From: Bacillota bacterium
Lineage (GTDB): Bacteria > Bacillota > Limnochordia > DTU087
Direction of reading: 5' to 3'
Assembly (NCBI GenBank): GCA_012839845.1
Contig: DUMM01000099.1
Coordinates: 1 to 36,014 of the forward strand
Length of the DNA stretch: 36,014 nucleotides
Shown here: positions 1 to 36,014 of the stretch, one piece after another
Position numbering within the stretch: position 1 is the first letter of the stretch
Layout of the letters: each line of letters opens with the position of its first letter
Made by a program: the position numbers and the translations under genes
The notes under the pieces: generated by a model
The model's input: the letters and a program-made list of their open reading frames with translations, nothing else
The model's database searches: none
What the model was told of the DNA's origin: nothing

Positions 1-15
1 GAATACTGCATACAT

Positions 16-87
16 AAGAAGATCTCACCTCTGAGTACTTAGTACTCGTCGCTGGACAGCAACGGTGGGATCTTCTTCTATTTTTTT
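16..87 (+). terminator. Branched intrinsic terminator of an upstream gene
   Basis: Positions 16-24 pair perfectly with 69-77. The stem continues through a T25-G68 wobble into 26-29 with 64-67, giving 14 pairs, and is followed by CTATTTTTTT at 78-87. The long loop carries two further hairpins: GAGTAC/GTACTC (33-38 with 42-47) and GCTG/CAGC (51-54 with 57-60). The fold is therefore a three-way junction rather than a simple stem. It most likely ends transcription of a gene left of the window. The two-component operon has its own promoter downstream. Folding was done by eye. Confidence 0.75.
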
Positions 88-165
88 GGAGCCAACTCCT
101 GTCCTACAGTAACTTTATACTAGCATGCTATCTTCAGCTCAAGAACACCATGGCATCGTTGTCTA

Positions 166-174
166 TGGTATAAT
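166..174 (+). promoter_or_regulatory. Extended -10 promoter for the two-component operon
   Basis: TGGTATAAT at 166-174 is a consensus TATAAT preceded by TGn, the extended -10 form used by housekeeping sigma. No good -35 hexamer lies 16-18 bases upstream, which fits an extended -10 promoter. The start of transcription would fall near 181, about 33 bases before the ATG at 214. The purine-rich stretch AGGGGAGGGAGAAGC (196-210) supplies the ribosome site. Confidence 0.65.
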
Positions 175-213
175 AGTATACGGTTATACGCCTGAAGGGG
201 AGGGAGAAGCAAC

Positions 214-903
214 ATGCCGGAGAAAATCCTGGTGGTTGATGACGAGCAGTCCATCGTTGAATTGATTAAATTCAATTTAGAAAAAGAGGACTGGCAGGTT
301 GTCACAGCTTACGATGGTGACGAGGCCTTGGATGTATTCCGCCGGGAAAGGCCAGACCTGGTCCTACTAGACATCATGCTGCCCATCAAGGACGGCTGGC
401 AGGTCTGCAAAGAGCTGCGGGAGACCTCATCGGTCCCCATCATCATGCTGACGGCTAAGGGCGATGAGCCGGATAAAATTAAGGGATTAGAAATCGGAGC
501 CGATGATTATATCACCAAACCTTTTAGCCCCAAGGAACTTGTGGCGAGGGTAAAGGCAGCTCTGCGCCGGGCGTCCCAAGCAGCACCGCCCAGTGAGCAT
601 GTGGTCACTCTAAAGGACCTTAGAATCGACATTGACCGCCATCAGGTTACCCTTGCTGGTGAGCCGCTGACCTTAACGCCCAAAGAGTTTGACCTCTTGC
701 TGCTGCTGGTGCAGAACAAGGGAAAGGTCCTCACCAGGGACATGCTGCTGGAGCAGGTTTGGGGCTATGACTACGGCGGTGAAACCAGAACCGTTGATGT
801 CCACATTCGCCGGTTGCGGCAAAAGATGGGTGAAGATCCGTCCCGCCCCCGCTACATTCACACCGTGCACGGTGTAGGCTACAAGGTAGAGGAGCCTCGA
901 TAA
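214..903 (+). CDS. OmpR/PhoB-family response regulator
   Basis: Response regulator of 229 residues, the usual family length. The receiver domain (about 4-117) has the acidic pair D9-D10, phospho-acceptor D53 in LLDIMLP, T80 and K102 in the TKPF motif. The C-terminal winged-helix domain (about 130-227) shows the OmpR/PhoB pattern, with LTPKEFDLLLLL and a TVDVHIRRLRQK recognition region. Phosphorylated by its kinase, it would bind DNA at promoters. The kinase gene starts one base after this stop codon, so the two are surely co-transcribed from the extended -10 promoter at 166-174. By similarity it could be called PhoP/PhoB or a WalR relative; no phosphate transport genes lie in the window, so I leave the regulon open. 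Confidence 0.95.
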   Translation: MPEKILVVDDEQSIVELIKFNLEKEDWQVVTAYDGDEALDVFRRERPDLVLLDIMLPIKDGWQVCKELRETSSVPIIMLTAKGDEPDKIKGLEIGADDYITKPFSPKELVARVKAALRRASQAAPPSEHVVTLKDLRIDIDRHQVTLAGEPLTLTPKEFDLLLLLVQNKGKVLTRDMLLEQVWGYDYGGETRTVDVHIRRLRQKMGEDPSRPRYIHTVHGVGYKVEEPR

Positions 904-904
904 G

Positions 905-2344
905 ATGAAAGACGCTCGCTTTCAGCGCTTGAGCAGAAAGATCGTCCTTTTTCAGGCGATATTGCTGCTTTCCGTGATTGCAGCCACCGCCCTGGGCGTT
1001 GGGCTGATGAGCATCGGCTGGCGGCTGCTGTGGCTTCTGCTTGTCACCGGTACTGCCGTCTATGTGACGTATTCATATACCCAAAGCCACTTTTTTGATC
1101 CGATTCACAGCATCCAAGCATCTATCAACCGGGTGACCCAGGGGGACCTGGAAGAGCGAGTATTTCTCCGGTCTGCGGGCGATCGCGAATTTGTGGAACT
1201 AAGCGAAGCCATTAACGCCATGACGGAACACTATGCCCTCCTGGTAGAGGAAGCAAACCGGCATCGGAACCACCTCAACGCCATTCTATCCAGCCTGGTT
1301 GACGCACTCATAGTAGTAGATCGAGAACTGCGGATTACCCTTGTCAATCCTGCTGCTGTTGATCTTTTCGGCATCAGCCCCGACAGCCGCGGCCGCTACC
1401 TTCTGGAGAGCATCCGCAACTACGACCTGGTCCAGCTGTTTCAGCGGGTACTGACTGACCAGGAGACTGCCCAGCAGGAAATCCAGCTCTTTGCTCCCCA
1501 GCACTCCATTTTGCGAGCCATTGTCAGTCCCATCCGCTCCCAGGAAGGTGACAAAGTCCTGGGCGTTGTGGCTATCCTTCACGATATAACCGAACTCAAG
1601 CGGCTGGAGAAGATGCGGACAGACTTTGTTGCCAATGTGTCCCATGAGCTCCGAACTCCTTTGACCGCAATCAAGGGCTTTGTGGAAACCCTGCTGGACG
1701 GCGCCCTGGAGGATCCAGAGGCTGCCCGGCGGTTCCTGGGGATTGTATCTGTGGAAACTGACCGCATGGTGAATCTGGTGAAAGACCTTCTGGAGCTGTC
1801 TCGGTTAGAGGGCGCCGAAAGGGCGGGAAACCAGGTGCCCGTGGATATGGTGCAGCTGGTGGAGGATATTGGAGAAAGCTACTGCGGGAGAGCGGCTGAG
1901 GAACAGCTGGAGTTCCACCTGGAGATTGAGGACGAGCCTCCGAAAGTGCTCGGCGATGCCACCCTCTTGCGCCAAGCCATCACTAATCTCTTGGACAACG
2001 CGCTCAAGTACACCGACCCGGGGGGACATGTGTGGCTGTCCCTTGCCAGCAGCGGCGACCGGGTCTATGTAGCGGTTAGGGACACCGGCATAGGCATCCC
2101 CTCTAAACACCTGAGCCGAATCTTTGAACGCTTTTACCGGGTCGATAAAGGACGCTGCCGCAAGCGAGGCGGTACTGGGTTGGGCCTGGCCATTGTCAAG
2201 CACATAGTAGAGAAACACCAGGGCAAGATCGATGTGGAGAGCGAGTATGGAGAAGGCAGCTGCTTTACCATCACCCTGCCGGCCTATGTGGAAACAGAGG
2301 AACAGCCGCAGGCGGTTCCGGACCTGGAAGCCGCATCGAGCTGA
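905..2344 (+). CDS. Membrane sensor histidine kinase (PhoR-like)
   Basis: Sensor kinase of 479 residues. Order: a hydrophobic N-terminus (about 13-56, probably two membrane helices with almost no external loop), a HAMP linker (about 58-112), a PAS domain (about 122-228), a HisKA dimerisation helix with phospho-acceptor H247 in SHELRTPL, and an HATPase_c domain with N-box (TNLLDNALKYT), G1 (DTGIGIP), F-box (FERFYRVD) and G2 (GGTGLGLAIV). The tiny extracellular part and the PAS domain suggest that the signal is sensed in the membrane or cytoplasm. Translation is coupled to the regulator: stop TAA 901-903, ATG at 905, with GAGGAG upstream. The PhoR label rests on architecture only. Confidence 0.95.
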   Translation: MKDARFQRLSRKIVLFQAILLLSVIAATALGVGLMSIGWRLLWLLLVTGTAVYVTYSYTQSHFFDPIHSIQASINRVTQGDLEERVFLRSAGDREFVELSEAINAMTEHYALLVEEANRHRNHLNAILSSLVDALIVVDRELRITLVNPAAVDLFGISPDSRGRYLLESIRNYDLVQLFQRVLTDQETAQQEIQLFAPQHSILRAIVSPIRSQEGDKVLGVVAILHDITELKRLEKMRTDFVANVSHELRTPLTAIKGFVETLLDGALEDPEAARRFLGIVSVETDRMVNLVKDLLELSRLEGAERAGNQVPVDMVQLVEDIGESYCGRAAEEQLEFHLEIEDEPPKVLGDATLLRQAITNLLDNALKYTDPGGHVWLSLASSGDRVYVAVRDTGIGIPSKHLSRIFERFYRVDKGRCRKRGGTGLGLAIVKHIVEKHQGKIDVESEYGEGSCFTITLPAYVETEEQPQAVPDLEAASS

Positions 2345-2422
2345 AGCTTGAGCTGCCCAAGAGCGGCCATGGCTGTAACTGAAAGCAGAGGTTTCTCGTC
2401 AGCCTCGAACTGCCTAACTCGG

Positions 2423-3271
2423 CTAAATGCTCCTTGCCCGCCAGAAATAAACAACCAGAAGCAGCAAGAGCCCCCACAACCAGCTGACCATCCGCCGGTA
2501 CCAGGGGGCTTTTGATGGTCCCAGTGCTCTATAGTGCTCCATATAATCCTGATCGGCAGCCGTGATCTTCTTCCCCCTCACCATCACCAGGGCCAATACT
2601 ACGGCCAGAAGCCCCTGCAGCTGACGGGAGTTGAAAAACAAGGTCTCGGCGGCAAAGAAACCTGTGACCAACTGAGTCAGGCCGAGAAAAAACAATGCCA
2701 CCAGGCCCATCTGTCCTGGAAAACGGGCCTTTCTTCGCAGGCTCCATACCAATATGAAGGTAATATACGAACCAACTGCCTGGTAAGCTCCCAGGGGGTG
2801 GTATATGTCGCCATCCCAGTGGATACCCCAGGGCACGCTGGTCATTCTACCGAGACAGCTGGTGCCGACAGATGTGATGGCTAGCCCCAAGGCCAGAGGT
2901 GCGGCAAGGATATCCGCCAGCACCCTGTAATCCCAGCGGTACTGGTGGATATACCAAAAGGTCACCAATCCAAAGCCCAAGACAGCACCGAAGGGAGACA
3001 AACCGTTGCCTATGTTGAGCAGATCTTCGGGGAAGGCGAGAAAGTAGGGAAGCTCGGTAAGAACGAAGAAAAACCTCGCCGTCAAGAGTCCGGCGATAAA
3101 TACACTCACGAGATAATCCAGTACGAGATTGACGGGAAAGTCCCGCCGGCGGGCCTCCCGCAGAGCCAATATGATCCCAGCGCCGTAACCCACTGACAGC
3201 ATAAAGCCGTATGCGTAGATGTGGAACGGACCCAACTGAAACAGAACCGTGTCGATAGCAAGCGGCAGCAC
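2423..3271 (-). CDS. Divergent Lgt-like membrane protein
   Basis: A polytopic membrane protein of 282 residues, about seven hydrophobic segments, resembling prolipoprotein diacylglyceryl transferase (start with FQLGPFHIYAYGFML, later GLSPFGAVLG and PWGI). Canonical Lgt carries a GRxGNFxNxExxG signature holding essential Arg, Asn and Glu; the matching stretch here (about 129-142) reads GLAITSVGTSCLGR and lacks them. The SFHGG loop is SPFGA (91-95), and HPSQLYE is HPLGAYQ. It is thus Lgt-fold but may not be a working lipoprotein transferase. It starts with GTG at 3271, 43 bases after the DMT transporter stop, so it is probably the last gene of the nifV-leuCD transcript. Confidence 0.75.
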   Translation of the reverse strand: MLPLAIDTVLFQLGPFHIYAYGFMLSVGYGAGIILALREARRRDFPVNLVLDYLVSVFIAGLLTARFFFVLTELPYFLAFPEDLLNIGNGLSPFGAVLGFGLVTFWYIHQYRWDYRVLADILAAPLALGLAITSVGTSCLGRMTSVPWGIHWDGDIYHPLGAYQAVGSYITFILVWSLRRKARFPGQMGLVALFFLGLTQLVTGFFAAETLFFNSRQLQGLLAVVLALVMVRGKKITAADQDYMEHYRALGPSKAPWYRRMVSWLWGLLLLLVVYFWRARSI

Positions 3272-3314
3272 TTCGATAACTAAAGGGTGCTGCCTCCCCC
3301 CTTCCGGCCGCTAT

Positions 3315-4250
3315 TTAGATACATTCAGCTCTGCTGCCTCTGCTGCCGCCGTGTTCCGCCTGCCCTTTTCCCTCCTTGTGCCCCAGCTCCGAAACCAGAA
3401 CGCCCATCAGCATCAAAGCCGCCCCCACCTGGCCCTGCAGCGGCAAGCGCTCACCTAAGAACAGGAAGGCCAGGAGAGAGGCGAAGACAGGCTCTAGAGA
3501 GAAAATCAGGCTGGCCCGGGTGGGAGTTGATGAAGGCTGCACCCGAATCTGCAGATATTGGCACCCTGCTGTGGCAAACACAGCAAGATATCCAAGGCCC
3601 GCCCACTGCACGACTTCAGTGAGTCGGGGCAGCGGATCGGTCCACAGGGCGGCGGCTAGACTCACCGCCGCCACTGTACCGGTTTCCACCCACGTCAGCA
3701 GGAGGGGATCAGCCAAAGCCCCGTATCTGTCCACCGTTATAATCTGAAAAGCACACAACCAGGCGCAGATCAGAACCCACAGATCGCCCCTTTGCAGGAC
3801 AAAGGGCTCTGCAAAATCCACGGTCAGCAGGGTCAGACCTATGGTAGCTGTTATCACTCCCATCAATGCTGCCCTTCCTGGGGGCTTGCGCAGCATCACC
3901 GATGAGAGGATGGGAGTCAACACGACACAAAGGGCTGTGATGAATGCAGCCTTAGATGCCGTCGTGTATTGGATACCCACAGTTTGGGTAATAAAGCTTC
4001 CCCAGATCAGCACTCCCAATGTAACGCCCTTATATACAGTTCTTCGAGTTGCTGACCCAAACTTCCTGGCGGCAAAGGGGGTAAGAATGAGAAAAGCTAT
4101 GAGAAACCGCATACCCACCAGGTACAGCGGAGGCAGTACCGATACGAGGGTCTTCAGCACAGGAAAGGTCCCACCCCAGATGAGGGTGACCATTACCAAG
4201 ATCAGGTCAGCTTTCAGAGGAGTGATTTTTCTGACCCCATCAAACCCCAA
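3315..4250 (-). CDS. EamA/DMT-family transporter
   Basis: Drug/metabolite transporter family protein of 311 residues from the chosen start, with about ten hydrophobic helices arranged as two EamA repeats. Each repeat shows family hallmarks: LIWGGTFPVLK early in the first half, and PTRASLIFSLEPVFASLLAFLFLGE in the second. Such proteins usually export amino acids or other small metabolites; the substrate cannot be read from sequence. I chose TTG at 4250 because GGGAGG lies 8-9 bases upstream; an in-frame TTG at 4283 has no such site. It follows leuD by about 40 bases in the same direction, so it may export a product or by-product of that pathway (inference). The C-terminal tail is charged and lies in the cytoplasm. 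Confidence 0.9.
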   Translation of the reverse strand: MGFDGVRKITPLKADLILVMVTLIWGGTFPVLKTLVSVLPPLYLVGMRFLIAFLILTPFAARKFGSATRRTVYKGVTLGVLIWGSFITQTVGIQYTTASKAAFITALCVVLTPILSSVMLRKPPGRAALMGVITATIGLTLLTVDFAEPFVLQRGDLWVLICAWLCAFQIITVDRYGALADPLLLTWVETGTVAAVSLAAALWTDPLPRLTEVVQWAGLGYLAVFATAGCQYLQIRVQPSSTPTRASLIFSLEPVFASLLAFLFLGERLPLQGQVGAALMLMGVLVSELGHKEGKGQAEHGGSRGSRAECI

Positions 4251-4290
4251 ACCCTTTTCCTCCCGATTCCACAGGCCCTGCAAGAGCCTC

Positions 4291-4791
4291 TCAGTCTATC
4301 TTTAGGTCTCCGTGTTTGGCGACATGGGCCGCCAGACCGCCGTCGGCCAAAAGCCGAATCATTACATCGGGCAGCGGCGGTGCCTGGAGTACTATATCCT
4401 GAGTCTTGTTATAGATCTTGCCGCTGCTCAAGTCAACCTCCAGTTCATCGCCGGCGCTGATCTTGTCAGTATCGCAGATCAAAACCGGCAGTCCTACATT
4501 AATGGCATTGCGGAAAAAGATCCTGGCAAATGACTTGGCCAAAACAGCACTGACACCGGCCATCTTGATAATAGTGGGAGCGTGCTCTCTGCTGGACCCC
4601 AGGCCGAAATTGTTTCCCGCCACGACAAAATCCCCGGGCTGCACCTTAGAGGCAAACTCAGGGTCGGCGTCCTCCAGCACATGCTTGGCCAGCTCCGGCA
4701 GGTTGGAACGGAGGTGAAAGAGCCTCCCCGGAGCAATATGGTCGGTAGAAATATTGTCCCCAAACTTCCAGGCTTTACCTTGCAATCGCAT
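4291..4791 (-). CDS. Aconitase-family dehydratase, small subunit (LeuD/HacB-like)
   Basis: Small swivel subunit of 166 residues, the usual LeuD length. It pairs with the large Fe-S subunit upstream to isomerise a 2- or 3-hydroxy tricarboxylate through dehydration and rehydration. Visible motifs are GDNISTDHIAPGR (11-23), the FGLGSSREHA substrate loop (62-71) and AKSFARIFFRNAINVGLPV. The loop after GR reads LFHLRSN; an Arg in this loop (here R28) is, as I recall, associated with homoaconitase (YLRT type) rather than isopropylmalate isomerase. With the adjacent homocitrate synthase this favours homoaconitase, but isopropylmalate or plain aconitase activity remains possible. The start overlaps the leuC-like stop by 17 bases, typical of coupled subunits. 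Confidence 0.88.
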   Translation of the reverse strand: MRLQGKAWKFGDNISTDHIAPGRLFHLRSNLPELAKHVLEDADPEFASKVQPGDFVVAGNNFGLGSSREHAPTIIKMAGVSAVLAKSFARIFFRNAINVGLPVLICDTDKISAGDELEVDLSSGKIYNKTQDIVLQAPPLPDVMIRLLADGGLAAHVAKHGDLKID

Positions 4792-6046
4792 TGTCCATTA
4801 CCTCCCTGGGATCAGTGATAACACCAGTCAGTGCGCTGGCGGCAGCCGCAGCGGGAGAGCCGAGGTAGATAAATCCTTTGGGATTGCCCAGCCTCCCCTG
4901 GAAATTCCGATTAGACGTATTCAGAGATACTTCGCCGTCGCCTAAGACGCCTTCATGCACTCCAACACAGGGTCCGCAGCCCGGAGCCAGGACTACAGCC
5001 CCGGCAGCCACCAAAGTCTCTATATAACCCAAGCGGATTGCCTCCAAGAAAATCCTGCGGGAGGCGGGGACCACGATGCACCGCACTCCTGAAGCTACCC
5101 TCTTGCCCTTGAGGATCGACGCCGCCACCGCCAGGTCCTCCAGACGGCCGTTGGTGCACGAACCGATGAACACCTGGTCCACTTTGGTGCCCGCCAGTTC
5201 CTTCACCGGATGCACGTTATCCACGGTATGGGGTGCCGCCAGCATAGGCTCCAGCTGGCTGACATCAACAGCAATCACCCGCTCGTAATCGGCGTCGGGG
5301 TCAGCTGACAGCGGACGGTACTCAGCTCCTCGGCCTTGAGATTCTAAATACTCTCGGGTCACTTCATCACTGGCAATTAAGCCCACCTTGGCGCCGGCCT
5401 CCACCGCCATATTGGCCAGTGTCAGCCTTTCGTGCATGGGCATAGCTGCGATAGTCTCGCCGGCAAACTCCAGCGCCTTGTAAGTGGCTCCGTCTGCGCC
5501 CAGCATGCCGATGAGGTGAAGAATCAAGTCCTTGGCACATACGCCGGGCGGCATCTTGCCGGTCACTTCGATCAGGAAGGTCTCAGGCACTCTAAACCAG
5601 GTTTTCCCTAAAGCTATGCCCATTGCCACGTCGGTAGAACCCATGCCGGTGGCAAAGGCGGCCAAAGCGCCCGCGGTACAGGTGTGGGAATCTGCCCCAA
5701 TGATTACCTTGCCGGGGGCGGCGTAATCCTCGGCAACCAGCTGATGGCACACTCCTTCGCCGACATCGGACAGACGGCAGCCGGTTTTTTGCGCGAATTC
5801 CCTCAGCAGTATATGATCGTTGGATAACTCCTTCCGGGGGCTGGGGGCCGCGTGATCAATGAACAGGATGGTGCTTTCCGGGCGGGCTGCCTTCTCCATC
5901 CCGATTTTCCGCAGCTGCTGCACCGCCAGGGGCCCGGTACCGTCTTGGGTGAGAGCTACATCCACTTCACAGACAATGATCTCGCCGGCGCGGACTTCCC
6001 GCCCTACCCGCTGGCTCAGAATCTTTTCAGCCAATGTCAATCCCAT
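4775..6046 (-). CDS. Aconitase-family dehydratase, large subunit (LeuC/HacA-like)
   Basis: Large catalytic subunit of 423 residues carrying the [4Fe-4S] cluster. Cluster ligands are C297 (GSCTNG) and C357/C360 (APGCGPC). Other family motifs are TQDGTGPLAVQ (33-43), DHAAPSP (64-70), GADSHTCTAGAL (118-129) and the final RNFQGRLG. The length and the bacterial/archaeal split-subunit layout match the COG0065 group that mixes isopropylmalate isomerases and homoaconitases. ATG at 6046 is preferred: GGAGG lies nine bases before it, whereas the in-frame ATG at 6055 abuts that site. It is separated from the upstream homocitrate synthase by about 190 bases with a strong hairpin, so it may be partly uncoupled from that gene. 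Confidence 0.9.
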   Translation of the reverse strand: MGLTLAEKILSQRVGREVRAGEIIVCEVDVALTQDGTGPLAVQQLRKIGMEKAARPESTILFIDHAAPSPRKELSNDHILLREFAQKTGCRLSDVGEGVCHQLVAEDYAAPGKVIIGADSHTCTAGALAAFATGMGSTDVAMGIALGKTWFRVPETFLIEVTGKMPPGVCAKDLILHLIGMLGADGATYKALEFAGETIAAMPMHERLTLANMAVEAGAKVGLIASDEVTREYLESQGRGAEYRPLSADPDADYERVIAVDVSQLEPMLAAPHTVDNVHPVKELAGTKVDQVFIGSCTNGRLEDLAVAASILKGKRVASGVRCIVVPASRRIFLEAIRLGYIETLVAAGAVVLAPGCGPCVGVHEGVLGDGEVSLNTSNRNFQGRLGNPKGFIYLGSPAAAAASALTGVITDPREVMDNAIAR

Positions 6047-6164
6047 TCTCGCCATCCTCCTGCCCTCTCTTGGTTTAGTTCCATCCGGGATGGGGAATGC
6101 CTTCCCGCCTCACCCCGTGTACCTTGTATTAACTACCGAATTGTACACAAATCCTCTAAACGCG

Positions 6165-6206
6165 GAAAATCGGCAGCGGACCTGACGAAGTCCGGTGCCG
6201 ATTTTC
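6165..6206 (-). terminator. Strong hairpin between nifV-like and leuC-like genes
   Basis: GAAAATCGGCA (6165-6175) pairs perfectly with TGCCGATTTTC (6196-6206). After one mismatch, 6177-6181 pair with 6190-6194, leaving an eight-base loop. The A-rich and T-rich ends make it a possible bidirectional intrinsic terminator. On the minus strand it sits downstream of the nifV-like stop (6236) and upstream of the leuC-like start. A TACAAT hexamer on the minus strand (6140-6145), just downstream of the hairpin, could be the -10 box of a separate leuCD promoter, though its -35 is poor. The hairpin may instead attenuate read-through. Confidence 0.6.
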
Positions 6207-6235
6207 ACCGTATGTCATCTGATGCTTCCCTCTGC

Positions 6236-7408
6236 TCAGACAGCATCTTTGCCCCGCTTCATTTCCTGCTTGAAATCCTCGTAGATGTAGACCAATTCCT
6301 TATCGAAGAGAGCCCGCTTGAGGGAAACAGCAGTCTCCCTGACTTTGGGAAGCAGCAGCTGGGCTTCCTCCCTAGTGAGACTAATGCCGTACTCCATGAA
6401 CTTGGCCATCAAGGCTTTGGTACCCGAGTGCTTCCCGATGACGATCTGCCGCTGCAAACCTACCTCTTCCGGTGCAAAGACCTCATAGGTGGAGGCGTCT
6501 TTCAGCACGCCGTCGGCATGGATCCCAGACTCATGGGCAAACATATTGGTGCCGACGATGGCCTTCCAGGCCGGCAGTTCTCGGCCGGAAGCCCGGGCCA
6601 CATATTCGCTGGCTTCCCGAAACATATCTGTCTTGAAATTGAGGTCGATCTTGGCTAAGTACTTCAGGGCCATCACCACTTCCTCGAGAGCAGCATTGCC
6701 TGCCCGCTCGCCCAGGCCGTTGATGGTCACCCCGACGAACTTGGCCCCTCCCCGGACGCCTGCTAAGGCATTGGCTGTAGCCATGCCGAAATCGTTGTGG
6801 GTATGCATCTCGATATCGAGACCGGTTGCTTCCCGCAGAATTCGCACGTGTTCGCAGATGGTGAAGGGCTCCATGATACCCACAGTATCACAGTAGCGCA
6901 GGCGGTCAGCTCCGGCATCCCGGGCTTCCTTCCCAAACTTGATCAGAAAGTCCATATCCGACCGGGAGGCATCTTCAGCATTGACCGAAACGTACAAATC
7001 ATGGCGCTTGGCGAAGGCCACCGCTTCGGTCATATGCTTCAGCACCCAATCCCGATCGGTCTGGAGTTTGTGCTTGATGTGGATGTCGGAGGTGGAGATG
7101 GATATCGCCACCGCGTCCACCCCGCACTCCAGGGAGGCTTCTAAGTCTTTAATCACGGCCCGGTTCCAAGCCATGATGCTGGCCCGCAAATTCGCCTTGA
7201 CGATGGCCCTAATGGCTTCCTGCTCATCGCCGCCCATGGCCGGAATCCCAGCTTCTATCTGGTGCACTCCCATTTCATCTAGAAGTTTGGCAATCCGCAC
7301 CTTTTCGTTGTTGGCAAAGACGACACCCGCTGTCTGCTCACCATCCCGCAGAGTGGTGTCCACAATCATCACAGGTGCATGATTCCGTGGATCCGTGAGC
7401 TTTGACAC
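6236..7408 (-). CDS. nifV: Homocitrate synthase, NifV-like
   Basis: Claisen-type synthase of 390 residues, with a DRE-TIM TIM barrel and no C-terminal LeuA regulatory domain. Active-site motifs are DTTLRDGEQTAG (17-28), H202-x-H204 in MHTHNDFG, and NGLGERAGN; GIHADGV and VGLQRQIVIGKHSGT follow. The segment STSDIHIKHKLQTDRDWVL resembles NifV more than isopropylmalate synthase. The expected reaction is acetyl-CoA plus 2-oxoglutarate giving homocitrate. No nif genes are in the window, so a role in nitrogenase cofactor is unproven. A homoaconitase-like pair lies downstream. Re-citrate synthase, a relative, is an alternative. The start is GTG with AGGGGG eight bases upstream. The 162-base gap to gatB holds only a weak promoter candidate. 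Confidence 0.85.
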   Translation of the reverse strand: MSKLTDPRNHAPVMIVDTTLRDGEQTAGVVFANNEKVRIAKLLDEMGVHQIEAGIPAMGGDEQEAIRAIVKANLRASIMAWNRAVIKDLEASLECGVDAVAISISTSDIHIKHKLQTDRDWVLKHMTEAVAFAKRHDLYVSVNAEDASRSDMDFLIKFGKEARDAGADRLRYCDTVGIMEPFTICEHVRILREATGLDIEMHTHNDFGMATANALAGVRGGAKFVGVTINGLGERAGNAALEEVVMALKYLAKIDLNFKTDMFREASEYVARASGRELPAWKAIVGTNMFAHESGIHADGVLKDASTYEVFAPEEVGLQRQIVIGKHSGTKALMAKFMEYGISLTREEAQLLLPKVRETAVSLKRALFDKELVYIYEDFKQEMKRGKDAV

Positions 7409-7570
7409 TTCACATGCCCCCTTGTCGAGAAACTGGTCCGCCGCCCATATATAACTTCATATCATCAAACAAGTAATATGCTGCGCTTGTGAACTTAAGG
7501 ACAACTGCTGCAGACTATTTGTTCCACTATACTCCAACCCCGCAGGTCTGTCAATGGGTTGCGAGATTAC

Positions 7571-9016
7571 CTAGACTTGGAGTTTCTGGCGGATCAGTTC
7601 ATTTACCTTTTGGGGATTGGCCTTGCCCTGGGAGAGCTTCATCACCTGGCCCACCAAGAAGCCGATGGCCTTAGCCTTACCGCTTTTCACATCGGCCACC
7701 GGACCCGGATTTGCCTCCAGCACCTCAGCGATCATAGCCTCCAGGGCAGAGTCATCGCTGATTTGCCGCAAGCCCTTCTCTTCCACGATTGTCTCCGCGG
7801 ACTTGCCGGTGGCAAACATCTCCTCCAGCACATCCTTGGCCACCAGGTTGCTCACCGCGTTTTCCTGCACCAGCCGCAAGAGGCCTGCTAAATCCTTGGG
7901 CCTGACAGGAGAACTGGCGGCTTCCAGCCCATGGGCCTTAAGCCACCGCTGCACCTCGCCCATAACCCAGTTGCTCACCAGCTTCGGATCATTGACCTCC
8001 TCCACACACTCCTCGAAATAATCGGCTAGATCTCTGCTGCTGGTGAGAATCTCCGCTGCATAAAGGGAAAGATCGTACTGTTCTACGAACCGGTTCCGCC
8101 TGGCATCGGGCAATTCCGGCAGTTCCTCCCTGATAGATTCTACCCAGCTGGGCTCAACCTCCAATGGATAGAGGTTGGGGTCAGGAAAGTACCGGTAATC
8201 GGCGGCCTCTTCCTTGCTCCGCATGGAGAAGGTCACTCCCTGCGTTTCATCCCAGTGGCGGGTTTCCTGCACCACCAACTCCCCTGCTTCCAGCAAGGCT
8301 TTCTGCCGCTCTACCTCAAACTCCAAGGCCCTCTGTACTGCCCTGAAGGAATTCAGGTTCTTGATCTCGCATTTGACTCCGTAGGTACTGCTGCCTTTGG
8401 GTCGGAGGGAAATATTGGCATCACATCTCAGCGAGCCTTCCTCCATTTTGCAGTCGGATACCTCTGCGTACTGCAGCAGCTGCCTGAGCTTTTCCAAAAA
8501 CAGCCGGGCCTCCTCGGGGGAGCGAATATCCGGCTCTGTCACAATCTCGATCAAACCTATCCCCGCCCGGTTGTAGTCCAGAAGGGAATAAGCAGCGCTC
8601 ATAATATCCTCACCAGCGTGGACGGATTTGCCTGCTTCCTCCTCCAGATGTACACGGTTAATGCCGATCCGGCGGACTTTGTCGCCTACCAGCAGTTCTA
8701 CATAGCCGGCGCTGCACAGAGGCAGTTCATGCTGAGATATTTGGTAAGCTTTGCTTAGATCAGGATAAAAATAGTGCTTCCGGGCAAACACGGAAAACTG
8801 GTTGATCCTGCAGTTGAGCGCCAATCCGGCCTTAACGGCCAGTTCCACGGCCCGTCTGTTGAGCAGCGGCAGCGCTCCCGGCAGCCCCAGGCAGATGGGA
8901 CACACCTGGCTATTGGGATCAGCGCCAAATTCCGTACTACATCCGCAGAAAACCTTAGACTTGGTCAACAGCTCCGCATGGACTTCCAAACCGATGACAA
9001 CTTCCCAATCAGCCAT
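7571..9016 (-). CDS. gatB: Asp/Glu-tRNA amidotransferase subunit B
   Basis: GatB of 481 residues, the normal length. It activates Glu-tRNAGln or Asp-tRNAAsn with ATP and receives ammonia from GatA. The N-terminal cradle begins WEVVIGLEVHAELLT; the metal-site Cys of VFCGCSTEFG and VCPICLG are present, as are the PLCSAGYVEL and EIVTEPDIRSPEEA motifs. The C-terminal helical tail (YqeY-like, about 335-481) binds the tRNA elbow. I chose ATG at 9016, which has GGAGG just upstream; an upstream in-frame extension to 9133 runs inside gatA and lacks homology. The start overlaps the gatA stop by eight bases. It is the last gene of ligA-gatC-gatA-gatB. Confidence 0.97.
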   Translation of the reverse strand: MADWEVVIGLEVHAELLTKSKVFCGCSTEFGADPNSQVCPICLGLPGALPLLNRRAVELAVKAGLALNCRINQFSVFARKHYFYPDLSKAYQISQHELPLCSAGYVELLVGDKVRRIGINRVHLEEEAGKSVHAGEDIMSAAYSLLDYNRAGIGLIEIVTEPDIRSPEEARLFLEKLRQLLQYAEVSDCKMEEGSLRCDANISLRPKGSSTYGVKCEIKNLNSFRAVQRALEFEVERQKALLEAGELVVQETRHWDETQGVTFSMRSKEEAADYRYFPDPNLYPLEVEPSWVESIREELPELPDARRNRFVEQYDLSLYAAEILTSSRDLADYFEECVEEVNDPKLVSNWVMGEVQRWLKAHGLEAASSPVRPKDLAGLLRLVQENAVSNLVAKDVLEEMFATGKSAETIVEEKGLRQISDDSALEAMIAEVLEANPGPVADVKSGKAKAIGFLVGQVMKLSQGKANPQKVNELIRQKLQV

Positions 9017-10481
9017 TTTTCTCCACCTCCATCTGCGGCTGCCGAGCCGGCAGACCAGCATGCTGCTCATAGGCGTGTCCAACCCGCAGCACCGTGGGCT
9101 CATCAAAGGGTTTGCCCAAAAACTGCACTCCAACGGGCAGGCCTTCCCCTGTATAACCGCACGGTACAGTCAGAGCCGGTATTCCCGCAAGATTAGCAGT
9201 ACACGTATAAATATCCGATTGATACATAGTAACCGGTGTCTGCGTTCTATGTCCAAAGCCAAAGGCTGCTGTAGGCGTAGTGGGAGAGATCAGCACATCG
9301 CAGCGCTGAAAAGCCTTTTCGAAATCTCCCTTGATCAAAGTCCTGACCTTCAACGCCTTCAGGAAGTACGCTTCGTAGTTCTTCGCCTGCAGGAAATAGG
9401 TCCCCATCAAGACCCGGCGTTTGGCCTCCTGGCCTAGAGCTTGCCTCGTCTTGATGAACATGGAAACCGTATCTTCCGCCTCCGCCCGGTAACCATACCG
9501 CACACCGTCAAACCGAGCCAGATTGGAGCTGATCTCCGCCGAGATAATCACATAGAAGGTGGCCATGGCATACTCGGCGTGGGGCAGGGAAATCTCCTCT
9601 ACCCTGGCCCCCAGGGACTCCAGAAGGTTGGCCGCTCCGAAGACTGCTTCCTTTACCTCAGGATCCAGTTCATCCCCCATGAATTCTTTGGGCAGCCCTA
9701 CGACCAGCCCCTTGATGTTCCCGGTCAAGGCCGCCTCGTAATCAGGGACATCTTTCCTTACCGACGTGGGATCCTTGGGATCCCAACCGGCGATGACTTG
9801 AAGCAGCAAGGCCGCATCCCGCACATCACGGGTTATAGGACCCACGTGATCGAGGGAATCCGCTGCCGCTACTACTCCATAGCGGGATACCAGACCGTAG
9901 GTGGGCTTCAGCCCCACAACCCCACAGAAGGCCGCAGGCTGCCTGATTGAACCGCCAGTATCTGTCCCCAGGGCGGCAGCTGCTTCACCGGCGGCCACCG
10001 CTGCCGCCGAACCGCCGCTTGACCCACCGGGAACCCGTGACAGATCCCACGGATTGCGGGTGCAGCAGAACTGGGAGTTTTCCGTGGACGACCCCAAGCC
10101 AAACTCATCCAAGTTGGTTTTGCCTACCAATACGGCACCGGCCTGCTTGAGCCTGGCTACCGCCTCGGCGTCAAAGGGCGGTATGTAATTCTCCAGCAGG
10201 CGGGAGGCGCAGGTGGTCTGCACTCCGGCGGTGGAGAAATTATCCTTGACAGCGACAGGTATACCGCACAAGGGGGGAGCCTCCCCCGCGGCCAGCATTT
10301 CATCGGCCCTCTGGGCCTGGGCAAAGGCCTCATCTCGACAAAGGGTTATATAGGACCTGATTTGGCTTTCAACTGCATCGATCTTGGCAAAAACCGCTTC
10401 CAGGATCTCCCGGCAACTCACTTCCCCTGCCCTGAGGAGGTCCCGGAGTTGATGAATAGTCATTTCGTTGAGCTGCACCAC
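9009..10481 (-). CDS. gatA: Asp/Glu-tRNA amidotransferase subunit A
   Basis: GatA of 490 residues, an amidase-signature enzyme that hydrolyses glutamine and channels ammonia to GatB. The Ser-cisSer-Lys triad is visible: K79 in VAVKDN, S154 in PGGSSGGS and nucleophile S178 in GTDTGGSIRQPAAF. The IYTCTANLAGIPALTVPCG segment near the C-terminus is also typical. This glutaminase is unrelated to class I amidotransferases, so it appears intact while the class I functions nearby (guaA, his) do not. The start is GTG at 10481 or 10478 (tandem GTG) behind AGGAGG. It lies 47 bases after gatC and overlaps gatB by eight. Confidence 0.97.
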   Translation of the reverse strand: MVQLNEMTIHQLRDLLRAGEVSCREILEAVFAKIDAVESQIRSYITLCRDEAFAQAQRADEMLAAGEAPPLCGIPVAVKDNFSTAGVQTTCASRLLENYIPPFDAEAVARLKQAGAVLVGKTNLDEFGLGSSTENSQFCCTRNPWDLSRVPGGSSGGSAAAVAAGEAAAALGTDTGGSIRQPAAFCGVVGLKPTYGLVSRYGVVAAADSLDHVGPITRDVRDAALLLQVIAGWDPKDPTSVRKDVPDYEAALTGNIKGLVVGLPKEFMGDELDPEVKEAVFGAANLLESLGARVEEISLPHAEYAMATFYVIISAEISSNLARFDGVRYGYRAEAEDTVSMFIKTRQALGQEAKRRVLMGTYFLQAKNYEAYFLKALKVRTLIKGDFEKAFQRCDVLISPTTPTAAFGFGHRTQTPVTMYQSDIYTCTANLAGIPALTVPCGYTGEGLPVGVQFLGKPFDEPTVLRVGHAYEQHAGLPARQPQMEVEKNG

Positions 10482-10528
10482 AATCGCCTCCTGTCTTCAC
10501 CCAGGCTGAACCTGGCACCCAGGATCAG

Positions 10529-10816
10529 CTACTCTTCCTCAATAATCCGGGGAACGCGGAAATAGCCGTCAACCACATCAGGGCCGTTGGCAAAAACCTG
10601 CTCCAAGGGCAGAGAAGGTTCTACAGCATCCTCTCGGAGGAAGCTTTCTTGCCTAATAGGATAATGGGTGGGCGCCGCCGCGTGGGTATCTACTCCATCC
10701 AGGACTCTGATGAGGGATAGAATCTGAGATATTTGCTCCGGGAAAACCTCCTTCTCTTCCTCAGTCAGGCCGATTCGCGCTGTAAATGCAATGGCCTCAA
10801 GTTCCTTCAGCGTCAA
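10529..10816 (-). CDS. gatC: Asp/Glu-tRNA amidotransferase subunit C
   Basis: GatC of 95 residues, the small subunit that wraps round GatA and stabilises GatAB. It shows the family pattern: N-terminal helix with ELEAIAFTARIGLTEEE, a second helix around QISQILSLIRVLDGVDT, then a proline-rich stretch and LREDAV, ending in FRVPRIIEEE. The start is TTG at 10816, behind AGGAG at nine bases; no ATG is available nearby. The gene begins six bases after the ligA stop, so translation is probably coupled to ligase. Confidence 0.95.
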   Translation of the reverse strand: MTLKELEAIAFTARIGLTEEEKEVFPEQISQILSLIRVLDGVDTHAAAPTHYPIRQESFLREDAVEPSLPLEQVFANGPDVVDGYFRVPRIIEEE

Positions 10817-10822
10817 TTTTCC

Positions 10823-12994
<2,172 letters not shown>

Positions 12995-14230
12995 ATGTAT
13001 ATCCCCCGCCGGCAGCTTTATTGGCTTGCAGCCGCCTTATGTATCTTTGTATCGTTAGCAGCAGCTGCAGCTGTGGGCCGCTTTCCCGCAGTGCGTCCTG
13101 CTTGGATTGCCTCTTACTGGGGACCGGAATTCGATTACGCACATGATTATACCAAAGGACCGGAGATTTCCGCTACCAGCGCCATACTGCTGGAGGGAAC
13201 CACCGGTACGGTGCTTTACGCCAAGAATGAACATATCCGCCGCCCCCCTGCCAGCACCACCAAAATCCTCACTGCCCTTCTGGCCCTAGAGGAGGGCAAT
13301 CTCAATGACATTGTCAGCATCAGTCAAAGGGCAGCCTCCATCAGGGGTTCCAGTGCCGGCATCCGGGCCCGTCAGCGCATTCCCCTGAAAGATCTGCTTT
13401 ACGGACTAATGCTGCCCTCCGGCAATGATGCTGCCGTAGCCATCGCCGAGCATCTGGCAGGTTCGGAAGCGGAATTTGTCAAATGGATGAACGCCCGGGC
13501 CCGTGAGCTGGGAGCGGTGAACTCCCATTTTGCCAATCCCCACGGCCTGGACCACCCGGACCATTACTCCACCGCCTTTGACTTAGCCATGATCACCAGG
13601 GTAGCCCTTCTGTACCCTATGTTTGGGGAGATAGTCCGAAAGACTCACCACCAAGCCCGCTTTGACGGCTCTCAATGGTCCTGGCACAATACCAATCGGC
13701 TGCTGTTCTCCTTTGAGGGAGCAGAGGGCGTCAAAACTGGCACCACCAGCGGTGCCGGCCACTGCTTGGTGGCCGCAGCATCCAGAGACGGCCGACAGCT
13801 GATCAGCGTCGTCCTAAACAGCCGCAACCGCTGGCACGATGCCGCTCAGCTCTTGGAGTACGGCTTCCAAGAATTCCACCTCCTGCCTCTGGCAAAGAAA
13901 GGAGAGCCAGTTGTTGAAATCAACGTCCACGGCGGCCTTCACCCGCAGCTAATTGTCTGCACCGGCGCAACAGTTTACAAAGTGGTCCGGGACCAGGACG
14001 TGGATGATGTCACGTCCCGTGTTATTATCGAAAAGACAAATGCCCCCATCCGCCGGGGACAGAAAGTAGGAGAGCTGCACTTCACTCTTAACGGTGAGAC
14101 CATCGGCCAAGTTCCACTCATCGCCTCCCATTCTGTGCCCCGGGCTACACCTCTCAATCTTTTCCTGCACTGGCTAAAAGACCTATTCATACCTTTGCCA
14201 AAGGAGCATATTCCGCCAGAAACTTCTTAA
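12995..14230 (+). CDS. D-alanyl-D-alanine carboxypeptidase (PBP5/DacF-like)
   Basis: Penicillin-binding carboxypeptidase of 411 residues that trims the terminal D-Ala of peptidoglycan stem peptides outside the membrane. An N-terminal hydrophobic segment (about 8-28, after RRQ) acts as signal peptide or anchor. The three active-site motifs are S87-T-T-K90, S142-G-N144 and K247-T-G249, all intact. A PBP5-type C-terminal beta domain (about 290-385) follows, and the tail NLFLHWLKDLFIPLP could be an amphipathic membrane anchor. DacF of sporulators is a close type; sporulation cannot be shown from this window. Its last 44 bases overlap the 3' end of pcrA on the other strand. Confidence 0.93.
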   Translation: MYIPRRQLYWLAAALCIFVSLAAAAAVGRFPAVRPAWIASYWGPEFDYAHDYTKGPEISATSAILLEGTTGTVLYAKNEHIRRPPASTTKILTALLALEEGNLNDIVSISQRAASIRGSSAGIRARQRIPLKDLLYGLMLPSGNDAAVAIAEHLAGSEAEFVKWMNARARELGAVNSHFANPHGLDHPDHYSTAFDLAMITRVALLYPMFGEIVRKTHHQARFDGSQWSWHNTNRLLFSFEGAEGVKTGTTSGAGHCLVAAASRDGRQLISVVLNSRNRWHDAAQLLEYGFQEFHLLPLAKKGEPVVEINVHGGLHPQLIVCTGATVYKVVRDQDVDDVTSRVIIEKTNAPIRRGQKVGELHFTLNGETIGQVPLIASHSVPRATPLNLFLHWLKDLFIPLPKEHIPPETS

Positions 14231-16391
14231 TGCCCTGACCGGGGAAGGCCACGGTCACTACCGTGTCCCTGCCGTTCTTTGCCACAGACACCACGGTACC
14301 TTCTCCAAAGCGGGAATGTCTGACCTTATCTCCATGCTGGAGCTCAATGCTGCCGCCTGCTGTCCCGCCGGCAAAGACTCCCTCCTGAGCTGCCCCGCGG
14401 GTCTCTGTGCCCCGCTGCCGGGTATGCTGTCTGTCCATATCCCACGCAGCCTCACCATAGGAGACTTCTCTACCTACCTCTTCCAGACAATCCTCGGGGA
14501 TCTCTTCGACAAACCGGGAAATATGATTCTGGGCAGTTGACCCGTATAAGGTACGCAGCTGTGCGCAGGTGAGGTACAGCCGCTCCATGGCTCTAGTGAT
14601 GCCGACATAGCAGAGACGCCTTTCCTCTTCCAGCTCTGCCGGTTCCCAGAGGGCCCGACTGTGGGGAAATACCCCTTCTTCCATCCCTACCAGGAAGACC
14701 ACGGGAAATTCCAACCCCTTGGCGGCGTGGAGGGTCATCATCACCACGGCATCCACAGTCTCATCGTAAAGATCCACATCAGCTACCAAGGCAACATGTT
14801 CCAAGAACCCGCTCAGATCTCCGTTGGCATTTTCGTCTTCATACTGCTTAGTAACCGACAAAAACTCCTTCAAGTTCTCGATACGGCCCTCAGCCTCAGG
14901 CGAGCGGTCTGCCCGCAGCTCAGCCATATATCCGCTGGTCTCCAGCACCTCTTCTGTCAAGCGGGTTAAGCTCACCCGCCCAGCTTTGCTGCGCCAGGCC
15001 TCCACCAGCTTATAAAACTGCTGCAGGGCACCAACGGCCCTCTGACCCAAGCCCGGGATCTCTTCTGCCCGGGCCAAAGCATCATAAGCAGAAATCCCAT
15101 TCTCTGCCGCATACTTCTCCACCCTGCCCAAGGTGACCTCGCCAATGCCCCGCTTAGGCACATTGATTACCCGCCGCAGGCTGTACAGATCCGCAGGGTT
15201 TTCAATCAGCCGGAGGTACGCAATTAGATCTTTGATTTCCTTCCGCTCGTAGAACCGCAGCCCGGCTACAATGGCATACGGTATTCCCCGGCGTATAAAC
15301 TCCTCTTCAAAGGTGCGGGACTGGGAATGGGTCCGGTAGAGGATCGCACAGTGCTGGTAAGAACGCCCCTCCTGCTTCAGACGCTGGATCTCCTCAGCCA
15401 CAAACCTGGCCTCATCCTTCTCATCCCTGGCCTTATATAGAAAGAGGGGATCGCCGCCGGTCTTCCTGGTCCACAGCTTCTTATCCTGGCGGCCCAGATT
15501 GTTGGAGATCACGGCATTGGCTGAATCTAGGATCATCTGGGTGGAGCGGTAATTCTGCTCCAGCATGATGACTTTGGCATCGGGATAGTCTTTTTCAAAG
15601 TCCAAGATGTTGCGGATATCTGCCCCTCGAAAGCTGTATATGCTCTGATCCGCGTCGCCAACCACGCACAAGTTCCGGTACTTCTGGGCTAAAAGGTTGA
15701 CCAATACATACTGGGCATGATTCGTATCCTGATACTCATCCACGAGAATGTAGCGGAACCGGTCCTGGTAGCGGTTCAGCACCTCCGGTACTGTGCGAAA
15801 CAGCCGCACAGTCTCCATGATAAGGTCATCGAAATCCATGGCATTGGCTGCAACCAGCTTGCTCTGGTACTTTCTGTAAATCCGGGCAATGGTTTTGTCC
15901 CAGAAATCCACTGCAGACCGGTCGTATTCCTCTGCGTCCACCAGCTCGTTCTTGGCACTGCTGATGGCATACAGCGCTGTTCTGGGCTCGATCCTCCGGC
16001 TGTCGATGTTCAGCTCCTTCATGGCTTCCTTAACCACACTGAGCTGGTCGTCGGTATCAAAGATGAGGAAATTCCGCTGATAGCCGATCTTGTCTGCTTC
16101 CCGCCGCAGGATCTGGACACAAGTCGAGTGAAAAGTCGCAACCCACACCTGCTCGCCCAAAGGGCCGATGAGCTGGGTGATTCTGTCCTTCATCTCTTTG
16201 GCCGCCTTATTTGTAAAGGTCACTGCCAGGATAAAATAGGGCGGTACTCGCCTTGCCGAAAGCAGATAGGCGACCCGGTAAGTCAGTACCCTGGTCTTGC
16301 CGCTCCCTGCCCCCGCCGCCACCAAAAGCGGCCCATCTCCGAATGTGACTGCTTCCCTCTGCTGCTCATTGAGACTGCTGAGAATATCCAC
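14187..16391 (-). CDS. pcrA: ATP-dependent DNA helicase PcrA (UvrD/Rep family)
   Basis: SF1A helicase of 734 residues moving 3' to 5' on single-stranded DNA in repair and rolling-circle replication. Motifs: Q-motif (LNEQQREAV), Walker A (AAGAGSGKT, about 25-33), Ia (FTNKAAKEM), Walker B (LVDEYQDTN), III (GDADQSIYSFRGA), IV (LEQNYRST), V (TLHAAKGLEFPVVF) and VI (YVGITRAMERLYL). The C-terminal Tudor-like domain (GDKVRHSRFGEGTVV) of PcrA, which contacts RNA polymerase, is present. I chose GTG at 16391, with GGAGG ten bases upstream; a TTG at 16412 precedes that site. It follows hisIE by 50 bases with no clear terminator and ends inside dacF's 3' end, antisense. Confidence 0.96.
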   Translation of the reverse strand: MDILSSLNEQQREAVTFGDGPLLVAAGAGSGKTRVLTYRVAYLLSARRVPPYFILAVTFTNKAAKEMKDRITQLIGPLGEQVWVATFHSTCVQILRREADKIGYQRNFLIFDTDDQLSVVKEAMKELNIDSRRIEPRTALYAISSAKNELVDAEEYDRSAVDFWDKTIARIYRKYQSKLVAANAMDFDDLIMETVRLFRTVPEVLNRYQDRFRYILVDEYQDTNHAQYVLVNLLAQKYRNLCVVGDADQSIYSFRGADIRNILDFEKDYPDAKVIMLEQNYRSTQMILDSANAVISNNLGRQDKKLWTRKTGGDPLFLYKARDEKDEARFVAEEIQRLKQEGRSYQHCAILYRTHSQSRTFEEEFIRRGIPYAIVAGLRFYERKEIKDLIAYLRLIENPADLYSLRRVINVPKRGIGEVTLGRVEKYAAENGISAYDALARAEEIPGLGQRAVGALQQFYKLVEAWRSKAGRVSLTRLTEEVLETSGYMAELRADRSPEAEGRIENLKEFLSVTKQYEDENANGDLSGFLEHVALVADVDLYDETVDAVVMMTLHAAKGLEFPVVFLVGMEEGVFPHSRALWEPAELEEERRLCYVGITRAMERLYLTCAQLRTLYGSTAQNHISRFVEEIPEDCLEEVGREVSYGEAAWDMDRQHTRQRGTETRGAAQEGVFAGGTAGGSIELQHGDKVRHSRFGEGTVVSVAKNGRDTVVTVAFPGQGIKKFLAEYAPLAKV

Positions 16392-16441
16392 TATCCAACT
16401 CCCTCCGGCCAACCCTCTTCAGGCTGACTGAAAAGCCCGAG

Positions 16442-17128
16442 CTAGCGTCTGGATTTTAGCTCCGAGAACACTGCTCCTGGGTCGGTCCCCTTTTCCACCA
16501 TCAAGACTATGGTGTGGTAGTACAAATCCGCCAGCTCATAAACCAGCTCTTCCACCCCGGGATTCTTGGCGGCGATGATCACCTCTGCTGCCTCTTCCCC
16601 GATCTTCTTGAGAATCTTGTCCAATCCCTGCGCAAACAGATAGTTGGTGTACGAACCTTCCACGGGATTTGTCCGCCGGTCCTTAACCACCTGATAAAGC
16701 TCGTTGAGAATCCGGGGCGACCTTTTGCCGTAGACTTCCTCGGCATCAAAGGCAGGCTTCGGTTCCTCGTCCTGGGCAGCAGCTGCCGGTCCCTCTTCGC
16801 CCTGCAGCTCTATAGGATTGTGGAAACAAGACCTGTACCCTTCGTGACAGGCCCCCGGCCCCAGCTGTTCTACCTTGATCAGCAGCGCATCGTAATCGCA
16901 GTCGGCAGTAATTTCCTTCACAACTTGGTAGTGGCCGGATGTCTCCCCTTTTTGCCACAGCTGCTGCCGGCTGCGGCTCCAAAACCAGGTCCTGCCGGTC
17001 TGCAGAGTTTTTTCCAAAGCCTCCCGGTTCATATATGCCATCATCAGCACTTCACCGCTCTGAGCATCTTGGATGATGGCCGGAATGAGGCCGCTGGCCC
17101 GGAATTTCAGCTCTCCCATATCCACCAT
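16442..17128 (-). CDS. hisIE: Bifunctional phosphoribosyl-AMP cyclohydrolase / phosphoribosyl-ATP pyrophosphatase
   Basis: Fused histidine enzyme of 228 residues doing steps 2 and 3 of the pathway. The HisI half (about 5-108) has [19 protein letters not shown], the metal-binding DCDYD and zinc-binding Cys in [10 protein letters not shown]. An acidic, alanine-rich linker (about 109-130) leads to the HisE half (about 132-228), a MazG-like fold with [16 protein letters not shown] and ELADLYYH. Both halves look intact. The ATG at 17128 has AGGAGG six bases upstream. It lies 73 bases after hisF and is the last his gene of the run. Confidence 0.96.
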
Positions 17129-17201
17129 AATTATCCTCCTAGTTTAGAGCCGAACTGCTTCCCTGCTCCTCCCGTCCAGGAAACACACAGGTGTTACCCC
17201 A

Positions 17202-17966
17202 TCACAGCCGCACAGGGATCCCCGCCGCCTGCAGGTACTGCTTTACCTCCCGAATGGAATATGTGCGAAAATGGAAAAGGGAAGCGGCCAGTACCGCATC
17301 GACTTTGCCCGCTAAAAACGCGTCCCTAAAGTGTTCCAGGCGGCCGGCTCCTCCGGATGCGGTGACGGGAATGGGCACCTTTTCTGCCACCAGGCGGTTC
17401 AGATCGTTATCATATCCGTCCTGGGTGCCGTCGGCATCCATGCTGGTGAGGAGAATCTCTCCAGCTCCCAGAGAATACACCTCTGCGGCCCACCGGCCTA
17501 CCTCCCAACCCGTAGCCGTGGTGCCTCCCCGGGAATAGACCTCCCACCAGGTGCTGCCGTCGGCGTTTTCAGTTCTCTTGGCATCAATGGCGACAATGAT
17601 CCGCTCCCGGCCGAAAGCGCGAGCGGCTTGGGCTACCAGGTCAGGATTCTCCAAAGCCGCGGTATTGATGGAGACTTTGCTGGCTCCCGCTTCAAACATC
17701 GCTTCCATATCCTGCAGGGAGCTGATGCCGCCGCCTACAATCAGAGGAATACTGATGGCCCGGGCAGTGCGGCGAACGCTCTCTGACAGGGCCCGCCGCC
17801 CCTCCTGGGAAGCTGTAATATCCAGAAAGACGAGCTCATCGGCACCCTCTCCATCGTAAAAAGCTGCCTGCTCCACAGGATCACCGGCATCCCGGAAATC
17901 GACGAAATTCACACCTTTGACTACTCGGCCGTCCTTTACATCAAGACACGGGATTACTCTCTTCAT
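17202..17966 (-). CDS. hisF: Imidazole glycerol phosphate synthase, cyclase subunit
   Basis: HisF of 254 residues from ATG at 17966 (GGAG eight bases upstream), the family length. It adds ammonia to PRFAR and closes the imidazole ring, also releasing AICAR. The beta/alpha barrel keeps both catalytic Asp, in CLDVKDGR and AIDAKR. The barrel-gate residues matching T. maritima R5, E46, K99 and E167 are present ([24 protein letters not shown]). The usually conserved Asp of GADKVS, which contacts HisH, is Ser here (S96, codon 17679-17681). No hisH is in the operon. HisF alone works with free ammonia in known cases, so this enzyme may be ammonia-dependent (inference). Confidence 0.96.
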
Positions 17967-18026
17967 CGACCTATCTCCAGTATCCATAGCAGCATTCTCC
18001 CATCTATGCTCAAACCAGAGACACCG

Positions 18027-18773
18027 TCAACTTGCATGATCCGCCGCGGACCTGGCAGCCTCAATGGCTGCCTCCAGAGTGAAGCGGCCGCTGTAGAGCG
18101 CCTTACCGACAATTACCCCTATTATCCCCCGTCCAGCCAGCTTGGCGATGGCCCGGATATCCTCCAGGGCGGCAACTCCGCCGCTGGCGATAACCTTGGC
18201 TCCAGCGCCAGTCATCTTTTCCAATGCCTCGGTGTTCGGACCGGTCAGCATCCCGTCCCGGGCAATATCGGTAAAGATGATCTCCTGTACTCCGAGGTCA
18301 ACCATTCTCCTAGCCAAGTCCAAGGGATCCATTCCACTGCTTTCAACCCAACCCCGAACCGCCACCAGCCCATCCCGGGCATCGATCCCGACGATGATTC
18401 TTCCTGGATGCCGCCGACAGGCAGCTGCCACCAACCCAGGGTTTTCGCAGGCCGCAGTGCCGAGGATCACGTAGCTTGCTCCGGCATCTAGAACCATTTC
18501 AATAGTTTCCAGATCCCGAATACCGCCTCCCACCTCAACGGGCACCGAGACGGCTGCGGCAACAGCCCGGATAACATCCAAATTCCCAGGCCGGCCGGAA
18601 AAGGCTCCATCTAAGTCCACCACATGCAGCCTCTCCGCTCCCGCCTTGGCAAAACCCTCAGCTACCTTTACCGGCTCTCGAGAGTAGATGGTTTCCTGGT
18701 GGCTTTGACCCTGAATTAACCGCACGCAGCACCCCCGCCGCAGGTCAATGGCGGGAATCACCATGAAACTCAA
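18027..18773 (-). CDS. hisA: ProFAR isomerase
   Basis: HisA of 248 residues, a beta/alpha barrel performing the Amadori rearrangement of ProFAR to PRFAR. The two catalytic Asp are in PAIDLRRG and FTDIARDGM, and the phosphate-binding loops are EVGGGIRD and IASGGV. The TTG start at 18773 overlaps the hisB stop in a TTGA arrangement, with AGGAAG upstream; the next ATG is at 18764. The overlap shows that hisB and hisA are directly joined. In many relatives hisH lies between them, and here no space for it remains. Confidence 0.95.
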   Translation of the reverse strand: MSFMVIPAIDLRRGCCVRLIQGQSHQETIYSREPVKVAEGFAKAGAERLHVVDLDGAFSGRPGNLDVIRAVAAAVSVPVEVGGGIRDLETIEMVLDAGASYVILGTAACENPGLVAAACRRHPGRIIVGIDARDGLVAVRGWVESSGMDPLDLARRMVDLGVQEIIFTDIARDGMLTGPNTEALEKMTGAGAKVIASGGVAALEDIRAIAKLAGRGIIGVIVGKALYSGRFTLEAAIEAARSAADHAS

Positions 18774-19357
18774 CCCAATCTTCCTTTCGTAGACAGCTGA
18801 CCCTCCACCCTGGGGTCCAAGGCACAGGCCTGAGCTAGAGCTCTGGCTGCTGCCTTGAAGGCCGCCTCTACCAAGTGATGCATGTTTCCCCCAGCTATCT
18901 CCCGAATATGCAGGGTGATGCCGGCATTAAAGGCTAGAGACCTAAAAAACTCCTCGGCCAGCACAGCGGGAAAAGCACCCAGCATCTCACTGGTCAAATT
19001 CCAGGAAAAGACTGCGCAGGGCCTGCCGCTGATATCCACCGCAGCCATTACCAGCACTTCATCCATGGGGACAAAGGCGTTCCCAAAGCGGGCAATACCT
19101 GATTTGCTGCCCAGGGCTTGGGCAAAGGCCTGGCCCAGGACGATCCCCACATCTTCCACGGTGTGGTGGGCATCTACCTCCAAGTCCCCCCGGGCAAAGA
19201 CCTCAAGATCGAAGAAACCGTGCTTGGCGAAGGCAGTGAGCATGTGATCGAAGAAGCCGATTCCCGTCTCGATGGTGCTCTTTCCCTTGCCGTCTAAATC
19301 CAGCTTCACCCGGATATCTGTCTCTCCGGTGGTCCGGCTGACTTGCCCCATTCTCAT
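18770..19357 (-). CDS. hisB: Imidazoleglycerol-phosphate dehydratase
   Basis: HisB of 195 residues, the monofunctional IGP dehydratase without the phosphatase domain of enterobacterial HisB. The metal-binding His repeats are visible: FFDHML, EVDAHHTVEDVG (first half) and GGNMHHLVEAAFKA (second half), giving the manganese site. The ATG at 19357 has AGGAGG seven bases upstream. It starts 11 bases after the hisD stop and overlaps hisA by four bases. Confidence 0.97.
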   Translation of the reverse strand: MRMGQVSRTTGETDIRVKLDLDGKGKSTIETGIGFFDHMLTAFAKHGFFDLEVFARGDLEVDAHHTVEDVGIVLGQAFAQALGSKSGIARFGNAFVPMDEVLVMAAVDISGRPCAVFSWNLTSEMLGAFPAVLAEEFFRSLAFNAGITLHIREIAGGNMHHLVEAAFKAAARALAQACALDPRVEGQLSTKGRLG

Positions 19358-19368
19358 AGAGCACCCTC

Positions 19369-20724
19369 CTAACTCTCCTGCAGGCGCTCAAGCCTAACCC
19401 GCAGCGCATTGGCGTGGCCGTCCAATCCCTCGATACCAGCCAGCCGCACGGCCTGGGGACCGAGACGGGCTAGTCCCGCTTCCGTATAGCTAATAATACT
19501 GCTGCGCTTGAGGAAATCCTCTGTCCCTAAGGGCGATGAAAACCGGGCTGTCCCGTTGGTGGGCAGCACGTGATTGGGACCAGCGATGTAGTCGCCGATG
19601 GACTCACAGGCAATATGCCCTAGGAATATGGCGCCGGCGTGGCGGATGAGGTGCAGCATCCCAAAGGGATTGGCAACACAGAGTTCCAGATGTTCCGGGG
19701 CTACCACATTGGCCCACCGGGCAGCTTCCTCTATATCCCGGCAAACCAGAATAAATCCATGCCTTTCCACGGACAGCCGGGCGATATCCCTTCGGTCCAG
19801 CTTTTCGAGCTGGGTCAGGACCTCCTCTCGCACCCGCTCTGCCAAATCCTCAGAATCCGTAAGCAGTACAGCCGCCGCCTCCGGATCGTGCTCTGCCTGG
19901 GAAAGGAGATCAGCGGCTACGAAGCGGGGTTCGGCACTTTCATCCGCTAAGACCAGGATTTCACTGGGCCCCGCCAGGCTGTCGATGCCTACCCGTCCGT
20001 AGACCATCTTCTTGGCCAAGGTGACAAAGATGTTTCCTGGTCCCACGATCTTGTCTACAGCAGGGATGGTCTCGGTGCCGTAGGCCAAAGCCGCCACGGC
20101 TTGTGCGCCACCCACTTTCAGCACCCGGTCAACTCCTGCCAAGCGGGCAGCAGCCAGGATATACGGGTTCATCTGACCGCTCACTCCCACCGGAGATGCC
20201 ATGACCACTTCCCCCACCTTGGCCACTTTAGCTGGCACTGCGCACATCAACACCGTGGAAACCAAGGGCGCACTGCCTCCTGGGACGTAAATGGCAACCC
20301 GATCCAAGGGAGTCACTTTCTGTCCCAACACGATGCCGTCATCTTCTACCATCACCCAGGATTGGGGCCGAACCTGGGCATGGTAGCGCCTGATGTTCTC
20401 ACAGGCCGCCTCCAGGGCATCCATCACTTCAGCTGGGACTTGTTCCAGAGCAGCCTCCCACTCCCCTTCGCTGACCCACAGGGTGTCCGGTGTCAGCCGC
20501 GCTCCGTCCAGCTTGGCAGCGTACTCAATCACCGCGGCGTCTCCCCTGGTCCTCACATCCTGCAGGATGCGTGCGACAACTTCCTCCGGACTGAGAGGTG
20601 CTCCCCAGACTGCCTCGGTCCTGGCTTGAAAAGCCGCTGTGACCTCCACTTCATCTACGAAGGGGCGGGTCAAGAGCTCCCGCAGCTCCCCCTCTGTCAA
20701 TTCCCAGCTCCTAAAGATTCTCAT
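19369..20724 (-). CDS. hisD: Histidinol dehydrogenase
   Basis: HisD of 451 residues, doing the last two NAD-linked oxidations, histidinol to histidine. Family motifs include GGAQAVAALAYGTETI, DKIVGPGNIFV, DSLAGPSEILVLAD, zinc-site residues in LLSQAEHDP, VAPEHLEL and GPNHVLPTNGTARFSSPL. ATG at 20724 is preferred: GGGGGGA precedes it by six bases, while an upstream in-frame GTG (20739) overlaps that site. It lies 27 bases after hisG and 11 before hisB. Confidence 0.96.
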   Translation of the reverse strand: MRIFRSWELTEGELRELLTRPFVDEVEVTAAFQARTEAVWGAPLSPEEVVARILQDVRTRGDAAVIEYAAKLDGARLTPDTLWVSEGEWEAALEQVPAEVMDALEAACENIRRYHAQVRPQSWVMVEDDGIVLGQKVTPLDRVAIYVPGGSAPLVSTVLMCAVPAKVAKVGEVVMASPVGVSGQMNPYILAAARLAGVDRVLKVGGAQAVAALAYGTETIPAVDKIVGPGNIFVTLAKKMVYGRVGIDSLAGPSEILVLADESAEPRFVAADLLSQAEHDPEAAAVLLTDSEDLAERVREEVLTQLEKLDRRDIARLSVERHGFILVCRDIEEAARWANVVAPEHLELCVANPFGMLHLIRHAGAIFLGHIACESIGDYIAGPNHVLPTNGTARFSSPLGTEDFLKRSSIISYTEAGLARLGPQAVRLAGIEGLDGHANALRVRLERLQES

Positions 20725-20751
20725 TATGTTTCCCCCCACCCGCGACTTGCT

Positions 20752-21411
20752 TCAATCCACAGGTTTTGCCAGCACTTCCCGCAGCCGCCGCACTAATCCC
20801 TGGATAGTCTGGTATTTCACCTTGCAGCTTACTCGGTTGGCAATCAACCGGGATGTTATCTGAGCTATTTCCGCAATTGGTATCAGCCCGTTCTCCACCA
20901 GGGTAGTACCGGTTTCGGTTATATCCACAATAGCATCGGCTAGCCCCACAATGGGCCCCAATTCTACAGAACCATTGAGGTGCACCACCTCCGCCTGGAT
21001 CCCCTGGCTGCTGAAAAACTCGGTGGTAATCCTCGGAAACTTGGTGGCAACCCGAGAGTTGAAATCCAAATCCTGAACATCCTTAATGCCGGAGGTCTCC
21101 GGCACAGCTACAATCAAGCGGCAGAAGCCAAACCCTAGATCCAGAAGCTCAGCCACATCCTTATGGCTTTCCAGGAGTATATCCTTCCCCACAACTCCCA
21201 AATCCGCAGCTCCGTACTCCACATATGTAGGCACATCCGCCGGTTTTGCCAGGAGAAACCTCCACTCGGTACCTGGGACAGGGATGATGAGTTTTCGGGA
21301 GGGCTCCCGCAGCTCGCTGCAGTCAATCCCGATCTGCTCCAGGAGATCTACTACCGGCTTTTGCAGCCGGCCCTTGGGCAGCGCAATGGTCAGGGGCGCT
21401 GCTTTATCCAC
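20752..21411 (-). CDS. hisG: ATP phosphoribosyltransferase, short catalytic subunit
   Basis: HisG of 219 residues, the short form that lacks the C-terminal ACT-like regulatory domain and therefore needs HisZ. It joins ATP and PRPP in the first committed step. Visible are LTIALPKGRLQ near the start, YGAADLGVVGKDIL, and the PRPP-binding loop DITETGTTLVENGL. The start is GTG at 21411 (AAAGGAGG eight bases upstream) or the preceding TTG at 21414. It overlaps the hisZ stop by eight bases, which fits a fixed HisZ-HisG stoichiometry. Confidence 0.95.
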   Translation of the reverse strand: MDKAAPLTIALPKGRLQKPVVDLLEQIGIDCSELREPSRKLIIPVPGTEWRFLLAKPADVPTYVEYGAADLGVVGKDILLESHKDVAELLDLGFGFCRLIVAVPETSGIKDVQDLDFNSRVATKFPRITTEFFSSQGIQAEVVHLNGSVELGPIVGLADAIVDITETGTTLVENGLIPIAEIAQITSRLIANRVSCKVKYQTIQGLVRRLREVLAKPVD

Positions 21412-22681
21412 CAAACCCCCCTCCTTTCAAAGCCGCGGGAAATCGCTCCAGCTCCTCTTCCCGCCAGCCCACTGCCTCCGTCCAAACCAGGAGCCTATCT
21501 TCTGTAACGGGCTTGATCACCCAGCGAAAGCCGTTGGCTGCGGCGTATCTGAGGCCCTTATCCTCCTCGAGATCATCTACGGCCAGTTCCACTGAAAACC
21601 CCTGCCCCCTCAGCCTTTCTGCCGTCTGCCAGGCTAGATGCGGCCTTTGAGCAAGGCCCAAACAGAGGATCCGCAAATTGGGCCCAGCACTCCAGGCTCC
21701 CTGCCGGGAGAGGACCAGCATGATCCGCTCAATTCCCAAGGCGAAACCGGTGGCCGGGCACCAGTATCCAAACTGCTGGATGAGGTTGTCGTAGCGACCC
21801 CCGGTGCCGATGGCAAAGCCCATATCCGCGGTATAAGCTTCCAGCACCATACCAGTGTAGTACTCAATATCCTTGATCATCCCTAGATCCACCTGCACCC
21901 AATCGGTGAGCCCAAAGGCCTCCAGGGCATCATATATTGCCGTTAGGTTGCTGATGGCCCGCTGGGATATGGGGTTTTTGGCCCGCTCTGCAGCGTTGTG
22001 GAGCACCTCCCGCCCGCCCCGCAGATGAGGCAGGCTGAGTAAGAGCTCCCGGTCATCTTGAGAGAGGTTGTACGCCGCCGTAAGCTCCTCTAGGGCCACA
22101 TAGTCCTTCTTCAACAGGGCTGTGCGCAGGTTCCGCCTCTGCTCAGCCGACAACCCCGAATTCTGCAAAATGCCGTCAAAGTAATCCACGTGCCCAATAT
22201 CCACCAGGAAGTTCTTGAGGCCTACAGCCTTTAGGGCTTCAACGGCTAAGGCAATGACCTCAGCATCGGCCAGAGGACTGCTGCTTCCCACCAGCTCCAC
22301 ACCCGATTGATAGAACTCCCTTCGCCTCCCGGCCTGGGGTTCGGCATACCGGAAGACATTGGCGTGGTAGCAGAGGCGAATTGGCTTAGCAGCACCCCGC
22401 AGCCGGGTGGCTACAACCCTGGCAATGGGAGTAGTCATGTCGGGCCGCAGTGCTAAGATGTCCCCTTCCCTTTCAAAAAAGCGGTAAAGATTCCTGGCCA
22501 ACCCAGCGGCATCTCCGGCGCTTACGGCATCGTAAAACTCCATAGTCGGAGTAACGATCTCCCTATAACCCCACCGCCAGAAAAGGTTCCGCAGGGTTTC
22601 CTCCACCCAGCGCTTCCGCTCTGCATCCCGGGGCAGAAAATCCTCGGTCCCCCGGGGTGTCTGGGTCATGGTATAAGTCAC
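21404..22681 (-). CDS. hisZ: ATP phosphoribosyltransferase regulatory subunit
   Basis: HisZ of 425 residues, a catalytically dead histidyl-tRNA synthetase relative that binds short HisG and carries histidine feedback. It begins TPRGTEDFLPRDAERKRW and has class II synthetase motif 2-like RPDMTTPIARVVATRL and RYAEPQAGRRREFYQSGVEL. HisZ rather than HisS is supported by the EDFLP start, the missing anticodon-binding domain and the overlap with hisG. GTG at 22681 has GGAGG seven bases upstream; an ATG lies four codons later. It starts 25 bases after guaA. Confidence 0.93.
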   Translation of the reverse strand: MTYTMTQTPRGTEDFLPRDAERKRWVEETLRNLFWRWGYREIVTPTMEFYDAVSAGDAAGLARNLYRFFEREGDILALRPDMTTPIARVVATRLRGAAKPIRLCYHANVFRYAEPQAGRRREFYQSGVELVGSSSPLADAEVIALAVEALKAVGLKNFLVDIGHVDYFDGILQNSGLSAEQRRNLRTALLKKDYVALEELTAAYNLSQDDRELLLSLPHLRGGREVLHNAAERAKNPISQRAISNLTAIYDALEAFGLTDWVQVDLGMIKDIEYYTGMVLEAYTADMGFAIGTGGRYDNLIQQFGYWCPATGFALGIERIMLVLSRQGAWSAGPNLRILCLGLAQRPHLAWQTAERLRGQGFSVELAVDDLEEDKGLRYAAANGFRWVIKPVTEDRLLVWTEAVGWREEELERFPAALKGGGFGG

Positions 22682-22706
22682 TGGTCCTCCTCCCTCCCGG
22701 CCGCTC

Positions 22707-24074
22707 TTACTCCCACTCAATGGTGGCCGGCGGTTTGGAACTAATGTCGTAGACTACCCGGGTGATCTCTTTGACTTCCCCCATAATCCGGCTGGAGATC
22801 TTCTCCAGAACGTGATAAGGCAGCTGAACCCAGCTTGCAGTCATACCGTCGACGCTGTTCACGGCCCTGATGGCCAGCACGTAGCCGTAAGTCCGCCGCT
22901 GATCCTGCACGCCGACGGCGCGGGTGTCGGTCAGCACGGCAAAATACTGCCAGATATCCCGCTCCAGGCCCGCCTTCTTGATCTCATCCCGCAGTATGTA
23001 ATCCGCATCTTGCAGAACAGCCACCTTTGCAGGGGTAACCTCCCCAATAACTCTCACCGCCAGACCGGGGCCTGGGAAGGGCTGCCGCCAGACCAGTTCA
23101 TCGGGTAGGCCCAGTATCTGCCCAACCTTTCGCACCTCGTCCTTAAAAAGCCAGCGCAGCGGCTCTAGAAGCCTAAAGTCCATCTTCTCCGGCAGACCTC
23201 CCACATTGTGGTGGGATTTCACCAAAGCCCCCTGACCTGCCCCGCTCTCTACCACATCCGGATACACCGTTCCCTGAACCAGGTAACGTACCTTCCCCAG
23301 TTTCGCCGCTTCTTCTTCGAAGACCCGGATAAACTCGCCTCCGATCCGCTTCCGCTTCTCCTCGGGATCGGTTACGCCCTTAACCTGAGCAAAGAATCGC
23401 TCCTTGGCATCTACAGCGATAAAGCTTTTCCCAAACCGCCGGCGGAAAATATCCGCCACCGTCTCCGCCTCGTACTTGCGCATAAAGCCGTGGTCGACAA
23501 AAATGCATGTCAGCTGGGAGCCAACGGCCTGGTGCACTAATGCTGCAGCAACAGCAGAATCAACTCCGCCGGAAAGTCCGCACACCACCAGTTCCGAACC
23601 CACTTCACTCCTGATCCTCTGGATGCTGGACTCTACAAATGCCTCCATGGTCCAGGTGGGCTCGCACCGGCAGACGCTGCCAACGAAATCCTCCAGCACC
23701 TCTTTACCGGAGGGTTCCGCCAAAGACTCTATCCCGCCCGGAAAGACAGTCACCAGTCCAGCGGCCCTTTGCTCCTCGGCTCGCTCAACCAGCCAGTCAA
23801 ATCCGGAGCCAACTGCCAGCACAGGTATCCCGGCTTCTAACAGCTTCCTGACGGCGCTGTACACTTCCTCCCGGCCTGCCAGATTCCCGTCCTGCTTGCC
23901 GGTCAGAATTACACCCCGGGCACCTTCCTCCAGCACCTCAGCCAGTGATGCTTGAATGGGAAATATTTCGCTGTACACCTGCAGCTTCCGCACTTCCCGG
24001 GCGGCAACATGGCTGCCGTAACCTCCCAAATCCATGACGATGATCCTATTTGCCATCAGGCTGTCCCGTTCCAC
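22707..24074 (-). CDS. guaA: GMP synthase with degenerate glutaminase domain
   Basis: XMP aminase of 455 residues, against about 510-525 for normal GuaA. The ATP pyrophosphatase half is intact: SGGVDS P-loop (168-173), IFVDHGFMRK, HHNVGGLPEKM, and the dimerisation half with RQPFPGPGLAVRVIGE and the C-terminus YDISSKPPATIEWE. The N-terminal class I amidotransferase domain is recognisable (IIVMDLGGYGSHVAAREVRK; GIPVLAVGSGFDWL) but broken. The nucleophilic Cys of GICYGM is G89, the region of the FHPE His and Glu reads FPGGIES, and about 70 residues are missing. The frame is open, so this is not a simple frameshift. The enzyme should need free ammonia or a separate glutaminase. GTG start at 24074 behind AGGAG. 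Confidence 0.95.
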   Translation of the reverse strand: MERDSLMANRIIVMDLGGYGSHVAAREVRKLQVYSEIFPIQASLAEVLEEGARGVILTGKQDGNLAGREEVYSAVRKLLEAGIPVLAVGSGFDWLVERAEEQRAAGLVTVFPGGIESLAEPSGKEVLEDFVGSVCRCEPTWTMEAFVESSIQRIRSEVGSELVVCGLSGGVDSAVAAALVHQAVGSQLTCIFVDHGFMRKYEAETVADIFRRRFGKSFIAVDAKERFFAQVKGVTDPEEKRKRIGGEFIRVFEEEAAKLGKVRYLVQGTVYPDVVESGAGQGALVKSHHNVGGLPEKMDFRLLEPLRWLFKDEVRKVGQILGLPDELVWRQPFPGPGLAVRVIGEVTPAKVAVLQDADYILRDEIKKAGLERDIWQYFAVLTDTRAVGVQDQRRTYGYVLAIRAVNSVDGMTASWVQLPYHVLEKISSRIMGEVKEITRVVYDISSKPPATIEWE

Positions 24075-24116
24075 CTGTCATCACTCCTGTTTCCGCAGCC
24101 GGTCAGCCGCCAGCGG

Positions 24117-24656
24117 TTACTTCTTATAGATCTCCGGCTTCAAAATGCCGATAAACGGCAGATTTCTGTACTTCTCTGCATAGTCTAAACCGTAGCCCAC
24201 CACGAATTCATCGGGAATCTGGAAACCGTTGTAGTCAGTAGCAATGGGCACAAGCCGTCGGGCCGGCTTATCCAGCAGGGTGGCGATCTTGAGGCTCGCC
24301 GGACGGCGGGCTGACAGGTTGTCCACCAAGTACTTCAGGGTCAAGCCCGAATCCACTATATCCTCCACGATCAGCACGTGGCGGTTGGCAATAGGGGCGT
24401 CTAGATCCTGCAGGATCCGCACTTCGCCTGAGCTCTTGGTGCTGGCACCATAGCTGGAAATAGCCATGAAGTCCATATCCACGGGGATGGTGATGTTCCT
24501 GGAGAGGTCGGCCATGAAGCACAGCGCTCCCTTAAGGATGCAGACCAGCACCAAATCCTTCCCGGCGTAATCCCGGGAGATCTCGGCTCCTAATTCCGAC
24601 ACCCTCTTCTGGATCTGCTCTTCTGTCAGTAGGACCCGATCTATATCCTCTAGCAT
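24117..24656 (-). CDS. hpt: Hypoxanthine(-guanine) phosphoribosyltransferase
   Basis: Purine salvage enzyme of 179 residues that makes IMP or GMP from the base and PRPP. The PRPP-binding motif is VLIVEDIVDSGLTL, with the flexible loop region SSYGASTKSSGEVR, the GALCFMADLSR segment before it, and VGYGLDYAEKYRNLPFIGIL near the end. ATG at 24656 has AGGAGG eight bases upstream; a GTG directly before it is possible. It lies 42 bases before guaA in the same direction, so salvage and GMP synthesis are probably co-expressed, followed by the histidine genes. Confidence 0.96.
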   Translation of the reverse strand: MLEDIDRVLLTEEQIQKRVSELGAEISRDYAGKDLVLVCILKGALCFMADLSRNITIPVDMDFMAISSYGASTKSSGEVRILQDLDAPIANRHVLIVEDIVDSGLTLKYLVDNLSARRPASLKIATLLDKPARRLVPIATDYNGFQIPDEFVVGYGLDYAEKYRNLPFIGILKPEIYKK

Positions 24657-24708
24657 CACTTTTGCCTCCTCATCAACTGTGTCAATTCCCTCTCCTGTCC
24701 TTCAGCTC

Positions 24709-24837
24709 CTAAGTACAGACTATGCCCCCGTCTTTTCGATCCGGACAATCCGTGATGAAGTTTATTCTTTTCAAGTACTCCACGTACAAACCAATTCCTG
24801 CCCAGTCATTAACTTCGGATCTGCGTCTTTTCATCAT
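24709..24837 (-). CDS. Possible small protein of 42 residues
   Basis: A short ORF with tandem ATG (24837, 24834) behind GGGGGAG, a plausible ribosome site. The product starts MMKRRRSEVNDW, continues GLYVEYLKRINF and ends DRKDGGIVCT. It is basic at the start, has no membrane segment and matches no family I can name. Its base composition is less GC-rich than its neighbours. It sits between tandem terminators behind groEL and the hpt start, about 50 bases from hpt, so it could be the first gene of the hpt run. It might equally be chance or a remnant. Confidence 0.35.
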   Translation of the reverse strand: MMKRRRSEVNDWAGIGLYVEYLKRINFITDCPDRKDGGIVCT

Positions 24838-24891
24838 ATTCTCCCCCAACAGGCTCCAAAGGCAGCCCCAAGGGGTTCCAGCGGTGTCTCC

Positions 24892-24925
24892 AAAAAGAAA
24901 AGGCCGGATTCGAAGCCCGGCTTTT
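24892..24925 (-). terminator. Second terminator-like hairpin downstream of groEL
   Basis: AAAAGGCCGG (24898-24907) pairs with CCGGCTTTT (24917-24925) with one bulged G and a nine-base loop. On the minus strand the stem is followed by TTTTCTTTTT. It lies about 70 bases beyond the main groEL terminator, forming a tandem pair that would insulate groE from hpt-guaA-his. Confidence 0.6.
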
Positions 24926-24991
24926 CCCTTCATCAAGACAGCACCTTCTACGAAACGCCCTGCCAATTCTAGGGAGCTCCTTTGCTAAATG

Positions 24992-25021
24992 AAAAAGCAG
25001 GACCCTTTGATGGGTCCTGCT
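24992..25021 (-). terminator. Intrinsic terminator of groES-groEL
   Basis: AGCAGGACCC (24996-25005) and GGGTCCTGCT (25012-25021) form a perfect ten-pair stem with a six-base loop. On the minus strand it is followed by a run of U (A-run 24992-24996 on the plus strand). It begins 13 bases after the groEL stop. Confidence 0.9.
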
Positions 25022-25033
25022 GCGCTGTATCTG

Positions 25034-26689
<1,656 letters not shown>

Positions 26690-26704
26690 TTAAGTACACT
26701 GGCA

Positions 26705-26989
26705 TTACTCGATAATCCCGAGAATATCGGATTCCCGCATAATCAAATACTCTTCGCCATCAATCTTGATTTCAGTTCCTGCGTACTTGGCAAAGAGCAC
26801 CCGATCGCCCTGCTTCACATTCATGGGGATCAGCTTCCCGTCCTCGTAGCGGCCGGGACCGACAGCTATTACCTCTCCCTCTTGTGGCTTTTCCTTAGCT
26901 GTGTCGGGAAGCACAATACCGCTCTTTGTCCTCTCTTCCGCTTCAATGGGCTTGACAATCACTCGATCAGCCAATGGTCTGACCTTCAT
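26705..26989 (-). CDS. groES: 10 kDa co-chaperonin
   Basis: GroES of 94 residues, the heptameric lid for GroEL. The start [19 protein letters not shown], the mobile loop [21 protein letters not shown] and the tail [13 protein letters not shown] are all canonical. The ribosome site AAAGGAGG is strong. It is the first gene of the operon, 36 bases downstream of the CIRCE element. Confidence 0.98.
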
Positions 26990-27025
26990 CTAAGCTGTAG
27001 ACCTCCTTTTCCGGCGTACTCCCTG

Positions 27026-27052
27026 TTAGCACTCGCGGTCCGCGAGTGCTAA
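27026..27052 (-). promoter_or_regulatory. CIRCE operator (HrcA site)
   Basis: TTAGCACTC (27026-27034), nine bases, then GAGTGCTAA (27044-27052): an exact match to the CIRCE consensus bound by the heat-shock repressor HrcA. The nine-base spacer GCGGTCCGC is itself palindromic about its central T, so the whole 27-base element is one perfect palindrome. It lies between the promoter and the groES ribosome site, so the mRNA leader can also form this hairpin. Confidence 0.97.
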
Positions 27053-27063
27053 CACCAGTACCT

Positions 27064-27092
27064 ATCTTATAGAAGTGCCATTTTAATTGCAA
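27064..27092 (-). promoter_or_regulatory. groES-groEL promoter
   Basis: On the minus strand, TTGCAA (27087-27092) and TAAGAT (27064-27069) are separated by 17 bases, close to a sigma-A promoter. Transcription would start at or just before the CIRCE element, the usual layout for HrcA control. Confidence 0.6.
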
Positions 27093-27104
27093 ACGGACCC
27101 ATCT

Positions 27105-27188
27105 CTGAAATCGCGGGAAATACATGCCTATGCTTGCGCAATCTTGGTTTCCCTCCATCTTTCTCCTGTTTTCATCCGCCGATTTCAG
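27105..27188. repeat. Nested inverted repeat upstream of the groE promoter
   Basis: CTGAAATCG (27105-27113) is the inverse of CGATTTCAG (27180-27188), and inside it GGGAAA (27115-27120) pairs with TTTCCC (27148-27153). It lies between the groE promoter and the comB stop. It may form an 84-base structured RNA, act as comB's 3' end, or be chance; there is no U-run for a terminator. Confidence 0.35.
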
Positions 27189-27238
27189 AAAGGCCCATCC
27201 TGCCTGCCGTTGCCCGGCCCCGGTCCCCGCCGGAACTG

Positions 27239-27982
27239 CTAAAACCCAGGAGTGCCAATAGGCTCCAAGCGGATTTCACCTTCCCGGTAGACGGGCAGCA
27301 CCGGGTGGGAATCTACTGCGGCTGCCAGGCGTATATCCTCGCCAAAGCCCAGGTCCGCAAGCCGCCTCCCGTGGGTGCTTCCCCCAACTAGAGCCGCAAG
27401 ATCACAGCCTTGCCAGCGCTCGTACAAAGTGAGGCAGGCCCGAGCTCCATCGCTGAGCTGAAGACCTTCGCCCAGCCCGCTGATAACCGAACCCGCGTAG
27501 AGTGAGTCTTCCAGGGAAAACCGGCCCCGCGTTCCAGCGCAGACAAGAAGGATCGGCCCCGGAAAGCTGCGGCAGAACTCTACCACCGCCCGACGATTGA
27601 CAAAACCGCCGATGACAACCACCTCGGCCCCCGCCGCAACCGCTGCCTGACAGGCCCTGGTACCGTTGGTGGTAGTCAAGATAACGGTCCTGCCCTTAAC
27701 CCGCTCCGGTTCGTATTCCCGGGGAGAGTTGCCCAGGTCAAATCCCGGCGGCGGCAGGGCATTTCTCTCCCCTCCCAGCAGCGCATCGGGTTCTTTCTCC
27801 TTCCTGGCCCGGGCCTCTTCCAGTGTCGTCAGCGGGATTACTCTCTCTGCACCGTTAGCCAAAGCAGTTATGATGGTGGTACTGGCCCGCAGTATATCTA
27901 TGACAACAGCCGCAAAACCTTCCGCCCGTATTTTCTCCATCTCGCAGGGCAACAATGCTGCCTCTACCAGTTTTGTTGGCAT
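27239..27982 (-). CDS. comB: 2-phosphosulfolactate phosphatase family protein
   Basis: ComB-family protein of 247 residues, Mg-dependent phosphatase acting on 2-phospho-3-sulfolactate. Signature stretches are VVIDILRASTTIITALANGA, LGGERNALPPPGFDLGNSP and TTTNGTRAC. In methanogens the reaction leads to coenzyme M; in Bacillus the homologue YitC is linked to spore sulfolactate. No comA, comC or other sulfolactate gene is visible, so the substrate here is uncertain. GAGGTAA lies next to the ATG at 27982. It is divergent from ddh and sits alone behind groE. Confidence 0.88.
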   Translation of the reverse strand: MPTKLVEAALLPCEMEKIRAEGFAAVVIDILRASTTIITALANGAERVIPLTTLEEARARKEKEPDALLGGERNALPPPGFDLGNSPREYEPERVKGRTVILTTTNGTRACQAAVAAGAEVVVIGGFVNRRAVVEFCRSFPGPILLVCAGTRGRFSLEDSLYAGSVISGLGEGLQLSDGARACLTLYERWQGCDLAALVGGSTHGRRLADLGFGEDIRLAAAVDSHPVLPVYREGEIRLEPIGTPGF

Positions 27983-28286
27983 TTACCTCACCATTTCTGT
28001 CCAGTACTTGCTGCTGCACGCCGCCGTGCCCCAGTAGTCCGGTTATTCCTGGAGGCCATCTCGGCAGAAAATGCCAGACCCTAGGGTATTTTCCCGATAA
28101 CCCGGGAATCTCCTGCAGAGAAAGGAAAATATCGCCGAAGGGGTCTTGCCGAAGGCATCTGCAGAGAATTTGCTTAGACTATCTCAAAAATTTCGCTGAA
28201 GCGGAGACAGTACCACTGCTAGCCGCCTAAGAACAGATCTAGTACAATTAAATCCGTAATCTATCCACAGCGAAGGAAGTGATCGT
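27983..28286. other. Divergent intergenic region between comB and ddh
   Basis: These 304 bases hold no gene I can support. The right part is AT-richer and contains TACAAT (28243-28248), a possible -10 box for ddh without a clear -35. The middle has short direct repeats: CTGCAGAGAA at 28113 and 28159, GCCGAAGG at 28134 and 28148. Confidence 0.5.
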
Positions 28287-29264
28287 ATGAAGGAGCCAAT
28301 TAGAATCGGAATTGTCGGCTACGGTAACCTGGGCCGGGGAGTAGAGCAGGCCGTCCGGCAGAACCCAGATCTTGAGCTGGCAGCCGTCTTTACCCGCAGG
28401 CCCCCGGATCAGATTCACAGCCAAGCCCAGGTCTTGCCGGTGGAAAAAAGCTGGGATTTTCGGGATAAGATCGATGTCATGGTCCTGTGCGGCAGCTCCG
28501 CCAACGATCTTCCCGAACAGGGACCGTTGTTTGCATCCCAGTTCAATACCGTGGACAGCTATGATCTCCACGCCCGCATTCCAGAGTATTTTGAGCGGAT
28601 AGATGCCGCTGCCAAAGAAGGCGGTAACCTCAGCCTAATTGCCGCCGGCTGGGATCCGGGTCTCTTCTCCTTGGCCAGGGTTCTTTTCAACTCCATCCTT
28701 CCTAAAGGAAAAACCTACACCTTCTGGGGCAAGGGCGTAAGCCAAGGTCACTCCGTGGCTGTCCGCCGACTGCCGGGCGTAAAGCAGGCAGTGCAGTATA
28801 CAGTGCCCGTCCCGGAGACCATCGAGCGAATTCGAAAAGGGGAGACCCCGGAGCTTACTGCCCGGGAACAGCATCAGCGGATATGCTACGTCGTTCCAGA
28901 ATCCGGTGCCGACCGGGCCGCCATAGAGACAGCCATTAAGACCATGCCCGGGTATTTTGCAGATTATGACACCACCGTCTACTTTATCACAGAGGAGGAA
29001 TTCGCAGCCTCCCACACCGGCATGCCCCACGGTGGATTCGTGATTACCACCGGCACTACCGGCGGAGGATACAGACAGCAGGCCGAACTGCGGTTGGAGC
29101 TGGCAAACAACCCTGAATTCACCGGCAGCGTTCTGGCGGCCTGTGCTCGGGCAGTCTACCGCCTGCGCCGGGAGGGAAAGACCGGTGCCTGCACCATGTT
29201 TGATCTTCCTGTAGGCTATCTCTCTCCCCAGTCCCCAGAGGAACTGCGGGCGAAGATGCTGTAG
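28287..29264 (+). CDS. ddh: meso-diaminopimelate D-dehydrogenase
   Basis: Ddh of 325 residues, which reductively aminates tetrahydrodipicolinate with ammonia and NADPH in one step to meso-DAP, precursor of lysine and of peptidoglycan cross-links. The N-terminal Rossmann fold has IRIGIVGYGNLGRGVE; AAGWDPGLFSLARVLF and FWGKGVSQGHSVAVRRLPGV are hallmark substrate-site stretches, and MPHGGFVITTG is also present. The gene stands alone, with GGAAG before its ATG and a hairpin downstream. It assimilates free ammonia directly, which is worth noting beside the ammonia-type GuaA and HisF. Confidence 0.95.
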   Translation: MKEPIRIGIVGYGNLGRGVEQAVRQNPDLELAAVFTRRPPDQIHSQAQVLPVEKSWDFRDKIDVMVLCGSSANDLPEQGPLFASQFNTVDSYDLHARIPEYFERIDAAAKEGGNLSLIAAGWDPGLFSLARVLFNSILPKGKTYTFWGKGVSQGHSVAVRRLPGVKQAVQYTVPVPETIERIRKGETPELTAREQHQRICYVVPESGADRAAIETAIKTMPGYFADYDTTVYFITEEEFAASHTGMPHGGFVITTGTTGGGYRQQAELRLELANNPEFTGSVLAACARAVYRLRREGKTGACTMFDLPVGYLSPQSPEELRAKML

Positions 29265-29389
29265 TGCGATGCAGACCCTGAACAGGGTGATGCAGCGTAG
29301 TGAAAAACTGAGGCTTTGCCCAATCAGGGTAGGACAGTGGATTCCGTCAGTTATTGGACTGTGCTGCAAAGACATAGTCTACACACGAA

Positions 29390-29416
29390 AGCACCCGCCG
29401 ATCAATGACGGGTGCT
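29390..29416 (+). terminator. Hairpin downstream of ddh
   Basis: AGCACCCG (29390-29397) pairs with CGGGTGCT (29409-29416) across an 11-base loop. GCATTTCT follows on the plus strand and TTTC on the minus strand, so it could end ddh and, from the other side, the transaldolase transcript. The U-tracts are weak. Confidence 0.5.
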
Positions 29417-29508
29417 GCATTTCTCCAAACCAAGAGGACTTGGAGAACCCAGAAGCCTCACGGGTGAAAGGTTGTCGATACCTTTACCTCAGCATCATAC
29501 GGGCAAGG

Positions 29509-30156
29509 TCATTTCTTCGCCACGCTGGCCCAGTCAGCCTTGAACCGCTCAATACCGAGGTCGGTGAGGGGATGTTTGGTCATCTGCACCATGACTTTGT
29601 ATGGGACAGTAGCGATATCCGCACCGGCCTTGGCAGCCTCGATAACATGGAGCGGATGGCGGATGCTGGCCGCGATGATCTCGGTGGGAATGTCGTGGAT
29701 GGCGAAGATCTCAGCGATATCCCGAATCAGCTGCATGCCGTCATGGCCCACATCATCCAGCCTTCCCAGGAAAGGACTTACATAAGTGGCGCCGGCCCGA
29801 GCGCACAGCAGTGCCTGGGCAGGGGAGAACACCAAAGTGAGGTTGGTCTTGATCCCCTCACTTGAGAGTATCTTGGTAGCCTTTAGACCCTCAATTGTCA
29901 TGGGCACCTTGATGACCACATTGGGATGCCAGGAGGCGTACTCCCTGGCCTCTTTCACCATGCCCCCCGCATCATCGCTGATAACCTCCGCACTGATGGG
30001 GCCGTCGACAATCTGGCAGATGGTATTGATGACTTCCTTGAAGTCCCGGCCTTCTTTGGCAATCAGGGAGGGATTGGTGGTAACCCCGCAGATCACTCCC
30101 CAACTGTTGACTTCCCTAATCTCATCAATGTTGGCAGTGTCCAGAAAGAGCTTCAT
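29509..30156 (-). CDS. tal: Transaldolase (TalC subfamily)
   Basis: Small transaldolase of 215 residues from ATG at 30156. It forms a Schiff base with K83 (VVIKVPMT) and moves a dihydroxyacetone unit between sugar phosphates in the pentose phosphate pathway. The family also holds fructose-6-phosphate aldolase (FSA). Here the residue matching FSA Gln59 is Glu (E57, ISAEV) and that matching FSA Tyr131 is Phe (F129, SPFLGR), both transaldolase-type. The start [13 protein letters not shown] matches the family; a 20-codon upstream extension does not. The ribosome site is weak. Confidence 0.93.
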
Positions 30157-30308
30157 ATCTTCGCCGCCAGCTTTCCTTCGCGCAAGAGCTGGACAGCTTC
30201 TCACCTCGCTTTTCAAAAGTGTTTTCCCTTCCCGGTCTTGGCGTGCTTGTCCACAAGGAAACTTTCCTTACGGGCGCTTAGGCAGAAATATGCATCAATG
30301 TCAATATT

Positions 30309-30337
30309 AACATATCACGAACCGGGGTCACATGCAA
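30309..30337 (-). promoter_or_regulatory. Possible promoter for the transaldolase gene
   Basis: On the minus strand, TTGCAT (30332-30337) and TATGTT (30309-30314) are 17 bases apart in the AT-rich stretch between the LCP gene and tal. Each hexamer matches consensus at four of six positions. Confidence 0.4.
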
Positions 30338-30342
30338 CGCTC

Positions 30343-31344
30343 TCAAGGTTGATGGGCCTTGTCCCATGAAGGGTTATGAAAAAGCTCCGCGACCACAACT
30401 GCAATCCCTTCGTTATCCGGCAGACACCGGCCGTCCTCCAATTTCACCGGCAGCATAGTTATATCAATACCTTTCTCATTCCGCCGCAAAACCGCTGAAG
30501 CCATCTTCAGGCCGTCCTCCCAGGGCAGATCAGTTTCCACCAGCTCCCCTACATACCGGGCCAAAGTGGGCAGCTGGGTAACGGTGACGGCATTCAGCAT
30601 TTCATTCACCAAGCGGACAATAAAATCCCGCTGGCGCTCCAGCCGCATTAGGTCAGATTCCGATGCCTTGCGGTAGCGCACATAACGGAGGGCTTCCTTC
30701 CCTAAGAGCCTCTGAAGGCCCTCATTCAGTTCAAATACCAACTCCCCCTCATCGTAATAGCGAATGGGAGTCTTGATATCCACCTCCACCCCGCCAATGG
30801 CATCCACCAGTTCAGTAAAACCGCTGTAATCCACCAGCACATAGTGGTGGATGGGAACCTTTAGAAGCTCCCCGGTCACCTGCGCCACAGCCGGAACGCC
30901 GCCGGCGGCAAAGACGGCCTTCAGTTCTCCTTCACTGCCATCAGGCAGCTTGACAATAAGCTCCGGCGGCAGACCCAATAAATGAAACTTTCTGGTAGCC
31001 GGATGGATAGTCCCTACGAAAACAGCATCGGCCATCTGCCCGTACTGGGCATAGGCTGCGGAACGGCCTCCGCCATCCTGACCTTTCCCTTGCACTGCCT
31101 CCTCGAGGGAACCGTCGACGCCTATAAAGACAATGTTGACGCTTTCATCTCCCAGGATCACCAGTTCCATCCAGTAGCGGTAACCAAACCACGCTGCCGC
31201 CAGCAGCACTGCCGCTAACCCTAAAAAAACAAGCTTCCTGCGGGTTTGCCCTCCAGCCTTCCTTGGCCGCTTCGGCCTTTGAGCTGTACCCATTGTCAGT
31301 CCCCCTGTCCCAAATCCCCTCGGGCTGGGCTCATCTTTGTCCAT
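30343..31344 (-). CDS. LytR-CpsA-Psr (LCP) family protein, divergent
   Basis: LCP protein of up to 333 residues: a basic cytoplasmic tail, one membrane helix (about 37-55) and an outside LCP domain. The family moves anionic polymers from lipid carriers to peptidoglycan. Recognisable are VNIVFIGVDG, MADAVFVGTIHPATRKF, DYSGFTELVDAIGGVEVDI and YVRYRKASESDLMRLERQRDFI. Key residues differ from the common pattern: the IPRD Arg is Pro (P127, LPPE), SDT is ADA, and the GR before RQ is MR. Activity is therefore in doubt. ATG at 31344 gives the longest form; ATG at 31293 has a better site (GGGGGA). Confidence 0.85.
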   Translation of the reverse strand: MDKDEPSPRGFGTGGLTMGTAQRPKRPRKAGGQTRRKLVFLGLAAVLLAAAWFGYRYWMELVILGDESVNIVFIGVDGSLEEAVQGKGQDGGGRSAAYAQYGQMADAVFVGTIHPATRKFHLLGLPPELIVKLPDGSEGELKAVFAAGGVPAVAQVTGELLKVPIHHYVLVDYSGFTELVDAIGGVEVDIKTPIRYYDEGELVFELNEGLQRLLGKEALRYVRYRKASESDLMRLERQRDFIVRLVNEMLNAVTVTQLPTLARYVGELVETDLPWEDGLKMASAVLRRNEKGIDITMLPVKLEDGRCLPDNEGIAVVVAELFHNPSWDKAHQP

Positions 31345-31473
31345 TCAGCACCTGTCTTATATTAGTTCAGGCCCACCACAGATCCTCTTAAGGGACTAAC
31401 ATCCAGGGAATGCCTATTTATGCCAAGGCGTTGGACAACCTGTACTGCCGGCTTCCCTTGGCCGGAGGAAAAA

Positions 31474-32526
31474 TCAACCTTCCCCCAGCCGCAAATTAGG
31501 AACAGCATTCAGCTCCCACGAGGCGCGCTCTCCCCGCAGGTACCTGTAGTAACCAGCACAGGCGATCATGGCTGCATTGTCGGTGCACAGCACTTTGCTG
31601 GGATAGTATACTCTGATGCCGTCAGCTGCAGCCAGCTCCCGCAGGCGGCTGCGCAGCCTCTCATTGGCAGCAACCCCTCCGGAGAGGAAAATAGTCTTAA
31701 CTCCATAGGCCTGGGCGGCCGCCAGAGTTTTGGCGATCAGTACATCGACGATGGCCTCCTGGAGGCTCGCCGCAATATCTGCCACCGGCACCTCTTCTCC
31801 CCGCTGCCGGAGATTGTGGATGTAATTGATAGCCGCTGTCTTCAGGCCCGAGAAGCTGAAATCGAAGGTGTCGGCCTGCAGCAGGCCCCGGGGAAAATCA
31901 ATGGCGGTGGGGTCCCCCGCTTCTGCCGCCCTGGCTATCTCAGGACCGCCGGGATAGTCCATCCCCAGCACCCGGGCGATCTTGTCAAAGGCCTCACCTG
32001 CCGCATCATCCCTAGTCCTGCCGAGAATATCGTAACGGCCGTATTCGTCAATATACAGCAGGTCGGTGTGACCTCCGGAAACCGTAAGACACACCAGCGG
32101 CGGGTCTACCTCTGGATATTCCAAAAAATTGGCATAGATGTGGCCCTCAATGTGGTTAACTCCCACCAGCGGGCAGCCCAAAGCTAGAGCCATGGCCTTG
32201 GCAGCACTTAAGCCCACCAGCAAGGCACCCACCAAACCCGGTCCGTAGGTCACAGCAATTGCATCCAAATCACCGGGTGATGCGCCGGCTTCCTTGAGGG
32301 CTAGGTCAATCACCGGCATAATCAGCTCGATATGTTTGCGGGATGCAATTTCCGGCACTACTCCCCCGTAAATGCGGTGAAGATCCACTTGGGAGGCGAT
32401 GACATTAGAAAGAATCTCCTTCCCATCCCGCACCACAGCAGCAGCCGTTTCATCACAGCTTGTCTCTATACCGAGAACAAGGGCACTCGGCCCCTCAACT
32501 GCCGAGGCTCCCTGCCTTACTTTCAT
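31474..32526 (-). CDS. tsaD: tRNA t6A transferase subunit TsaD
   Basis: TsaD (Kae1/Gcp) of 350 residues, an ASKHA-fold metalloprotein that puts the threonylcarbamoyl group on A37 of ANN-decoding tRNAs together with TsaB and TsaE. Motifs are [18 protein letters not shown], iron-binding HxxxH in [23 protein letters not shown] and [14 protein letters not shown] at 32526 follows GGGGAT; an in-frame GTG at 32589 would overlap rimI but has no ribosome site. It is the last of tsaE-tsaB-rimI-tsaD; tsaC is not in the window. Confidence 0.96.
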
Positions 32527-32558
32527 TTCCAATCCCCATTTCTCGACCAAATCCAGCC

Positions 32559-33050
32559 TCACCGGCTGTCCTGATACAATTCCTTCCACATAATAATGGC
32601 ATCCTCGTTATTGTCCCGATAGTATCCCGGCCGAATGCCGACATTGACATACCCGAACTTCTGGTAGAGGGAATAGGCTGCATAGTTGGAGACCCTCACT
32701 TCCAAGGTGAGCCTGACCCCTCCTTGGGCCTGGACAATTCTCTCCGCCGCCGCCAAGAGCTGGCGGCCGACTCCCCGCCCCCGATAGGCAGGGTGCACAG
32801 CAATGGTAGTGATGTGCCCCTCGTCGACAATCATCCACAGGCCGAGATAACCAGCTACTTTGCCGTCAGCGGTCCTAGCTACTACGTAGTGCGCCCGGTC
32901 GTTTTCCAACAGCTCGGACAAATACGCATATCTCGACCAAGGCGTTGGAAACGACACCCGCTCAATGGCCAGCACAGCATCCAAATCCCGTACCCGCATA
33001 GGTTCGATTACCACAGGCAGGTATTCTTTCCCAGAGATCTCCGCGCTCAA
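32559..33050 (-). CDS. rimI: Ribosomal protein S18-alanine N-acetyltransferase
   Basis: GNAT acetyltransferase of 163 residues. The acetyl-CoA site is [15 protein letters not shown], followed by the [20 protein letters not shown] segment and a C-terminus ending DAIIMWKEL, typical of RimI. It acetylates the N-terminus of S18; the identification leans on its place between tsaB and tsaD. The TTG start at 33050 is uncertain because the ribosome site is weak; an ATG at 32999 would shorten the protein by 17 residues. Confidence 0.9.
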
Positions 33051-33094
33051 AACCTTCGGCCTCTCCCTTCATCGACCAATGGACTTTTAGTCCT

Positions 33095-33808
33095 TCAGCT
33101 GCAGCCGGCAGAGCACCTGGTCTTCAGCTTCCGCTCTGCCTCAGATAAACGCAGGTACATGGGAGCGAGTGTTAAGGGATCATCCCTTTCTCCCGCCAAG
33201 AACCTCTCCCTTCCCAGCAGTGCGATACTTGAGGCCCGAAGCTGCATGCTGTTGCCCACCGGCTTTACAGCCCGCTTGCCTGCGGCCTCTTGAACAGCAT
33301 CCCAATAGGCCGCTGCGCCATCTCCGCAAAAGCAAACGGGACCGGCAGCCGTCTCCAAGACTTGCTGCAGAAACTCCTCCACCGGTCCCGCCCAATAGTC
33401 GCCGGCGGCTTCAGGCAGTCCCTCAGTTCTATACAAGCGGCCGTACACTTCTCCGTGCCTTGCATCAACCATGGAGCATACCCACTGCGCGGCAAAGCCC
33501 ACCTGAAAGGCCAAACCCTCTAGGACGGTAATGCCGACCAGGGGTTTCTGCCAGGCGTAAGCCAGAGCCTTGGCTGTAGCTACGCCTATCCTCAAGCCTG
33601 TAAAGGAACCGGGGCCGGTGGCAACAGCTATACCTTCAATATCGTCTCCTGACCATTCCCCGTCTTCCAAAAGGCGCAGCAGAGCTGGAATCAACCGCTC
33701 TGAATGGGTAGCTCGGATGTTCAGCAGATACTCTCCTACCACCTGTTCTCCATCGGTCAATGCCACACTACCTGTCGTCGTAGCGGTATCTATAGCCAGT
33801 ATCCGCAT
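33095..33808 (-). CDS. tsaB: tRNA t6A modification subunit TsaB
   Basis: TsaB of 237 residues, the inactive ASKHA partner that dimerises with TsaD. It starts MRILAIDTATTTGSVAL and has HSERLIPALLRLLE, GPGSFTGLRIGVATAKALAY and MVDARHGEVYGRLYR, all standard. ATG at 33808 has AAGGAG seven bases upstream. The gene begins 41 bases inside the 3' end of tsaE, in another frame. Confidence 0.95.
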   Translation of the reverse strand: MRILAIDTATTTGSVALTDGEQVVGEYLLNIRATHSERLIPALLRLLEDGEWSGDDIEGIAVATGPGSFTGLRIGVATAKALAYAWQKPLVGITVLEGLAFQVGFAAQWVCSMVDARHGEVYGRLYRTEGLPEAAGDYWAGPVEEFLQQVLETAAGPVCFCGDGAAAYWDAVQEAAGKRAVKPVGNSMQLRASSIALLGRERFLAGERDDPLTLAPMYLRLSEAERKLKTRCSAGCS

Positions 33809-34286
33809 GCTGAAGCTCCTTCCCCAGCTCCTGGATGACGTCTTGGAACCGCCGGCCAATGGGTCTAAATTCTACAGTCCGCTTATTCTCCTGGGTTCCA
33901 TCCCGTTCTATCTTAACCTGCAGGTATTCGGAAGGTAAGTAGGGCTCAACAAGGTCTCCCCACTCCACAACGGATATGCCGCTTCCCCGCAGGTATTCTT
34001 CGTAACCTAAATTTTCCCACTCCTCCGGGTGCTTAAGCCGATACGTATCAAAATGGAAAAGCGGCACATCACCAGTATATTCATGGATCAGGGCGAATGT
34101 CGGGCTGGTAACGCGAGCGGGGTCGATCCCCAGACCAGCAGCCATCCCCTTTACAAAGACAGTCTTTCCAGCCCCCAGATCTCCCACTAGATTAACCGTA
34201 TCTCCGGGGCTCAACCACCGTGCCAGCCTCCGCCCTAAGTCCATGGTCTCCTCGGGGCTGCTTGTGGAAACAATCAATGCCTTCAT
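33768..34286 (-). CDS. tsaE: tRNA t6A modification ATPase TsaE
   Basis: TsaE of 172 residues, a P-loop ATPase that drives turnover of the TsaB-TsaD complex. The Walker A motif is LVGDLGAGKTVFVKG, with VTSPTFALIHEY, FHFDTYRL and VVEWGDLVEPYLP behind it. ATG at 34286 has GGAGG eight bases upstream; an ATG at 34316 lacks one. The C-terminal part beyond about residue 150 overlaps tsaB and is longer than in many homologues. Confidence 0.94.
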   Translation of the reverse strand: MKALIVSTSSPEETMDLGRRLARWLSPGDTVNLVGDLGAGKTVFVKGMAAGLGIDPARVTSPTFALIHEYTGDVPLFHFDTYRLKHPEEWENLGYEEYLRGSGISVVEWGDLVEPYLPSEYLQVKIERDGTQENKRTVEFRPIGRRFQDVIQELGKELQHADTGYRYRYDDR

Positions 34287-34396
34287 CCGTTGAGCCTCCA
34301 TGCCTCTTGGCTTCATTTTCCAGGATGCCCCTTTGCCTGGCTTCTATTCGGCAGCAATCCAGCAATTCCCTGCCCTTATCCCGGCAGCAAATAGAA

Positions 34397-34419
34397 GGAA
34401 AAAGGACCCCGCGGGTCCT
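34397..34419 (-). terminator. Intrinsic terminator of the receiver-protein gene
   Basis: AGGACCC (34403-34409) and GGGTCCT (34413-34419) form a seven-pair stem with a three-base loop. On the minus strand it is followed by TTTTTCC. It lies 35 bases past the stop of the receiver gene and separates it from tsaE. Confidence 0.8.
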
Positions 34420-34454
34420 ATCCTGCCTTCTCTTTTCTCTTGTCCTTTAACCTC

Positions 34455-34853
34455 TTACCCTACCGACACCGCCGCCACTTTCCGAGAGTCTCCCAGCTTC
34501 ACCACAGCATTTCTAAGGGAAAACAGCTCAAAAGGCTTGACAAAGTGCAGGTCCGCCCCGCTCTGCAGCGCTTGAGCAGTTAGGCGGGGAGAATTGAGCC
34601 CTGTATAGGTAATAATACCGACGTCTTCTCCCCAACCTTGGCGGATGCAGCGACAGAGCTCAAGGCCGTCCATGATCGGCATCCGGATATCGATCAGGGC
34701 CACATCCACCGGATCGCTCTCCAGGAGCAGCAGTGCATCCCTGCCGTTGGATGCCTGGGCCACCACTTTCAGCCTCGGGTTGGCTGTTTCGAGAAAGTCC
34801 TTAAGCACCTGCCGGAAAGGCAAATAATCATCAGCTAATAGAATCCTAATCAC
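34455..34853 (-). CDS. Stand-alone receiver-domain protein
   Basis: A single receiver domain of 132 residues with no output domain. Acidic pair in LLADDYLP, phospho-acceptor Asp in VALIDIRMPIMDG, Thr in IITYTG and Lys in FVKPF are all present, so it should be phosphorylated. The N-terminus looks like NarL/LuxR-type regulators. I chose GTG at 34853, with GGAGG ten bases upstream; the longer frame to 34949 runs into the presumed promoter. No kinase lies beside it, so its partner is unknown. It is flanked by its own promoter and terminator. Confidence 0.88.
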   Translation of the reverse strand: MIRILLADDYLPFRQVLKDFLETANPRLKVVAQASNGRDALLLLESDPVDVALIDIRMPIMDGLELCRCIRQGWGEDVGIITYTGLNSPRLTAQALQSGADLHFVKPFELFSLRNAVVKLGDSRKVAAVSVG

Positions 34854-34948
34854 GACAAAATCGCCTCCGCTAGCCCCACAATTGGTACAACTAGCAATTT
34901 CGCCCCTTCCCCGGCTTTTCCTGCTCCGAAGCAAGAAATTACTAGACA

Positions 34949-34954
34949 ATTATA
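34949..34954 (-). promoter_or_regulatory. Probable -10 box for the receiver-protein gene
   Basis: A perfect TATAAT on the minus strand, within TTTACTATAATTG, about 95 bases before the GTG start at 34853. The -35 region at standard spacing (GCTGGT) is poor. Confidence 0.45.
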
Positions 34955-35013
34955 GTAAACTTTCTGTATCTACCAGCCAACCCATCCAGTTCTTTTTCAG
35001 TCTATAAGATTCG

Positions 35014-36014
35014 CTATCTTCCTATAAGTCGCCCCTCAATGAACACTTTCTCCGGCTTGGACCGCACATCCAAGGGATCCCCAGACCACAGCACAAGGTC
35101 TGCGACTTTGCCTGCTTCGATACTCCCCACCAAGTGACCGATTCCCAGGATTTCCGCCGGGTTGATGGTAATAGCTCTCCAGGCCTCTTCCTCCGGCAGC
35201 CCTGCCCGCACCGCCAAAGCAGCCACCACCGGCAGGTACTTCAACGGGATCACAGGATGGTCCAAGGTCAGGGCCACCTTCACGCCAGCTGCATGCAGGA
35301 TGGCAGCAGTCTTGAAATCCAGTTCTTGCAGCTCAACTTTAGAGCGGGAAGTCATCGAAGGCCCGACAACAGCCGGTATCTGGCGCCTGGCAAGGTGGTC
35401 GGCGACTTTGTGCCCTTCAGTGGCATGCTCAATGACGATGCGGACATCAAACTCATCGGCAATCCGCAGAGCCGTCATGATATCATCGGCGCGGTGGGCA
35501 TGGGCCCGAAGAGGAACCTCCCTCCGCAAAACCCTTACCAAGTTCTCCATCCGGAGGTCCCGCTCCGGCATTTTCTCCGGATCCGTTTCTCCCTGCTTCA
35601 TTTTGGTCATGTAGTTGCCGGCCTTGACCAGCTGTTCCCTCAAAATGGCGGCAATCCCCATCCGAGTAGTAGGCATCTTCTTCTGCTCTTGGTAGACCCG
35701 CTTTGGGTTTTCTCCGAAAGCCACCTTTAGGCCGGCATCCCGGGAGATCACCATCTCATCCACCACATTGCCATACGTATGGATTACAACTCCCTCGCCG
35801 CCGATGACGTTAGCACTGCCGGGAAGTACGCATACGGCGGTCACACCGTTGGCGGCGGCATCCCTAAGGCCCATCTCTGCGGGATTGATACCGTCTATAG
35901 CCCTAAGCCACGGCGTGGCCGGATCGGTTTCCTCGTTGTAATCCCAGCCTTCGCTGCCGTACCCCTCTTCATCCACCCCCGCGTGGGAGTGGGCATCAAT
36001 TAAGCCGGGGGTGA
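35014..36014 (-). CDS. Amidohydrolase-family protein (5' end outside window)
   Basis: C-terminal 333 or so residues of a metal-dependent amidohydrolase; the frame stays open to the right edge and reads TPGLIDAHSHAGVDEEG there, so the true start lies beyond the window. The HxH metal motif (DAHSH), later His in RAHAHRADDI and IEHATEGHKV, and Asp in LTLDHPV form the usual site. The tail GIGHLVGSIEAGKVADLVLWSGDPL is the classic C-terminal beta-sandwich return. It resembles imidazolonepropionase-like or dipeptidase-like members, but the substrate cannot be told. Confidence 0.92.
   Translation of the reverse strand, partial: TPGLIDAHSHAGVDEEGYGSEGWDYNEETDPATPWLRAIDGINPAEMGLRDAAANGVTAVCVLPGSANVIGGEGVVIHTYGNVVDEMVISRDAGLKVAFGENPKRVYQEQKKMPTTRMGIAAILREQLVKAGNYMTKMKQGETDPEKMPERDLRMENLVRVLRREVPLRAHAHRADDIMTALRIADEFDVRIVIEHATEGHKVADHLARRQIPAVVGPSMTSRSKVELQELDFKTAAILHAAGVKVALTLDHPVIPLKYLPVVAALAVRAGLPEEEAWRAITINPAEILGIGHLVGSIEAGKVADLVLWSGDPLDVRSKPEKVFIEGRLIGR

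Follow-up and report, generated by a model that had tools for sequence, protein, structure and literature searches.

The 36,014-nucleotide stretch of DNA analysed here (the window) carries a histidine operon from which the gene for the glutaminase subunit HisH appears to have been deleted, with HisF alone continuing histidine synthesis on free ammonia; we put the probability of this reading at about 0.8. According to the proposed mechanism, HisF, with D11, D130 and its ammonia-gate residues, would close the imidazole ring of PRFAR with dissolved ammonia, which would enter the HisF barrel directly and not from HisH and glutamine across the interface. With its partner gone, the HisF docking face would have drifted (D98S, Q123E and C124R), and the change in HisF would be part of a wider shift in the lineage from glutamine to free ammonia, the remaining glutamine, presumably imported, being reserved for GlnRS, PurF, PyrG and GatCAB.

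The histidine operon passes directly from hisB to hisA

The histidine genes occupy the minus strand from 22720 to 16442 in the order hisZ-G-D-B-A-F-IE, and each has an NCBIfam match: hisZ (21404..22720; TIGR00443, 354 bits), the short form of hisG (20752..21414; TIGR00070, 223 bits), hisD (19369..20739; TIGR00069, 543 bits), hisB (18770..19357; NCBIfam HisB models, best 269 bits, with the NF002111 cut-off exceeded), hisA (18027..18773; TIGR00007, 263 bits), hisF (17202..17987; TIGR00735, 351.1 bits against a cut-off of 294.55) and hisIE (16442..17128; NF002747, 268 bits). All seven are full length and syntenic, and in the window's family they are under purifying selection, with dN of 0.04-0.21 and dS of about 0.5-1.5. 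A preliminary description of the window had reported this contiguous run, the absence of hisH and hisC from it and a four-base overlap of hisB and hisA; our searches bear out each of these, the absence of hisC for the window and that of hisH for the whole genome.

At the overlap (18770..18773, minus strand), which is the site of hisH in relatives, the TGA stop of hisB and the TTG start of hisA share the sequence TTGA. Either TTGA or ATGA is found at this junction in six other genomes of the family, preceded by a conserved aaaggaagatt, and the overlap is therefore real and old.

hisH is absent from the genome and its order

The HisH profile (TIGR01855) had no match in the whole assembly to which the window belongs (G000), a draft of 135 contigs rated 100% complete; the same profile matched in 14 of 14 well-known control genomes. 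HisH was likewise missing by profile search from all 11 relatives of the same family or order, each with independent assembly gaps, and HisF was found in 12 of 12 genomes of the order. Most of the genomes compared are draft MAGs, and the profile searches were loose in their first round. In six order genomes, searching with the Pfam GATase model returned only PyrG, a PuuD-like hydrolase (L028/L030) and a remnant in GuaA, described below.

The class shares a syntenic block, hpt-guaA-hisZ-G-D-B-(H)-A-F-IE-pcrA, with hpt (24117..24659, minus strand) as the conserved upstream neighbour. In the class relative G054 (L258), hisH sits exactly between hisB and hisA, whereas in the window's family hisB leads directly to hisA and the slot is empty. 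Empty slots were also found in G018, G020, G041, G042, G045, G048 and G052, which represent six families of the class. Outside the class, hisH follows next after hisB in 28 of the 29 named outgroup loci that extend past hisB (Paenibacillus, Priestia, Hungateiclostridiaceae and others), a Lachnospiraceae MAG being the sole exception. In one out-of-class genome, G153, the interval from hisB to hisA still contains a hisH fossil, about 53 codons long (L307, G153:C228, 7714-7872, minus strand). It reads FVHSHYVDPEDKEIGTATTSYG...VVQFYLEKS; the 5' half has disappeared, and YLEK stands where the catalytic HPEK would be.

Because HisH is missing from the genome and the order, and because the slot is empty relative to the syntenic G054, these comparisons indicate that hisH was deleted in the window's lineage and not relocated. 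The preliminary description had placed hisH between hisB and hisA in many other bacteria, as G054 and the outgroup loci confirm, and had proposed a genome-wide search and a comparison of gene order as the means of telling loss from relocation. The search yielded no intact hisH, the comparison yielded an empty slot, and its reading of a loss is thus supported; the rewriting of HisF, the dead glutaminase of GuaA, the loss of PurQ, GlmS and glutamine synthetase and the recurrence of hisH loss formed no part of that description.

HisF keeps its catalytic core and has a changed docking face

HisF residues are numbered here as in Thermotoga maritima. The window HisF retains D11 and D130, the catalytic residues of the enzyme (PMC11350729), together with the ammonia-gate residues R5, E46, K99 and E167, and D11, D130, K99, E46, D176 and S201 are unchanged in HisFs with and without HisH. 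Within the window's family the dN of HisF is about 0.1 and the dS 0.5-1.0, like those of neighbouring genes; since dN is low relative to dS, HisF is under purifying selection.

Changes appear on the side of the protein that meets HisH. Residue S103 of the window HisF (17679..17681, minus strand) corresponds to T. maritima D98, a lost HisH contact that is Asp in 51 of 51 HisH-bearing genomes. Residues E128-R129 (17601..17606, minus strand) correspond to Q123-A124, beside F120 and near the HisH side; this pair is Q-C in 51 of 51 HisH-bearing genomes, so that positions 123-124 read Q-C in HisH-bearing Firmicutes, Q-A in T. maritima and E-R in the window. In the activated complex fD98 contacts hN12 of HisH, and fF120, which adjoins Q123, is one marker for the subunit angle (PMC8115485); taking that study together with general knowledge of the fold, we infer that positions 123 and 124 face HisH.

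Altogether, the window HisF is changed at 5 of 72 sites whose conservation among HisH-bearing genomes is 97% or more, D98S, Q123E and C124R being among the five. Of 86 HisFs from his operons, all 51 from HisH-bearing genomes have the D98-Q123-C124 triplet intact, whereas only 5 of the 35 from HisH-less genomes do. Independent pairs of genomes that differ in HisH all shift the triplet as expected (6 of 6 on supported branches; sign test, p = 0.031). Losses of conserved sites on HisH-side loops gave Fisher p values of 0.033 for the pooled HisH-less HisFs and 0.1 for the window's family alone, the tree-based pairs and per-genome controls being stronger tests than the pooled one. Of the five HisH-less HisFs with an intact triplet, one belongs to the genome that has the hisH fossil, as would be expected of a docking face that erodes only once hisH is gone. 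These replacements indicate that the HisH-docking face of the window HisF is eroded; as regards a glutamine-dependent IGPS, HisH is not encoded and the docking residues are not conserved in the window.

No obvious gain-of-function residue for the use of NH3 was identified in HisF. An ordinary HisF is a poor user of NH3 at cellular pH, because the T. maritima assay employed 100 mM ammonium at pH 8.5 and because hisH mutants of E. coli and Salmonella are auxotrophs (PMC3896937). Named relatives of the organism come from biogas digesters, and DTU087 from thermophilic manure reactors. Free NH3 is expected to be high in such reactors.

The glutaminase domain of the neighbouring GuaA is dead

Directly upstream of hisZ lies guaA (22707..24074, minus strand), encoding a GMP synthetase that scores 477.8 bits with TIGR00884 against a cut-off of 338.75 and has both the ATP-pyrophosphatase and the C-terminal dimerisation domains (TIGR00884; PF00958). 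Its N-terminal region is 166 residues long versus about 230, and the glutaminase model TIGR00888 reaches only 44.5 bits against a cut-off of 172.15, over residues 11-97 alone. In this remnant (23685..24044, minus strand) the GICYGMQ of intact relatives has become AVGSGFD, with the catalytic Cys replaced by Gly, and the His/Glu half is missing, so that the whole Cys-His-Glu triad is gone. The remnant has a dN of about 0.4-0.5 and the synthetase domain one of 0.06-0.09, so that the former evolves at about five times the rate of the latter. A single-sequence AlphaFold prediction of GuaA gave a poor model, with a mean pLDDT of 43.

Across the class the GuaA glutaminase triad is kept in 16 genomes (in G040 only across an apparent frameshift) and is dead or truncated in the others; several GuaAs carry the Cys to Gly change inside a full-length glutaminase domain. 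Wherever in the class the his operon lacks hisH and the N domain of GuaA could be read, the GuaA glutaminase is dead; the same holds for the HisH-less G094, the sole genome looked at outside the class. Two genomes, G013 and G022, have HisH and a dead GuaA glutaminase, and this combination suggests that the GuaA glutaminase probably decays before hisH is lost. A pair test of GuaA state against HisH on the GuaA tree had too few independent pairs.

Another four genomes with HisH and a dead GuaA (G016, G024, G027 and G030) were rejected as exceptions, their HisH-HisF pairs lying outside the his operon. The HisFs of G016, G024 and G027 carry D130Q (L223, L225 and L226), G030 being outside that comparison. 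Because of this location and the D130Q of three of the HisFs, these stand-alone pairs are probably not IGPS.

Loss of hisH is recurrent among Firmicutes

A sample of the phylum comprised 130 genomes with a completeness of 95% or more; HisF was found in 103, and 21 of these lacked HisH. Isolated proteins resembling HisF2 account for three of the 21; the other 18 of the 103 have a his operon without hisH, and comprise 16 out-of-class genomes (for which mostly his genes were checked), G000 and G020. G075, a single-contig genome, is among the 18. HisH presence switches at least 14 times on a HisF tree built without the interface columns, and at least six on a tree of the GuaA synthetase domain for the class; branch support is moderate, and the counts are therefore approximate. 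Taken together, the trees indicate that hisH has been lost many times independently among Firmicutes. HisFs without HisH in G014, G022, G025, G031, G140, G146 and G173 were excluded from the counts, being isolated and HisF2-like, with R99 and a non-Glu residue at 167.

Other glutamine-dependent enzymes of the family and order

PurQ was absent from 12 of 12 order genomes. PurL and PurF were present in the four genomes checked (G000, G004, G006 and G008), and the G000 operon is purE-purL-purF; its gap contains no ORF for purS or purQ. The roughly 250 bases before purL (L167 6203-6459, G000:C104) contain no ORF; they include an inverted repeat with T's after it (GGGTAGGTT...AACCTACCCGTTTTTTT).

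Profile searches also showed GlmS to be absent from the order and glutamine synthetase, of any PF00120 type, to be absent from all 11 genomes of the window's family (G000-G010); for both, the profiles repeated earlier queries with single E. coli sequences. NagB and glutamate dehydrogenase (GDH) are present, and NagB could run in reverse with NH3. The sister family's G011 has glutamine synthetase; HisH, PurQ and GlmS are missing from it, and the glutaminase of its GuaA is not active. Because G011 has the synthetase yet lacks the glutaminases, this pattern suggests that glutaminase loss preceded loss of glutamine synthetase. Distant single E. coli queries, a weak form of search, found no match in G000 for CarB, TrpE, AsnB, GltB, NadE, AmtB or AsnA.

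The catalytic Cys of PurF and the triad of PyrG are kept, and the window encodes gatC-gatA-gatB (7571-10816, minus strand) with the GatA amidase motif intact (VKDN, GGSSGGSA). With these glutamine sites kept, glutamine is therefore still used and the shift is incomplete. The PyrG motif reads GICLGMHC, versus the usual GICLGMQ, in six of six order genomes (G000:C28 L021; L022-L026), with the Cys, His and Glu kept. G000 encodes a GlnRS (C13:16120-17013, L190) that shares 67% identity with the E. coli enzyme across the compared part, and in each of the seven further order genomes searched a GlnRS is likewise present, with 62-67% identity, beside GatCAB. A GlnRS of this kind is unusual for Firmicutes, and it was possibly acquired horizontally.

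We infer that the organism makes histidine and imports glutamine, and that NH3 is the nitrogen source of HisF, PurL and GuaA in the cell. It seems to us slightly better than an even bet that the family has abandoned glutamine as a nitrogen currency, having no glutamine synthetase and operating HisF, PurL, GuaA and a reversed NagB on ammonia, in which case imported glutamine would serve mainly protein, PurF and PyrG.

Alternative explanations

An intact or divergent HisH might have been relocated within the genome, or missed in an assembly gap. The assembly is a draft of 135 contigs, and relocation does occur, as in G084 of the phylum sample, where HisH and HisF are on different contigs. However, neither G000 nor its 11 order relatives, whose gaps are independent, contain a match, and the GATase search in six genomes found PyrG, PuuD-like and GuaA-remnant sequences only. 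Relocation would moreover leave the docking residues of HisF in place, yet these are eroded in most HisH-less genomes, and we regard it as very improbable. Very unlikely, too, is a supply of ammonia drawn from glutamine by some other glutaminase, for which PdxT and the PuuD-like hydrolase are the candidates. A PuuD-like class I GATase does occur, and PdxT belongs to a Pfam family other than the one covered by the GATase search. Proteins of the PuuD type, however, are catabolic hydrolases that have no synthase docked to them. An enzyme that took over the position of HisH ought also to preserve the interface, which has instead been rewritten, and it would have to work in a family that lacks glutamine synthetase and in which GuaA and PurL have likewise lost their glutaminases.

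The operon might also be decaying, with hisH the first gene to go and histidine auxotrophy to follow, or be retained for AICAR or another side use. HisF is missing altogether from many class genomes, a sign that the pathway is often lost; hisC was not found in the window, and the fossil in G153 displays a pseudogene stage. Against this, purifying selection acts on all seven genes still in the operon, each of which is of full length and in syntenic position, the catalytic residues of HisF are invariant, and the hisH-less state is common to the whole family and to its order sister G011, so that neutral survival of the other his genes for so long is unlikely. We therefore give decay a low probability, and prefer deletion of hisH with HisF working on free ammonia.

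Comparison with known systems

Without HisH, HisF works in vitro on ammonium salts at basic pH (PMC11350729), and one species is known to dispense with hisH: when hisH is deleted, Corynebacterium glutamicum is prototrophic with normal growth, and the HisF of this species complements an E. coli strain that lacks hisH, a result cited as unpublished data in a review whose authors knew in 2013 of no other case in vivo (PMC3896937). The window HisF would be analogous in making histidine alone on ammonia; in C. glutamicum, however, hisH is present and functional and the effect is seen only on deletion, whereas here the loss is natural and the interface is eroded. Compared with the HisF-HisH IGPS, the window is alike in HisF sequence, catalytic residues and operon position and differs in having no HisH and in the replacement of D98, Q123 and C124. 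The glycan amidation proteins HisF2, WbuZ and AglZ are likewise HisF-like barrels without HisH, but the window protein is above the HisF cut-off and below those of WbuZ (252.4 against 299.7) and AglZ (206 against 310).

The window GuaA resembles both the two-domain GuaA and the archaeal two-subunit GMP synthetase in its intact synthetase domain, and differs in its truncated glutaminase remnant without the Cys; the available part of the GMPS review reports that GuaA accepts external NH3 in vitro and describes no such remnant (PMC10526850). The archaeal PurF', which has no catalytic Cys and is proposed to depend on NH3 (PMC3261824), shares the logic of a synthase kept, a glutaminase function lost and free NH3 as the proposed substrate. 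That example concerns one enzyme, whereas in the window's family several amidotransferases are affected together and glutamine synthetase is lost. In the open-access literature C. glutamicum and archaeal PurF' were the only precedents found for a natural HisH-less IGPS, a PurQ-less PurL or a GATase-less GuaA. Open-access papers apparently contain no description of hisH being lost naturally and repeatedly while the docking face erodes, nor, apparently, of hisH loss joined to GuaA decay and the loss of PurQ, GlmS and glutamine synthetase.

IGPS is the textbook example of how ammonia is channelled and of allostery between HisF and HisH. Its repeated uncoupling in nature, still legible in the docking face, amounts to a set of evolutionary experiments on the role of HisH. 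HisH-less lineages offer candidate HisFs that may use NH3 well, and the joint losses, if true, would describe bacteria whose nitrogen metabolism largely bypasses glutamine. GapMind divides IGPS into hisF and hisH (PMC7311316), and the only histidine pathway listed by a reconstruction of 2,856 gut genomes is one that contains HisH (PMC9026213); where HisH is counted as a required step, such lineages may therefore be miscalled histidine auxotrophs.

Elsewhere in the window (4291-7408, minus strand), a homocitrate/isopropylmalate-synthase-like gene matching the NifV model is followed by genes for the large and small subunits of an aconitase-family enzyme. These genes could form a route of the Re-citrate-synthase type to 2-oxoglutarate, or a homocitrate pathway.

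Follow-up and report, generated by a model that had tools for sequence, protein, structure and literature searches.

The window analysed here is a stretch of 36,014 nucleotides from contig DUMM01000099.1 of a Bacillota bacterium (GTDB class Limnochordia, DTU087), whose genome (2.06 Mb, 135 contigs, 100% complete, 0.22% contaminated) contains a single guaA. This gene, an open reading frame at 22707-24074 on the minus strand with a GTG start, encodes a GMP synthase (GuaA) of 455 residues. The histidine operon directly downstream of guaA has the order hisZ-G-D-B-A-F-IE, with hisH missing. The features considered here are:

22707..24074, minus strand: guaA, 455-residue GMP synthase with an inactivated and shortened glutaminase domain (NF000848, PF00958, PF00117)
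22710..23654, minus strand: ATP-pyrophosphatase and dimerisation core, residues 141-455 (TIGR00884, 478 bits; Foldseek 7sbc, TM 0.87)
23556..23573, minus strand: SGGVDS P-loop, residues 168-173 (alignment with 32 relatives)
23715..24050, minus strand: pseudo-glutaminase remnant, residues ~9-120 (TIGR00888, 44.5 bits; ordered fold; dN/dS)
23808..23810, minus strand: Gly89 codon replacing the nucleophilic Cys (alignment with 32 relatives and class-wide alignment)
23700..23744, minus strand: FPGGIESLAEPSGKE replacing the His/Glu HPE motif, residues 111-125 (both alignments)
24117..24659, minus strand: hpt, hypoxanthine phosphoribosyltransferase, upstream of guaA and a possible salvage route (TIGR01203, 228 bits)
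21404..22720, minus strand: hisZ, overlapping the end of guaA, start of the his operon (TIGR00443, 354 bits)
18770..19357, minus strand: hisB (PF00475, 217 bits)
18027..18773, minus strand: hisA, its start overlapping the hisB stop, with no hisH between them (TIGR00007, 263 bits)
17202..17987, minus strand: hisF without any hisH, D98 replaced by S and Q123 by E (TIGR00735, 351 bits)

By the sequence of its core, the protein belongs to the GMP synthase family. It scores 568 bits against NF000848 (GMP synthase; cut-off 400) and 143.9 bits over the full length (1-92) of PF00958, the GMP_synt_C dimerisation domain, and retains every invariant core column in an alignment with 32 relatives. The initial annotation, made from the DNA letters, had described a protein of 455 residues with an open frame, a P-loop at residue 168 and a fully conserved synthetase half, and the reading frame, alignment and profile score agree with it on each of these; the P-loop starts at residues 221-226 in intact relatives.

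What defines a glutamine-hydrolysing GMP synthase is missing from the sequence: its N-terminal class-I glutamine amidotransferase (GATase) domain has no Cys-His-Glu triad. TIGR00888 gives 44.5 bits (cut-off 172) over residues 11-97, and PF00117 gives 20.3 and 22.0 bits, below the cut-off of 22.8 for a class-I GATase; these sub-threshold matches cover only the first half of a class-I glutaminase. At the nucleophile motif GICYGMQ, the alignment with those 32 relatives shows AVGSGFD in the window protein, so the nucleophilic Cys is Gly89, the replacement originally proposed. The counterpart of FHPE is PGGIE, from which the catalytic His is missing, and the Glu present in the alignment sits outside any HPE motif; the altered FHPE segment seen earlier is thus real. 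About one third of the length of the glutaminase half and the second half of its fold are gone. The shortening was correctly recognized, but the ~70 residues first estimated is slightly high, as the stretch ahead of the P-loop is ~55 residues short and the protein leaves 64 of the 200 reference GATase columns unfilled. The description of the domain as inactivated and shortened therefore stands.

The remainder of the domain is predicted to fold. The AlphaFold model of the window protein (mean pLDDT 85.7) shows residues 9-120 as an ordered alternating strand-helix unit, with 10-residue pLDDT means of 68-91, and a Foldseek search with this model ranks GMP synthases first (best match 7sbc, TM 0.87); structure prediction, a check named by the initial annotation, thus gives an ordered remnant on a GMP synthase. 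A shorter relative is also predicted to fold. The dN/dS ratio is 0.10-0.39 for the remnant (0.19-0.33 in pairs with the window) versus 0.04-0.19 for the core, with synonymous sites saturated in several pairs and some pairs consisting of intact enzymes; these ratios indicate that the remnant is under purifying selection. R29 and P84 are found in 49 of 49 degenerate proteins, and A25 and E36 in 96%. In Plasmodium GMP synthase (GMPS), the C89A mutant no longer works with glutamine but remains active with ammonia, and the ATPPase on its own shows a kcat with ammonia that is lower by 5.9-fold (PMC4673825). A dead domain can therefore still help the synthetase, which is a reason for keeping one; by analogy, help of this type may have caused retention of the remnant in the window GuaA.

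Searched with PF00117, the window's own genome yields CTP synthase, a C26-type peptidase homologue and the GuaA remnant, and nothing else; GuaAa, HisH, CarA and TrpG are absent from its results. The CTP synthase, PyrG, has an intact triad (GICLGMH, FHPE), the catalytic motifs are preserved in PyrG and in GatA, and the C26-type homologue (PF07722/PF00117, G000:C99) has GICRGAQ and HPE motifs. A second guaA or stand-alone GuaAa, for which a genome search had been proposed, is not found in this 100%-complete genome, nor is any other stand-alone glutaminase subunit. The alternative originally offered to free ammonia, a partner glutaminase, is disfavoured, the only other class-I GATases being the intact CTP synthase and the C26-type homologue.

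GuaA is found in all 10 other genomes of the window's GTDB family, and its glutaminase domain is degenerate in eight; the other two genes have lost their N-terminal part to a contig end. Across the class Limnochordia, degenerate GuaA occurs in 40 of 54 good genomes, and in the class-wide alignment Cys, His, and Glu are all kept in 16 genomes. The degenerate forms differ in extent: only the Cys is altered in G029, G034, and G041 (to Gly) and in G080 (to His); the proteins of G030, G046, and G078 are almost full length but have no residue of the triad, and G058 has just the His; GuaA of G022 has 224 residues ahead of the P-loop, with the triad gone; G032 and the window's family have intermediate forms; and many other GuaAs of the class keep ~117-145 residues. 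A rapidly built tree of the core, many of its branches without support, requires at least nine changes between the intact and degenerate states, so loss has probably recurred. A 2023 review recognizes only two types of GMP synthase, two-domain and two-subunit (PMC10526850), and among such described enzymes a retained pseudo-domain is indeed unusual, as had been claimed; in this class, however, it is common, and gut records of Bacteroides and Subdoligranulum show it too. Outside the window's family, a full-length GuaA at L026:5998-7536 has Cys replaced by Gly (GIGYGMQ) with HPE kept, an early stage of loss. Four class relatives (G028, G033, G037, and G065; 87-93% complete) have no GuaA match whatsoever.

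Glutaminase partners of other pathways are missing as well. The pur operon of the window genome (L209, G000:C104:1-10000) reads purE-purL-purF-purM-purN-purD, with neither purS nor purQ; PurL scores 897 bits, and PurF keeps its Cys and reads ALNGS at the motif that is usually AHNGN. An assembly gap was considered as the cause of the missing HisH and PurQ and rejected for the window genome, since the his and pur operons are both contiguous and read without gaps. In the window's family HisF is found in 11 of 11 genomes and HisH and PurQ each in 0 of 11; because the HisH and HisF scans both missed the B. subtilis control genome, a single absence deserves less confidence than what was read from the operons. 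Two family members (L331 and L332) have pyrB-pyrC-carB-pyrK-pyrD-pyrF without carA, the names other than carB having been assigned by reading translations. In the window genome itself, family-by-family searches find neither CarB nor TrpE, so carbamoyl phosphate and tryptophan lie outside the argument there. In a more distant genome (that of L013), a carA upstream of carB (L333:4541-5581, minus strand) encodes a CarA with a dead glutaminase half (IPIIALTLAAQS, EHYT); it matches PF00988 with 56 bits and PF00117 not at all, a parallel to the GuaA remnant.

Among good genomes of the class, PurQ is present in 5 of 40 with degenerate GuaA versus 14 of 14 with intact GuaA (Fisher 3.6e-9), and among those with HisF, HisH is present in 6 of 27 versus 12 of 13 (3.5e-5); both tests ignore relatedness. 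Correction for relatedness leaves three well-supported independent contrasts, which on average and mostly point in the expected direction and are too few to be significant. Several class relatives with degenerate GuaA retain HisH or PurQ.

The sequence of HisF bears on whether HisH is truly lost. Where HisF meets HisH, Q123 of HisF recognizes the carboxylate of glutamine (PMC9052757); in the active state, D98 shifts and makes contact with N12 of HisH (PMC8115485). An alignment of 58 HisF sequences, 29 each from genomes with and without HisH, has Q123 in 26/29 versus 4/29 (6e-9) and an acidic residue 98 in 28/29 versus 10/29 (6e-7), p-values that overstate independence because the sequences are related. 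The window HisF has S98 and E123, so both glutamine-coupling residues are gone. Their change in genomes without HisH argues that HisH is truly absent rather than overlooked. In G060, G044, and G038 (L295, L297, and L304), HisF residue 123, and partly residue 98, is altered although HisH is present; G060 and G044 carry a second, normal HisF.

Compared with known systems, the window GuaA resembles the two-domain enzymes of E. coli (1GPM) and A. baumannii (7SBC) in its core, P-loop, dimerisation domain and the position of its N-terminal domain, but, unlike them, it has no triad and is ~55 residues short, with the latter half of the GATase fold gone. Like archaeal GuaAa + GuaAb, it has a synthetase without a fused active glutaminase, and isolated ATPPase subunits of two-subunit GMP synthases use ammonia in vitro (PMC10526850). 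It is, by sequence, not of the archaeal two-subunit type: the window genome has no separate glutaminase gene, and an ordered dead remnant of ~110 residues stays fused to the synthetase. Human CPS1 is an ammonia-using synthetase that keeps an inactive glutaminase-like domain (Cys to Ser; PMC4655335), as the window enzyme is predicted to be, although CPS1 belongs to another enzyme family, its domain is not cut to half and parallel pathway losses are not involved. The window GuaA would probably act much as CPS1 does, as a synthetase that depends on ammonia and carries a vestigial glutaminase. The same half-domain architecture is seen in GuaA of Bacteroides finegoldii and Subdoligranulum variabile from the gut (NZ_OY725961, OY725880; 429-435 residues), with the Cys missing from the nucleophile region; unlike the sole copy of the window genome, the short guaA of Subdoligranulum adjoins a full-length intact guaA. 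In that Subdoligranulum record (L336:4278-7293), the intact gene is followed in tandem by the 429-residue half-domain gene. A record labelled as a Bacteroides finegoldii plasmid (L337:3013-4320) carries the 435-residue short guaA, annotated as glutamine-hydrolyzing despite the missing nucleophilic Cys.

The favoured reading, to which we assign a probability of roughly four in five, is that the window guaA encodes an ammonia-dependent GMP synthase whose dead half-domain is kept as a scaffold, within a lineage-wide loss of triad glutaminases. The core would adenylate XMP, and amination would follow with NH3 from the medium or cytosol instead of glutamine. In the N-terminal class-I glutaminase the Cys-His-Glu triad is gone, as is the latter half of the fold; the ordered half-domain would persist because it packs on and supports the synthetase, and simple gene loss could not remove it. 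The lineage has given up its triad glutaminases for purine and histidine synthesis (PurL without PurS/PurQ; HisF without HisH) and, where CarB exists, also that for carbamoyl phosphate. The dead GuaA glutaminase together with the lost histidine, purine and, where present, carbamoyl phosphate partners suggests that free ammonia is fed directly into these pathways. Free-ammonia use by GuaA, a predicted activity already put forward in the initial annotation, gains good support from gene content, part of which is that the window genome has lost HisH and PurQ as well.

Known GMP synthases have a high Km for ammonia, 103 mM in E. coli and 174 mM in human (PMC10526850). Given this poor affinity, the ammonia-dependent reading presupposes either ample ammonia or a better Km. 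Ammonia is plentiful in biogas reactors. A relative of the same genus (DTU087), not the window's genome, comes from cattle-manure biogas reactors at 54 °C (PMC4736482). An ammonia-rich habitat would fit the lineage-wide loss of glutaminases and may be its cause.

The remnant could instead have a new job, as an ammonia intake port, an allosteric sensor or a docking site, rather than act as a passive scaffold. Its confident fold, the purifying selection on it, the retention of R29, P84, A25, E36, and D15 across 49 remnant sequences of widely differing lengths, and the example of human CPS1, for which an alternative ammonia path has been proposed alongside a kept inactive glutaminase domain (PMC4655335), point that way. 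The conserved positions are, however, conserved in intact enzymes too, so nothing specifically new is seen in them, and the remnant varies freely in length and in its C-terminal part from one family to the next; a new function is therefore unlikely. Far less probable is a glutaminase acting in trans, such as the C26-type homologue or the PyrG domain, that supplies ammonia to GuaA, HisF, and PurL. The C26-type protein does have the motifs given above, but proteins of similar size and match range are also found in relatives that have every partner glutaminase, and none is listed for the family members G003 and G005; the PyrG glutaminase is fused to its own synthetase, and HisF is without its glutamine-coupling residues.

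The window genome is a draft in 135 contigs, which would leave room for a sequencing error, an assembly artefact or a decaying pseudogene, but the frame is open, core dN/dS is ~0.07 and the degenerate domain is found with open frames in dozens of genomes, so the trait is neither chance nor error; error and pseudogene were rejected on this ground, and an explanation of this type has almost no probability.

Beyond the ammonia-dependent reading of the window GuaA, it seems somewhat favoured that the anaerobic class Limnochordia has repeatedly dropped triad glutaminases, with synthesis of GMP, FGAM, imidazole-glycerol-phosphate and, in some members, carbamoyl phosphate running on free ammonia; decaying pseudo-glutaminase domains of GMP synthase and, in one lineage, of CarA would mark stages of this loss. 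The textbook nitrogen donor for GMP, FGAM, histidine, and carbamoyl phosphate synthesis is glutamine. In the open-access literature, no published description of a bacterial pseudo-glutaminase GMPS or of en-bloc loss of HisH, PurQ, and CarA was found. Within the class the loss comes in natural grades: some members have an intact triad, others have only the Cys changed to Gly, and others are left with half a domain. Such a series makes it possible to test why glutaminases are kept, what roles a fused domain has beyond hydrolysis and how genomes are shaped by the availability of ammonia. The label "glutamine-hydrolyzing" on proteins of this kind points to misannotation, and genome-based metabolic models are predicted to contain false pathway gaps at HisH, PurQ, and CarA.

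Elsewhere in the window, an open frame of 246 residues on the minus strand (28635-29375) has zero Pfam matches, and genes for a homocitrate synthase-like protein and the large and putative small subunits of a homoaconitase-like enzyme lie in a row at 4291-7408, also on the minus strand.
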